Below, in pieces: positions 1 through 64,000 of a DNA stretch of 64,000 nucleotides; the first letter of the stretch is position 1; each line of letters opens with the position of its first letter. Under the pieces are notes generated by a model. It was not told where the DNA came from. It saw nothing but the letters and a program-made list of their open reading frames with translations, and ran no database searches. The position numbers were made by a program, and so were the translations under genes. Origin of the DNA: Paracamarosporium sp. OC-R06-R3 (lineage: Eukaryota; Ascomycota; Dothideomycetes; Pleosporales; Didymosphaeriaceae). Location of the stretch: contig JACVRA010000189.1 of NCBI GenBank assembly GCA_019828545.1, positions 62,001-126,000 on the forward strand, in the 5' to 3' direction.

Positions 1-2881
1 AAGGCACAGTGAATAGCTGAGCTTTCGGTAGCATGTTGTCGGTATACGATAATGCCGCGAGGATCTGCCCTTCTCGAATTGCTGGTCTTGTCTTCGCTTG
101 ATTCATGCGATCGTATGAAAAGACCCCTCCGCTATGATCTACTCCAGGTATAACAGCATCGAACAAATGCAGTTCCGTATGCACTGTCGCGCTATTAGAG
201 CGGCCATGCAAATTTAACGAAACATCAATGTATGTCGTTGGATCTACATTGCGACTTGGAATATTGACTATCTCGGATGGAATAGGGTTCCATTCGTCAA
301 CTCCGCTGGTGAAGTCCATTTCTGGGACGAGCGGCCAGTCCGGATTAGTCATGTCGTCACTAGGCCAGAACTTAGGGAAGTTACGGCCCCATGTGCTCGT
401 TTTCCAGTAGCGAAAGGCCTCTTCCGGGGTGAAGCGTCCCTCGCTGAGCGGACCAATTGCATAAGACCATGCTCGATTCACGCGCTTCTTCTTCTCTTCG
501 TCATCGAGCGACTTTGGTGCAAGCATGCCCAGGGAGAAAGGATAGTCGTCGAAAAATCTTCCGTAGGCTTCTCGCCATTCTGAGCCTTTTGGCAATGGCG
601 TCAGTGCAGCCGACGGATCCGGGAACACGGCAGCTTCCATACGAGCCGCGATATAGGGCGCATACAAATATATATTAGGCACATCCAAAATATAGGGTTC
701 GATGAGATGCTGTACAGGAAGACCCCGCGGGAAAGAGGCCGGCAAAGCGGCGGTTGCTGGGTGCGTAGACAACCGATGTTTCCGCCAGATCTCATCGCGT
801 GCCTTTGCGAGGTCATCCAAGAATCGATATGTTGCGGGTTCTTCGCCCTCCAGTTCAATAGCAAGGTTGGATGGAGAACTCAAAATTCCTCTTACAGTGT
901 TTAAGGATAGTTTTTCGTGATCAGGCGACAGACATTTCTCTTCCACTGCTATTAACATTCTCAAGGTGTCTTTCCATAGTATGTTGTATACTTCATCATC
1001 AGACATGTCACCATACCCTTTCAGTCGTGAGGCTTCCTTCATACGCTTTCGGACAACGCTCCCAAACAAAGTAAACACTCCGTCAAAGTGACGTCTCTTG
1101 AATGAACGCTCGCGTAAAGCCAAACAAGTTGTTTCAAACAAGAACATTATTATCCTGTTCGAGTCTTCTACACGTTTCTGTAGCTCGGTGTGAGGCAGAT
1201 TCTCATGGAGCGATTCTGGGATACCGGAAAGCAATGTCGTTGCCTCTGTAGGAATTGACTGATAAAGCTGTCTTGTCGATATAGGATCCCGCAGAAAGCG
1301 TCGCGCCCATTCGTGAGCTTCCTTGAATAACTCTAGTGAGCCGCTGACCGCAGCGTAATCAATAGTAGAGCGCGCATTAAATGCTCGTAACTCCTGCCCC
1401 GGGATAGACTTGGTAATGTTTTTGCGAGCTTCAAAAGACTTTCTGGCGACCTTCTCGGCTTCATTGTAGCGGCCCGTCCTGAGCAACAAAGCAGCATGCC
1501 ATAAATCAACGTCGAGGGTAGTCCCGGCTTGCTTATTCCCAGACCAATAGAACTTCCGATCTACGAGATTTTCGTCTCCCCTAGCAGAGCGCATACAAGT
1601 GAACAACGCTAGAGCATCTTCTGGTAAAAGCACTGTGTTTAACAGAGTGCTCGTCAATGGAGGCAACTTCGCAGCTTTGACGTCGGCTTCAATGCCTAAG
1701 TCACATCCATACAACTCTTGACAGTAGAATCGGAGCAGAGCGTAGCGCCTGGGTTTGGGGACATCTGGCAGACCTAATCTGGCTACAGAATTGAATAGAT
1801 CCTTTTTCTGTATCTTATCCAATGGTAAGGCAAGCGTCTCTTTGAACTGGTTGGCAAAAATGTCCGGCTTTCTAGCCCAGCATTTTCCTATCATGTACAC
1901 AAAGCCACCACGGCGCAGATTCAGAGCCGTCGTCACTCCAGGGTTTTTCTTCATGTACAAGAGACATAAGTTGATTATGTGTTGTGTAGTTGGCCAAGCA
2001 ATTCTTTTCTTCAAGGCTCGCTTCAAGAGAGGCTCAGCCAGCTTGCTCATAAACAGGTCTCCTTTGAGAGAAGCTTTTTCATCTTCAGTCGTGAGCTTTT
2101 GAAGGATCTTGAGTGAGAATTCCATTGATGCCGAAACACCTCGAGTAGCTGTAGTCGCAGATGGGTATTCTGAAAGAAGCGGCGCAAGCCATTTCTCACC
2201 GACGGGGTCAGTGGTAGAAATGTATCGCATAGCTAAAGCTTGTAGTGTATCTGCATGTGACATCAAAAGATCATGCTGATTAATCTCGAAATCTCCCCAA
2301 TGCTCGGTCACCATCGCGGTGACAACATCGCTTGTGCATACTGGGATCAGTCGTTGATACAAAGCGCGCAATTGCCTGTGGTCTTCTCTTGGTGGAAGAT
2401 TAGATGATTCATCGGGGAACAGGTGTGGCAGGAGAATTTTGAAAAGTTCTGTGAACCGTTCCCTCTTCAGATGAGTATCGGCGCCTTTTACACTACGAGC
2501 GAGTACGCAACATGCTTCCTTCACATCTTGCACGGAGAATTCGCCCAGGAGTCCGAGCCAGCCAGAAGTACCACCAAGAGCATCCCATGTCTCTTGCCAT
2601 TGTGTCGATAAGAGCAATTTACCCATCTTCTTGATTGCCAATTTTCGAACTTCAGTCGATGCATTTTGTACGAGAGCCGCACGGACAGTGTCTGGTGATC
2701 GTGCTATCCCAAGCCATTGCGCGAAGGCTGCCGGAGCTATTGAATCGATCTCAATCAGACCAATGAGTTCTTGGGTTATGTTCTCTTCGCTGGAATGTTG
2801 AAGAACATCTTGTAGATGTATGCTGACTTCGCGACCCTGGGAGAATTGGAGAGTGTGAGGATCCAGAGTGCCTGTCGCCAT
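1..2881 (-). CDS. Large protein of unknown function, C-terminus outside window
   Basis: Read on the minus strand, an ATG at 2881-2879 opens a frame with no stop down to base 1, so at least 960 residues are encoded and the C-terminus is cut by the window edge. The protein starts MATGTLDPHTLQFSQGREV. I do not recognise a catalytic motif. The first several hundred residues are rich in alternating helical stretches (for example VRKLAIKKMGKLLLS and LLKRALKKR), which would suit a helical-repeat scaffold. The visible C-terminal part is rich in Trp, Pro and Asp (GRNFPKFWPSDD, NPDWPLVPEMDF). There is no signal peptide and no membrane segment. Unbroken coding over 2.9 kb makes this a confident gene but its role is unknown. 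Confidence 0.85.
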   Translation of the reverse strand, partial: MATGTLDPHTLQFSQGREVSIHLQDVLQHSSEENITQELIGLIEIDSIAPAAFAQWLGIARSPDTVRAALVQNASTEVRKLAIKKMGKLLLSTQWQETWDALGGTSGWLGLLGEFSVQDVKEACCVLARSVKGADTHLKRERFTELFKILLPHLFPDESSNLPPREDHRQLRALYQRLIPVCTSDVVTAMVTEHWGDFEINQHDLLMSHADTLQALAMRYISTTDPVGEKWLAPLLSEYPSATTATRGVSASMEFSLKILQKLTTEDEKASLKGDLFMSKLAEPLLKRALKKRIAWPTTQHIINLCLLYMKKNPGVTTALNLRRGGFVYMIGKCWARKPDIFANQFKETLALPLDKIQKKDLFNSVARLGLPDVPKPRRYALLRFYCQELYGCDLGIEADVKAAKLPPLTSTLLNTVLLPEDALALFTCMRSARGDENLVDRKFYWSGNKQAGTTLDVDLWHAALLLRTGRYNEAEKVARKSFEARKNITKSIPGQELRAFNARSTIDYAAVSGSLELFKEAHEWARRFLRDPISTRQLYQSIPTEATTLLSGIPESLHENLPHTELQKRVEDSNRIIMFLFETTCLALRERSFKRRHFDGVFTLFGSVVRKRMKEASRLKGYGDMSDDEVYNILWKDTLRMLIAVEEKCLSPDHEKLSLNTVRGILSSPSNLAIELEGEEPATYRFLDDLAKARDEIWRKHRLSTHPATAALPASFPRGLPVQHLIEPYILDVPNIYLYAPYIAARMEAAVFPDPSAALTPLPKGSEWREAYGRFFDDYPFSLGMLAPKSLDDEEKKKRVNRAWSYAIGPLSEGRFTPEEAFRYWKTSTWGRNFPKFWPSDDMTNPDWPLVPEMDFTSGVDEWNPIPSEIVNIPSRNVDPTTYIDVSLNLHGRSNSATVHTELHLFDAVIPGVDHSGGVFSYDRMNQAKTRPAIREGQILAALSYTDNMLPKAQLFTVP

Positions 2882-3329
2882 CGAAAGGTTGATGAGGCGC
2901 TAGCAAATCTTAGAGAAGAAACGATTGTGATGCGAGGAAGCTCACATATATCAGCCGGTCTTCGATGAGTCAAACGGTTCTTCGTTTGCGGCACGGTAGA
3001 CTAGTGCGGGTGAAGAAGGCCGAGTCCGAGCGCACGCTCAGGCCATTTTCCAACTTCGAACAAGCGGCTCGGAAGCTGACACCTGACCATGTGTGATGGT
3101 TTTGCGAGCGTCGCGCATTGCAAAGCAATCGTATGATAAAAGCATATGTGCGGGGAAGTCCAGAGCAGGAATTACAAAGATTCAATTTTGACCAGACCTA
3201 TAGCTGGGTTGCAGAGTGTAGGGCCGATGACGTCAAAACGAATTAGTGCCTGGGCGTGTCTTTGATCTGCAATTCCGTTACATTTTTATGACCGACAATC
3301 GTACCCGTGATTCCCCATCTACCAGTCAT
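2882..3329. other. Intergenic region, no gene seen
   Basis: This is the space between the start of the minus-strand large protein and the 3' end of the next minus-strand gene. It should hold the promoter of the large protein. The short ORFs across it overlap each other in several frames and resemble nothing I know. A TGACGTCA-like element (gatgacgtcaaaacg) lies near 3227-3240, a possible bZIP/CREB-type site. Confidence 0.5.
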
Positions 3330-4972
3330 TCAAACGTGTGGAATGAAGTCTGTCCATTCAAAATTTACGTAAGCGCTGGCGTTTGCGTGCCTCAGCTCTG
3401 CGAATGCTTCGGCAATCAGATACAATCGGGCGACGCCGTAGACGATGGCTAACGGTGTGATAGTGGCGAACTCCCATACCTGTGGTAACTCCGTCATTTT
3501 TCTTTTCACAAGAGTTTGTTGCCGATGTATTATACGACGCTTGTGTTTGTCTAATCCATCTCTATCAAAGAGATAAAGGTAAATCGTCTTCCAGCGACCG
3601 AGTCTTATCCACGAAGCGATTGTTTCAAGAATCCAAAATGCCGCCGTGATACCAAAGAGAAGTAAGGATGCAATCCTCCATAAGAGGCGTTCGATGTTAG
3701 TTGGAAAATCGAAGTTCCAACCTGCAACATGAATGGCTGTGAAAATTAGGGTAGCGAGACAGAGCAGGTATTCTTGTGCGCCGTAAGGGTTTGTAGGAAA
3801 CCTATCGTTTGGGATACGTTGAATTGGGCGCGTAGAATGAATGACAGGCATCTTCATGAATGGTTGCACATTAACTGAATACCCAGGTCCGTTCTCATCG
3901 ATAAAGTCAAGTGGTGTTAGGCTCCAGTCCTGATTCCCGATCATTTCTTCAATAGTATGCGTCGAACTAATGTGAATAGCCGTCTGCACATCAGCAGGCT
4001 TGTGTAGCCAAGCATACGAGGTCATGAGCGAACATACTACAATAGCAACTGCACTAAGCTCCAATGTGGTGATGGCGAGCCCTTGTATCGCACATGCGAT
4101 ACATTGGATGATCAGATATCCAACTTGGAAGGCTGTGACCAGCTTGGTAAATGTGTCCTGCTTTGATTTATCCCACACCTCCTTCTTGGTTATTTTTGGG
4201 TATTCGACGTAACCATGGCGAACCAGCCAGCACAGCTGAGTGGCATTTAATGGGAACGGATCTGCATCTCGAGTGTGGAGCACGAAGCCGCCCATGTCTG
4301 CGAAAAATGCATGTCGCATATGCCAATCGTTGTACCCTAGATCTCGAAAAGCTTTGACAGAGTGCTTTGCGCGACTCCACTGACCAGCAGCGTAGGTCAG
4401 GGGAAACTCGGGTCCGATAATTCCTAAGATCATCCTAAATAAGTAAGGCACGCGCGTTAGCTGACAGCCATTCAAGTTGTTTAGGTCATATCATATCCAT
4501 AACCAGCGAAGAACTCGAGGGTGTGGATGTTCTTTTTACTCTTTGAAAAAGAGGCAACGGGTCGCTACAGTGCAGAGCATCCTACTCACCACAGAATACG
4601 TCGACCTATCAATTGAATCCAGGTATCTGTCGATGCCGGAACGTTCAAGCACAGCATAGTATATGTGCTGATGCCGATGGACACGAGCGATATCCAAAGA
4701 ATGTCGAAGGTGCCGCGATAGTTCGGCTGCTCGACCCATCCTCTCACACGGCATGAGTTTCTCTGTGGAAAAGAGATATTCTGAAAATCGCACATGGAGA
4801 AGCGCTCGTCAGGGGCACTGCCTAGGCCTTGCGCATGGGACACATTGATCAAGCAGCAGCAAAGCAGAAGTATAAGGACAAGCTGAGTACATGTGCAAAG
4901 AGCAGAAGAGACAAAGGACATATCGCTTGATTTCGTTGTCAACTGATCCACAGATGAAGATGTAGGTGGCAA
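3330..4972 (-). CDS. Fungal multi-pass membrane protein, unknown function (two exons)
   Basis: I read two exons, 4972-4590 and 4434-3330, with the intron 4589-4435 spliced at GTGAGT and TTTAG. The product is about 495 residues. The N-terminus carries a hydrophobic stretch (MSFVSSALCTCTQ onward) that looks like a signal peptide or anchor. It is followed by a conserved-looking GTFDILWISL segment, a characteristic ADMGGFVL segment and several hydrophobic helices. I recall a widespread family of uncharacterised ascomycete membrane proteins with this arrangement. The start could also be the downstream Met before SFVSSA. The joined frame restores W-M-I-L-G-I-I across the intron, which supports the splice. 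Function is unknown. Confidence 0.8.
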
Positions 4973-5483
4973 GACGTGTCCACCGTGGGTATTGTCAAGA
5001 CTACACAGCCTCGTATTCGGGAAAACCGCCCCTTATCACGCACTTGGGCCGCTGCATTGTAGCCAATCAGCAAGAATTCGAATGCGGCATAGTCAATCAT
5101 CCCTCTGCTTTCTTCTTTTTCTTTTTTTCGTTTTTCTTCTTGCGTCCTTCTCTGTCAAGGGGATCACCCTTTTTCTGTTATTTTTACCACATCTTATATT
5201 CAGGCCTACTCCGATTTTTCGTCAGCAGAAAACAACAACAATAATAATAGTCAGAGATAACTCTAGATGATAGGCACGGCAGGGTCGAGCACAGGCCATG
5301 CGTCCAGCATCCTGATAGGGTCACTAAACGCTAGACCAGGCTACGAAACATCAAATATGGTTTATCCTGCGCACACTGTACGTCGAACCCCGAGCTTCGC
5401 ACATCACCCACTTCTGCACCAGTCTTAACCCGCACGTCTTTCACCCAGGGAATTTGAAACTAGAAGCTATCATCACTGCCTAG
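4973..5483. other. Divergent promoter region
   Basis: This spacer lies between two divergently transcribed genes. It contains a long pyrimidine-rich stretch at about 5101-5175 and an A/T-rich AACAACAATAATAATAG run at about 5231-5250, both typical of fungal promoters or 5' leaders. No gene is seen. Confidence 0.5.
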
Positions 5484-6692
5484 ATGCCTTCTGTATCAGC
5501 CGTATTGAGGCCACTCTTTGGTACCGTCGCAGGCTTCCTTGGCCTTTATCTTGGTTTCATCTCACTTCTCACGATTCCAAGGCTGCAGGATCACGTCATC
5601 TACTTACACAAAGTTACCCTTACCTGGTTCCAGGATGTCAACACTCCAGAGCAATGGGGATTTCTTCGAAATCAGGTGACGCCGTTTCAGCTCAAGACAA
5701 CCGATGGTGAGACGTTGCACGCATGGCATGTCCTACCTCTCGATGTATATCAGCAGCATCAAGCCGATCTAGTCGCAGAACCAGTAGGATTGTGCGAACA
5801 CATAGAACAGAGGCTCTCATTCAAACTTCTTAGAGATGATCCTGCCGCACATCTGGTAATCTACTTTCATGGCGCTGCCGGCACTCTGGGTTCGGGCTGG
5901 AGACCTCAAAGCTATCGCGCTCTGTCTGCAGCGACACCAAAACTACACGTTCTTGCTATCGACTATCGTGGTTACGGATCAAGCACCGGATGGCCCTCCG
6001 AAAGCGGCATGCTTACTGATGCTATCACCCTAGCCAACTTTGCAATAGATACCGCAGGGATATCTTCCGAGCGCATAGCTATGTTTGCGCAATCACTTGG
6101 AACCGCTGTGGCTCTCTCACTTTCGCACAAGCTGGCTTTGGAATCTCCACCGACCCTGTTTGCTGGTACGGTTCTGGTAGCGCCAATGGCTGACGTTGAG
6201 ACATCTACGCAAACTTACAAGATTGCCGGCACTGTCCCATTGTTATCGCCTATGTCCTTTTATCCTCCACTTCTTGCCTTCTTCAACAAATTCATCGTTC
6301 CTAAATGGCCATCCAAAGTAAAGATTGCAGACTTTATCCGCCATCTCGATTCCGTAGAACGAAACGGTCAAAAAAGTAATTATGACATCACGCTCATTCA
6401 TGCCGAGGATGATTGGGATATGCCCTGGATACACTCGGAAATATTATTTGCGCATGCTGTGCAGGCCATGCAAGGTAATACGACGTCTACACAAGGAGAC
6501 CTCGAACGTGAAAAGGAAAGGAGGAAGAGCCCTTTGGGCGCTGGTGGTTGGGAAGTGGAATGGTTTGGCAAGAACGGTGTTGTTAGAGAGCAGATTGTGA
6601 AGCACGGCTTTCACGACCGAATCATGAGCTATCCAGTCGTCAGTCTAGCAATCGCTAGAGTGTTCAAAAACGTCGGGACCAAAGATACGTAA
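5484..6692 (+). CDS. Alpha/beta hydrolase, ABHD12-like lipase
   Basis: This single-exon gene encodes 402 residues. An N-terminal hydrophobic segment (about residues 9-30) would anchor it in a membrane. The hydrolase fold is visible in order: HG oxyanion motif at 129-130 (IYFHGAAGT), the DYRGYG strand-turn at 160-165, the nucleophile elbow FAQSLGTA with Ser204, an acidic residue in HAEDDWD (309-312) and a catalytic His in KHGFHDR (374 or 377). This layout matches ABHD12/ABHD13-type lysophospholipid or monoacylglycerol lipases. The nucleophile motif is AxSxG rather than GxSxG, as in some relatives. Substrate cannot be read from the sequence. Confidence 0.85.
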   Translation: MPSVSAVLRPLFGTVAGFLGLYLGFISLLTIPRLQDHVIYLHKVTLTWFQDVNTPEQWGFLRNQVTPFQLKTTDGETLHAWHVLPLDVYQQHQADLVAEPVGLCEHIEQRLSFKLLRDDPAAHLVIYFHGAAGTLGSGWRPQSYRALSAATPKLHVLAIDYRGYGSSTGWPSESGMLTDAITLANFAIDTAGISSERIAMFAQSLGTAVALSLSHKLALESPPTLFAGTVLVAPMADVETSTQTYKIAGTVPLLSPMSFYPPLLAFFNKFIVPKWPSKVKIADFIRHLDSVERNGQKSNYDITLIHAEDDWDMPWIHSEILFAHAVQAMQGNTTSTQGDLEREKERRKSPLGAGGWEVEWFGKNGVVREQIVKHGFHDRIMSYPVVSLAIARVFKNVGTKDT

Positions 6693-7936
6693 TGTAATCT
6701 TAAGATGCAACTTCATATGAAAAGCGATACCCTATGCTCTTAGTTTTTTTTTTTTTTTTTCAGGATCCCTAATATGATGCTTTGAAGCCTTTCACTGACT
6801 ATACTTGAAGTTCCATTCGGCCGGCCTATATGGGCTTGCGATGGTGTCTAGCGAATGCCACAAAAGTCATTAAACGGAGTATGCCGCAGGAAATGCCTAA
6901 TTCTTGCAGGTAACTGTTCAGCTTTAACGCTGAATAAATCCTTTAACTCCCAGCCACAACTGTCGTGGTCCTCTTGACTCAGTAACTCGTGCTCGCCACA
7001 TCTGAGTGGCTGGCTGAATAACGGTGAAAACGAAGCGATACAACGGGTGAGAAAAAACGCAGGAACAACACACCACCAATGTAGTAGTACATCGTCCAAT
7101 ATATTCATGGATATATTTTTTTCTGCGCCTCCTCCATCATTTGAAATTCAAATTAATTTTGGTTTGAACATGGGGTCAATCTAATACTGTTCATGCACGT
7201 GCACTCAAGTACGAGAAGGCACCGAACGCAGGTCCTGAGGCAATAATTGGCTCACGTACACCGCCCCGAACCGGCCTTTTTCAGTGATTTTCTTATTTGA
7301 GCCAAGCATAAAATTTTAACTACTATCCCTCTATTCAACTAGCATTCAACTAGCGGATGCACGTACATGATTATGATCAGCCAGAGCATGTTTAGTGAGC
7401 TTGCGACAACGAGGTTCTCGTATTAAGCGCAACTCAGCCCCAAGTCGCCCCCAAACGCACAGTAGGCGTCCATCTCAGCTGATCTTTCTGTGCGCTGGAC
7501 TTGTCCACGCTCCAGCCTCCACGGCGGAAATAGTCATCAAATCATTCGTGTGCATTAACGAAAATCAGAAACTCAACGATATGAAGGTCGCAACCTGAAG
7601 GCATACTCCTCGTTAGGTTATCCAAAATACGAAGTACTTCGCATAAATAGATCTCCAATGAACAGATGCCAACGAGAAAGTAATTACTATTTTGGTTTCA
7701 CCGGCTCAGGTTTTCAGCGTAGACCACTTTCTGTCACGTATTGGGCAGTTCGAACGCCACAGCTAAGACTTGGCCCATTGAAGCCTTTTGTTTTACAAAA
7801 CACTGCCTACATGGTATGATGTATAATCATAAACACACATTCTAAGAACTGCATATAAGGAGTGTGACCGCCGGCACAGGGCCCTGTAGCCTCCTGCGCT
7901 TTCCTTCGTCACGATACCTAGTCTTTAGTCTCAACC
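6693..7936. other. Gene-poor stretch, no gene seen
   Basis: No ORF here looks coding. There is a 14-16 base T run near 6745-6760. The right end should hold the promoter of the astacin-like protease. Otherwise I see nothing recognisable. Confidence 0.5.
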
Positions 7937-9391
7937 ATGAAATGCACAAAGCTTTCCGTTGCTCTTCTTCCTGCTCTGTCAACGCTCGTATGTGGCCAAA
8001 ATGAGCCTTCTCCGACCTCACTCCCAGACGATGTACTACCGGCAGCGAACCTCGCATCCGACCCAATCGACAGGAACATAACCACCATCGAGGTTCCTTT
8101 GGACACGATACCTGTTTTTGGCAACACTACCACTAATGCAGAGACTACTACGATCTCGTACTTTCCAATCGAGGGCCTAAAGGAGCCTCTCGCTGTTGTC
8201 TACGGCGACGTGGTGCTTGCGACTGTTCCAGAGCTCCTCGAAAGTAGCAACAACATCACGAACAGCAAAGCCAAGCGCGCACTCTCTCTCTTGCGTACAG
8301 CCAACATTTGGCCCCTTGGAACCGTAAACTATAAATGGAGGTCTGAAACTGCGAAAGGTGCCGGACGACTAGAGGCTTGGACCGAGGCGAAAAAGCGATG
8401 GACTGATATGCTTCCTTGGCTACAATTTAAAGAGTTCCCACCTAGCGATACCCCAGAAGCGGATGTCCTGACGCTAGTGGATACTGTAGGCCAGTTTGCA
8501 TGCTTCAGTCCGATTGGAAAACAATGGGGTGGGCAGATGATGTTGGACGATTCTTGCGGTGGAGCCGGTACCTACACGCATGAGCTGGGTCACAGTGAGT
8601 GAATACTGATCCATCAGCACCTTCAAAATCTAATTTTACTAGCCCTTGGTCTCTACCATGAGCAGCAGCGACCAGACCGCGATGACTACGTCATCATCCA
8701 CTGTGAAAATGTGTGGGACTCTCCCGACGGCACAAAAGCTGACTGTAGCCAAAACTGCCGTGGTTACGGCTGTAATTTCGTCAAGCAAGATCCTCAGTAT
8801 GTTGACTGGTCTGGTCCGTACGATTCTCTTTCGATAATGCACTACTCTCCCTATGAGTTCGCGAATGGTGGCCCGGCTATTGAAGCACGGCCAGGTGTTC
8901 CCACTCCCCAGCCACACAGCTTCCCTACGCTTTTAGACGCAAAGCGTATCTGTGAGCTCTATCGTGAAGAATGCACCGGCGTTTGCGGCAACGACATCCT
9001 TGAGCCAGGGGAAGAGTGTGATGACGGCAATAATCTTGACGGCGATGGCTGCCCAGCAGACTGCGGCTACCGAGCTCCGTCACCACCGGGAGATGCTTGT
9101 AGTGTTGACTTCTGCAACCCTATAGCCGCAGACAGTTGCCATATTACGACTACGTGTACTGCGCTCGGCGGCGCTACCCAAGATGGCCGTGGCAGACATC
9201 TTTGTGCTTGCAGACATGGTTATAAGGCTTCAACGTCTAACGATGCTTCGGTTCAGGTGAGGCTGCCATGGACAGCGCAGGGTGGCAGGGTGTTTGTAGA
9301 AGCCGGTGTCGCATGTGACACTTTGTGTGACGATTGGCAATTAGGGAAAGATGGATGTAAGGAGGTAAAGGAGGAGCCTGCTTGTTATTAA
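7937..9391 (+). CDS. Secreted astacin-family (M12A) zinc metalloprotease with DUF4215 repeat
   Basis: There are two exons, 7937-8594 and 8643-9391, with a 48-bp GT-AG intron that falls inside the zinc site. The product is 468 residues. A signal peptide (about residues 1-20) is followed by a pro-region. The catalytic domain holds HELGHTLGLYHE (residues 215-226), a perfect HExxHxxGxxHE astacin zinc motif, and the Met-turn SIMHY at about 283-287 that supplies the zinc-ligand Tyr. After it comes a Cys-rich module (about 334-360, [17 protein letters not shown]...) matching the DUF4215 or Myxococcus cysteine-rich repeat. Many Cys residues in the C-terminal third agree with secretion. It ends 91 bp from the convergent mannosyltransferase. 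It probably degrades extracellular protein. Confidence 0.88.
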
Positions 9392-9482
9392 GAACAGTCA
9401 CGATCCATACCTTGGATTGCGAGATATATGAATTTGTCATTTCTTTGGTATTCGCCCGCACACAATGTTTTGTATTGATTCT

Positions 9483-10742
9483 TTACCCCCACATCTTGTT
9501 CGGCCAGGCTGTAGGCCTCGTGGGTCTCTGTACCTTATTCATGCACCAATTCTGGAAGTTCCTGATCTGCTTTCTTTCGCAACGACACCCAACACCACCC
9601 TCTTCTCCTTCTACCACATCCTCTCCGACTGCGCCCAGCACTCCATTTTCTGGCAACTGCTTGTCTAGCGCATTTGCAGGCGCTACCATCCACGGGTCGT
9701 GGTAGTATCCAAAGTCCTGAAAGTGATGCAGCTCCTCTGGATTTAAGAGCAACGCCGCAGCAAACGCATGAACTGACGCGTCGCCCCACCGCTCGGCATA
9801 GAACCCTCCACGGTTGTCCAGAAACTCGAAGAACTCGCGGTAATCCTGGCTGCGAAAAAAGTCCAAGTCTCCGATCTCGAAATTACTCCAAAAATGGCAG
9901 AGGTTCCACATATCGCCTGAAGCATCGTGCAGCGGCTGACCCGCGTTTAACCATCTCAAGCCCCACGGAAGCCAACTCGGCCTAATAAACCCTTTCCACA
10001 ATGTACTCGTCTGGATTCTCTTTTTCTCTTTGAACTCGCTGACGACCCTGAATAGATCCGGCACTGTGTTGTCCACTTCCCACAGCGCAACCGTGTATCC
10101 GTACTTCTTGTCATTCTCTCGCATCAGGCGGAACGGGTCATAAGTGATCGCACACGAGAACTGAACGTGCGGTTCTACGCGCCAATACCACTTATACTTC
10201 ATTAGTGCCGGAACATCGTAGAATTTACCCGAGTAGAAGCGGCACATGTGGTGGTAAGATTCCATGTCACCTTTGTGCACGCCCAACTCGCCGTTCGCTT
10301 TTACCATCTCTCTACCTCGTGCTTCGTCTAGCCAGGAAGGATACCCGAAGAAGTCCTTGGAAAGTGTTTCGAATTTCGCCTCGCCGCTTACTACCTTGCG
10401 CACGCCGTCTTGGAATTCAGCACTGAAAGGCTCGTTGTTCATGAAAATGACGGGATAGTGAAACCAGCGGTTGAAATGATCCTCAAGTGATTGCAACGAC
10501 GCGATAGCATTTTCTAGATCCTCGTTTCTGGCCAGCATGATGATTGCCGCGTTTTCGCGCGGGGCGCTGGTGTCGGGCTCGGCACATCCTACTTGGAACA
10601 CTGGATCCAGGTCTTCTGACGGCCGTGGGACATGGTAGTAAAACTGGTGGAATAACACCTCAAGCAAAAGACCTAGGAGGATTACCGCCGCGATCTGAAA
10701 TTTCGGAGAGCGCCATCGAAAGATGCCGACGCGCGGAAGCAT
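9483..10742 (-). CDS. Alpha-1,2-mannosyltransferase, KTR/KRE2 family (GT15)
   Basis: This single-exon gene encodes 419 residues. It has the type II Golgi layout: a short cytosolic N-terminus, one hydrophobic anchor (about residues 15-32) and a lumenal catalytic domain. GT15 hallmarks are visible: AAIIMLARNEDLE, the YWRVEPHVQFSCAI segment around the catalytic centre, TYDPFRLMRENDKKYGYTVAL and ERWGDASVHAFAAAL near the C-terminus. These enzymes add alpha-1,2-mannose from GDP-mannose to O- and N-linked glycans in the Golgi. The C-terminal tail after the conserved HHFQDFGYYHDPW segment is variable and ends with a GCRC motif. Which KTR paralogue it is cannot be told. Confidence 0.92.
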   Translation of the reverse strand: MLPRVGIFRWRSPKFQIAAVILLGLLLEVLFHQFYYHVPRPSEDLDPVFQVGCAEPDTSAPRENAAIIMLARNEDLENAIASLQSLEDHFNRWFHYPVIFMNNEPFSAEFQDGVRKVVSGEAKFETLSKDFFGYPSWLDEARGREMVKANGELGVHKGDMESYHHMCRFYSGKFYDVPALMKYKWYWRVEPHVQFSCAITYDPFRLMRENDKKYGYTVALWEVDNTVPDLFRVVSEFKEKKRIQTSTLWKGFIRPSWLPWGLRWLNAGQPLHDASGDMWNLCHFWSNFEIGDLDFFRSQDYREFFEFLDNRGGFYAERWGDASVHAFAAALLLNPEELHHFQDFGYYHDPWMVAPANALDKQLPENGVLGAVGEDVVEGEEGGVGCRCERKQIRNFQNWCMNKVQRPTRPTAWPNKMWG

Positions 10743-12495
10743 AGTCTATCGGTCGTATAGCGGTCGGGGTCGTCGGGGCATTGTCGACTACTGTCGAGGG
10801 CGATCTAAGTTGGAAAGGAACGATGTCGCCAGCATCTCATCTCAAATGTGGCGGTGTTTAGCCTTTATATTTGAGCTAAGGTCGCCGCGAGAGCCGAGAA
10901 TAGGGGATCGTCGGAGTTTAAGGTGCACGGACTGTGAGATTCTAAAACGGAGGTGGTGCATGTAGGATCACTTTTCTTGGCCTATTACACATGTTCCAAG
11001 CCTGGTAATACATTGACTGGTCGCATGTCTCAAAAAAAAAAGGACCATTTCCGCTACATGGATAGTAATTGCAATTGGCCTGCTTTGACAGATGAGGGAC
11101 GATAGTTTTGACATCTCACCAAGGCTGGACGAGAATGGGGGCCAGCTGGAGCGTATTGGCGGAGGGCTACGCTAGACCTTCTTTAACTGGGTAGAACCCG
11201 CTTACCCGATCTTGGAACTTGTCCAGAACCATCATTGGATGCTACGATGCAGAGGGATCCACTTACAAGACCCCTGCCAAAGCTTGCGTGGTTTTGGATC
11301 GGAACGAACACGTGCGAGTGGTGGCTGCGGATGATACTGGCGCTGCGCCCTTTCGCCAAGGCCAGTCGTAAGAGGGCACGTAACTCAGGCTTGGAAATTT
11401 GTGTCTGCAAATGGATTAATACAGGCCATACGGTACAAACCTGCGGTGGAAGTAGCAAGTTGACATGCAAACACTGTGCGGGGGTGATCTGCGCTTATGT
11501 TCTTCCCGATCGATTTCCCCATATCTTCCCCAGAATGACGTTTCCATTCAAGATCTAGCTTACTTGTGGCCTATGACGGCCCGTTTTCTGTATTGCTTTA
11601 CATTTAATTATTAGATTCCTAACTTTGATTTTCTGAGGATTCCATGGACCTAGGCGGCCACTCCAATTGTCCCACGGACCGGAAGATATGTCCTTGCTGT
11701 TCAATACACGCTCCAGAAAGCGCACCCATGCTGTGGATTGGGTTTGCATCATATAGAAAATGACCTTTCTCTTCCATAGTAATTGTGATATGGTAACTTT
11801 ACAACGCGCTGTGTGTGCTCCACTACACTCTTAGCTGTCAAAGATAAAATGTCACGTGTTAGGACGAGCACCTGCATAAGCAACCTTGGGGACGCACCAA
11901 GGCCAAAAGCTATGCAATGCAGATAGATTGGTAGAGGAGAATATAGGAAAGGCTTCAACCAATGAAATAACAACGAGGAGCATTCGATGAGACGATTCAG
12001 CTCGCTCTCTTGATGCCAAAGCACGGTCCCATGGGATTTCTCTGCCTCCTTCACTTTGAGTCATAGCCACGGTACGCAGCAGAATGTTCCGTCAGGAATC
12101 CACCTTTGCACGGCTCGTTTGGAGACGTCATATGTACGATGCGAATGGTTGATCTTTGAAAAGAAATACTGCCTCCACCTCAACGACGCGTGGGTGGTCA
12201 GGTGGTATTGAATAATGAACCGTCAGCCAATCACATCGATTTGAAACAGGCCAATGCGAGATACGAGAGCTGATTACGTCACCGCGACCAAGCCTCGCCC
12301 AAAGTCAACCTTGCGGCCGACTCACCACTTCGCATTGAACGACAATACGCAGCATGACGATTCTACGGCGCTTTCCTCATAGTCGCAATGTGTATAAAGA
12401 TGCACACAATAAAGCGACGGATCGATCTACACTAATTCGCAGCGCTTACGTCCTACAGTAAAGAAGTATACCATACACACCGAAACGCTATTCCA
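10743..12495. other. Long intergenic region, no gene seen
   Basis: About 1.75 kb without convincing coding potential. The short ORFs overlap on both strands and lack family resemblance. The left end should hold the mannosyltransferase promoter. The right end holds a TATA-like TGTATAAAGA at 12391-12400, about 100 bp before the next ATG. Confidence 0.5.
12391..12400 (+). promoter_or_regulatory. TATA-like element
   Basis: TGTATAAAGA lies 96-105 bp upstream of the ATG at 12496, the usual distance for a fungal TATA box. It is supported only by sequence and position. Confidence 0.4.
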
Positions 12496-13266
12496 ATGAG
12501 CACCACCACCTTCACCGCACAGCAGCCACCCATCGACATCAACATCTTGTCTGACCAAGACAAGAAGGACTTCATCACCGCGGAAACCCTCTCTATAGCA
12601 AGTGGTACGACATGCAACGCCTCCGAGCTCTCGTTTACACCCGCCAAATCCTACCACATTAACGCCAAGGGTGTTCCTGTTTTACGCCTGCCCGCTCCAT
12701 CGTCCGAGTTTATCACTACAATCAACAATTTCGATGGCAGTATCGCATACCAGTCAACGCGCGAACGGCGTAGCTCGGGGAACTGCGTGCTGTCCGACGC
12801 TGAGGGCCGCCAACAAATCGCGACGCAGTATTTCTTTGGTCCGGGCAAGGACCCGATCCTCAGACGACTCGACGCAGGTGAGGGCGAGGATAACTTGATC
12901 AAAACTGTGTCGAAGTGGACGTCGCGGGCGCAGAAATTTGTGCTCTACGACGGGCGCACATTCGAGTGGGAGTACAAAAGAGATAAAGGCTTCGGTGGTC
13001 AGGGGAAGAAGGGCACGGCTTTGGTTTTGACAATGAACGGCAAGAGGATCGCGGCGTTGATTAGAAATGAGGAGACAAGGACACCGGGGAGCAAGAGCTG
13101 CAGTGCGGGGAATGGCGGGAAGCTCGTGCTCGGTGAGGAGATTGGTGAGAAAGAGGGTATCAGCGAGGAGCTTGCGATTGCGACCTGCTTACTAATGTTG
13201 AAGAAAGAAATTGATCGCAGGAGGACGGTGCAGTTTATGATAATTGCCGCGGCTGTGTCAGGCTAG
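12496..13266 (+). CDS. Hypothetical protein, 256 aa
   Basis: This is an intronless ORF of 256 residues starting MSTTTFTAQQPPIDINIL. I do not recognise an enzyme motif. The middle section (ERRSSGNCVLSDAEGR, QYFFGPGKDPILRRLDAG) followed by FEWEYKRDKGF gives alternating beta-strand-like segments. This could suit the tubby-like/LURP-one type fold seen in many fungal orphan proteins, but that is a guess. There is no signal peptide. A C-terminal helical run (LAIATCLLMLKKEIDRRRT) is followed by a short hydrophobic end. A TATA-like box sits 100 bp upstream. Confidence 0.75.
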   Translation: MSTTTFTAQQPPIDINILSDQDKKDFITAETLSIASGTTCNASELSFTPAKSYHINAKGVPVLRLPAPSSEFITTINNFDGSIAYQSTRERRSSGNCVLSDAEGRQQIATQYFFGPGKDPILRRLDAGEGEDNLIKTVSKWTSRAQKFVLYDGRTFEWEYKRDKGFGGQGKKGTALVLTMNGKRIAALIRNEETRTPGSKSCSAGNGGKLVLGEEIGEKEGISEELAIATCLLMLKKEIDRRRTVQFMIIAAAVSG

Positions 13267-13585
13267 TTGGATCAACTGCTGAGTTTTCGTCATGAGGAAT
13301 GTTCTTGCAGTATGCATTCTTTCTCGGTTTCTGGTACGAACTATAGACAACCCACTTTTCTTTCCTCATTCGATCCCCACTCGTGTTCTCTCAACCGTTT
13401 CTCTAACGCGCGCGATTCCGATCTACTATTCCACCCACTCTAATTCTTTGGGTGAACCAAGTTCAACACTATTTGTTGGTTATTGAACTACTAGCAACTC
13501 TCAACGCCCACCGATGACTATAAGATGGCCCAAAATCAGGAGTGAGAACACAGCACCAGAAACTCCAAATTCTCTCGAAATAACC
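13267..13585. other. Short intergenic region
   Basis: No gene is seen. It should contain the terminator of the upstream gene and the promoter of the small secreted protein; a TATAAGA is present near 13520. Confidence 0.4.
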
Positions 13586-13880
13586 ATGAAGTTCATCGCC
13601 CTTGCCGCCGCATTCGGCGCAGCTTCAGTCCTCGTAGGTCACCCGTAATACGCATCTCTTCGAAAACAACTTGCTCACATCCGCACAGGCGCACCCTACG
13701 CCCAGCCAGTCAGATTCCAGTATCGCTATCTCAGCCATTGCTCAAGAAGTCCCTTTGGATCCGAATGAAGAAGCCGTGTTAAAGCTTATTTCGGGCGACC
13801 CTCTTGTTCCTGATGATCTTGATTTTAATCCATTTCCTTCAGTGCCCCATCCCATGGTGGCACGACTCTCTACGCCATAA
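13586..13880 (+). CDS. Small secreted protein, two exons
   Basis: I infer two exons, 13586-13633 and 13689-13880, joined across a 55-bp intron (GTAGGT...CACAG). The product is 79 residues. Exon 1 encodes MKFIALAAAFGAASVL, a clear signal peptide core, and exon 2 continues AHPTPSQS, giving a typical Ala-x-Ala-like cleavage region right at the splice. The mature part is acidic and Pro-rich, without cysteines (VPLDPNEEAVLKLISGDPLVPDDLD). No family is recognised. The frame stops at 13880, but a His-rich reading frame continues directly afterwards in another frame, so the gene model may be longer or the gene may be frameshifted. Confidence 0.6.
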
Positions 13881-14562
13881 GAACATCAGCATAGTCACTC
13901 GCGGGCCGGAGAGTGTGGCAAACACTGCAGCTATCCCGACTGCTACCGTTTCTCCCGAGCCGGAGAAATTACCGGAGGCGTCTGAGGCTCACAATTACCA
14001 TCGCCACCATCACCATCCCCATTACTGTTCCCACGGCATTTCCCCCCTGGTCCCTGCGCTCCCTCCAATCTTCGATGGACCACCATGCGTTATGGAAAGA
14101 AAAGGGAACTGAGTCCAAATATTCGACAGCAAGATAGGATTATTTCATTCAGTTGCAGTGGGTATTGGGGTTGAAGTATTATCTGTTTTTGATGCTATTA
14201 TATAGAGCACAATTCGTGTAGGGGTGTTCGTTTTGCCATTGCAACCGTACAAGAAAAACGATATAAAAAATGGAAGAACATGAGCATGTATTTGAACACC
14301 CAACAGTAAATTGTCACGTGACATAATGTGCATATATGCAGAATCTCCAACCAGGACTCTCCAACCCCAAGCGTGATGATCGGGAACAGAGCACATATCC
14401 GAGATAATGTACTGGAGAGTATCTGTCGCGATCCTTCCTCACGCATCGAATTTGTTCAAAGGAAGCACGACCCCGTACCCACATCTTGGCGTCCAGGAGC
14501 TGCACGCGTCAGCAAATCTTCAATGTCTCAATTTTTTACCACCATCACCTTCTGCCGGCGCA
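13881..14562. other. Region with a His-rich out-of-frame tail
   Basis: No independent gene is seen. The +1 frame from about 13881 to 14112 encodes NISIVTRGPESVANTAAIPT followed by a NYHRHHHHPHY run and then PALPPIFDGPP. It looks like the missing C-terminus of the small secreted protein just upstream. The rest is A/T-rich and unremarkable. Confidence 0.35.
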
Positions 14563-14799
14563 ATGAGGAGCAGGCAGTTACTCGGCCGCATTCTACATGC
14601 TTTTCTCGTGCTGGTGCTCAGCTACGCTCTCCTCCGCGTCCTGTATTGGAGAGTTACGCTCTTAGTAGAAGACGCGCGGCGCTCCGATTTCGATAATCCT
14701 GTGATCCAAGTCGAAGACACTGAACCTGAAAAACCGAGTCCACAGGAAATCGTGAGAAGCCCTCTGCTCTGGTGTAGGATTCGCGCGGAGGGTTACTGA
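14563..14799 (+). CDS. Possible small single-pass membrane protein, 78 aa
   Basis: An ATG at 14563 opens 78 codons. They begin MRSRQLLGRILHAFLVLVLS, a basic N-terminus leading into a roughly 18-residue hydrophobic helix, followed by an acidic soluble tail (VEDTEPEKPSPQEI). The frame is open further upstream but that part is low-complexity and unlike protein. The arrangement resembles a small tail or signal-anchored protein, but there is no known family and no second line of evidence. Confidence 0.3.
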   Translation: MRSRQLLGRILHAFLVLVLSYALLRVLYWRVTLLVEDARRSDFDNPVIQVEDTEPEKPSPQEIVRSPLLWCRIRAEGY

Positions 14800-15706
14800 C
14801 GCGAGGACAGGCCGAATCGCTGAATACTGTCTGGCTCTCGTACGATTTTGACCATTGTCGCAATGTATGCGAAGCGTCGCGAGTGGCGTGTCAATTGAGA
14901 GACTGCTGGTATGTGCCGGGACACAGGAGCTGGGAGTAAGGATGTGAAAGAATAGAATGGCGTTGCTGGTACAAAGTGAGGTTCGTTATCGCCTGCGTTA
15001 CGCGACTCACGTGATGATACCGCCGTTTGCGGAGCGCGCGTGTGGAAGAGTAGAAGATGCAACTCACACGAAAATGAGTCACCTTTTCGTATAGGAAAGA
15101 GATATCCAATGGGAAGCATTGATAGTGCTGAATTACTTTAGTCTGGTCGCTTCTGAGCCTCATTCGAATGTTGTCGGTGAGTGGTTTCTCGCGGCGGGAA
15201 AGCGACACAGATCTTTTGAAAACTCAAGCGCAGTGAGCTCGATTAGGCTTTACATTGCTATGCGGATAGCGGCTTCTGAATGCTCATTCGCAGACACAAA
15301 TGGCCCAGGGCTGTTGGTGCCCGCAACCGAGCATACACAGACCAACAAATGCACCAAACGGGCATTCAAGACTGCGCGCATCATGAGCACCTCAATTGTG
15401 CCTTCAACTCAACTCAAAAATCACACAGCTATTATGGCAGCTCTCATTATGTCTTCTAAAACAAGCTTCACCAAAGATCTACGAGATTGCGCGTGCCTTC
15501 CTGATTACTTCCACGTTAAAGATTGGTATCCAGGTGACCAGTGATTACTATGGAAACGGACATTGACCGGCACGCGTACTTTTCGCGTGGTGAAGCAGGA
15601 TCCTGTAGGTGGCACCTCTATTAATACCACCATCGCGCCATCGAAACAACACCACACAAGGAATCGATTCTAACAGCTGGACAGGAGCTTTCGAACAACG
15701 CCAATC
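14800..15706. other. Intergenic region, no gene seen
   Basis: The ORFs here lack good starts or any family resemblance. The longest plus-strand frame, 15119-15544, starts with TTG and has no recognisable domain, so I left it out. Confidence 0.4.
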
Positions 15707-15958
15707 ATGTGCAAACAAGCAAAGACTGGGTACACCGATTGTCCTCACGTCTACGAAGACGGCGAGATTGAGTGCTGTGAAGAAGCACTCAACCCTAGGA
15801 CGGACGCTGTGTGCCTCAACATACAGTTCTACTGGCGAGAGACCAAGATTCCAGGCAAGTGTGCTTGGTGCCTCGAGCATGACAAGGAGAAGAAGAGGAA
15901 GCCGAGGAAGACATGGGCAAGGGGATTGATCAGGGAGAGGCCGGACTGGCTGAAATGA
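15707..15958 (+). CDS. Small Cys-patterned protein, first of a related pair
   Basis: This ORF encodes 83 residues beginning MCKQAKTGYTDCPHVYEDGE. The spacing of cysteines (Met-Cys start, then CPH eight residues on, then CC, C and a C-terminal CxxC as KCAWC) is shared with the protein encoded at 16231-16644. The C-terminus is very basic (DKEKKRKPRK). There is no signal peptide, so it is probably cytosolic or nuclear. I recall many ascomycete orphan proteins with an N-terminal MC...Y..C pattern, possibly metal-binding, but no function is established. Confidence 0.55.
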   Translation: MCKQAKTGYTDCPHVYEDGEIECCEEALNPRTDAVCLNIQFYWRETKIPGKCAWCLEHDKEKKRKPRKTWARGLIRERPDWLK

Positions 15959-16230
15959 GCAGCGCCGCTTCGTGTGTTGATTACGTGTACGAGGTGTGTT
16001 GGTTCCGCTGTTTGGCCTTGTCACAGTAAACTAATTGCTGCGCAGTAACTGTCACATTACCGTCCTACTGCACTTTTGCTTCTGGGTTGAAGTGATCCTT
16101 AGGTATGCCAGCACTCTGACTCTACGATCGAATTTTCGAACACGACGATACGGCAACGTTTTGGTTTCGTCGTTGCCTTCAACTCATTGCTGTGCAAATC
16201 GGATTTTCCTCACCAAGCACTCGGTTCTCA

Positions 16231-16644
16231 ATGTGTACCCTTCGATACATCAAGTGGCCAGACTGTCCGCATACAGCATGGTCACATTTGGTTCCCTGCT
16301 CCATTGTCTTGGAAGGCAAGCTCTGCGAGACCTCGATTACCGGATCACCGATAAGATATCAACGGGTCAAAGTTGGACATACCATGGATTGGGAGCGGGG
16401 GTCCTCTAGCGATAATAGGCAGTCTTGGTTGTGTTTCCCCGATGGAATGATTGTGGATAACAGAAAAACGCGCTGTGAGACGTGCCGACTTGGGCGGTTG
16501 AGTGCGGATAGTGACCTTAGGATTGCAAACGAGAGCGAAGTTCTGAATCAAACTGGGGATGCCACTAGTAATGAGGGAAACGGAGAGGGTGATAGTGTCG
16601 GATGCTTTTCTGGAATGCGCAGCTGGTTCGGGAGAACCAGCTAG
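16231..16644 (+). CDS. Small Cys-patterned protein, second of a related pair
   Basis: This ORF of 137 residues (start chosen at MCTLRYIKWPDCPHTAW, because that aligns with the neighbour's start; the frame is open upstream) repeats the MC-x8/9-CPH-x8-C pattern and the final CxxC (RCETC) of the protein at 15707-15958. A longer insert lies between the two cysteine groups, and the C-terminus is acidic and Gly-rich rather than basic. The pair is 272 bp apart in tandem, which suggests an old duplication. Function is unknown; metal binding is a possibility only. Confidence 0.5.
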   Translation: MCTLRYIKWPDCPHTAWSHLVPCSIVLEGKLCETSITGSPIRYQRVKVGHTMDWERGSSSDNRQSWLCFPDGMIVDNRKTRCETCRLGRLSADSDLRIANESEVLNQTGDATSNEGNGEGDSVGCFSGMRSWFGRTS

Positions 16645-18167
16645 CGTATTGACACAGACTTTTTGAATGAATATATTCGGATCAAGCCCTAATCGATTGT
16701 TCTATCGCAGATACAGAGATAAACTCTGCAAATTAGTGCACGTAAAGCTGATAGGTTCATCCTCCCGCCACCTTTTGCTTGGCCTGAGTAAATCCTTTAT
16801 AATGGTCTCGCTTCATTGCCCTTTACCCTGAAGAACAAGGCTGTGGCGAAAGCCAAATGCGGGAGTGGGGTCAAGATAGATCATGTGTCTGTGTATCATT
16901 GGTAGATAGAGATGATGCCATCCATGAAAATTGGGCTCAAGCAGAACCGGTGGATTAGATCTTGAAGTATAGACTGTCCTTATTGTTTTTTTTTCTCCAA
17001 TACTATCCTACGATACACCCTAGTTGCTGTCTTTATGTTTTAATAGAGTGGAAATTGTAGCATGTATGCGTTCGAGCAAAAGAATGGAACATTTAGAATC
17101 TTGCGGTAGCGCCTCTATCGTCAATCGCTTTGCAAATCCACGTTGTGGTGGGATTTGATACCAGTCGTCTGTAGGACAGGGCTTTGATGAGTTGTGGGAT
17201 TCATAGTGATGGTCAAGGCTTGAACGATTACTAATATGGGGCAGTATTCAAAATCAGCATATCGTGTGCTGACCATGAGCTGCGATGACAGGGCAAACAT
17301 TTTGATTATTGTGATGACGTGTACAATGTTTTCGACATTTTTAGAAGCTATGTAGATATCAGCCACAGCGAACGGTCAATTTGGAAACCTAGAAGGGAAG
17401 GCAAGGAGTTCAATTTTGTGATCACTATATGCTTGCTAACTAGCAGGAAGTGTATCCTTACTATGTCCTTGAAGCTCAGGCATTTTTGCCGTTTGATAAT
17501 CCCAGAAAGCGTTTCAGCTCGGGTTCCAGCAAGAATTTTTATCCTCAAACCATAACGCTAGCAATTTGATTGGCCACAGTATTGATGACCCCGTTGCCTT
17601 GTCCAGAATCGGTCTATTGCCTTACTCGGGTCTCGCGATCGTAAGCCTATCTGAACAGCTAAACCCGCAGTAAAAAATCTCGGAGAGGCGGCGAAAGATG
17701 ATGGTAACGCAGCAATTCTTAGGCCGAATGGTGTCACTCTAACAGCAAAAGGGTCAGCAGCATAGCCTCACGTGTTCACTATCCCTAAAGGCAGAAGTAT
17801 GAACTGTGTGGCACGTGCTAAGTATGAAACACAAATGGAGAATTAACCGTTAGATGCAGTCCATCGTTTGCCTATCCCAAACAGTGACTACATGAAACCG
17901 GATGCACGTACGGAACACAAGCCTCCTATGGCTTCCAACGACGCCCCTATGTAAGAAAATATCGGCAATGCGGATCTTTCAGCTGATGTATTTTTTTGGA
18001 GGCTTTTGCAAAGGCTTCTGGAACTCACATATTGGTCTTCGTTGATTTCACTCTCAGCGTTCCTCAAACCTTCTTTGTCACAATATCATGTGTTTTAAAT
18101 CTCTTCGTATATCAAATCTTTTCCGTGAATCCTAAGCTAGAGTTTGCATGTACCTAAAAGAGATAGA
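16645..18167. other. Gene-poor stretch, no gene seen
   Basis: About 1.5 kb with short ORFs only and moderately A/T-rich sequence. I see no transposon protein, tRNA or repeat. The right end would have been the promoter of the DUF6536 pseudogene. Confidence 0.45.
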
Positions 18168-20404
18168 ATGTGGTGGCAAAAATTGTACAAGGCACGATCT
18201 ACAAAACAAGCGTCCTCTGAGCCAACATCTGTACGGACACCAGAAACTAAACATGGATGAAGTTTCGCCATCTGACTTGGGACAATTTCAACTTGCTTCA
18301 TCTTTGCGGTAAATTTAGCTCTGACAATATGGGCATTTTTACGGCATGGTTGGGGTAAAGACAGACAATCTGTTCTCTGCCAAGGCAAATGTGCTACCGT
18401 TAGCAAACTAGACATTGCTTCTCATTTCTTCATCAATTGTATGAGTACGGTTCTACTTTATGCGAGTAGTTACTGTATACAATATTTGTCAGCTCCGACG
18501 AGAGAAGAGATAGATCATGCGCATGCGAAGCAGTCGTGGCTGGACATTGGCGTGTTTAGTCCCCGAAATATTACAGCGGTATCCAGAGGCCGCAAAATAC
18601 GTTGCTTCATATTAAGGCTATCAACAATCCTAATACATCTCTCGTAAGCAGTATCGGGCTTTGTTTCAAATAGTCTGATCCAGCTAATTCGCCAAGCAGT
18701 TACAATTCGGTCGTGTTTACTTCCTTCGCTACAAACCTTTATTACCCGTTCTTGGTCAACGAATCATTCCTGACTCCAGATCCTCACATTGATTATTAGG
18801 TCGGTGACGGTTGGGGTCACGGTAAAAGTCGCAATGCGTACCCTAGTTTGACGACCGACGTTGTTCTTGCCGAGATTCGCAGGATGAAGGAATTATACAA
18901 AAATCGTAGCCTCGAGGTGCTGAACCCCTGGGAATGCCGGAAGTCTTACTCTGCTCAATTCCAAACAAGGGGGAATGTCGTATTGGTAACGTCAAATCCA
19001 GCGTTGTCTCCCAACTTCGTGTCGAGCTTGGGAGGTCCTTGGGCGACACAAAATTGGATGTGTATGTCATCAAGGTGCGATGAAAGTCCTGATTTGGGCC
19101 AACCGACTATTGGTCAATCCACGATTGAATATTGTCTCAGCGAGCCTCGGACAGAACGGTGCAAGCTCCAGTTCAGCCTGCCTTTGGCTATTATCGTCTT
19201 ATTCTCCAGCGCTGTGAAACTCGGTTGTATGTTAAGTATGCTCGACACTGTTGATGAGAGTAAAGATCGATTGCCAATCATGAGCATTGGGGACCTGGTC
19301 GCTTCCTACTCGTTGAGATCGGATGATCACACTAAGGAAATGTGTTTGGTCACGATGCACGAGATCGTGGAGAAGTCAAAGAATCACAAGTGGGGTGACA
19401 GACCAAGAAAACATATAGAGCTCCGTAGGCGTCGGTTTTGTGCCGCTAGCCGAACACGTTAGGCGTTAAGCTGCATACTGTATATTCAAACCCCGATTCT
19501 CGATGCGCCGCAGTAGCCAACGCTTTTACTCAGGTATCTTGCAGTACTCTCTTTCGTTGCTTGGTTGCTAAAAAGCGGGCTTGATGCTATGACAGCGACG
19601 AGGTCGTTGAATAATTCTGAAGGATGCATAACTCGGTGTCCACAAGTGCTTATCCAATTCAGTAGACCTATTTGGACAGCAGGCAAAATGCCAGAAGGAT
19701 TCAAGTTGATCACATCGATGGGCTTCGGACAAGTCTTCACACGCACCACGCTCCACATCCCGTCGACGAGCTTGATCACGAATGCCGTTATTGCAAACAT
19801 ACCTGAGGTGATCCTGTCATGGATTTATTTCTCTTTCAACGGTCTGCTTACGTTGATAAGCTTAGCGAGAGAATGGGAATCATACACGCTCCACAGGAAA
19901 GGACTCCGGGTTTCCGGTAACCGAAAGGGAATGCAGAGATCCACATATTTTCTCCAACTACCGTACAGGATAGCTGTTCCGTTTGCAGTACTTTCAGCAT
20001 TCGTTAATTGGCTGGTTTCGCAGTCATTCTTCCTGGTCAGTGTGTAGCTTTACGGCTATGATACGTTAAATGGGAGTTGGCAGATCCTTCCTGACAACTC
20101 TGCAACAAAGACCTCTTGTGGTTGATCTTTGCTACCTTTGATGATCCTTCTAGTGACCGGAGGTGCTATCTTAGTCATCGCATTTGTGGTAGGACTGATG
20201 CCTCTCAGGACAGCAATGCCCGTTGTTGGTAGCTGTAGTGCTGCGATTGCAGCAGCTTGTCAGCCATTGGGTGAAGATGATCCGAACGCTGCGACAATGA
20301 GGGTGCGGTGGGGAGTAATGGGTCGATTCAGAACAGGGGTTGAGCACTGTGGGATGTCTCGACGGGTGGTCAAAAGACTGGTCAAGGGGAGCATGTACCA
20401 ATGA
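18168..20404 (+). pseudogene. DUF6536-family membrane protein pseudogene
   Basis: From an ATG at 18168 the reading matches the DUF6536 family of large fungal polytopic membrane proteins from end to end. Landmarks are QGKCATV, SAPTREEIDHAHAK with WLDIGVFSPRN, then after a 56-bp intron (18644-18699) YNSVVF, WMCMSSRCDES, STYFLQLPYR, WLVSQSFFL and AMPVVGSCSAAI. The frame is otherwise kept for 2.2 kb but has stops at 18258 (TGA), 18273 (TGA), 18797, 19460, 19514 and 20045 (TAG) and 20123 (TGA). Several sit where the family normally has Trp or Arg, consistent with G:C to A:T transitions. An intron could hide 19460 and 19514. I see no frameshift. Function of the family is unknown. Confidence 0.75.
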
Positions 20405-21954
20405 CAATAAAGGAGATTACTGTTGAAAGATAGACTCTCATGGAACCTACCCTGATACACATAGTAACAGATCGGAGATGCGGTACTCCGAGCTGTGGCA
20501 GGCATATACTACCCGCTAATGGAGTTCCCTTAGTAAACAACCACGCCAATAAGGGGTTAATTCATTCCATTTAGACTAATTAGCAAATTTGTATCGTTGA
20601 GCCACAAAGACCAACCGTTCATGCTCAATTAGAGCTCATTTAACAAGCATTAGGCTTATCAGTAGAGCTTGCGCCAAAGACCACTAAGACGCCTTACAAT
20701 TGAACACTGTCCCTCAGATTACATCACTGCTGATTGGACAAACCAACCCTGTCGTACTCGTCGCTGTTATCGTGGAAGTGACGATGTTAAACGGACCTAC
20801 GGACGCCGAAAGAGCGAGGACAGCTGCCAGCGTACACTAACACTGTTTTAGGGGGTGGCGTGAGGTCAAGTTGACCTGCATACTCGGTTTAGGGCGTCAC
20901 CTCGTAATGTCAGAAGCTTTCTGGTGAGCCTATCAATTCGATTGAGAATGTCGCAGCGCTGATGAGCCTTGTCGGTACGTCAGACCCATCGTCGATGCAA
21001 ACGAACGGTACTCTTCCAGCAAGCAATATTGTAAATGCGAAATGCTTCTCCAGAGTACCTTTGAGCAGTGTGCTGTTGGGTATCTATGAGATGAGACGCT
21101 CTTGGCTAAATCCCGGCGATCGGACCCATGGACCCGATGCTCCGGGTCTGTTGCCTTGAGCTTGGCAGCCTTGACGCAATCTTGCAGGCGACTAACAGCC
21201 TCACGAACGTCATGCATTCGATCGCCATTTCTCCAGCGAAACAACGCTTTAAATGGACCCGTATTCTCCAAAACTCTCGCTGCATCTGCACCGTATTGAT
21301 GCATCAGCGTAGCACAATCGGACAGAGTTCGCTAAACATTTCCCAACTACGCCACGTCGGAACCGATCGATTATCGAGTTAGTCCCAACACCATGGCAGC
21401 AGAAAATACGACGCTAGAGGATTGCGCCAATATCTAGAGGCATATTGGTATGAGTTGGCATTGTAGGGTTCGGAATCGTTGATATGAGTCCGCAGAACCT
21501 AGAATCAATTACTGACAATTCATCCATCAGTGTACAGCATGTAGACAATCCTCTAGAAAACTGTAACCGGATCTCCGGGTAGATACCACGTGTATTCCCC
21601 TGGCAACATTTCCATTATGGTATGATGGTAGCCTGATACGGTGAATGCCGGAAGGAATTAGTCAAAGGAACTGCCAATTTCGGGGACCGACACCCACACC
21701 CATTACCTCATGTGCTTTGCCACGCGCTGAGCATCCTCTAAAACAGACAGTCAATCGCGGAGAGATACGTGAGAATGGTTTTTTTTAGCAGTCGGACCTG
21801 CGTAGGGTTGATGTTGGCCCCAATATGGATATGTACTTAATGTCTACCTTGGCGGGTTCCAGAAGTTCCCCAAGGTCATTCCATAGGTTTTTCCATCATT
21901 TCGATATCGGAACTACTTTGCCCTTCGCACCCACTTCTCCTTACAACAGTCGCG
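20405..21954. other. Intergenic region with a possible decayed coding fragment
   Basis: No intact gene is seen. On the minus strand, about 21340-21130, the frame around GPFKALFRWRNGDRMHDVRE looks like a helical fungal N-terminal domain of the STAND/NLR type, but the flanking codons include TAG and TAA stops, so at most it is a fragment. The right part is the promoter of the acyltransferase gene and holds the AflR-type element at 21680. Confidence 0.35.
21680..21690 (+). promoter_or_regulatory. AflR-type palindromic element upstream of acyltransferase gene
   Basis: TCGGGGACCGA lies 265 bp before the ATG at 21955. It is a TCG-N5-CGA element with a CGG-N3-CCG core, the published core recognised by AflR-type Zn2Cys6 proteins. 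An AflR-like gene lies 4 kb away. Binding is inferred. Confidence 0.5.
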
Positions 21955-23138
21955 ATGTCTATGTCCGGCGGTCTGGCGTTGTTGGCGTCCGTCGTCTTTG
22001 AAGTCGGCGCTCTTTCCAACCCCGCTGATACTCGTCTTCGATTAGCAGCTACGGCTGCTAGTCTGTACTCTCTTTTCCTCTTCATTCAAAGTCCACCGGC
22101 AGGAACTTTAATGACTGTCTGGCCTATGGGCATGAATATTTACAGTCAAATTCAACGATGCATAAACAATCTTTGGTTCAGAGATCCTCATGAGTTTGCA
22201 CGAAAGGGCGATGCAGCGGCAACAGGCAGGCTCAGCACTACCGATGCTCTAGATGTTTCTCTAACAGTCCGCGGCCTTGGATGGTTCGTCACCATACATT
22301 TCCCCGTTGCGTTGTTCACTGTCATGCTAACAGAGGTACCAGGAGCTTCCAAGCGAAGCGGATTCCCGAACATCGCCTCGCCTCGAGCTCCCGATTTCGG
22401 TTCGCAATTTCGCAGTTGTCGGGTGCTCTGCTGCGCTATATTGCCTTGGACTTCGGTATTTCGCTCGCCAACGTGACACTCACGACGCTTGACGGCACTT
22501 CTCTTTTCTTGCGCCTTGCCCTGGGTGCACTCATGGTACTCTACGTTCGCTGGGTAATGGACATTCCTTTCCGCATATTTTCAGCCATTACCGTTCTTGC
22601 GGGAATCTACGCTCCTGCTGATTGGCCGCCCCTTTTCGGTCGATGGGAAGATGCCTTCACCGTCCGCCGTTTCTGGTCACATAACTGGCACCAGGTCATG
22701 AGTCAGCTTCAAGGGCCGGCAGTGCAGGCCGGAGTCCGCAAGCTGGGTATAAGCAAAAGAAGTTATCTGGGTCATTGGGCCATGGTTTGCGGAAACTTCT
22801 TCATAGCGTTCTTGGACCATGCTTATGGCCGAATCCTCGCAGGAGGTGATGTTATGGACGACTTTTACATGTTCGCTGCCCAGCCCATAGCTATCTGGAT
22901 CGAGGACACGGTCAGAGACGTGGCAGTGGCATGCGGTCTATTGGATAAACACCACAGATCCGGTCTGGAGATTTCCTTAGGCTACATATGGGTAGCAGCC
23001 TTTGAGTGCTGGACGTTTCTCGATTTCATGAACGGTGGGATACGCTTGCGCGGCAACGTGCCTGCCGACACTCTGATTGAGCCTTGTTATGGCGTGAGCT
23101 TCATGACTCCGCTCTTGGAACGGTATTTTTCTTCGTAA
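21955..23138 (+). CDS. Wax-synthase-like membrane-bound O-acyltransferase
   Basis: There are two exons, 21955-22335 and 22416-23138, joined across an 80-bp GT-AG intron without shifting the frame (FTVMLTE to LSGALLRY). The product is 367 residues. It has several hydrophobic helices and the family's signature RRFWSHNWHQ (around residue 220), whose His is the likely catalytic residue of wax-synthase/MBOAT-like acyltransferases. Such enzymes in fungal clusters acylate a hydroxyl of a terpenoid or polyketide at the ER membrane. It is the left-most gene with an AflR-type element in its promoter, so I place it in the polyketide cluster. The substrate is unknown. Confidence 0.8.
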
Positions 23139-24140
23139 CGAACTTTAGACTATCTTCGCTTTCGTATTGTCAATAGAATATTCATTGGGTTTAAGTCGGG
23201 TCTTGGCAAATGCTTAATTAACCTGCTACGAGGGGGCCCACTCTCTAAAATAGGAGTACTAACAATTTTGGGCCCTACTACTGCAGGTGCAGCTGCCTGG
23301 CGGAACACTTCCGTGCACGCTAAACCTTTTATACAATTGATATCCACAATTCATGAACAAAAGACTTACTACATAGTTCTTCCCTAAAATGGGGGCCATA
23401 GAAACACGTTGGCACGAAGGATCAATGGTGCAGCTTGCTGGTGTAACACTTCAGCGCGCGCTAATCCTTCAACACATTTGGTGTCCACAATTTTTGAAGA
23501 CAACACCTTTATTACCTCATGGGTTCCTTGGTATACGTGCGTGCAAAGTACGAAGGATCCCCACTGCAGGCGCAGCTGGCTGATGCAACACTTCCGTGCA
23601 CGCTAAATCTGCCAAACGCTTCATTTCCACAATTCTTGAAGCAAATTCTTACTTTCCTCATGAGGTCAAAGAAATACGGACATACGAAGGATCAGCGCAC
23701 GGTGGTGTTCCAACACTGCCTTCTTGCATAAGATTCTGATCATAAAGCAGATCGACTATTCACCGGAACTTTGCGTCGTTTGTGATCAGTGTGGCCACGA
23801 GGATGACACCGATAACTTGTACCACCATGGCTGATGTCTGATGTCTGATGTATGCCTTTTCCTTACGTGTATCGCTGACGCGTTAATACGGTGAGCTCGG
23901 AATATACGATCTTGGGCATGTACTGAGTCAGACGACAAAGCGACCCCCACAGGACTTGTAACGGCCCGGGAACTCATAGGATTTTTGTGCTATAGCCGTT
24001 GAAATTTGAATACAGGCAAGAACAGAAGCACGGTCTATTGACAACTCATAGATCGACATGCGCCCAGATAAACGTTCGCTACACCTACGTCAACTCCCGG
24101 ATTATCCGACCGGTCGCATGCGATCGTCTCCAGAACTTCT
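23139..24140. other. Gene-free region containing a diverged tandem repeat
   Basis: This convergent spacer separates the acyltransferase and the minus-strand DUF1772 gene. It holds three degenerate copies of a roughly 141-bp unit (listed separately) and no gene. Confidence 0.5.
23279..23700. repeat. Three diverged copies of a ~141-bp tandem repeat
   Basis: The motif GGTGCAGCT (third copy GGCGCAGCT), followed by AACACTT, GCGCTAA/CACGCTAA, TTCCACAATT/GTCCACAATT and a TTACCTCATG-like end, recurs beginning at 23286, 23427 and 23569, a period of 141-142 bp. ACGAAGGATC precedes the second and third copies and appears again after the third, near 23684. The copies are clearly diverged. No coding frame runs through all three. 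Confidence 0.7.
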
Positions 24141-24772
24141 TCAAATCAACATAGCTACAGCGCTCAACAGAGCTGCAGTGCCAGTGATGCACGCACGGTT
24201 AATGTTCTGACTCTTCCACTTCATGACAAGCGCCTTGGTTTCGGCCTCGCTAGGCGCACCGGGCCTTCCCTTCGCCTTATCGACCAAGCGGTCGATCGTG
24301 GTAGGATGCATTACCGCCCACGTATACGGGACAATGCATGGCACGATAATAGCCGCAGCAGTGTACAGCCGGAAGGGCGTAAAAGGTAGCGTGCTATGAA
24401 TGTGGCGTGCTGCAGTCCAGGGGTCAGCTGCCACTACAGCACAGATGGGGGAAGGATTGAGGCTCCATACATTGATAGGCGAGGAACGCGAAGACGGATG
24501 AGCAAGTAATCGCGAGAGGTGGAGCTGAGGCACGGCCCATTACGAATGCGAAGTTCCATTGCTTCGCCATGTCCACGTCGGACACGGGCGCAGCCTTTAT
24601 CGCTTCCACCGTTCCGATGGAGAAGGCGGCGATGTATGCTAGCAGAGAGGGCTTAGTCCAAACAGGTTCATTTCGAGCAACGCCAAGGGGAAATTATCTC
24701 ACTGGACAGTGCGGTCGAGGTGACGACTCCGAAGAGCTTGATTGCAGGGAGGTAGCTCTGGAGTTGGGCCAT
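24141..24772 (-). CDS. DUF1772 protein, anthrone-oxygenase-like
   Basis: Three exons, 24772-24703, 24638-24471 and 24409-24141, are joined across GT-AG introns of 64 and 61 bp. The product is 168 residues, the usual size of DUF1772 proteins. It is small and polytopic: MAQLQSYLPAIKLFGVVTS, then a second helix (PLAITCSSVFAFLA), a central helix pair (AAAIIVPCIVPYTWAVMHPT) and a C-terminal helix, with the family-like PTTIDRL/WKSQNINR region between. Members such as HypC, MdpH, GedH and EncC oxidise anthrones to anthraquinones. Neighbours (AflR-like regulator, NR-PKS remnant) fit that pathway. A strong palindrome sits 172 bp upstream. The activity is inferred from family and context. Confidence 0.82.
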
Positions 24773-25186
24773 GATGCAGATTGTGTTCGACTCGAAGCTG
24801 TAGATTGAGGGATATCGGAGCAGCAAGCTCAAGGCTGTGTGAGAAAAAGGCACCTTAAAAGTGGCTATCTTTCATTGACCCAATTCGCCGGGACTGTGCA
24901 ACGTAATAAAGTTCCGACATCCCCCCATATCTCGAAGATGGTTGGCCGGAGTCCGGCCGTTCACGCTTACTCACTCGAAAACAGATTAAGTCGCTTACAT
25001 TACACGAAGGAGCTCGCGATTGTTGACATTTTAATCTTCAGCCACGGCGCACGCACCGTTGTCGATCCATCTCATGAGGGTAAGCTTACTGGTAGATCAC
25101 GCCACGGTGGTCAAATGCTGATCTGATTTTCAGTGGGGTGACTCTATACTGATTCTATCAAGCGTTCTACAGAATACAACCCTATC
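24773..25186. other. Intergenic region between DUF1772 gene and AflR-like gene
   Basis: This spacer lies between the promoter of the DUF1772 gene and the 3' end of the regulator gene, both on the minus strand. It carries the palindrome listed at 24944. No gene is seen. Confidence 0.5.
24944..24958. promoter_or_regulatory. Perfect CGG-N3-CCG palindrome in DUF1772 promoter
   Basis: GGCCGG-AGT-CCGGCC is a perfect inverted repeat with a 3-base spacer, 172 bp before the start of the DUF1772 gene. CGG-N3-CCG is the half-site geometry of dimeric Zn2Cys6 regulators. It keeps the CGG-N3-CCG core of the other cluster sites but has C instead of T at the outer position, so it is not a strict TCG-N5-CGA site. 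Confidence 0.5.
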
Positions 25187-26338
25187 CTACCCTCTTAGTA
25201 ATATCTGCACCACCTTCAATGAGATCTCGTGCAGCCGCCGACGGAACTCGTCGTGGACGCGCGCTGCCATGGTATCTGACAAGAGCAGCGAGTCGCTGGA
25301 TGTGTACATCTGGTCGGCGGGGCCTTGCCTCACCCCACCGGAGCAGTGCCCGCCCGTCACAACCTGAACGTGACCCGAAAAGCGTTCGATTATGTCGTTG
25401 AGCCGGTAGAGGTCGTCCAGCATAGTTTCCGCAGCTACCACACTCTGTGCGTCGATCTCGCTTCCTCCGCCGCCCATACAAAGGGGAGGGCTTGCTCGTG
25501 AAAAATCCAGTAGATCTAATGGTGAAAACCCGTCTGAAACACTGCTGGCCGAGCTGCCACTCGATCGGACAGGTGCTGTGTTGTCTACAGCGCGTGTACA
25601 CCAGGTGAGAACCCTGGAGATGACCAGTGCCACAATGGTGAGCAGATTTTCGTTGTTTGCGCAGGAACATTTTAATATGCTACTCAAGGGCCCGGTGAGT
25701 TCCTTGTTTAGCGAAATGGCCGCTTCGAGTGTGAATGGTGGAAGGTTTTTGGCGGCACTGGTCGGTCGCATGGAAGATGCAGATGCATCGGCCAGACTGG
25801 ATTGCCCGAGGAGGTCTAGTGCAAAACTCAGGCATCCGGATTCGTGGTGACAGCCGTGCCCCTCTGGCTCGTTCTGCAAGTAATTCCATGCAGGGTCTCC
25901 AGTGTCTTTGTGGGTCAGAAAGTCCGCCAGTTCGGTGTCGGTGTGCAGGGAAGATGTGGTGGTATCAAAGAGGTTTTGGGGGGGATGTGTCGAGACTTCT
26001 GCCAGGCTCATGTCGAGTTGCCGTGCTGAGATGGTGGTTGGGAGGTTGCGAGGAGCTTCATCCAGCATTGAGCTGATCGAAGACGCGCGATTCTTGTCTG
26101 TGGTCACGCTGTCTACCCTCGAATTCCGTCTCTTGTTGCTCTTGAGCTTTCCATCGGCGCTATTCTGTGCTGAAGGGCGTCCAGTACGTTTGGAGGTGCG
26201 GTAAACACAAGCGATGCCGCGAGTAACACACCGCGAACAGCTTGGTTTTTCTTTGCTGCACCGCACCTTTGCAGCGGAACAGGTCTTACAGCTGTCGCAT
26301 AGCTTGACGGCGTTGTGGGTCGCGGTAAAATTGGTCAT
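25187..26338 (-). CDS. AflR-like Zn2Cys6 transcription factor
   Basis: Starting at the Met at 26338 the protein is 383 residues; the frame is open to 26554, with further ATGs at 26365 and 26521. The binuclear zinc cluster is complete at residues 17-44 (CxxCx6Cx6CxxCx6C, SCKTCSAAKVRCSKEKPSC) and is followed by YRTSKRTGRP, the AflR-type linker. The C-terminal part (LNDIIERFSGHVQ; DEFRRRLHEISLKVVQILLR) resembles the AflR C-terminal domain. Members such as AflR and MdpE activate aromatic polyketide clusters by binding TCG-N5-CGA. Six neighbouring genes carry CGG-N3-CCG sites, so it is the likely local activator. Its own promoter shows no such element. Confidence 0.85.
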   Translation of the reverse strand: MTNFTATHNAVKLCDSCKTCSAAKVRCSKEKPSCSRCVTRGIACVYRTSKRTGRPSAQNSADGKLKSNKRRNSRVDSVTTDKNRASSISSMLDEAPRNLPTTISARQLDMSLAEVSTHPPQNLFDTTTSSLHTDTELADFLTHKDTGDPAWNYLQNEPEGHGCHHESGCLSFALDLLGQSSLADASASSMRPTSAAKNLPPFTLEAAISLNKELTGPLSSILKCSCANNENLLTIVALVISRVLTWCTRAVDNTAPVRSSGSSASSVSDGFSPLDLLDFSRASPPLCMGGGGSEIDAQSVVAAETMLDDLYRLNDIIERFSGHVQVVTGGHCSGGVRQGPADQMYTSSDSLLLSDTMAARVHDEFRRRLHEISLKVVQILLRG

Positions 26339-28322
26339 CGGGACTGATGGCTCCAAAAGTTTCATAGACGGATGTTCCAGAGTCTCGGAATTAGAGATGC
26401 ACCCGCCTTGATATAAAGTATGCGACCGTGACAGCGTTAGCGAGTAGCTTTGTGCCCCCACACAATCCAGCTTTGTGGCGTTCACGACCGGCTGGCCTGT
26501 GTTCAGGCAGACGAGTCTCATCACGGTCGAGCCCTTACTCGTGCGGGTTTCCAAATTAGTCGCCTAATAAGCTGGAGTCGCTAGTAGGGGTCAAGGCGAA
26601 TCAGGCGAGCGTCACGACAATGACGTAAAAACGGCTTAGGATCAGCGAGTCCGTTACTCCAATCATACACGCGCGATCCGTACAATCCTGGGTCACATCA
26701 GGGCTAATTAGAGGACTAAAATCTTAACAAGCAATACACTCGCTAGCGACTAGCGATCGTGGCTTTCATCCTCTCACACCGCTGGAACACCGGTCCGCCC
26801 CGCTCCGCTAGCGATCCTATTCAACGTACGTACGAAACGTGGCATGGTCGAACCACCCGTGATAAGGATGTTCCCGCGATAAGGATGCCTAACACCCACG
26901 TGCCTTAAATTGCGGTTCTCTGATCCACCGGAAGTATCAAACCCTTTGAAAGGAATGTCTTCGTGTATTTCTCAAGCGATCCTTATCACCGTTAGATACC
27001 TACCCGATTGTAACGTAGGTATACGGGCTTTACGCCACATAGATAACCTTGCATACAATACAGCGTTTCCCACACCGAGTTCGTCTGTGCACTGCTAGCC
27101 GGTCCCAATTCGTTCACCCTACCACCTTGATGGTCTTGACTTCCGTCACTTTTGGGTCGTCCCACTTCTCGCTCGCTAGGAAAAAACGACAAGAATCCAG
27201 CAGCTTTCAGAACACGAGGTCGCAGCTGTATTGCCCAGCCGTATCAATGCTACCAAGAAATCTATATTCAGATACGATTATCTTAGCTGTAAATTTCGAG
27301 AGCATCTAAGATATCCAAAATGTGGATAGTGTCTACTAGGCAAAACGTCTCTAGTGCCCTTAACGAAAGCTTCTAAGTGTTTACACTTGTAGGAAGCACA
27401 CCAGGCACGCAGGGTCCAGGCCGCGGGTCCAGGCCGCGTGTCAATGAACGGTGACCAGTAATATTGCTCAACGCGGCCTCTGCTACGCTAAGGTTACCGC
27501 CCCTGGCCTCAGGGATCCCGCCCCTTGCGTTAGGAATCCCGCCTCATGCGGTCAGCAATCAGCCCCATGCATGTCGTAAGAACTCCGCCTCAGAATCCTA
27601 CGGCTCAACGGAGTACTAGGAAAGCTTAACATAAGGTCAGCTACGCCTAAAGAAGGCAGCAAGTGTGGGGAGGCATACGCCAGCATGAGATGCTGCAAGA
27701 ACAGCTCCGCCGACTTTGCGGTCGGACCATAGCTGAATAACCGCCTGAGAACGTGCGCAGGAGATGCAAAGGATCGGGGGGAAGTCATGAGGCCGAAGAG
27801 GTGCAGGCCGCGGAGTTTCCATGCATACATATGCATTCCCTCAACCTCAAAACAAAGCATTGCTTTACATAACGAGCATCACAGTGGATCGAACCACCAC
27901 GGGGAAAACTCAGATATCACGACATCAAGTGCCCCATCTGATCTCGCATCATCCACCCTTGTCAAGCGGCTGGGTGGAACACTGAGCTTACGCTTGGGGC
28001 TGAAACAGAGAAAACGCGAGCTCCTGCAAATGTTAACTCTTACCCATACGGATGGGTCTCGAGGGTGCAAGGGTGACACATGCACAGGTAAGGCATTTTA
28101 TGCTTGAATCGGATTACCGAAACACTAGAAGGCCCGAGTTTGGAGAGACTACGGACACGGTTAAAGTCGATCTCTCATCAGCGCTAGTCCAATCAGGGCG
28201 AGCGTGGCAGCTGGTCCCCGTCAAGGATAAAGCTTGTAGGTAGCTCAGGTGCAGGGCCTGATGATTCTGTCAGAATGTCTATTATGCTTGCTGTCCGGCA
28301 GTAAACATTGCTGTCAAGAATA
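26339..28322. other. 2-kb gene-free region with short degenerate repeats
   Basis: This is the divergent spacer between the AflR-like and bZIP regulators. Short repeats occur at 27411-27440 (GGGTCCAGGCCGC twice) and 27505-27560 (two diverged copies of a GGGATCCCGCCCCTTGCG-like unit). A T-arm-like GGTTCGATCC is present on the minus strand near 27893 but no tRNA can be folded around it. A TCGG-ATTA-CCGA palindrome lies at 28109-28120, 203 bp before the bZIP start. No gene is seen. Confidence 0.45.
28109..28120. promoter_or_regulatory. TCGG-N4-CCGA palindrome upstream of bZIP gene
   Basis: TCGGATTACCGA is a perfect inverted repeat with one base more spacing than the AflR-type sites in the other cluster promoters. 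It lies 203 bp upstream of the bZIP ATG. It may be a weak or variant site for the same regulator, or chance. Confidence 0.3.
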
Positions 28323-29440
28323 ATGTCTAGCAATGCTAGGGACGCGACACCGACCGAGAAGAAGAGATTGCAGAATCGGGTGGCACAACGTTTATACCGT
28401 ACGGATCAGCTACAGCACTCGTTTCGCCGCTTTGCTAATGTTTTCGATAAGGCCAGCGTATGAAAGCCAGAATGGAGGCGCTACAAGCTAGATTGGACAT
28501 GATTGAAGGAAATGGTCAACACATTGACCTAAGGCCAGGGAGTATGCGACACAAGGCACGACACCCGCGATCTGTATCAAGTACAGAGAACGATGTGGAC
28601 ATGACTACATCGCTTCCTTCGGTCGAGAGGCATCGGGATCAGCAGTTACCAGCCCCAACGGCGAAAATGGTCCCGGATGACGGCGTTTCTGTCACCTCCG
28701 ATTCCAGCTGTGATAATGAAGCGGGGAAAGGGGGAGTCCAGCACGGAAAGGCTCTTCAGTCTTCTACGTGGAAAGCGAACGGAAGTCTAGGCAGCGGTCA
28801 ACTCACCAACGGGACCTCTCCAGCAGCACCGTATGAACTTGAACAGTCTACGCAATTCGACATCGACTGTAAGTCTTATCAATACGCGATTACCTAAAGA
28901 TGTGCTATACTGAACCTTCCTGTAGTAGACCCAGCAACGAACAACTTCCAGTACGACCCACCAGAGTTTCCCGATGATACCAACTTCTGGGACTTTCACC
29001 TCGCCACAAGCACTCAAGCCTTGCCCCAAAATCCGACGCTTCCCACCGATCCGCTACAAGCCGCAATTGAGCCCCCTCTCCTACAGGGTTTTGAGATCAC
29101 AACAACGCGCAACGACAATCCGTCGTGGGCGCCTAGCCTTGCCAACGGGCAGGCGACAACAAAGACCGACAAACCGTCACAGGCTGCACGGCCATGTCCA
29201 GGCCCGGGAGCCGCGCTGGAGGAGCGCATAAATTTCGTTGCCGACCAAGCCAAGCTGGCTGGTTTCAAGGACCTGGATGCCTTGATTACGGCGTACTATG
29301 GCATGGTGAAGGACAATGTGGGGGCATTGGCCACCATGGAGAATGGCTCCACCCGACGGGTGCCCCAGCTTATAGCGACTATACGGCACGCGATACGAGA
29401 GTGGAAGGAATGGGAGCGGAGAGGCTTTCCACTTGACTAG
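28323..29440 (+). CDS. bZIP transcription factor
   Basis: Three exons, 28323-28398, 28452-28868 and 28926-29440, are joined across 53- and 57-bp introns and give 335 residues. The first intron cuts the basic region: EKKRLQNRVAQRLYR is completed by QRMKARMEALQARLD, giving the NxxAQxxYR signature of fungal AP-1-like bZIP proteins and the start of the leucine zipper. The middle is Ser/Thr/Pro-rich, and the C-terminus (LEERINFVADQAKLAGFKDLD, ITAYYG) matches a conserved tail seen in cluster-associated fungal bZIPs. It lies between the AflR-like regulator and the MFS exporter and may be a second local regulator. Confidence 0.82.
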
Positions 29441-31283
29441 TGCACCACAAAAAGGGATAGGTTGTCTGATACATACGTCGCCGTCATAGATATCCTCGCT
29501 AATAGATGTTACAAAAAATGTAGACCTCCCTAGAAAATTAATTCTCATTACTTGCGTACTACTCAGTATGCTCAATCTCCTGATGGAGGCAGGCGCACTC
29601 ATCTTGGTATTCCTATGCGTTGACGTGATATCATCAGAGCGTGACCCTCCAATCCAACGGTCTCGTGTGTAACGCTGCAAACTTGAGTAACGGTCACTGT
29701 TGTGGCGGCGGGTGGCTTCCACTGGGAGTTGCGTGATTGTCGGGGTGCGGGTGAGGTTGATAGCGACCCGCGGCCTGTTTGGGTGTATTGGACTGAGGTG
29801 GTGGGCACAAATGGAGCCACCCGCTGGGCGTTGATGCTTGGCGAAAACCCTGCTTCATGCAACGGATCTCGCCAGGGGTAATGCCACTCCAGCAAACCAG
29901 GGATATTACCGTGTCTTTGCAGCTCGCCACCTGTCGGAAAATTCTCACACGTGTAGCTGCATCGCAGATCATACTGCGAGAAACAAGAGGGATGACTAAC
30001 CGGTGGTGGCAGCCATGTGACACTAGAGGTACGGAGTGGGCGACGAAGTCTTGAAATTCAGGTCGCACGAGGAGGTGTTGACAGCTGAGGTGGCGGCGCT
30101 TCAGCTCCCGCACGTCAATCTGGCAGGTCAAGAGGCGACAACGCAGACTGTGCAGGATGCAGAAAATGAACCGTATAACTGGAACTCCATGCCGCGTTGT
30201 GCGACCGACTCTACACAGTCGCTCCGAGATCGTTGCCCACACATTGCCGCATGCGGAGCCACGTTGCCAGCTCTACCGAGAATTGCTCGGTTATTCTCTT
30301 GGTCGGTCGCAGATCACACCGTTCGACGGAACGATCATCCTTGCCAACACCACACAACTGTCATTTGGTCGGACTTCACGAAGTATCGATCGGAGCTGGT
30401 GGTGTGAGACGCTAGGTCGACGGCTCGGTACACCGAAGTTGCTGGTACAGCTGAACACCATCGGATTTCGCGATAAGATACTTGCCGTCCACGATATATC
30501 CGCATTATAGGCTAGTTGGAACAGGAACAGCGATGTGCATGTTATGGTGTACTGGCAGCCGACCAAACACCTTCCTGGCCTCGTTCAGGCAAACGCCACG
30601 TTCGGTACGCCTGGACGCCACTTCGGTTCGACTGGACGCCCCTACGGAACGGCCGGACCCGGCATATGTACAAGGTCGCCGACATAAGTGCAGCGTCTAG
30701 ACCCGTTCAAATTGTTCTTCTTAACAATGCGCGGTCTGATCCGCTTGATGGCGTGAAGCAAGTGCTTGCAGACACGAGATATGGCATCACTAGCTCATGC
30801 TGCATTCGCGCGAGTAGATACGTATATGCTGACGGACTTTTTCGAGCCCAAGGAGGTGCCCACTGTCGACGTCAGTGGGGTGCAGATCGTTTTTTGGGAA
30901 GCGCCTCAGGTCATGTGTTTCTCTCTTGACCCCCATAACAGTACGCAGAGCTTCACCAATCAGCAGCAAGACTAACCGTACTAGTTACCTGAAACCTCTT
31001 ATGCTCTTGCACCTATTTTGTTCCACTGTGGAAAGTTTTAGCTTCCAAAATTACCGGATATGGCATGGTTAGATTTGGTGCTTACAGGTGGAGCCCTTTG
31101 TGCTACAACAAACCGGATTTCTCCGCACGATGCATCATGACTCCACGACGTCAGCGAGTCACTGAGATGGATGAGCTATCAGCCCTATCAGCGTCGTCAG
31201 AGGCTGTGCAGAAAAGTGGGAAAGACACTGTTGATAGCACGGACGACAGAGTGATCGACCTCAAAGGCTGTAGGATGTACCAT

Positions 31284-31294
31284 CCGGTCTCCGA
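31284..31294. promoter_or_regulatory. AflR-type element upstream of MFS gene
   Basis: CCGGTCTCCGA (reverse complement TCGGAGACCGG) lies 200 bp before the MFS ATG. On the minus strand it fits TCGSWNNSCGR, the extended AflR consensus, and has the CGG-N3-CCG core shared by the cluster promoters. Confidence 0.5.
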
Positions 31295-31396
31295 ATGTCA
31301 TCATCATCATGTAATACCTGGTGTTTCAGGTGTCTTCTTTTCATCTGTAATCAGAGTTAGGTCTAGAATCTCATCACGTCTCACTCTGTTTCTGCC

Positions 31397-31452
31397 TTAA
31401 GTGGTGTTTCTTAAGTGGTGTTTCTTAAGTGGTGTTTCTTAAGTGGTGTTTC
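31397..31452 (+). repeat. Four tandem copies of a 14-bp unit
   Basis: TTAAGTGGTGTTTC is repeated four times without interruption, ending 41 bp before the MFS start codon. It lies between the AflR-type element and the ATG, so it falls in the core promoter or 5' leader. Confidence 0.9.
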
Positions 31453-31493
31453 CTTCATCGATCGGTATACCAGGCTGTCAACCAACCAACACC

Positions 31494-33238
31494 ATGTCGT
31501 TCCTTCAAGATACAGCTTTCGGCGCCATTATACGTTTATTCAGTGGTGGAAGGCTATTGGGATGGAAAGAGAATGTCGATGAAGCAACACGGTCACGATA
31601 CCTTGATGGATATGGCAGATCTGCCGAAACTCTATCGAGCTTGGAGGAGGAGGAAAAGGGGATCAAGTTGATTGAGTTTCTTCCAAATGACCCACAGGCA
31701 CGTTATCGAGATGGATTGTTGAAGAGAGATCTCGATTGCTGACGCTATATCTAGAACCCACGAAACTGGTCCTCAGGCAAAAAGATGTTTGTGGTGTTCG
31801 ATATCTGTCTATTGACTTTCTCCATCTACATTGGCTCCGCCATCTACTCAGCTGGCACCTACGAGGTCATGCAAGTCTTCGACGTTTCTCAGGTTGTCGC
31901 CACTCTTGGTCTCTCGCTCTACGTTGCTGGGTACGGTGTGGGCCCCATGATCTGGAGCCCCCTTTCCGAAGTGCCCTACTTTGGGCGAAACCCAATCTAT
32001 CTTGGGACATTGCTTGGGTTCGTGGGGTTCAACTTTGGTGTGGTCTATGCAAAGAATATTGGTATGCTACTGGCATTTCGTTTCCTCACAGGCTTCTTTG
32101 GAGGCCCGATCCTAGCCACTGGGGGCGCCAGTATATCGGACATGTACAGCCCACGCAAGCGAGTGTATCCATTAACCGTCTATGGTGTCGCAAACATCAT
32201 GGGTCCCGTGCTTGGTCCTGTAATCGGAGGCTTCGCGGTGCAAGAAAAATCGTGGAAGTGGCCAATCTGGATTCTCATCTGGCTATCTGGCTTCTGCTTA
32301 GCCTTTCTCTTCTTCACCTTCCCCGAGACATCGGCGGCCAATATTTTGTACCGCAGAACGTGTCGCCTACGGAAGTCGCAGCCTGTCCATGGCCCGAAGA
32401 TCACGTGTCGACCGGAGATAGAAGCTGAGATGATGACCCCATCCGATGGATTGAACATGATCCTGGTGGAACCATTTACACTGACTTTGGGTGAGCGAAT
32501 CGTGTTTTGCCTGAACTTATACCTCGCGATCGTGTATGCCGTGCTATACTGCTGGCTGGAATCTATTCCGTTGGCGTTCCACGAGGTTCGCGGTTTCAAC
32601 CTTGGCATCACTGGACTTTGTTACTTGGGCATTGCAGTCGGCGCTCTAATAACGCTGCCGATTTATTGCTGGTATAACTACAAATACGTTGAACATAGGT
32701 TCGATCATAACGATGACCTAAAGCCAGAGGTGAGTGGGAAGGCGGCCATCTCAACGACTCCTACACCAATGTTGATGACAATGACAGATCCGACTTGAAG
32801 GCGCATTAGTAGGAAGCTTCTTCCTTCCCATCTGCTTGTTCATGTTCGGTTGGACAGCAAGACCTGATGTCCACTGGATTGTACCTATCATAGGCACTAG
32901 CTTCTTCAGCATGGGCGCTCTGCTTGCGGTACGTCACCTTTAGGACATCATTTGCTTATCATAACTAATCCGTCTAGTTTATGTCTATTCTCAACTACCT
33001 TGGTGACGCGTACCCAGCCCACATCGCCTCGGTGTATGCTGGCAATGATCTATTCCGGTCTGCGTTTGGAGCTGGCTTCCCGCTTTTCGCGAATGCCATG
33101 TTTACCAAGCTCGGACTTGACTGGGGTAACAGTCTGCTCGGATTCATATCCCTTCTTTTCATCCCCGCTATGTTCTATCTATGGCTGTTTGGGGAAAGGA
33201 TTCGACACAAGAGCAAGAATGCCCGTCACGATCTTTAG
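31494..33238 (+). CDS. MFS transporter, multidrug/polyamine (DHA1) type
   Basis: Four exons, 31494-31697, 31755-32729, 32788-32928 and 32978-33238, give 526 residues. The introns are 57, 58 and 49 bp. The first begins with GC rather than GT (CAG/GCACGT), and only that junction restores the family's [14 protein letters not shown] motif; a GCTGAC branch-like sequence supports it. The N-terminal tail is cytosolic; then come 12 hydrophobic helices including the [14 protein letters not shown] motif and a [11 protein letters not shown] motif in TM5, typical of DHA1 drug/polyamine exporters. Its position and AflR-type element suggest export of the cluster's product. Confidence 0.88.
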
Positions 33239-34089
33239 ACTTTCTCAATAGGCACAGTTTACATTACACTATGATACGAATATACGGCGCCCGAATACTC
33301 TCTACGACCCACAACGTGGACTTCCGATTCCTTGCGCTTAGCAGCTTGTTTGGGTTACTGTACACTACCTTCTTTCCGTTTCAAGATATCTGGCGAGTGT
33401 GCATGGTTATCTGTGCTTCATTTTTAGTCTATTTTCTTTTTCCTAGAAGCCTGAGCTGCCTCGCCCGTCACACGCTACCCCTGAGCTAGTTTGAGCTCGG
33501 CCTTTTGAAGGTGCAGCTCCTTTTCATCTAGCTCTGCGATAGCCTCGTGTGCACGTGCATGTTTGATGCCCTTTGGTGACCAAAAATAAATTTGGCCCCC
33601 AAAGCTTTCTCACGCTTTAGATGCTCCCTCTTTCAACCAGAGTCTCTCTAAGCCCCCTTTGTCACCTCTTAGCACAAGGTAACCGACTCAGCTTCTCAGT
33701 TGCCTTGTCGTTGATGCCTCCAATCAGAGCCGCTGGGTGCCTGATTCGCTTAACTGCCCGAACCCGGAGACCGAAGCACACCACGCAGACTGACGTAATA
33801 CATCCCAAGATCGAATGCGCATGCATATTGAGCTCTCCAATAGCGTGCAGGATGATCCTGACTATTTCCGGTCATCTGTATTGTGCTATGTGCGTATCTC
33901 TTAAAATAATTTGTGAACCGTCCAGTGTTACACATCGGAATCCCGCGGTGTGCGGATCATCTTACAACATCCACCCGAGTCCCGAAGAATAGGTTGCCAC
34001 TATTCGGCATGGATCGCTCAAAAGCTGAGAAGATCCATGCGCTCGAATACGCGTCAATCGACAAACTGACCTAATTCTTACTATCCACC
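33239..34089. other. Intergenic region, promoter of FAD oxidoreductase
   Basis: No gene is seen. It contains the terminator side of the MFS gene and the promoter of the FAD-linked oxidoreductase with the AflR-type element at 33764. Confidence 0.5.
33764..33774. promoter_or_regulatory. AflR-type element upstream of FAD oxidoreductase gene
   Basis: CCGGAGACCGA (reverse complement TCGGTCTCCGG) lies 316 bp before the ATG at 34090. On the minus strand it fits TCGSWNNSCGR and shares the CGG-N3-CCG core with the other cluster promoters. Confidence 0.5.
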
Positions 34090-35851
34090 ATGCAGACAAA
34101 CACAGAACTCGGTGTCGAAACCACTCCTCTCAAGCTTGTCGCTTCCTCAGACAGCAAAAAGGACGAGCTCAACGGTCTCGTTGCTCTCCTATCGGAGGCT
34201 GAGGTCTTCTCTCCAGAGAATCCAGCCTATGAGGCCGAATCTAAAACCTGGTCAACGGGCAGGAACCTGCATCCACAGCTTGTAGTGCGACCCCAAACTA
34301 CGAAAGCTCTGTCTGAAGTGCTCAAATACTTGGCAAACTCTTCGCTTAGCTTCAACATTCGCAATAGGTGCGTTAACGCAACCAAAAGGATGTATAGTCC
34401 ACGGCTAATCTTTCCTCTTTCAGCGGTGCTGGAAATGGCTCTGCAGAGGATGTCGTTATCTCCACGAGAGCTTTCACAGACTTTGAATTCGATCGTGAGA
34501 ATGAAGTCGTGACGATTGGAGCTGGTAGCATCTGGTCTGAATACTATCAGAAGATGCGCGAGGTCACCGATGAGTATACAGGTAAGAGATTTGTTTTGTG
34601 ATTGTAGGTGTCTTCTTGGATAGGTTTAATTCGTCTTCCAGTCGTGTCAATTGTGACGCCCTTCATCGGTGTTGGCGGGTCAATCATCGCCGGAGGTTTC
34701 AGTGCCATGTCGAGAGAATTTGGATGTGCTTCCGACCCAGAGAATCTCCTCGATGCTGAGGTCGTAAAACTAGATGGTTCTGTGGTCTGGGCTTCTGAGG
34801 ACCCGGATCTGTTATGGGGATTGAGAGGTGGATATCTCGGCATAGGAGGTGAGTTCTACGCTGCCTACTGGGCATTCCCCTGACCATTCGATCGCTATCA
34901 TGGAGACTAATACTTTTTGTGCGTATCAGTGGCAACGAAGCTAAAGCTTCGCGCATATAAGTATCCAAAGGACATCTGGGGCGGCCACATAATCGTTCCG
35001 AGAACGAAAGACCGGGAACTGGCCGAGGCGATAGCTGCTATCGACAAAACCGACAAGATCAACAAGAAAGTCTTCGCACTCCTCATGCTTCTCCCGGAAG
35101 TCTGTATCGTGAACGCTTTTGATGCTTTGGGAGAAGAACACTTCCGCGACACGTTCGCACCGGTCCTCAACGTCGAGGGCGCGGTCGACACAACCAAATT
35201 GATGGATATTTCTGGCTACTCTAACATGCAAGCACCCGCAGAGTTCATGAAGAGTACAAACCGTGTATGGTTTAATCCACTGTCACTGGGGCAAATGGAA
35301 AAAGAGTTGGTGCTGAAAACATTCGACTGGCAACGCCAAATGGCGACAGATGGTCAACAAGCTTCTGTCCTGTTCGAGCTCTGGGGAACAGTGAGTTAAA
35401 CTAGCGACTTATCTATCATACGTGACTGATCAAGCGATAGCGCGGCCTTTCTAAGGGACCATCTGCGTCGATGTGGCCACGCTCAGATTTCATGCGACAT
35501 TTCTGCATGTTGAGCATGTCGATTGCACCTTCCGCTCCTGCTGAGGAAGTTGAGAAGACCCGCAACCTGATAAAAAAGGCGCCTCTTGATCTGCTTGGTG
35601 ACAAGTATGATAAAAGCTTAGTCGCGACGAGTGGAATGGATGAGTATCACGATGTTAGGCCTGTAAGTTTGCTCACTTGATTCTCATTTCTATCTTAAGA
35701 AGTCTATATTAACGAAACCGAATCACAGATATACGCGTCCAACTGGGAGCGTATCCTTCAGGTTAAGCAGAAGTTCGATCCCAAGGGCAGAATGAACGGC
35801 TCGTTGTTGGCTAAAGCATGCATCGAGGACCTCAACAAACAGAAAGTATAA
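34090..35851 (+). CDS. FAD-linked oxidoreductase (PCMH/BBE type)
   Basis: Six exons, 34090-34367, 34424-34581, 34642-34848, 34930-35390, 35441-35662 and 35729-35851, keep one frame and give 482 residues. The FAD-binding PCMH domain is visible: HPQLVVRPQTTKALSEVLKY, then DVVISTRAFTDFEFD and the VTIGAGSIWSEYY strand, the TPFIGVGGSIIAGGFSAMSREFG loop and LLDAEVVKLDG. The C-terminus has the BBE-like end YASNWERILQVKQKFDPKGRMN. Where many relatives have SGGHS with the flavin-linking His this protein has SGAGN, so FAD is probably not bound through that His. There is no signal peptide, so it is intracellular. It probably oxidises a cluster intermediate. Confidence 0.87.
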
Positions 35852-36331
35852 GAGATGGAGAGTAGGATATGATTGGAAGCTCACCGCAACTTGTACCTAT
35901 AAGGATGTTATAACCGAGCTGGTCGTGACGCGAGTTATGTTTTATGCAACCTTTGAAGATCATCGTATACTGTGGAAGCACCCAACATGCGTAACTTTCA
36001 AGCGGAGTTGGTAGTGATGTCTCACCCCCGTATTATTTCTTTGACTAAGTCTTAGGTACGTGTTCGCACCAAAGTCTACAATGAAAAGCACCTGTGTCTC
36101 ACGTGATGCATTCTGTTTCAGACAAATGCCAAGATATTAATGTTAGCTTCGAGCAACACTACGTTTTTCGATGATGGAATTGTGAAGACAATGATCAACA
36201 TAAGCCAGAGTAAGTTTATCTAATTTTCATTATTTTTATTTGATTGTATGAGTCTAGATGTATCCATCAAGAACATACGAAGCGCGTGAGAGTTCGGTAT
36301 AATGCGTTCGCGCAGGATAATTAGCCGTTTT
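35852..36331. other. Convergent intergenic region
   Basis: This spacer lies between the 3' ends of the FAD oxidoreductase and the NTF2-like gene. It should contain both terminators. No gene is seen. Confidence 0.5.
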
Positions 36332-36836
36332 TCAAGGATTCTCTGCCAAATACTTCCGGAAATTTGGATAAAACTTCATAAGAAATGCAGAGTCCATGTA
36401 CTCATCGTTCTTGATAAACTTGTCGCCCTCCTCGTTGAAAGTCATAAAGCAAGCGTATTCCATGCGATACTCTCCGAACTGGGTATCTCCAACGGCTGTG
36501 GCGTGGTACGAAAATTTCCTTATTGCTGGTTCATGCACCGTGTGGTGAATGGTGACCTGGAGCAGAACAAGATGGATTAGAAAACGTTATCTCTATGATG
36601 GGATATCCACAATTAGGGTACTTGCTTACCTTGACATTTTTTACGACTTCTTCGAGCTTTGGAAGCGCATGTGCTGCTTCCTTTTTTCCACGGCCGGGAA
36701 TTCCGAGCGACAATGGGAGTGTTCGTTGATGGTATTCCTCCGAGAAACAGTCGAGCTGACCCTGCGCGGAAAATTCACTGAAGGCCTTGATAAAGTTATC
36801 AGCCGTTATTCTCTGTTTTTCCTCAGGTGTTGACAT
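36332..36836 (-). CDS. NTF2/SnoaL-like protein
   Basis: Two exons, 36836-36630 and 36556-36332, are joined across a 73-bp intron (GTAAGC...CCAG) and give 143 residues. The N-terminal helices (RITADNFIKAFSEFSAQGQL), the YHQRTLPLSLG segment and the beta-rich second half (VTIHHTVHEPAIRKFSYHATAVGDTQFGEY) fit the NTF2-like/SnoaL fold of small cyclases, dehydratases and hydroxylases in polyketide pathways. I see no motif that fixes the reaction. An AflR-type element lies 213 bp upstream, which places it in the cluster. Confidence 0.72.
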
Positions 36837-37048
36837 TTTCGTTAATCCGCTGTTGATGACGCGAATATGGCCGATGGATAGAGAAAGGTAAACCTAGACG
36901 AATGTCGAATTTATCAGATCAGCAGCACAAGAGATCCTTAAGGATTAGCGACCTTTAGTCAGCACAAGAGATCTTTCTCTTTGCACTTCCCACCTCATCC
37001 CCGGGCTCCACTCTATACCCGTGTCGGAACTTTTATATTCTCTACCGG

Positions 37049-37059
37049 TCGGATGCCGA
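37049..37059. promoter_or_regulatory. AflR-type palindrome upstream of NTF2-like gene
   Basis: TCGGATGCCGA lies 213 bp before the ATG at 36836. It is a TCG-N5-CGA palindrome and fits the extended AflR consensus TCGSWNNSCGR exactly. Confidence 0.55.
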
Positions 37060-38161
37060 GTTTAGGTCATCGCTTCGTAAGAAATTTATATGAGCTCCGA
37101 TGCAATACAGGGCATCCAAGCTTGCATGCTCATTCTGGTAATCAAGCCCACGAAGAGTACTCTCAAGAAGGAAAATGCAATTTAAAAATTGTATACTATA
37201 GTTTCGTGCATCTACGTGTAAGTTACCGAATAGCGACTTGTCGAGGCTGCAGCTCTACAGTGAGTAATTTTTCATTATCACTAAGAATTCAGTTGAACAC
37301 AACAATCGTTAGGCATTCCCAGGCCGCCATTGTGGAAGCCTAACATAGACCTGTAATGTGTCCGGCTGCACATAGCAGAGCTTATGTTACCTTCCTACTC
37401 TCCGAGAAATAAATTCCAATGACAACTTCCCCGCCTTTGTTCCACTCTACTCTGCAACCGTTTGTGATGTTGACGTAAGTTAGCATTAGTAAACGCGGCC
37501 TATCTAGTCGGTGCGCTTTTGTTCGTTTGGTACCTGCAAACTTCTCGTAGTCTCCAATCAGATGTTCCCTGTATCATCGATCCTCCTTCATCCTCCTGGA
37601 GTCGTTCAACTTTTCGAACACACATTAATTGAGCGTGTCATAATCCGCCATGTTCGGCATTGGACGATCTAAGAGATAAGTTGTCAAATTGCGGGTCTTC
37701 TCCGTGTTATTGATTTGTGACCAGCGCACGACGCCGTACTTGACTGTGATGCCCCCGTCATGCGCGTAGATATTTGCATCATGTAGAATCATATCAGGCT
37801 TTCAATACCAAAAAGTTATGAAAAGACATTCTTCTTCCTGGACCCTGCCGTTCGTTAACACGTCAATAAGGAAAACATCGTAGTTTGTCTGTATTGGCGA
37901 CCTGCGAAGAATGAACAAAGTGCAATAGACGAAGGATCATGATAGAGGTTTGTAAGGAATGCTCTCAAAACGCTCTTTGGAGAGAGAGATCGCGCTTTTG
38001 CACGAAACTTCTTGACATGGAAATAGAATACACAACGAACAGTTCTTGCCTCTAACATTTTTAACAGCGGCATCAACAGGTGATGGCATAACTTGCTATA
38101 GCCAGTTCTTGCTCTCAATTATCCCGGTACGACGGTCGATTACCCCGGGATGATCCGAATC

Positions 38162-38172
38162 TCGGTACCCGG
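38162..38172. promoter_or_regulatory. Orphan AflR-type element
   Basis: TCGGTACCCGG fits TCGSWNNSCGR and has the CGG-N3-CCG core, but no gene I recognise starts within 300 bp. It may be left over from a lost gene, serve an undetected one, or be chance. Confidence 0.3.
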
Positions 38173-38511
38173 ACCATCTCGTAATGCACCGGTACCGGCA
38201 TTGGCTTAGCGAGCTTGGCAGCTTGCAACACCAGGTTTTCGGGATCACATATGATAATTTTAGGACTCACGTTTGACAGTTCAAAAAGTTTGGATCGGAA
38301 AAGATTGATGGATGGTTATTCGTAAGCGTTGCCATTGCCAACGGTGGTCTATCATGGACGTGAGGGACATCCCCGCTTACGAGGGATGAGCCGGTTCATT
38401 TCATTAATCTAAATACATAGCGCTAGTGTAGCATGGGAAAAAAAGCAAGAATTTGACACCCGAACTCCTGGCCTTATATACGCAAAAGAAAGGGAAGAAG
38501 GTTGTCTGTCA

Positions 38512-39360
38512 TCAGGTGGGACCGGTCGAAGGCAGATAAGGATGCAGAAAAGGGAAGTAAAAACGAATGAGACCGTAGAAAATGCACCTTGGCGTTCCTG
38601 GAGGAAACTTAGCCTTCCCGTTTGCGTTGACGACACCGACGTTCTTTCCGTCCCATTTCGATGAGTCTTCACCCGAGACCTCTAACATCGCGGCAGCCAG
38701 GTCAGCATATGAGAGGAAGCTCTCTTCCTCGTCTAGGGTAAGCTTGTGACCCCTCTGAACATCTACCGACAGCCCGCCCGGCTTGATGTATATGGTTTGC
38801 AACCAATCCTCATGTGTCCGGAGATAGGCCTCGGCTACTTCCAAGTCGTCGTAGACGAAAGAACACGCTCTACGCATGATGGGTCTGAACCACGTCATAT
38901 TGCGGCTGAGATGATCGTCAACGGTGGCAGAGGAGAGAAGCACCAACTTTGGGGCTACAAAATCAATGGAGTCCGCCTTGAGCTTTTGCAAAGCTGTGAC
39001 GACACACCGAGCGAGGTTCTGACTGATTTTGCAACCAGGTACGTTGTCGTTTGTGCTGGCCAGAAGGAAGATGGAACGGCAGTTTTTGGAGCAGCGAGCT
39101 AGAAGGTCCACGTCGTCGATACTGCCCTCGAAGATTTCGACTTTCTTGCTGTCAAGAACTTCTGGGATTAGGCCGATGAGTTTCTTCTGGTTGCGGCAGT
39201 AGGCATTGATCTTGACATTGGGCATCTTGAGCAGCTGTCGGATGATTTCAGTACCACAGTTGCCTGTGGAACCGAAGACAGCATACGTTGGAACGTTGCT
39301 TCGAACATTTTGCGCTGTGCGCTGGCGGTCGTTGGCCTCTGCAGCACCAGATACGCCCAT
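38512..39360 (-). CDS. NmrA-type NAD(P)-binding oxidoreductase, AvfA/AflX-like
   Basis: From the Met at 39360 the protein has 282 residues. The start is chosen because it precedes the Rossmann domain; the frame is open to 39432. The Rossmann signature [19 protein letters not shown] (GxTGxxG) is followed by the atypical-SDR pattern [24 protein letters not shown], a Ser-rich strand [11 protein letters not shown], the [17 protein letters not shown] loop and the [11 protein letters not shown] helix. I recall close resemblance to AvfA/StcO or AflX-type proteins of aflatoxin, sterigmatocystin and anthraquinone clusters. An AflR-type palindrome lies 169 bp upstream. The exact reaction is not known. 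Confidence 0.83.
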
Positions 39361-39779
39361 CGTGAGGATTCGATAATAGCAGAGGAGTATGTGGTAAAGA
39401 GGAAAATAGCGTTGGCAGAATGTGATCGTCACACTAAACTGCTGCGATAACGAACCAGTCTATGCATGGACACTTTAAAAGCACCCAAAAATCACGCCAT
39501 GGATAGAGTACGCGTGGGGGGTGCGGACTCGGCCTCCGAGAGTACTATCACGTAAGTCGGAGCATGGTGCGTATTCGGACGTTAGGTCCCCCACCAATAT
39601 GCCTGATGGAGAAAGTGGTTTTTCGGACGAAAAGCATCGCCAAGAAAATTAATTAATGCCTAATAGATTACGCCTAATTTTCCTACAACTTTAGTACCCA
39701 GGCCTACGCTACTACTTTTGCCAAAACCCAAACCCATATGCCTAGCAAATCTTAATTGATACGCAATAAACGGCTTCGA
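39361..39779. other. NmrA promoter region bordering the PKS remnant
   Basis: This region holds the promoter of the NmrA-type gene with the palindrome at 39529. In an intact cluster it may have been a divergent promoter shared with the PKS, whose 5' half is missing here. Confidence 0.4.
39529..39539. promoter_or_regulatory. AflR-type palindrome upstream of NmrA-type gene
   Basis: TCGGCCTCCGA lies 169 bp before the ATG at 39360. It is TCG-N5-CGA; its reverse complement TCGGAGGCCGA fits TCGSWNNSCGR. The 5-base arms CTCGG/CCGAG are perfect. Confidence 0.55.
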
Positions 39780-42575
39780 AATATCCTTAGTGTTGCAAGT
39801 TACTGCAAGAATTTGGTCCATCATGGTCCCGTGTCCACAGGCAGGTGATATGCAGGAAATTACCTCGACAGGGGGTGTTTTCGCACCTGGGCCAGGCCAG
39901 GCCCGAAAAAAAAAATTGGCCACGTTACATTCGCACGATAAAGTAAAACGTGGGCTATGCAGCAGCAATGCCGGTGTTACCGCTCTATTGAAGGATCTGA
40001 TAATGCTGCAGAAGGGCGCAATCCCGCCCCCACGTAGGCCTTAGCGATAGAGTCAAAGCATCATAGACACACTCAGAGCATCATAGACAGACTCAAGGCA
40101 TCATAGGTTGACCCAACTTGGCTAGAATTTCAAGGAACGCCACTTGGTCATTCCATTTCAACAGACACCGTTGCCGCAGCTGAAAGGGAAGAAGAGCGAC
40201 GCCACCGTCAGCAGCTTCAGTGCTGCTGGCGGCGGTAACACCGCAGTCATCCTCGATGAGAGCCCAGAACACGCGGAACCCGCCCAGGCCGATCTCCGTC
40301 CCAGCCATGTGGTTTCTGGTTCAGCGAAGAACACACCTGCTCTAAGTGAAACCTGGGGCGTCTCAGGCCATACTTCGATAACAATCCGGATGTGTTGTTT
40401 GCTGGCCACCTGTACACCACCACATCGCATCGTTGCCAACTCAGCTACTGTATAGCACTTGTCACTCTAGATGTGGCTCATTTCAAGAAGTAATTATCCT
40501 TTCTCTTGGCAAAGTTGCGTCCCATCAGCCAGTTCACAGGTTTGGACATCCATCTATGGCGTCCGTTTCTACTGAACAAGGCGCTTCTTATCAATCAATG
40601 AATCTAGAGCTTTATCATGATGAGCCTTCCTTCAAGGCCACCATTGACTAACTTGATTCGCTTGCACAGCGTCGGAGTTCGAGTCTTCCGTTATCGATGG
40701 GTCGCATCCCCAAGATCATGCTCACTCTTCAGTCGTTACCCAAGTTGTTTTCGTCTGCATGGAGATCCATAGCCTCGGTAAATTCGCCACGAGGGTCGTG
40801 AGGCGATGTCCCTTATTGGAAGGTGGGCTCAGCTTCTGGAACAGAAAAGTGTACGCCGTACAGCTACGATATGTGATGACTGTGCGTGTCTCGCTTGCCC
40901 AAGTTCAGGAGTGCGTTGCCGGTCAGCATTTCACAGCCGCTTGCATCAGCAGCTCTCTGGACACTGATATGAGTGGCGATAATGGCGGTTGCGGACTCCG
41001 CAGAGGCCGCCGAATATCGCTGTATCAGATTTGACGTTCCTTTTGCATTCCACTCGAAATACCAACCCAACCCCCAAAAAGTATGAAGAGTTCTCAATGA
41101 CCAGCATAGATTTCAAGGACCTTGTCATGCCTTTCATATCGCCTTTGCATAGTGAGGTCATGTTCGACGACCAAATTCTCAATGTCACTTGTGTGCGCCA
41201 GGTCACACACGAAACTGTTGACTTCTTAGTGCTTTGAACACTGCTAACCTAATCTCAACTATTTCCAAGGATACGATTTGGGTTGAGGTTGGCCTCACCC
41301 ACTTGCTGGCGGTTTTGTCAAACCCAGCAAATTGCCTACTGCTGTCACGGTACCCTCAGTTCGCGGAGGTACACAAACTTGGACGAACATGTCTCAGAGC
41401 CTTTCTGTTTTACACGTAGCTGGTGTGAAGGTCACCTGGAGTGCTTACCGTAGTGCGTTTGAGCGATAGTTGCGACTCATAGACCTGCCTATATATGCTT
41501 GGAACAACAAGGGTTACTAGATTCAGTGCAATGGCGATTGTACACTCATTTAGGGGAACGATTTCTATACCGCCGAGAAAAGGGCTGCGTAGGCGAAGGC
41601 GATAGATCCGGCTCGGGCCGTTTTCGGCGGCTTGAGCACGACTGTCCAGCGTATTGTTGAAGAGAGCTTCCAGGATGCATCTGGTGTCGTTATTGTGGAG
41701 TAGCATTTGATGTATCCATATCTAATTGCTCCCATAAATGGTCATCACAAGAACTGTGGAGTAGTCTTGTTAACAAGGTTTGTCTCAGTGACTCTCAGTA
41801 ATTTTGCCAACTGTCATATGTAGCGATTTCATGCGTATACTCCTGGAGAGCATTCGTACCGCAAGTTGGCTCCCAAGGCCCAGCCTGTCAACATCGGCAT
41901 CGCCAATCTTGTTGTGAGCAAAGGTCTAGTTCTAGTAAGAACACTCAAATGCCCTAGGCGATTGCGTTTCTGTAAGCATCACGAATATCACCTCCACGCC
42001 GCTAACCTCTACTGGCATGTGGAGACCGACGGCGCCGTAGGCGAAGCTTTCGCAACCGGCATGAATTAATATGGCGATGCAGACAAGTAGAGTAGGTCTT
42101 GGCTACCCATGACTCACCTCATCTAAGGTCGCATACACAATCTCGAGCAAATGGCACGTGAATGCGTGGCAGATTACTTCCCCTGCAATAAAGATTACAC
42201 TCTGTCTGGCAAAATTCTCACAGAGTATGCAAATCAATACCGGGGTATACAGCCTGTTATCATGCACGCACTGGAAGTGTACGCCGACATGCAGCTTGCG
42301 ACGGAGATGAATAGTGCTTAGACAGTCGCACTATATTTTATTGACAGTATCGCATATCTTGAGGGTTTCATTATAAACTGCAGCGACGTTATCAACACCC
42401 ACAAACACTACTGTGTGACACCAGGCTGACAGAACATGCGTTTTGCGGAGCCATTAGCGGCAGGATCAGAGTGTCAGTCCTATGTGAAAATGAATCCTAC
42501 GGCGGAAGATCCAGCTTTCTATTTGGGCGATGTTTGGATTCTCCAGGACGAAACATCAATCATCTAGACGACAAA
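39780..42575 (+). pseudogene. Truncated, frameshifted non-reducing polyketide synthase remnant
   Basis: Broken frames on the plus strand follow the domain order of a non-reducing PKS. About 39790-40044 is the end of the ketosynthase (QAGDMQEITSTGGVFAPG, AGVTALLKDLIMLQKGAIPP). About 40180-40330 is the KS-MAT linker (SSFSAAGGGNTAVILDE). About 40560-41330 is the malonyl-CoA acyltransferase (QGASYQSMNLELYHDEPSF, HSLGKFAT, SPLHSEVMFDDQ, ISKDTIWVEVG). About 41630-42570 is the product template domain ([59 protein letters not shown]). The frame changes at least four times and has several stops. SAT, most of KS and ACP are missing. The PT resembles the emodin/MdpG clade. Confidence 0.85.
40051..40110 (+). 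repeat. Three copies of a 20-bp unit inside the PKS remnant
   Basis: AGTCAAAGCATCATAGACAC, ACTCAGAGCATCATAGACAG and ACTCAAGGCATCATAGGTTG follow each other at 40051-40070, 40071-40090 and 40091-40110. They lie where the KS domain should pass into the linker, so the array arose in or replaced dead PKS sequence. Confidence 0.8.
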
Positions 42576-45158
42576 TCCAGGAGATTTCGGGACAATACAT
42601 GCCGTGGAGATAGAAGCGATGGTGAAGTGGATCAGGCCGACGTGATAGCTCTTGAGCACAAGGCTCCCGGAGCGTACACGTCAGTTCAAGTAACTTTGCA
42701 TGATCAGCTGCGTAATGGCAAGATCCTCAGTGCTTTTACTAGCCAGAACCGCGAACTTGTATGGACTGGTATACTATCTGCTTCATCAACCGTCTAATCC
42801 CGTCGTACACGAGCTTCTTTGCACATGTTAACTACCCAGAGGGTCCAGCCGACTGCCGAAAAATCTTCATGAAGTTATGGCTGGGAGATCCTATTTCCTC
42901 TGCCCTAACCAGGATTTGCCTTGATGTCAACCAAAACACCGATCGATGGTTTTTTTTTTCAAACACGAGCCCACATTGACACTAATACGGTGAGTTCTTC
43001 GGACCGATTAGAACTGGGTCGCTGACATATATAGATACGTCTCATGCACAATCATATCGAGATGCCCACTCCCAAGGAAAATCACTATCGATCAGCGAAG
43101 CCAAGGAATAGGGCAAGTCAACCAATTGTATGCGTCTTTACCCCATTTGTCTACCGCCTGGGATTCGAATCTGAGAAAATTCATCGCTCAATTTGGCGTT
43201 TCGCTGACGAGAAAATTGCCCACGAAGCACCCACCCTTGAAGGCCCGGAGACCAAGTCAGTATGAATAGGATGAAGCCTTGCTTACGAACTTTTAATAGT
43301 AAATGATAAGGTTATTTTCCATAGCCGAAGAATTGTTAGAAGAAAACGTGATGAAAAATGTGGTCCTTAGCAGGCACCTAAAAAGAGAATCTTAGAAATA
43401 AGGGATTACGAAGGACAGAAATAGTCCCTATTTCTGAACAACCTGCACATTATTACCGAAGAACAGTGAATACACCAACATCTTTTTGTTCGTAGATCCG
43501 TGTACTTTGCCATCTACCAGAAGCCGGAGGCAGAAAGACGCGCACGAGACGAGCAAGAGAAATCTGTAAGGACAGAACAGGAGAATCTCGCACGGAAGGA
43601 ACAAAGCCAACCAACTATGCCATAGATGTATACTGGGAACAGGTAAGCAGCGCATGAGCCGAAAGCGAATTACCCAGATCAATCTCGACATCTTTGCGAA
43701 GTCAGAAGCACACGGAGCCGGTCAAGGCCAGGACTCACCTACTACGACCCAAGTTGAACACCTCACGCCTCACGCCTCAGGTCGAAGATATTCCCGCATC
43801 AGCATCAGCCGCAAACGCAGAAACAAAAATGCCGCAGAGTATCGAGGAGCAAGGAAATTGCATGTCAGCAAGAAGCCTTTCGGTTAATCCTTCCGATGCA
43901 GAGGAACCACAGCGCGTTACTTTGAAGTACGCGAGAAAGATGATTAATCTATGCGATAAGAATGAGATGTTGATAATACAAATATGTTTTGAGGATGCCG
44001 TATTGATGTTGGAAAGGTTGTGATTGGTGCTTGGCTCAAACCTTATGAGGAAAACCTTATGGTACATTGTGCATGTACCCAGCACGAGAGTATGCAGCGA
44101 AAGATTATGCCTGGACGCCTGGCCGAATGGATGCAGCTTCGGACACAGCAAGCGATAACAACGAGGACCTGACATGGGCACAACAAGAACCGATGAACGC
44201 TCGCTTAGCCAATTGTTGGTGTAGGCAACCGATACTCGGGGTGACCGACGATGAGCATGCAACAGCGCATAGCCATCATCAGCGGAGCTAGTAATTCCAC
44301 CAATGTTGGCGCCAAGACTCGCCTCGGGTTTCAGTCGACGATTTCGGAGCTCTTGTGCAACAAGAATATCTAGATTGAGTAAGACGTGTTCCGTTCATCG
44401 GCATGCTGAAACTGGTTTTAAGACTGGGTCGCACGCACTCGGGGTTTTTTCACCGCCTCAACCTTCGTGGGCACAAACCAGGTGATTCACCCTTCTTTGA
44501 CACAGAAAAAAAACCTGAGTAAATGCCGAATTCGGGAAACAGCCGAACTGCTACACAGCAGCACCCTCGAGATATCTAAGCGAACGCGCCCGTTGCCTTG
44601 TTTCCCACTCCCTCTCTACAAACTCCATTATACCTGTTGAGGCAGGTGCTCCCGCGAGGAGGGTGGCCGACACCATTGGTGCCCAGTGTACATTGTCGTT
44701 CATCACATGGGATAGCTCTATCAATCTTACACCTCACTTCAACAATAATTAGCCTGAGCCCTTGTAGGTGCAGCCTCAACGCAGCCGCTTTTCGCCAGGG
44801 AAACCTTACCATTCTGCTTAATCCAGAAATTGGAATTACAGGACAGAAGATCGGTGAGTATGATGGATGGAGATAAGATATGTGGTTTATCATCGGGGTG
44901 GGTGCAGCAGCTGAGGGAGACACAACAGCGGAAGAGCTAGTATTGCATGGAGCGAGTCTATTCTTGCTATACAGCTTCCATATTCGTCCTTCGCCTCCAG
45001 TGAGTGCGCTGTAAGAGCTGAACACCGACTGCAGTTCCTTCGCTTCTGACCCTGCTCCTCGCCATGTGCAACGGATGAAGGAGTTTACGAGCCCTTTCCA
45101 CTCTATTGTTCTCTCTCCATCAGCATGCATGTTTTCAGCGCCCCTGCTCTTTATTCTC
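42576..45158. other. 2.6-kb region with decayed coding-like sequence
   Basis: No intact gene is seen. Past the PKS remnant, several short plus-strand frames read protein-like: about 42610-42790 (APGAYTSVQVTLHDQLRNGK, NRELVWTGILSA), 42800-42950, 43130-43260 (VYRLGFESEKIHRSIWRFAD), 43500-43620 (VYFAIYQKPEAERRARDEQE) and 43650-44020. They are separated by stops and do not form one gene. This looks like the debris of one or two genes or of a mobile element. The ORF 45187-44576 (minus) has no family resemblance and I do not call it. Confidence 0.4.
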
Positions 45159-46334
45159 TCACTCGCTAACCGCCCTTCCAGTAGCAACCATACCCCTCAT
45201 CTTATCTCTAATCCCCCTCCTCACTCCATCCGCACAACAAAGGAACATGCTCTTCTCGGCCTTGAGAAACCCGTCCTCACTAACCGCCCCTGCAACCAAC
45301 CGCTCAACAAGCTCCACATACTCCGTCCAATTCGCCTCTCCTAGTGCCAGCCGCACGCCCTGCAGCTTCGGCGGGACAGCATAGGGTCCCGACGTGGAGG
45401 CTACGGGTTTCCTTATGAGGGAATCGACTGTGCATGGGAAGTCGTTTACGAGAAGCGTCGCAGGTGTAGCGGTGGTATAAGTCGTATTTGTATTTGCGAT
45501 TCCATCGACAGGTGCACGCCGCCTAGTGCTTCGATGTGTTATGGCGTAGGCTTTCCCTCCTTCGATGCTCGGGAGTGGGATGTCCTGCTCGGCTAGATCG
45601 TCCTGATATGCGGGGTATGGATCTCCGGAGGCGCCGCCGCGGATGCGAACATGTGGGTTGCGTGTAGGGACGGGCACCTCGTTGTACGCGCTGAGAATAG
45701 GTATTGTGGTTGCCGTCTTATTTAGTTTCGTTTGTCTCTTGGGCGGAGCGAGGATCACAATTGAAGGAGAGCGCGTATTGCTATCGCGATAGTCTTCATC
45801 TTCTTCGATTGCCTGTCTGGATTGGATATGGGCAGTCGAGGCTTGTCCTAGCGGTTTCAACTCACTATTTCGCTTGGAAACAGTGTCTATCAACTCTACC
45901 GGACCCTGGACCGCGAGAATAGCTGTCGACGCGCTGATGCCATCGTGGGGAAGCCATGGAGTAACCAGGGATGAGCGAACCGGACTTCGAGCGAACGAGC
46001 AAGATGCCACACCTGTGAAGACGGTCTTGGGGTCGACGATTCCCGCCTTACGCACTTTCCTATAGGTGCTATCTCCAATGGTTAGACCCGAGATCTGCGG
46101 TCGCACAACATGCATTGGTGCGCTCGCGACGAAAGACTCGGGGATAGACAGTGCACCCAAGTCGCCTGTGAACCCTGTAGGAGACTCAAAAACAGACGAA
46201 TCCTGCACCATACGCGCTGGATCCAAGTTCATAGCTCCAAAAGGATGTTTCGGTCGCCTCGAAGCCGACAATGACCGGGGCGGCACTGTTTTCCAGCCTA
46301 GATGACGGTTTGAGAGTTGAGCTGAGGTATCCAT
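45159..46334 (-). CDS. Hypothetical protein, 391 aa
   Basis: This is a single-exon ORF of 391 residues starting MDTSAQLSNRHLGWKTVPPR. It is rich in Ser, Pro and Thr and is probably disordered over much of its length; the C-terminal 60 residues (LALGEANWTEYVELVERLVAGAVS, MFLCCADGVRRGIRDKMRG) look like a folded helical end. No domain, signal peptide or membrane segment is recognised. ORF length and protein-like composition are the only evidence that it is a gene. Confidence 0.65.
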   Translation of the reverse strand: MDTSAQLSNRHLGWKTVPPRSLSASRRPKHPFGAMNLDPARMVQDSSVFESPTGFTGDLGALSIPESFVASAPMHVVRPQISGLTIGDSTYRKVRKAGIVDPKTVFTGVASCSFARSPVRSSLVTPWLPHDGISASTAILAVQGPVELIDTVSKRNSELKPLGQASTAHIQSRQAIEEDEDYRDSNTRSPSIVILAPPKRQTKLNKTATTIPILSAYNEVPVPTRNPHVRIRGGASGDPYPAYQDDLAEQDIPLPSIEGGKAYAITHRSTRRRAPVDGIANTNTTYTTATPATLLVNDFPCTVDSLIRKPVASTSGPYAVPPKLQGVRLALGEANWTEYVELVERLVAGAVSEDGFLKAEKSMFLCCADGVRRGIRDKMRGMVATGRAVSE

Positions 46335-46760
46335 GTTGCACTAAGGCTGTTGAGCGAGCGTATGCTTTTTTGAGGCGAGGAGTTGTGAGGTCTGGCGTGA
46401 GTGTTGATGAAGGTGAGAGAGTGCACGTGGTGCGGGCGTGCCTTCCTATTCTATTGCTCTTGCCACATGGCTTCGAACTCACCCTAAAGGCGTTGAATGA
46501 AACACTATCGTCGATAGTATCATTGAGGAAGCAGAAGTAGACCCGAGGCGGCGACGGGGAGGTATCAGAGTGGATTGAGGTTGTGGTAAAGGTGTGTGGT
46601 TAGGATATGCAGGATGTCATCGAAGCCCACGCACTCCACCATTTCAAGAGTGAGATACAAATTTCTGCAGTCAATCTGCACTGACAGAGAACAACCATCG
46701 ACCTTGAAACACAATCATGATGAACAACCACAGTCTATCACTATGTACAACCACACTACC
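46335..46760. other. Short intergenic region
   Basis: This spacer lies between the start of the 391-residue ORF and the 3' end of the glycosidase-like gene. It should hold the promoter of the former. No gene is seen. Confidence 0.4.
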
Positions 46761-48575
46761 TCAATACCCTCCAATCTTCGCCTTCAGAATACTCACCTCA
46801 TACGGCAGCGTCCCCTCCTTCTGCACCCTATCCCCCTTCAAAAGCCACTCAGCCCCAAACAACACCTCAACACTCGACGCATTCCCCCCACCAGGCAACG
46901 TAAACACGCCACCATCCCCATCCCTATCCTCGGGCCACACAATCACAACCAAGACCTCCTCTTCGCCCACCCACGCCACAACATCCAGACTCGACGTATC
47001 CGAAGACACCAACGCGACGCGTTCCCTTGGCGCACCAACCAACAACCCCACAACATCCTCTCTCGCCAACACGTGCGCAATCTCCGTCGTCGCCTTCTCA
47101 ATCTCAGGCGACGTAGGAAACAACCAGCCGACCATACCCACAGCCCCAGCATTAACCCTCAACAGCGCCATAACAAGCGCCTCTTCGGCCGTCGCCCAGC
47201 GCTCCCAGAAGCTATCCGCGTCGAAGAACCACTGCGGGACGCCCCACACAGGCTTAACCCCACTCTGCCCAATCCACGTCTGAAACTCGTAGAACGCTTC
47301 CACGCGCTCAACCACATCCTGGAACGGCTTTTGTACGAATTCCGGAAACGCAGCGTCCCCCGCGTGGCACAGGTCGCAGCCGCAGTCGCCGTACGTGCGG
47401 TTGCATGGCGTGTTGTATACGGGGGAGAAGGTGGAGGATTTGATGAGGGGGTAGGTGTCTTCTAGGATAATGTCTGCGCCTGCGGTGTACTCCTTGAAGT
47501 AGAAGTTGTAGCAGTTTAGGACGAGGGAGACGGGGTGGTAGGGGTCTATGGATTGGATGCGGCGGTAGGCGGATATGGTGCCGTTCAGCGGGTCTGTCCA
47601 GCCGTCTGGTTCGTCGCCCGTATAGTAGAGGAGGAGGCTGGGGTGGCGCTGCAGACGCGGGAGCTGGTAGGATATCGACGAGAGATTGAGGTATGTGTGG
47701 CGCATGTCGTACATTACGTAGAGGTGCAGCGAGTCGCAGATGGTGAGGAAGGTCTCGAAGATGGTACTGTTGAAGGATTCCCAGCCGCCAGGGGGCACTG
47801 GGTGGATCAGGTTGTAGCCGCGGTCTCTGTAGGCTTGTAGGCTTTTGGTTTCATTGCTGGCGAGGTTGGGGGGCTCCGGGTTGTTGGACGGATCCACGAG
47901 CCAGCTGATCCAGTCCCAGCGCGTGTAGAAGCCTACGGGGAAGAGAGGTGTCCATGTGCCGTTTGTGAGAGAGGAAGATACGTGGATGCCGCCATGCAGA
48001 CTGTCAACGCGAGCCATGCTGCCACCGTCGGAGCGCTCTGGGAGGATGGTGACGCGCACACTCCCCTCGTACGTTTGTTGTCCGTCAGGACTACTCCCGC
48101 GTACTTGGAATTCTGCATGGCCTGCCAGCTCGAGCTCGAATGGGATTTCGATACCAGAAGCATTCACAGGCACGCGTACATTGTCTATGGGTGTGGCATC
48201 ATCATTCCAAACCTTCAGCACTAACTCCGAGAACGGTACGCTCTCACCATCCTCGCTCGTAGAGTTCTCAAACGGTCCGCCATAAGGATCACGATCCGAG
48301 ACGCGCGTATCAACAACAAACGAAGCCCTCTTCTCGGTTTCGATGTAGAAGTTGTAGCGCGGATATACATTCAGCGACAGACGGAGCGGATTGGGTCCGC
48401 TGTTGAGAGACGGGGGGTCGAGCCAGCCTCCAGGGTCAAACGACGAGTTTGTTTCGCGATACGCTTTCCCACACCAGACATCTACGCCTGGGGGGTTGTT
48501 GAACGGCGGGTCACATGTCGCGCGGTTCGCGAAGGCTAGAAGCAATGCGAATGGGAAGGTCCATCTAATTTCCAT
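46761..48575 (-). CDS. Secreted glycoside-hydrolase-like protein (TIM barrel)
   Basis: This single-exon ORF encodes 604 residues. A signal peptide (about residues 1-21, MEIRWTFPFALLLAFANRATC) is followed by an N-terminal beta-sandwich-like part (FYIETEKRASFVVDTRVSDRD, SELVLKVWNDD) and then a barrel-like domain. Segments such as FPVGFYTRWDWISWL, LYVMYDMRHTYLN, LLYYTGDEPDGWTDP and GVKPVWGVPQWF match the layout of clan GH-A type hydrolases, with Glu/Asp in GDEPDGW as a candidate catalytic residue. There are many N-glycosylation sequons (NSS, NST, NAS, NGT). I cannot assign a GH family or substrate. Confidence 0.75.
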   Translation of the reverse strand: MEIRWTFPFALLLAFANRATCDPPFNNPPGVDVWCGKAYRETNSSFDPGGWLDPPSLNSGPNPLRLSLNVYPRYNFYIETEKRASFVVDTRVSDRDPYGGPFENSTSEDGESVPFSELVLKVWNDDATPIDNVRVPVNASGIEIPFELELAGHAEFQVRGSSPDGQQTYEGSVRVTILPERSDGGSMARVDSLHGGIHVSSSLTNGTWTPLFPVGFYTRWDWISWLVDPSNNPEPPNLASNETKSLQAYRDRGYNLIHPVPPGGWESFNSTIFETFLTICDSLHLYVMYDMRHTYLNLSSISYQLPRLQRHPSLLLYYTGDEPDGWTDPLNGTISAYRRIQSIDPYHPVSLVLNCYNFYFKEYTAGADIILEDTYPLIKSSTFSPVYNTPCNRTYGDCGCDLCHAGDAAFPEFVQKPFQDVVERVEAFYEFQTWIGQSGVKPVWGVPQWFFDADSFWERWATAEEALVMALLRVNAGAVGMVGWLFPTSPEIEKATTEIAHVLAREDVVGLLVGAPRERVALVSSDTSSLDVVAWVGEEEVLVVIVWPEDRDGDGGVFTLPGGGNASSVEVLFGAEWLLKGDRVQKEGTLPYEVSILKAKIGGY

Positions 48576-49249
48576 TGCGACAACCTCGAATGGCAGACAA
48601 TGTTAAGTTGGCATGTGAAACTTCCAGAACCGTGTCTGGGAGTGCCTGCAACAAGGTGCGTGAAGATACTCGGGGAAGGTGCATGAAATGGAAGGTGTAG
48701 TAACATCAATATATTTGACCCAGGTCGTTGCCGCTATGACGATGAGCGGGTATACAACGTGCAAGGATAAGGGTTACAAGCGATGTGATAAATTGCAACC
48801 CTTCGCTGCGGGGTAGATCAGCGAATCGCTATCGGCCGATATGTTCACTGTGCAGCAGGCGACCTGCTATGTTGGGACTGGAGTTTTTGGAATTGTACAA
48901 TCACAGCATAGATCGACATGCATTATCCATGTCCTGAGAGGCGTGCCCAAGGTCACGTGATACATTATCATGATACGGAGGGCTACAGGTGTAACTGGAT
49001 CTAACTAAGCTCGTGAAGTTCGTGAATCTAGCAATGCTGTATGAAGAATTCTGAGAGTATTCCTCAATTCCAGCAGACCTCTAAATCTCCGAGAAGCACA
49101 ATCGATACTGTGTCAAACGTCTGCGAATAGGTAGACTAGTCTGAGTTAGCCCCGAATTCGCAGTATAACCTCACAACCTACCTTTGACAAAACACTAGTA
49201 ATCAAAAACATAACCGTATCCACCAATACATGACGTTCAAACCATCACT
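48576..49249. other. Intergenic region, no gene seen
   Basis: This spacer should hold the promoter of the secreted glycosidase-like gene and the terminator of the AAA ATPase. No ORF of note. Confidence 0.5.
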
Positions 49250-51653
49250 CTAGCCATACAAAGTGCCCCTCGTACGCTCGGTGACTTGATTCTCATTGTG
49301 CAAGTGCTGCGTGACCTCCAGCGTCGTTAGGATATGGTTATGGTTAAGCTTCGAATCCTGGCGTGTAGCCATTAATCGTGCAATTTTGAGGATATTCTTG
49401 ATCTGGCGACCGTTCATATCCAAGCGCGCCAGCTCGTCCAACTGCTCGGTAGTGATAACGTGTTCCTGTGGAGAATTGTCCAAGAAATTCTTCCACACCG
49501 TGCGGCGCGAGGCGACAGAGAGCCCTTTGTAATTGAGCGAGATGTGGATGCGCGAGGCAAAGGCAGGGTCGAAGGTGTTGACACGGTTGGTGGTCAGGAA
49601 CATGGTGCCTTCAAAGTATTCAAGGACTAAACGATGTACAACAGATCAGCTCAGGTTGCGAAGAAATATTGAAAATAGTACTCACCTCGCAAGAAGATGG
49701 ACACGAGCTTATTCCTCTCCAGCTCATGCAGCGAGCGCTCTTCCAGAAATACATCTGCCTCATCAAGTAATACGACGCTGTGCCACCGCGTGCACATCTC
49801 CAAAATGTCGTGGAGCTTTGACTCGATTCTGCGCGAGTCCAAGCCCAGGTCGCCCGCGCTCATCATATACAGAGGCACCTTCATCTCTTCAGCGACGGAT
49901 TCAGCGGTGAGTGTTTTGCCTACGCCAGGTGGACCACAGAGCAAGATTATCATCCCCCGGCCCTTGCCCTCAATCACATCGTCGAAAGTAGTACGGTGCT
50001 TCTGTTGTGACTCGGTAAACCCGAGTATGAGTTCCTTCTGGTTCTTAGGCAAGACCAAGCGGTCAAAAGCGTCCTTCTGCCATTCAATCTCTTTAACACA
50101 GTTGACAAAGAAGTTGAGCCACATCTTCGTCTTCAGGCTGTAGCCTCTCAGGACGGGTGTACAGATGAGCTTTTGCTCTGTCGTTAGCGGTGGTCGCTTC
50201 GCGGCATCCTCTTCGTCCGCAAAATGGCCGTCCAAAGGCATACCGTCCTCGAAGTCGTCGTAGCCGGGTTCTGTATAAATAGTGTCTTCCTCGGAATCCT
50301 CAGGTCCGGGCGGTCCACGATCATCTTTGTCTCCGTTGAGGTGATCAACATCCTTGTTGGGGAAACGCGTTGTGTAGATGGCATGACCAGGATCGAAACG
50401 ATTCCAGCCGTAAGTATCGATTACAATCTGAAAATGTAAGCATGAGAACGTCTTTGTTCAGAGCGAGCTAAAGCTTGAAGACTGTGGCTGCAGTATGGGG
50501 ATCTGAGGATGGGGCTTACTCGGTCTTTGATTTGATACTTGTTCTTGGTTCCAAACTCTCCCCAATGCCATGCCACACCATCGTACGCCTTGTAGTTGAC
50601 ACCAGCTAGTTCCTCAGCCTTAGAACCTCGCTCAATGAGCCTCGTCTTCACGTCTTCTGCTTTTGGATGGAATTCGATGGGAAACGCTCGCAGTTGAGTG
50701 ATAGGACGTGTTCCAATGTAGGAAGCGATGGAGGTGTTGATCTGAGTGAAGCCGAATGCAGTCCCGTCCCAATCGACGTGCTTGCCAACAACCCAGAAGC
50801 ATGGATCTCCTCCAGCATCCTGGCCATAGCGAGTACTCTGCAGTTGCATAGCCGTCTCTTGACCATCCTGACGCGTGTAGATGATCGATCCTGGCTGAAA
50901 GAGGGTCCAGAGATATTCCCATGTCATGACGCGTTTATTTTTCATGTCTTGGGATGTGTCGATGAGGTCCTTGAACTCCTTCACTAGTACGCCCAGCAAA
51001 AGGTCCGCATGCTCCTTGGTCGTTCGCTCCTCTTCGGTGGAATCGCCGAGTTTGGAGATGGCAGCCTGCAGCTCCGCCCACCGGTGGACCAGAGGCTGGA
51101 ACTTGCCAGAAAACTCGAGGCGATTCAAATCAGCTGTGATGCCAGGGTAATCTTTCAGCACGACGCCCAACAGCTTCTTGAGCAGAGGGCTCTGGACAAC
51201 GATGGAGTGCATAGCGAGGACTTTGGAGGGATCACCGTAGACCTTTACATGGCGGACCAGCAGCGCCCATTTGGCAGTCTTGTCGTTCTCTGCCGCAACA
51301 CCCAAATCATCTGGCATCGTGTCCTGCCATTGGTAGCGACCTTTCTTGTCTTCTTTGCCGGAATACAGGTCCTTGACGCCCGTCTTCATGCCTGGCTCGC
51401 ATGGGTCTGGATCCTCGGATTTATCGGCGTCCTTTTCAGCCGTTCCATTCGCAGAGTCAGTAGTAGCTTTGATGCCGTTGGGTTTCGGGGTCTGGGGCTC
51501 GTCAGAGGCCTCGGAAGACGAGGCTGAGCCAGCCGAGGCGGCCATGTCGATCGGAGGGAGCGGCGGTAGAAAGCACTCAAAGGGCGAAGGCGTGTTCCTA
51601 ATGATGGTGCGTTGAGTGTACAGTCCACGCCCACGACCGCGCCCGCGATACAT
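49250..51653 (-). CDS. Fungal AAA ATPase with long N-terminal domain (DUF7025 type)
   Basis: Three exons, 51653-50520, 50427-49686 and 49626-49250, are joined across introns of 92 and 59 bp and give 750 residues. The N-terminus is basic and Gly/Arg-rich (MYRGRGRGRG) and a later Met (51545) is an alternative start. Residues about 80-380 match the N-terminal domain often annotated DUF7025 (WALLVRHVKVYGDP, TWEYLWTLFQPGSIIYT). The AAA module has Walker A GPPGVGKT (543-550), Walker B VVLLDEAD (596-602) and the TTNRVNTFDPAFASRIH sensor/arginine-finger region. Such proteins are common in fungi, resemble BCS1/katanin-type ATPases and have unknown substrates. Confidence 0.9.
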
Positions 51654-52413
51654 ATTGTTGTGTTGTTGGCCTGAGGCTGACGCAAACGCTTACACAACAA
51701 ACCCGATTGACCAGTCGAAGTGAAGGCAGGCTAGCGAGGGTGAAGGAGGGCTGTTATATCTCCAGCCAGCCTTGCTGCCTGGTTCGCCGGCTCATAAGCG
51801 GGCCAAAGAGCGCAGGATAGACGTTCGGGTGTGGTCAGCAAGGCGAGGCTGTGGCGTCCATTATATGCAGCTTGTCATGTTGCAGCTTGTCGTGTGGCAG
51901 CGCAGCGCGGTACGACCCGAGAAAAGCAACCATGGCGGCAGGCACCCTCCTCATCACCCGAGTCGGTAGCTGTAGTCGATGCTCGCACTGCCTGCGCCGA
52001 TGCGCAAGGCACCAGCAGGAGAGGTCACGGGGAACGGAAGAGCCACAGCCTCGTGCGGTGAACGGCTTGGGACGACACCGCCGTTCACGCAGCGAAGAGA
52101 AGAATGGAACGAGCTGTCATGTCATGGTGTATATGGGACGCGTCGCCCAACAACCAGTGAACAAAGGCTGCTGCTCCGCGCCTGCCCGTGTAGACATTAG
52201 CCAGCCGCGCCACAGCCGCCACAGCCGCCACAGCCGCCACAGGCCGTGGCGGTGCAGCCCCGCGGTTGGCGATATCGGTCTCGGTCCGTCGGTTCTGCCC
52301 CGCTAAGAAAAACATTGGGACCATTTTTGCTCTGCTGAGCCAGGGCAACACTATCTGCATTTAAGCCCTCGCTGTCGCTGTCCGCAACTCGCTGAGGACG
52401 GCCACGCACAATC
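51654..52413. other. Divergent promoter region with a 9-bp repeat
   Basis: This spacer lies between the AAA ATPase and the homoserine kinase-AIR synthase gene. A GC-rich array of four CCACAGCCG units lies at about 52210-52246. No gene is seen. Confidence 0.5.
52210..52246 (+). repeat. Four copies of a 9-bp GC-rich unit
   Basis: CCACAGCCG is repeated four times in tandem about 170-200 bp upstream of the homoserine kinase-AIR synthase ATG. It is a minisatellite in the promoter region. Confidence 0.8.
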
Positions 52414-54549
52414 ATGACGACCATCATCAGAGTCCCCTGCTCCTCGGCCAACATTGGTCCCGGCTTCGACGTTATCGGGCTCGCGCTTTCCATGTACCTC
52501 GAGGTGCAACTCACAGTCACAAAGCAGGAGTCATCGTCGCATTCGCTCAATTGCCGCATCACCTACGACGGAGTCAACGCTGAGTCGGTCCCCCTCGTCG
52601 CCGAAGACAATCTCATCACCCGCACCGCCGTCTACGTCCTCCGCTGCCATGGCATCCGCGCATTCCCCGCCGAGACACACGTTCATGTCAAGAACCCCAT
52701 CCCGCTCGGGCGGGGGCTGGGCTCGTCTGCCGCCGCCATCGTGGCCGGTGTCAACCTGGCAAACGAAGTGGGCAATCTGCAGCTGTCCAAAGCTCGCATG
52801 CTCGACTTCTGTCTCATGGAGGAGCGCCATCCGGACAACGTGGCAGCAGCGCTGTACGGAGGCTTCGTCGGCACATACCTCAACGAACTGTCTCCTGAAG
52901 ACCTCGATCGCATGGAGATTCCTCTCAGTGAGGTGCTGCCCGAGCCCGCAGGAGGCAAGGACACCGGACTGCAACCGCCGCAGCCTCCCAGGGACATCGG
53001 CCACTATACCAAGTACAAGTGGTCGTCGGAAATAAAATGCATATGCGTAATTCCACAGTTCGAGGTCTCCACCGCAAAGGCTCGTGAGGTACTTCCCGAA
53101 AGTTACTCTCGCAAAGACATCGTCTTCAACATGCAAAGGTTAGCCGTCTTGACCACAGCGCTCGGACAGTCACCCCCGGACCCCAGCATGATCTACACCG
53201 CCATGCAGGACAAGATTCACCAGCCGTACCGCAGAGGTCTTATCCCCGGTCTCACCGAGATCCTGCAGTCCGTCACCCCGCAATCGCACCCTGGTCTGCT
53301 AGGCATCTGCCTGTCAGGTGCGGGTCCTACTATACTGGCATTGGCCACAAGCAACTTTGAATCGATAGCAGACCACCTGTTGGCCGAGTTTAAGAAGGAA
53401 GGCATCACGTGCGACTGGAAGTTGCTCGAGCTCGCCGAGGAAGGAACAACCGTCGAACAGCCATCGACTGGCCCATCTCGGCAAGTGGAAGAGGCGCTCA
53501 CGTATGCATCGTCCGGCGTCAGCATCGACGCAGGTAACGACCTCGTCAAGGGAATCAAGGCCCTGACAGCGGCCACCAGGCGTCCTGGTGCGGACGGCAA
53601 GATTGGTGGCTTCGGCGGTCTTCTCGATCTGGAAGCTGCTGGCTACACTGAGGCGCCAATCCTCGTTGGTGCAATCGACGGAATCGGTACCAAGGTCAAG
53701 ATTGCGTTCGAGATGGGCAAACACGATACCGTGGGCATCGATCTGGTCGCCATGAATGTCAACGACCTGGTTGTGCAGGGTGCCGAACCACTCATGTTCC
53801 TCGACTACTACGCGTGCAGCAAGCTGAGCGTTGATAGCGCCATCAAATTCGTCGAGGGCGTCGCGAACGGCTGTCGACAATCAGGCGCCGCTCTCGTTGG
53901 TGGCGAGACTGCAGAGATGCCCGGCATATACCAGCAGGGCGAATACGACGCTGGAGGCTGCGCAATCGGTGCTATCAAGAAAGGTGCCACCATCCTGCCC
54001 GATACGGCTGCTATGGCTCCGGGTGATGTGCTCCTAGGTCTCGCATCCAGCGGCGTGCACTCCAACGGCTTTTCCCTGGTGCGTAAGATTATCGAGAAGA
54101 AGGGGCTCTCGTTCCACGACACGGCGCCTTGGAGCACCAACGAGACTGTGGGCGGTAGCCTCCTCACGCCGACGCGCATCTACGTCAAGCCTCTGCTGGC
54201 TGCGACTCGCAAGGGCCTCATCAAGGGCATGGCTCACATCACTGGCGGTGGTCTCCTGGAGAACATCCCTCGTATGCTGCCCGACGGCCTTGCGGCAGAG
54301 CTCGACGCGAAGACGTGGCCTGTCCTCGACGTGTTCAAATGGCTCAAGGAAGCCGGGCGGCTGGAGGACGCAGAGTTCTGCCGCACGTTCAACACCGGGC
54401 TGGGCATGGTGCTCGTGGTGAGCGAGGACAAGGTTCGCAGCACGACGGAGACACTACAGGAGCATGGCGAGCAGGTGTACAGAATAGGAAGGCTGACAAA
54501 GAGGGCGGAGGAGGAGTGCATTGTGCAGAACATGGATGTCTGGCGATGA
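52414..54549 (+). CDS. Fused homoserine kinase - AIR synthase (PurM) bifunctional protein
   Basis: This uninterrupted 711-codon ORF encodes two complete enzymes. Residues 1-348 are homoserine kinase of the GHMP family: VPCSSANIGPGFDVIGLAL, the ATP loop NPIPLGRGLGSSAAA (94-108), the CLSGAGPTILAL motif and a normal C-terminus (WKLLELAEEGTTV). A 13-residue linker (QPSTGPSRQVEEA) leads into residues 362-711, AIR synthase: YASSGVSIDAG, GGFGGLLDL, DGIGTKVKIA, GGETAEMPGIY, SSGVHSNGFSLVRK, TGGGLLENIPRML and NTGLGMVLVV. The first makes O-phosphohomoserine for threonine; the second makes aminoimidazole ribotide for purines. All recognisable motifs are intact. The PurM half resembles that of the fungal ADE5,7 (GARS-AIRS) protein. 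Confidence 0.93.
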   Translation: MTTIIRVPCSSANIGPGFDVIGLALSMYLEVQLTVTKQESSSHSLNCRITYDGVNAESVPLVAEDNLITRTAVYVLRCHGIRAFPAETHVHVKNPIPLGRGLGSSAAAIVAGVNLANEVGNLQLSKARMLDFCLMEERHPDNVAAALYGGFVGTYLNELSPEDLDRMEIPLSEVLPEPAGGKDTGLQPPQPPRDIGHYTKYKWSSEIKCICVIPQFEVSTAKAREVLPESYSRKDIVFNMQRLAVLTTALGQSPPDPSMIYTAMQDKIHQPYRRGLIPGLTEILQSVTPQSHPGLLGICLSGAGPTILALATSNFESIADHLLAEFKKEGITCDWKLLELAEEGTTVEQPSTGPSRQVEEALTYASSGVSIDAGNDLVKGIKALTAATRRPGADGKIGGFGGLLDLEAAGYTEAPILVGAIDGIGTKVKIAFEMGKHDTVGIDLVAMNVNDLVVQGAEPLMFLDYYACSKLSVDSAIKFVEGVANGCRQSGAALVGGETAEMPGIYQQGEYDAGGCAIGAIKKGATILPDTAAMAPGDVLLGLASSGVHSNGFSLVRKIIEKKGLSFHDTAPWSTNETVGGSLLTPTRIYVKPLLAATRKGLIKGMAHITGGGLLENIPRMLPDGLAAELDAKTWPVLDVFKWLKEAGRLEDAEFCRTFNTGLGMVLVVSEDKVRSTTETLQEHGEQVYRIGRLTKRAEEECIVQNMDVWR

Positions 54550-55690
54550 ATTTAGGGTTTGGCGGGCCGCTGTCACAGTATGAGATTTGCCGCGGAGTGA
54601 AGCCGATGGATGGTCGAGACAGACATTTGCGAAGGGATCGGTGGGGCGGTGGAGTCGGGAGGTGTGAGATCTGAGGCTGGCACGAGCAGGGCGGTCGAGG
54701 CCGTGAGTGGAGTGCGGAGGGGGAGTAGGAGTAGGAGGAGTAGTAGGAGTGGAGTATCGAGGGTTTTGTTGTGGGTTCGGCGTTGCAGCGGCAGGGCTCG
54801 ATACACCAGTTTCACGAGATACATACGACGTTTAGATGCTGATGGGACCATGTAGTCCGGGTGTTGTTGCATGCCCCCATGGTTGCGGCTCGCCTGCCGA
54901 CGTTAGGTGCGTCAGGGCGGGTAAAGTGCAGAGGGCCAGTGGGATGATGATGCGAGGCTAGAAAAGTCGATATGGTTCAAACGGCCGCGGTTCACGTTGC
55001 TTGATCTGGCAAATGCAATACCCACGAAACCAGAGCCAGACGAGGGCGGATGTGTCTGCCAATTGACGTTGCGAGTGAGGCTAAGACGGACCGAAGGCGC
55101 TGGCGAGGGTGCATGGCGATTGGAGAGGCGGGCTCGACGCAAATGGACATGACAAGGAGGCATGCACGGCGAGTTGGAGTTGGGCGCTGGAGCAAGGCAT
55201 GGCGCTGGCGCTGTGGCTGCATGGGCGCGCAGGTGGCGTGCTTATTGTGGAGAAGGGTCGAGGAGCGGTGCCCTGTGCGATAAGCTGCTGGGCTCGACGA
55301 TGCGACGGGTGGATATGGCATCCCAACAAATGCGCGCGGGCGGCGGTGATTCGCCGGGGGTGGTGGTGAGGCACTTGGGGTCGCAGCAAGCCATGTCGTC
55401 GTCGCGCAGGCGGGTAAGCTTCTAGAAGGGCTCACGAGGAGTCACAGTCGAGCAAGCCATCGCAGCGGGCGCTAGACGTGGTTAATGCCGCCGGCCAGCG
55501 CCCGCCGTGATTGGCGCACATGCTAGTCCCGGCCCGTTTCCAGACTCTTTTTTTGTTTGCGCCTTGGTGTTGCGGTCAAGCCGCATCCGAGATTCTCACG
55601 CCTTGCATCCTCCCCACCATACGCTGCGCTGCTGCCTCGTCCGGCGCCCTTCTTCTTCTCCTTCTCCTTCTTCTCCTCTTCTCCTCCACC
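54550..55690. other. GC-rich intergenic region, no gene seen
   Basis: ORFs overlap on both strands because the sequence is GC-rich, but none resembles a family. A purine-rich GGAGTAGGAGTAGGAGGAG run lies near 54720-54740. The right end is the leader of the adenine phosphoribosyltransferase gene and ends in a long CTTCTTCTCC-type pyrimidine tract just before the ATG. Confidence 0.5.
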
Positions 55691-56476
55691 ATGTCCGGCG
55701 TCCCCTCCAACACCACCACCGCCGCGCACCCCGCCCCGCCGCACAAGGAGTCGACAGCCTCGCACCCGCCGCCCTCGAAGCCCGACCCCACGCTCGCCGG
55801 CTCCCACAATGCCCCCCAAAGAGGACTCTCCGCCGCCGGTCCCGCCGCCGCCGCCGAACTCTCCAGTCTTACGCTAAGGCTCAAGTCCTCGCTGCGCCAG
55901 TTCCCCGACTTCCCCAGCCCGGGCATCCTCTTCGAAGACATCATGCCGCTGTTTGCGGACCCCGCGCTGCACGAGGCCCTCATCCACGCCCTGGCGCTGC
56001 ACGTATCGCAGAACTTCGACACGCCCGATGTCGTCGTCGGCCTGGATGCGCGCGGGTTCCTGTTCGGGCCCAGCCTGGCGCTGCGCCTGGGCGCGGGGTT
56101 TGCCCCGGTCCGCAAGCAGGGCAAGTTGCCCGGCCCGTGTGAGACGGCCGCCTACGAGAAGGAGTACGGCAGCGACTTTTTCCAGATGCAGCGCGATGCC
56201 GTCAAGCCGGGGCAGAAGGTGCTGGTCGTGGACGATATCATTGCTACTGGTGAGTACGACCAAGTCACGTCAAACACCAACACAGATATTCAGGGAGGCC
56301 TGGGCGAACATGGCTAACAATATACAGGCGGCTCCGCGGCAGCAGCAGGCTCGCTCGTCATGAAGCTCGGCGGCACGCTCCTGGGCTACGTCTTCATCCT
56401 CGAACTCGACTTCCTCAAGGGCCGCGACAAGCTCGAGGCCCCCGTGTACACGCTTCTTTCTAGCCAGGAGAAGTAG
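55691..56476 (+). CDS. Adenine phosphoribosyltransferase
   Basis: Two exons, 55691-56249 and 56328-56476, are joined across a 78-bp intron with a GCTAAC branch-like sequence and give 235 residues. The N-terminal 58 residues are Pro/Ala/Ser-rich and probably disordered. The enzyme follows: LKSSLRQFPDFPSPGILFEDI, VVGLDARGFLFGP, the flexible-loop region RKQGKLPGP and the PRPP site VLVVDDIIATGGSAAAA, which spans the splice junction, then YVFILELDFLKGRDKL. It converts adenine and PRPP to AMP (purine salvage) in the cytosol. It lies 1.1 kb downstream of the AIR synthase fusion, so two purine genes are neighbours. Confidence 0.93.
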
Positions 56477-57209
56477 GCGGTACTTTTCACTCTCCCTGTC
56501 GTCTACACCAGACGAGAAACCACGCCGTCTACGAAACATAACACATCACAACGCAAACACACACAACACAAAAGTATACGTCTTCTCACTTTTCATACCT
56601 CTCGATAGATAGAAAAACTGCATGGACAAGGCGTCAGTTGGTTGATTGGTTGGCCTTTTTTTTTTCCTCGCTTGATTTTGCGGTGGGTGCTGGCGTGGTA
56701 GGATCAGGGCATGGATGAATAATACCGCAGACGCATAATGCGGACTCGGACGTCCGCAAGATTCGTGTCCTCGGGTCCTCCGCAGCATGCTGGGTGAATG
56801 GCTGGCTGGCGGACGGGCGGGATTTCTGTTTTCACTCCTGCGTTCTGTTTGCAAGCAATTGTCCGTGGTGCACGCGGGATTTACATATACGGTGGTGTGA
56901 CTGGGTTAGAATGATATTGATACGATGCAATGCTATGCTATGCTATGCTATGCTATGCTATGCTATGCGATTGAATTCAACAAGTCTTCCGCAATGCTAA
57001 CAAGCCATCAGGGTACTCCCCTTCTCCCCTCCTCCCCCCTATGCATTCTCTCCCGCGTAGCAAAATTGCTGCGCTACCTTCCTTCCTTGCTGATGTGGTG
57101 AGCAAGCAAGTGAGGGGCACGCCGGACCTCGCCCCCCACCTGCCCTTCGCAGCGACGCGCATCCCAACGCAGCCTAGCGCCGCCGCTCCCGGAGCCGCAC
57201 GCGTGTGTC
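56477..57209. other. Intergenic region with a pentanucleotide microsatellite
   Basis: This spacer lies between the adenine phosphoribosyltransferase and Rid-family genes. It contains a T run near 56660 and the ATGCT microsatellite listed separately. No gene is seen. Confidence 0.5.
56931..56969 (+). repeat. ATGCT microsatellite
   Basis: Seven uninterrupted ATGCT units followed by ATGCG. It is likely to vary between strains and is a possible marker locus. Confidence 0.9.
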
Positions 57210-57942
57210 ATGGCTCCCGCCCCGCACTCGCCGACGATAGCCTCCGTTTTCCTGATGCGTGGATGTCATCCGCGCGCCCTTTTGCGTCCCGTCTTACTTC
57301 CTATGCAGCGCGCTCTTGTTCCTCTTTTCACACCTCGACCTGCGTTCCTGCGACATATTGCGCCGTGTACGCTGCAATTGAGTGCCCCACGATTCGGAAC
57401 GTGTGCTAGACGATACTATACAGACGGGAAATCGCAAGACAGAATGGCTGAAATCAAGAAGGTTTTCTCGTCCGAGGCCATGCCGCGTATGCCTCCCTTT
57501 CCCTCGTCCCTCCCATTCATCCATGCCCTCTCCTTTCTAACCTATCTATCTATACAAACACTAATCCATACTCTGGAACAATGCAGCCGCAGGCCCCTAC
57601 TCCCACGCCGTAATCGCAGGCCCCCAAATCTACGTCTCAGGCTGCATCCCCGCGGACAAAGAAGGCAACATCGTGACGGGCAGCATCGCCGAGCAAACGA
57701 AGGCCTGCATCGACAATATCAAGGCGATACTCAAGGAGGCGGGCGTGGGCATCGAGCGCGTCGTCAAGGTCAACGTCTTCCTGACCGACATGGCCAACTT
57801 CGCCGAGATGAACGGCGTCTACGGCGAGCACTTTGCGCACAAGCCGGCGCGCAGCTGCGTCGCTGTTAAGCAGCTGCCTAAGGGCGTGCCTGTGGAGATT
57901 GAGTGCATTGCGTATAATGGTATGATTGGTGCGAAGCTGTAG
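57210..57942 (+). CDS. Rid-family (YjgF/UK114) 2-iminobutanoate deaminase, probably mitochondrial
   Basis: Two exons, 57210-57486 and 57587-57942, are joined across a 100-bp intron and give 210 residues. The conserved domain (about residues 82-210) has PAGPYSHAVIAGPQIYVSG, then VKVNVFLTDMANFAEMN, ARSCVAVKQLPKGVPVEIEC and a C-terminal IAYN, with Arg in the PARSCV segment as the expected substrate-binding Arg. The N-terminal extension is rich in Arg, Ala, Leu and Pro with few acidic residues, as in mitochondrial targeting peptides; Met at 57303 (MQRALVPLFTPRPAF) is an alternative start. Rid proteins hydrolyse reactive enamine/imine products, notably those released by threonine dehydratase. Confidence 0.9.
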
Positions 57943-59415
57943 GTGGGTGTAAAGGTAGGACTGACTTTTTTGCGTGTAGGTTAGTTTGCTGAGGGCGGTG
58001 TAGGTGTGTGGGGGAGCGGAGGCGGTCGTTTGGAGGGAGGAGCGTGGTGGTGTGGTGAGGTACGAAGTACGACTCGATATGGGATGATAAAAGTTCATGA
58101 GGTGAAATGGAATGGAATATTTGCATAGCTCTGTCAGATGAACAAAAATCCAGCCACTATGTTTCCGTAAATCTGTTTCTGTTCCACCCACTCGAACTAA
58201 CTTGCCCCAACCTACTGCTAGATAACCTGTCTTAGATAGCCTCTCTTTCCTCCCATTGCTCTGCGAGCGCAATGACCAGCCTTCTACTCGGCCCCGCAGA
58301 ATCGAGACTTTTCTCGGTCAAATAGGTCTGAGTTTGGATCAGTGCTGTGCCTAGTACGGGAAACCCAGAACAGAAATCAGTAACGCTCCCACGCACAAGT
58401 CCATGCCAGCAGCAGCGCTCTCAGATTTCCCAACCACCTCCAGTGGCACGCTACTTCCCCAGAGGACAGCACTCCCGTCGCGCTTCCGCCATCTAGTTAT
58501 CATCTCTAGGAGACGTTATAATTAACGGGAGGGGGAACCCAGAGAGTATACTCAGCGAGGTGGATCCGGTGTACGTGCGTTGCGAGTGCACTTCACTGTT
58601 CACTGCGTAAATTGGTCATTGAAATGGTGCCGTGGGTGCGGTAACATAGCAGTGACTTTTTTCTTTTCTTGCTTTTTGGTTGTTGTTGATGGAGTTAACT
58701 GTGTTGGGGATCTGTGCTCGGAGGGTGGGAGGGTAGTATGTGAGGATGTGCGTATATGCTTCGTGCTGGCTTGTGGGTATGTATGTGGGTGGATGGTGTA
58801 TGGGGGTGGATGGTGTATGGGGGTATGTGTGAGTGGTGAGATGGTGGTGGGCTGGGTTTGGAATGGTATATGCGGGCGTGTATGAGTGGTGAGATGTTGC
58901 TGGGCTGGGGATGGAGCTAGCGGGGTGGAGTGGTTTTAGGCTGGGCACTGGATGTCTACCGTTACGAATCTGTGGATTTGCGGGGTTCTGCTTGTTAACG
59001 GTGTGCTTTGGAGTCATTGCATGTGTGTTTATGGCTTGGTGGGGATAGCGAGGCGTCGTGCCTCGACGATTGATGTAGGGGCTGAGTATTTTATGTAGGC
59101 TATAGGGCCTTGCGATCTCTCTGCTGTATGAGTGGTGCATGTACTCGGTATTATGTATATACAGTTCGCTAAGCCCTTTTGATCTTAATTGGCAGAGACT
59201 GCGAGGAAGGCAGTGTTGGATCGATGGAACAAACGTGTCCTTCTCTTTCCTTCCATCCTAGACACGCTGAGTCCCAGCCCAATAGCACGCCCGTGTGCGA
59301 ATGGCGGAGGCAGTATCAATCTGCTTCGATCGACCTGTACAGTTAGCGGTGAGAACCATCGCAGACCACCGACTACATTCTCGTCACGCATCGCGCCGGC
59401 AGCCACTGAACCAAT
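57943..59415. other. Gene-free region with G-rich minisatellite
   Basis: This spacer separates convergent genes. A G/T-rich stretch at about 58780-58920 contains a GGTGGATGGTGTATGGG direct repeat and two copies of a GAGTGGTGAGATG...GCTGGG unit. The long minus-strand ORF across it is low-complexity and I do not call it. Confidence 0.45.
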
Positions 59416-60463
59416 TCATGTGGCGTCCGTAAACCATGGATGCGACAAAGCTTCCTGGGCCGTGATCCGCCTCTTTGGATCCACATTCGTCATCCTCCCA
59501 ACCAAGTCCTTGAATTCCGGCTCAATATCTGTACACAGCGCGAACGGCCTCCGGGGAAACTCCTTATTAAACCCCTCTGCAATCACCGTGAATATCTCGA
59601 CCTAAGGGCTGTCTCCAAGATGCTCCAGCAAGCCATAGAAGCTCTCTAGATCAGAGAAATACGACAGATGACGTTCGAGAACAATGGACAGCTTTTCCTC
59701 GCCCTCATTGAGTTCCTCTTCGTCGACGGCGAAGATAACCCGTTTCGTCACCGCGTAGATGCACTAGAATCCAGCACGTCAGAAACGCAAAGACGAGCCA
59801 AGCGGTGCATAAAACTTACGACAATCCCGAACGAGAAGATATCCGAGGGCTTGTGCACCTTGCCAGATGCATGCGCCTCGGGACTCCGCCACATCCAGTT
59901 CCCAACCTGTCCTCCAATGATGGCCGAGTCGTCCGGCACGTAAGCAGCGTCTTCGATGTCGGCGAGCTGGACCTGCTGAATAGTAGTCTTGCCGTCTGTC
60001 TCGGTCCAATCCACCATGATGTTGTTTGGCTTGACATCCGTATGCACGATGCCTTTCTCGTGCAGAGCCGCAATGCCTCGGAGAGAGTCCCTAAGTACGC
60101 GTTTCGTCACGGGAAGCGGGACGTCTTTCTGAGCAAAAGACAGGAGGTGGTCCTTGAGATATTTATAGGCAAACATGGATTGATCAGGAATGGCATCATC
60201 GGCCACCCGGATGTAGGGACATGCTTGAAGATCGGTGTACATGGCTTGGACATAATTGAAGTGGTTCTTTGGTACACTTTTGAGAACGTAGCGCTGTTTG
60301 CTGGCTCTAGAGATGGAAAGTTAGCTGGCGGGAGGGCTCTGGTGTTGGGATGCACGTACGAGGCGAGGTACACGCGGCCGAACGGGCCTGGGCTTTCTTG
60401 TAGCATGCGTTTGACGACATACTGGTGGCCGGATTTGCCTACGGTCCGCGTGATTGCGGCCAT
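59416..60463 (-). pseudogene. Protein kinase gene with one in-frame TAG
   Basis: Exons 60463-60360, 60306-59820 and 59763 onward keep one frame across two GT-AG introns (53 and 56 bp). Kinase features: RYVLKSV (catalytic Lys), catalytic loop HTDVKPNNIMVDW, then LADIEDAAYV in place of DFG, the MWRSPEAHA P+1 region and DIFSFGIV. In exon 3 a TAG at 59604-59602 stands where I expect Trp (GDSP-stop-VEIF). Coding then resumes in the same frame as a normal kinase C-lobe end (FNKEFPRRPFAL, PKRRITAQEALSHPWF) to TGA at 59416. If the TAG acts as a stop the product is 250 residues and lacks the last part of the C-lobe; otherwise it is 312 residues. Confidence 0.7.
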
Positions 60464-61105
60464 GAGGGACTTAGTAGAGCAACGAGTTGTTCAAAAGTGA
60501 TAGAAGAGGCCTGGCCCGTGGCAGAAGGAAAACAGCTCATCTATGAGGCTTCTCGTGAGTGACGGCCCAAGCTCCTTCCCAGCCAAGTGAATATGAGCCC
60601 CATCCATTTGGCTCTTCCAACAGGCCTGCGTCTGGGGATTTCACGAGTTGACTAGCAGTTTTGAACTTGGAGTGCCTTCCTGTTGTACTGTTTCCCATTT
60701 CGTCGCCAGCCCCAATCTACTAAGCCCAGCTTTTATCCCACACCATTCTATTCCCGCTCCACAATATCATCATGTCGCGCCCACCTCCCTACGCAACAAC
60801 CCTCCCAATTCACTTCCAGAGTCCAGGACATGATAGATGCATGTTAGAGATGTGATGGACTGCAGATGAAAACACGGAAGTAAGTGAATCCAGGAAGATT
60901 GTACGTGAGCAACGCCTTTGCAGTAGACAGAGAAGGTATATGCTAGAAAACACCGAAAATAAAAACGCTAGGGAGTATGAAAAAGGAAACAAAGTGCCGC
61001 AATAGTCCTCGTCGATGTATCCCCTCTTATTCGCGTACCACCCACCAATCTATGTATCCGCAAGTCCTTTATCTATTCCAAGCATACTAGCAGTGCGTGT
61101 GCTGC
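60464..61105. other. Intergenic region, no gene seen
   Basis: This spacer should hold the promoter of the kinase gene and the terminator of the F-box gene. No ORF of note. Confidence 0.5.
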
Positions 61106-62666
61106 TCACACCCTCCTCGTACCCAGCCCGCAATACGGCCCCTCCCACCCGGACCCCTCCACACCCCCCACAAACCCCTGAATCTTAAACCGCTCATCAA
61201 CACCCTCCTCCTCCCACACCAGCCCCTCACTATCAAACAACACACCCTCCGCCGGCACGGGTTCCCCATACAAATATGGCGGCAAATATCCCCCGCCATA
61301 ATATGCACAAACGAGCTTTACGCTCGCCCTGCCCCTCAGCAAGTCCACGACCCCGAGAAGCGAGTCGCGGTGTGGCGTATGCGTGAACACAGAGCTCGTG
61401 AAGATCTTGGCGACGTCGTCGAAGGCTGTGCGCTGCGGCTTGGTGTGCAGACGGAGGTGGGCGAGGGGGGTTGTGGAGGCGATGGCGGAGATGTACGACG
61501 GGAGGTGCTGCCATTTTGACTGGTAGTCGTAGTCGAAGGCGGAAAGGCCGAGCGTGTGGAGGTGCGGGGGTGCGAGGCTGGCGTCGAAGAGAGTTGCTGC
61601 TAGCACGGCATGGTGCTCTATGTCTAGGGTATGGAGGTGCGTGCAGGGCGAGAGGCCAGGGGAAAGCGAACGGAGCGCGGCGGCGGAGACAAGCATGCTG
61701 GTTTTGAGGGGCGAGAGGGAGTAGTGGCGTGGAATTCCGGCGTTCATGTCCCCGAAGTTGGCGTAACGAAGATACGAGAGGGAAGCGCTCTGCTGCTGAA
61801 TAGCGGACAAGATATATACCTCTGCGGTGACGTCCACATCTTGTGCGGTCCGGGGAGGGATCCAGTCGAGGAGGAGCGTCAGAGAGCGGAGAGCTTGCGG
61901 CAGTGAAAGAAGGGCGTCAAGGCATCCGCCAGGTCCTGTTGGCACAACACATCGTTCAAGAATAAGAGTTTCCAGCGGAGTGCGTGTGGACTGAGCAGCG
62001 AGCGCCGTGGGGCCGTCCTGAAGGATGTTCAAGCTTACGCATGACACATGCAGGTATTTCAACGTCGGCGACAGGAATACCGGCAAGATTGCCTCGATGT
62101 AGTACCACCGCTTTGTGCCGTGGGAATGGAGCGTGACTGCTCAGCACGTCAGCTGTAATCACAAAACCGTCAAAATGCAGATCAATCAACGACATACACG
62201 ATGTCAAGCAACTAAATGCGCCCTCTACGCGACCCGCCCGCGTCCCATTCGCCATCTTAAACAGATCCATGTACTCCACGACGTGCTTTTCCGGCCACCA
62301 AGTGTCGTACGACATGGACTGCATGTGCAGTAAGGGGCTTTCTACCTTCAAGCTCTTCAGCCTCCTCATCCGCCCGACCAGTTCCGGCACCTGCTCAATG
62401 CCCTGCCACCTTTCTGACTTTGGCGTGACCTCCAGCGTCTCGATCGCCAGAATACGTTCTGGACGCTGCTCCAGAGCCTCAGCTAGATGCGGGACGAAAT
62501 CGCCATGGCGGAGGTAGATGTTCTTGAACAGCTGGGCTTCAGCGAGAGGGTGAAGCTTGTGGCATGTTTGGGCAAGTGCGATGAGGGTCCTTCGGTCATC
62601 GATTGCCTCGACGACAGCGTCGACCAATTCGTTTGGAAGAGAGAGAAGGGAGAACATTGGAGGCAA
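61106..62666 (-). CDS. F-box / leucine-rich-repeat-like protein
   Basis: Two exons, 62666-62198 and 62136-61106, are joined across a 61-bp intron with a strong GTATGT donor and a GCTGAC branch-like sequence, giving 499 residues. The N-terminus has an F-box pattern (SLLSLPNELVDAVVEAIDDRRTLIALAQTCHKLHPLAEAQLF; here in two parts). The rest contains leucine-rich segments (LKSLKVESPLLH, PLETLILERCVV, LRSLTLLLDW, LHTLDIEHHAV, LHTLGLSAFDYD) resembling degenerate LRRs. Such proteins serve as substrate adaptors of SCF ubiquitin ligases. The substrate is unknown. Confidence 0.85.
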
Positions 62667-62927
62667 AGGAAATGCAAAGCTAGTGGCAGATAGCTATTGA
62701 GAATGAGCGGTATGTTGACTTAGGCAACAGTAGCGGACGGGAACGTCCCCGCAATTGTGGGGAAGGAGCAGCATCCCTGTAGGTTTTAGCACGCGAAACG
62801 AGACGTTGACAGCACGAAAATTGCACATTTGAATTGAATTGGATCGATTTCATTGGATTCGTTGTTCGTATTCCGCAGTGGAACTCATGATACATGCATG
62901 CAACTTTGGCTTCAATCAAGTGCGCAT

Positions 62928-64000
<1,073 letters not shown>

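Follow-up and report, generated by a model that had tools for sequence, protein, structure and literature searches.

A homoserine kinase–AIR synthase fusion protein of Dothideomycetes, probably derived from a divided ADE5,7 gene

AIR synthase (AIRS, PurM) carries out the fifth step of purine synthesis and, by textbook, constitutes the second half of ADE5,7 in fungi, whereas homoserine kinase (HSK, THR1) belongs to the threonine pathway. The window analysed here, a stretch of 64,000 nucleotides from Paracamarosporium sp. OC-R06-R3, carries one reading frame in which the two enzymes follow each other. This raises the question of whether the frame encodes a genuine protein, how its halves came together, and whether their union serves a purpose. 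We put the probability at roughly 85% that it encodes a bifunctional HSK-AIRS protein, the only source of HSK and AIRS found in the host, which arose by the splitting of ADE5,7 and a local joining of its AIRS half to THR1. Within this account, the two activities, the local origin, the single event and an advantage limited to co-expression are the parts that we infer. The frame is composed as follows:

Window 52414..54549, plus strand: intronless HSK-AIRS fusion ORF of 711 codons (translation, ORF list, NCBIfam and Pfam matches; same domains in 118 of the 120 matches listed)
53461..53496, plus strand: interdomain linker, residues 350-361, variable and of low predicted confidence (junction alignment; pLDDT below 50 at residues 352-359)
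52414..53460, plus strand: homoserine kinase half, residues 1-349 (TIGR00191, 348.1 bits; junction alignment; 120 of 123 near-invariant residues)
53497..54546, plus strand: AIR synthase (PurM) half, residues 362-711 (TIGR00878, 418.7 bits; 64% identity to ADE5,7; 117 of 123 near-invariant residues)

The frame translates into 711 residues followed by a stop, with zero internal stops, and is embedded in a stop-to-stop frame of 717 amino acids; the ORF list of the window holds no comparable frame on the opposite strand over 52414-54549. The NCBIfam profile thrB (TIGR00191) aligns with residues 5-349 over positions 3-303 of its 304 and far exceeds its cut-off of 168.25 bits, while purM (TIGR00878, cut-off 236.35 bits) aligns with residues 362-696 over positions 1-331 of 332. 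The Pfam domains GHMP_kinases_N, AIRS and AIRS_C all score above their cut-offs, and GHMP_kinases_C lies barely at threshold (21.1 bits, cut-off 21). Third-position GC is equal across the two halves (0.73). By sequence, the fusion is confirmed as a genuine two-domain protein consisting of a complete HSK, a linker and a complete AIRS, and the intact single frame of the preliminary description stands, with its 711 codons and full-length matches to both profiles.

The junction was compared in an alignment of 26 fusions, 13 HSKs and 13 ADE5,7 proteins. The HSK half ends approximately where the chain of a stand-alone fungal HSK normally ends, the AIRS half opens at the same motif as AIRS in fungal ADE5,7, and the form of the junction is identical across the 26 aligned fusions. 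Larger sets were used for measurements: 117 fusions, taken from the first 121 proteins with the query included and excluding P0090 (a run-on gene model) and the short P0101, P0112 and P0114; and 117 HSKs, from which P0255, P0264 and P0274 were excluded by length and which include one fusion fragment, P0307 (a partial Aureobasidium protein). Beyond the conserved core of HSK, the chain continues for 2-7 residues in 104 of the 117 HSK-set proteins and for 11-21 in 12, and in one it stops earlier. Among the 117 fusions, a length was obtained for 106, the pattern giving none for the other 11; in these 106, the core is separated by 9-27 residues, with a median of 13, from the motif at which AIRS starts. 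The linker is also the variable part in sequence, with a mean majority-residue share of 0.48, compared to 0.88 in HSK and 0.84 in AIRS. Among window bases 53381-53620, the sole ATG is out of frame, so that AIRS lacks its own ATG in this stretch and a separate AIRS product from a nearby internal start is unlikely.

The same architecture recurs widely. In a search of approximately 5.8 billion proteins, PF00288, PF00586 and PF02769 occur together in 118 of the 120 best matches listed, both AIRS domains occur in all 120, and 116 of the 120 pass a length filter of 680-900 amino acids; judged from these counts of domains and lengths, a chance joining of HSK and AIRS is excluded. Listed matches that span the whole query share 95% to 68% identity with it, the closest being that of Paraphaeosphaeria sporulosa (95%), which would make the source of the window probably a close relative within Didymosphaeriaceae. 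The eight names that were looked up represent eight orders of Dothideomycetes, namely Pleosporales, Gloniales, Mytilinidiales, Aulographales, Botryosphaeriales, Dothideales, Myriangiales and Mycosphaerellales, and every named match that we recognised among the best 120 is a dothideomycete. The proposal to look for the same two-domain order in other Dothideomycetes has thus been borne out across the eight orders and the 118 listed matches.

These data also bear on the idea that an assembly or gene-model artefact joined two genes, which is very improbable. Errors of this kind do occur in the region, as the Bipolaris maydis gene model P0090 runs the fusion into the following adenine phosphoribosyltransferase (APRT) gene, but both halves are present in 118 of 120 listed matches from many species, the frame is held through a variable linker, 53381-53620 holds no in-frame ATG, and no other AIRS or HSK was found in the host genome. 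The assembly error that had been named at the outset as a possible refutation is therefore rejected.

The separate forms were also looked for. A search with a GARS+AIRS query returned no recognised dothideomycete name among its best 120 matches, many of which are nameless. Taxonomy look-up placed ADE5,7 among these 120 in Coniocybo-, Geoglosso-, Lichino- and Sordariomycetes, and further rows presumably belong to Leotio-, Eurotio- and Pezizomycetes; Caeruleum and Thelocarpon, both with ADE5,7 rows, were looked up and lie outside Dothideomycetes. Two named animal proteins are also among these matches. The search with HSK alone, in which length limits barred full fusions, gave only partial Aureobasidium fusions (P0274 and P0307) as recognised dothideomycete names among its best 120, many of them again nameless, and one shortened fusion (P0264) is present as well; Cirrosporium, from the same list, was looked up and lies outside Dothideomycetes. 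As a separate observation, 17 of the 120 stand-alone fungal homoserine kinase rows bear the name 'Trihydroxynaphthalene reductase', which looks like a propagated naming error.

Both halves appear sound. Near-invariant positions were defined as columns with one residue in at least 98% of the reference proteins, which were the 117 HSKs and 118 ADE5,7 proteins (excluding the animal rows P0126 and P0224). The window protein retains 120 of 123 such residues of HSK, including the G-L-G-S-S loop and with L73V, G106A and V109I as exceptions, and 117 of 123 of AIRS; its nine departures are slight, for example V in place of L or A in place of G. Across the 117 fusions, 116 of the 123 HSK columns and 113 of the 123 AIRS columns are retained in at least 95% of the proteins. 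Because nearly all near-invariant residues of the unfused relatives are kept, both halves are probably active. The HSK half would most likely phosphorylate homoserine, and the AIRS half would convert FGAM to AIR.

An AlphaFold model built from 67 sequences reached a mean pLDDT of 88 and a pTM of 0.57, with the linker (residues 352-359) below 50; the domains are thus predicted mostly firmly, but not their mutual arrangement. The predicted AIRS half adopts the PurM fold (TM 0.94 and rmsd 1.7 against E. coli PurM, 1cli_A), and the predicted HSK half resembles known HSK structures with TM values of 0.79-0.84. In a first model, with few AIRS relatives in the alignment, much of residues 390-514 had remained below 50. 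This region improved in a second model to which ADE5,7 rows were added, while HSK confidence dropped in loops 14-17 and 99-103; in that second alignment, the GARS parts of ADE5,7 may be placed against HSK.

What, then, became of ADE5,7 in this fungus? The host genome (43.09 Mb in 337 contigs) was searched with profiles and contains one purM and one thrB match, both within the fusion ORF. AIRS_C occurs elsewhere twice in a single 1437-amino-acid frame on contig C123, presumably FGAM synthase, and in one further match below the cut-off. For GARS_N there is a single match, on contig C258, and for GARS_A one match above the cut-off on the same contig and three weak ones below it. They mark the following gene:

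Contig C258, approximately 91070-92434, minus strand: stand-alone GARS gene of 430 amino acids with one 69-base intron near its 3' end (purD, 546 bits)

The purD match of this gene covers profile positions 2-424 of 425. No significant AIRS match was detected within 9 kb around it, and no significant GARS match in the window; the ADE5,7 order of GARS and AIRS in one polypeptide was not encountered. When the intact ADE5,7 of Chaenotheca gracillima (P0122, 787 amino acids) was used as a query, it matched two host loci only: its residues 1-431 align with the two exons on C258 and its residues 423-787 with the fusion, at 64% identity. Pairwise alignment places residues 1-430 of ADE5,7 opposite the separate GARS and residues 432-787 opposite the AIRS half of the fusion. 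In these alignments ADE5,7 is cut at the domain border, with little or nothing lost.

Since the fusion holds the only HSK and AIRS found while GARS is encoded separately on C258, we read the locus as the outcome of an ADE5,7 split and a change of partner, in which AIRS, by its sequence likeness, has exchanged GARS for HSK. The stand-alone GARS is observed in this host, and the split of ADE5,7 seems to extend across Dothideomycetes. Of the two origins proposed in the preliminary description, a split and rearranged ADE5,7 fits these findings; the joining of a PurM copy to THR1 fails, because a second AIRS was not found in the host genome. The search for a separate ADE5,7, suggested there as a check, yielded no intact gene, only the P0122 matches divided between C258 and the fusion.

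A related explanation would leave ADE5,7 in place and have the AIRS half added to it, either as a second copy or by horizontal transfer of PurM from bacteria. Bacterial PurM does match well (5vk4, 367 bits), but the AIRS half is the sole AIRS found in the host genome, shares 64% identity with the AIRS half of a fungal ADE5,7, and starts at the GARS-AIRS border. On the present genome assembly, this explanation is rejected as exceedingly improbable.

Other fungi were compared for the positions of the two genes. Nine species are named in both the ADE5,7 and the HSK lists (best 120 each, compared by eye). In six of the nine, Chaenotheca gracillima, Xylogone sp., Phlyctema vagabunda, Glutinoglossum americanum, Venustampulla echinocandica and Diplocarpon coronariae, the longest contig on record for THR1 has the same length as that for ADE5,7, and the two seem to be one contig. 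One of these contigs measures 27,399 bases, one 197,642, and four more than 1.6 million, where sharing is less telling. In Diplocarpon coronariae, the locus tags PZA11_002542 (HSK) and PZA11_002543 (ADE5,7) are consecutive, which would make the genes adjacent if tags follow the contig. In the other three species (Sarea resinae, Xylona heveae and Coniochaeta ligniaria), the two genes are on contigs that differ in size. As contigs are shared in six of nine species and the tags of D. coronariae are consecutive, THR1 and ADE5,7 probably already lay close to each other when the fusion formed. Judging from contig sharing and tags, the fusion probably arose locally between these genes, and losing or moving the intervening GARS part would yield exactly the HSK-AIRS order.

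We postulate an ancestral fungus in which THR1 lay beside or near a bifunctional ADE5,7 (GARS-AIRS). Early in Dothideomycetes, the GARS half would have been detached and would have survived as an independent gene at another locus; the AIRS half would have ended up in frame behind THR1. The two halves would fold as separate domains joined by a flexible linker, each catalysing its usual ATP-dependent reaction, and the present advantage, if any, would consist only of co-expression in a fixed ratio.

Whether this happened once was addressed with trees. When HSK and AIRS were concatenated, the 22 fusions came out as a single clade apart from the 10 separate pairs, with support of 98/96 and in 99% of bootstrap trees. 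In an AIRS-only tree from which the animal rows were omitted and in which ADE5,7 rows were left untrimmed, the fusions are grouped at 88. An AIRS tree with two animal rows and trimmed ADE5,7 placed the ADE5,7 of Arthroderma (P0232) inside the fusions, without strong support. The animal rows (P0126 and P0224) had been crudely cut and were very long, P0224 especially, and were left out of later trees; P0232 was no longer among the fusions once they were omitted and ADE5,7 trimming was stopped.

HSK-only trees look different and form the basis of the view that fusion took place repeatedly, or that some lineages later separated the halves, instead of one event at the base of Dothideomycetes. They mix fusions with stand-alone HSKs, without a single fusion group in any of 200 bootstrap trees (0%), and their starred branches require at least two changes. 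Enforcing one fusion group worsened the log-likelihood by 36-39, with AU p-values of 0.053 in the quick analysis, close to rejection of one group, and 0.028 in the careful analysis, which rejects it; the latter omitted P0277, P0324 and P0361, so that the sequence set changed together with the method. Against this stand the union of the fusions in the AIRS-only and concatenated trees and the shared form of the junction, and the deep branches of the HSK tree are short, which may explain the scatter. We consider more than one origin, or a reversal, improbable and retain a single fusion event as part of the main reading.

As to function, the fusion most likely carries out the normal HSK and AIRS reactions, supplied in a fixed ratio from one promoter, and it could in this way co-regulate threonine and purine synthesis. 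A stronger proposal is that the fusion is adaptive and couples threonine supply to purine synthesis through a fixed ratio, co-localisation or allosteric cross-talk. A conceivable route uses threonine aldolase to turn threonine into glycine, a substrate of GARS; an excerpt of a review (PMC7693651) reports that overexpression of threonine aldolase with threonine feeding increases glycine and riboflavin in Ashbya gossypii. The fusion is present in all eight orders looked up, with no intact separate form under the recognised dothideomycete names among the best 120 rows of each search, and a further purine gene, APRT, adjoins it. Persistence by itself is nevertheless weak support for adaptation, since two biosynthetic genes that each exist in one copy are not easily separated once fused. 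The linker varies in length and sequence, which argues against a rigid joint machine, and the model (pTM 0.57) lacks a firm domain-domain arrangement. As a whole, adaptive coupling is unlikely. Slightly less likely again is the idea that Dothideomycetes, by trading GARS for HSK, acquired at their origin and have kept ever since a functioning link that ties threonine, and through it glycine, to the purine pathway; the active sites would regulate each other, or HSK would be recruited to purine-enzyme assemblies. The link to AIR-derived thiamine that had been suggested for the fusion is doubtful: in fungi, pyridoxal phosphate and histidine (Thi5), and not AIR, are regarded as the precursors of the pyrimidine moiety of thiamine. 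Co-expression in a fixed ratio remains our preferred reading.

Compared to known systems, ADE5,7 is the source of both the AIRS half and the separate GARS, and it likewise carries AIRS C-terminally after a short linker. Its N-terminal partner is GARS, in contrast to the homoserine kinase of the fusion, whose host encodes GARS on another contig. Relative to stand-alone THR1, the fusion contains a complete HSK that matches TIGR00191 and lacks only three of the 123 near-invariant residues, but it extends beyond the normal C-terminus through the linker into AIRS. Animal GART (GARS-AIRS-GART) similarly contains AIRS within a multi-enzyme polypeptide; its partners are other enzymes of one pathway, whereas the partner here belongs to threonine synthesis. 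The closest precedent is SPE3-LYS9 (spermidine synthase-saccharopine reductase), described in an excerpt of PMC10051792 as fused in basidiomycetes, separate in ascomycetes and functional in Cryptococcus. It too appears to be a two-pathway enzyme fusion across a large fungal group, as the present fusion is across eight orders, but the enzymes are unrelated. For SPE3-LYS9, no case is known to us of an older bifunctional gene being split to provide a partner.

The fusion had been thought refutable if it proved common and already annotated. The class does carry it widely, and database annotation shows its domains, but no published description was found: one open-access library, searched by title and start of abstract, gave none for HSK-AIRS, and an excerpt of PMC9925542 contains no mention of homoserine. 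The domain layout is hence already on record, and what appears to be new is a lineage-wide bifunctional fusion formed by a change of partner. In databases, the fusion proteins are variously labelled homoserine kinase, cyclo-ligase-like or ADE1, and the fusion itself is a likely cause of these uneven names. A fungal class seems to have dismantled ADE5,7 and attached its AIRS to homoserine kinase, which makes HSK-AIRS a candidate molecular marker of Dothideomycetes and offers a natural test of whether enzyme fusions act as metabolic coupling or record old gene neighbourhoods. Dothideomycetes include many plant-associated species. Because the fusion carries two biosynthetic steps in one gene, a strain lacking it should depend on supplied threonine as well as on a source of purine.

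The next identified gene downstream lies outside the fusion on the same strand and comprises two exons:

Window 55691..56476, plus strand: APRT gene of 235 amino acids with one apparent intron at 56250-56327 (NF002636; sequence and frame)

Its first-exon frame scores 152.9 bits with NF002636 (cut-off 125) and 151.1 bits with TIGR01090, below the cut-off of 185.85. The run-on model P0090 is probably an annotation error; as it spans both genes, the neighbourhood of fusion and APRT is retained in Bipolaris maydis.

Elsewhere in the window, a Zn(II)2Cys6 regulator with an AflR domain (25190-26563, minus strand) is found near frames for an MFS protein (31755-32795), an NAD-binding/NmrA-like protein (38515-39459) and an MBOAT protein (22194-23135), which together may mark a secondary-metabolite cluster. 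The divergent upstream neighbour of the fusion (49654-51689, minus strand) consists of frames with DUF7025 and AAA ATPase domains, which are perhaps one gene.
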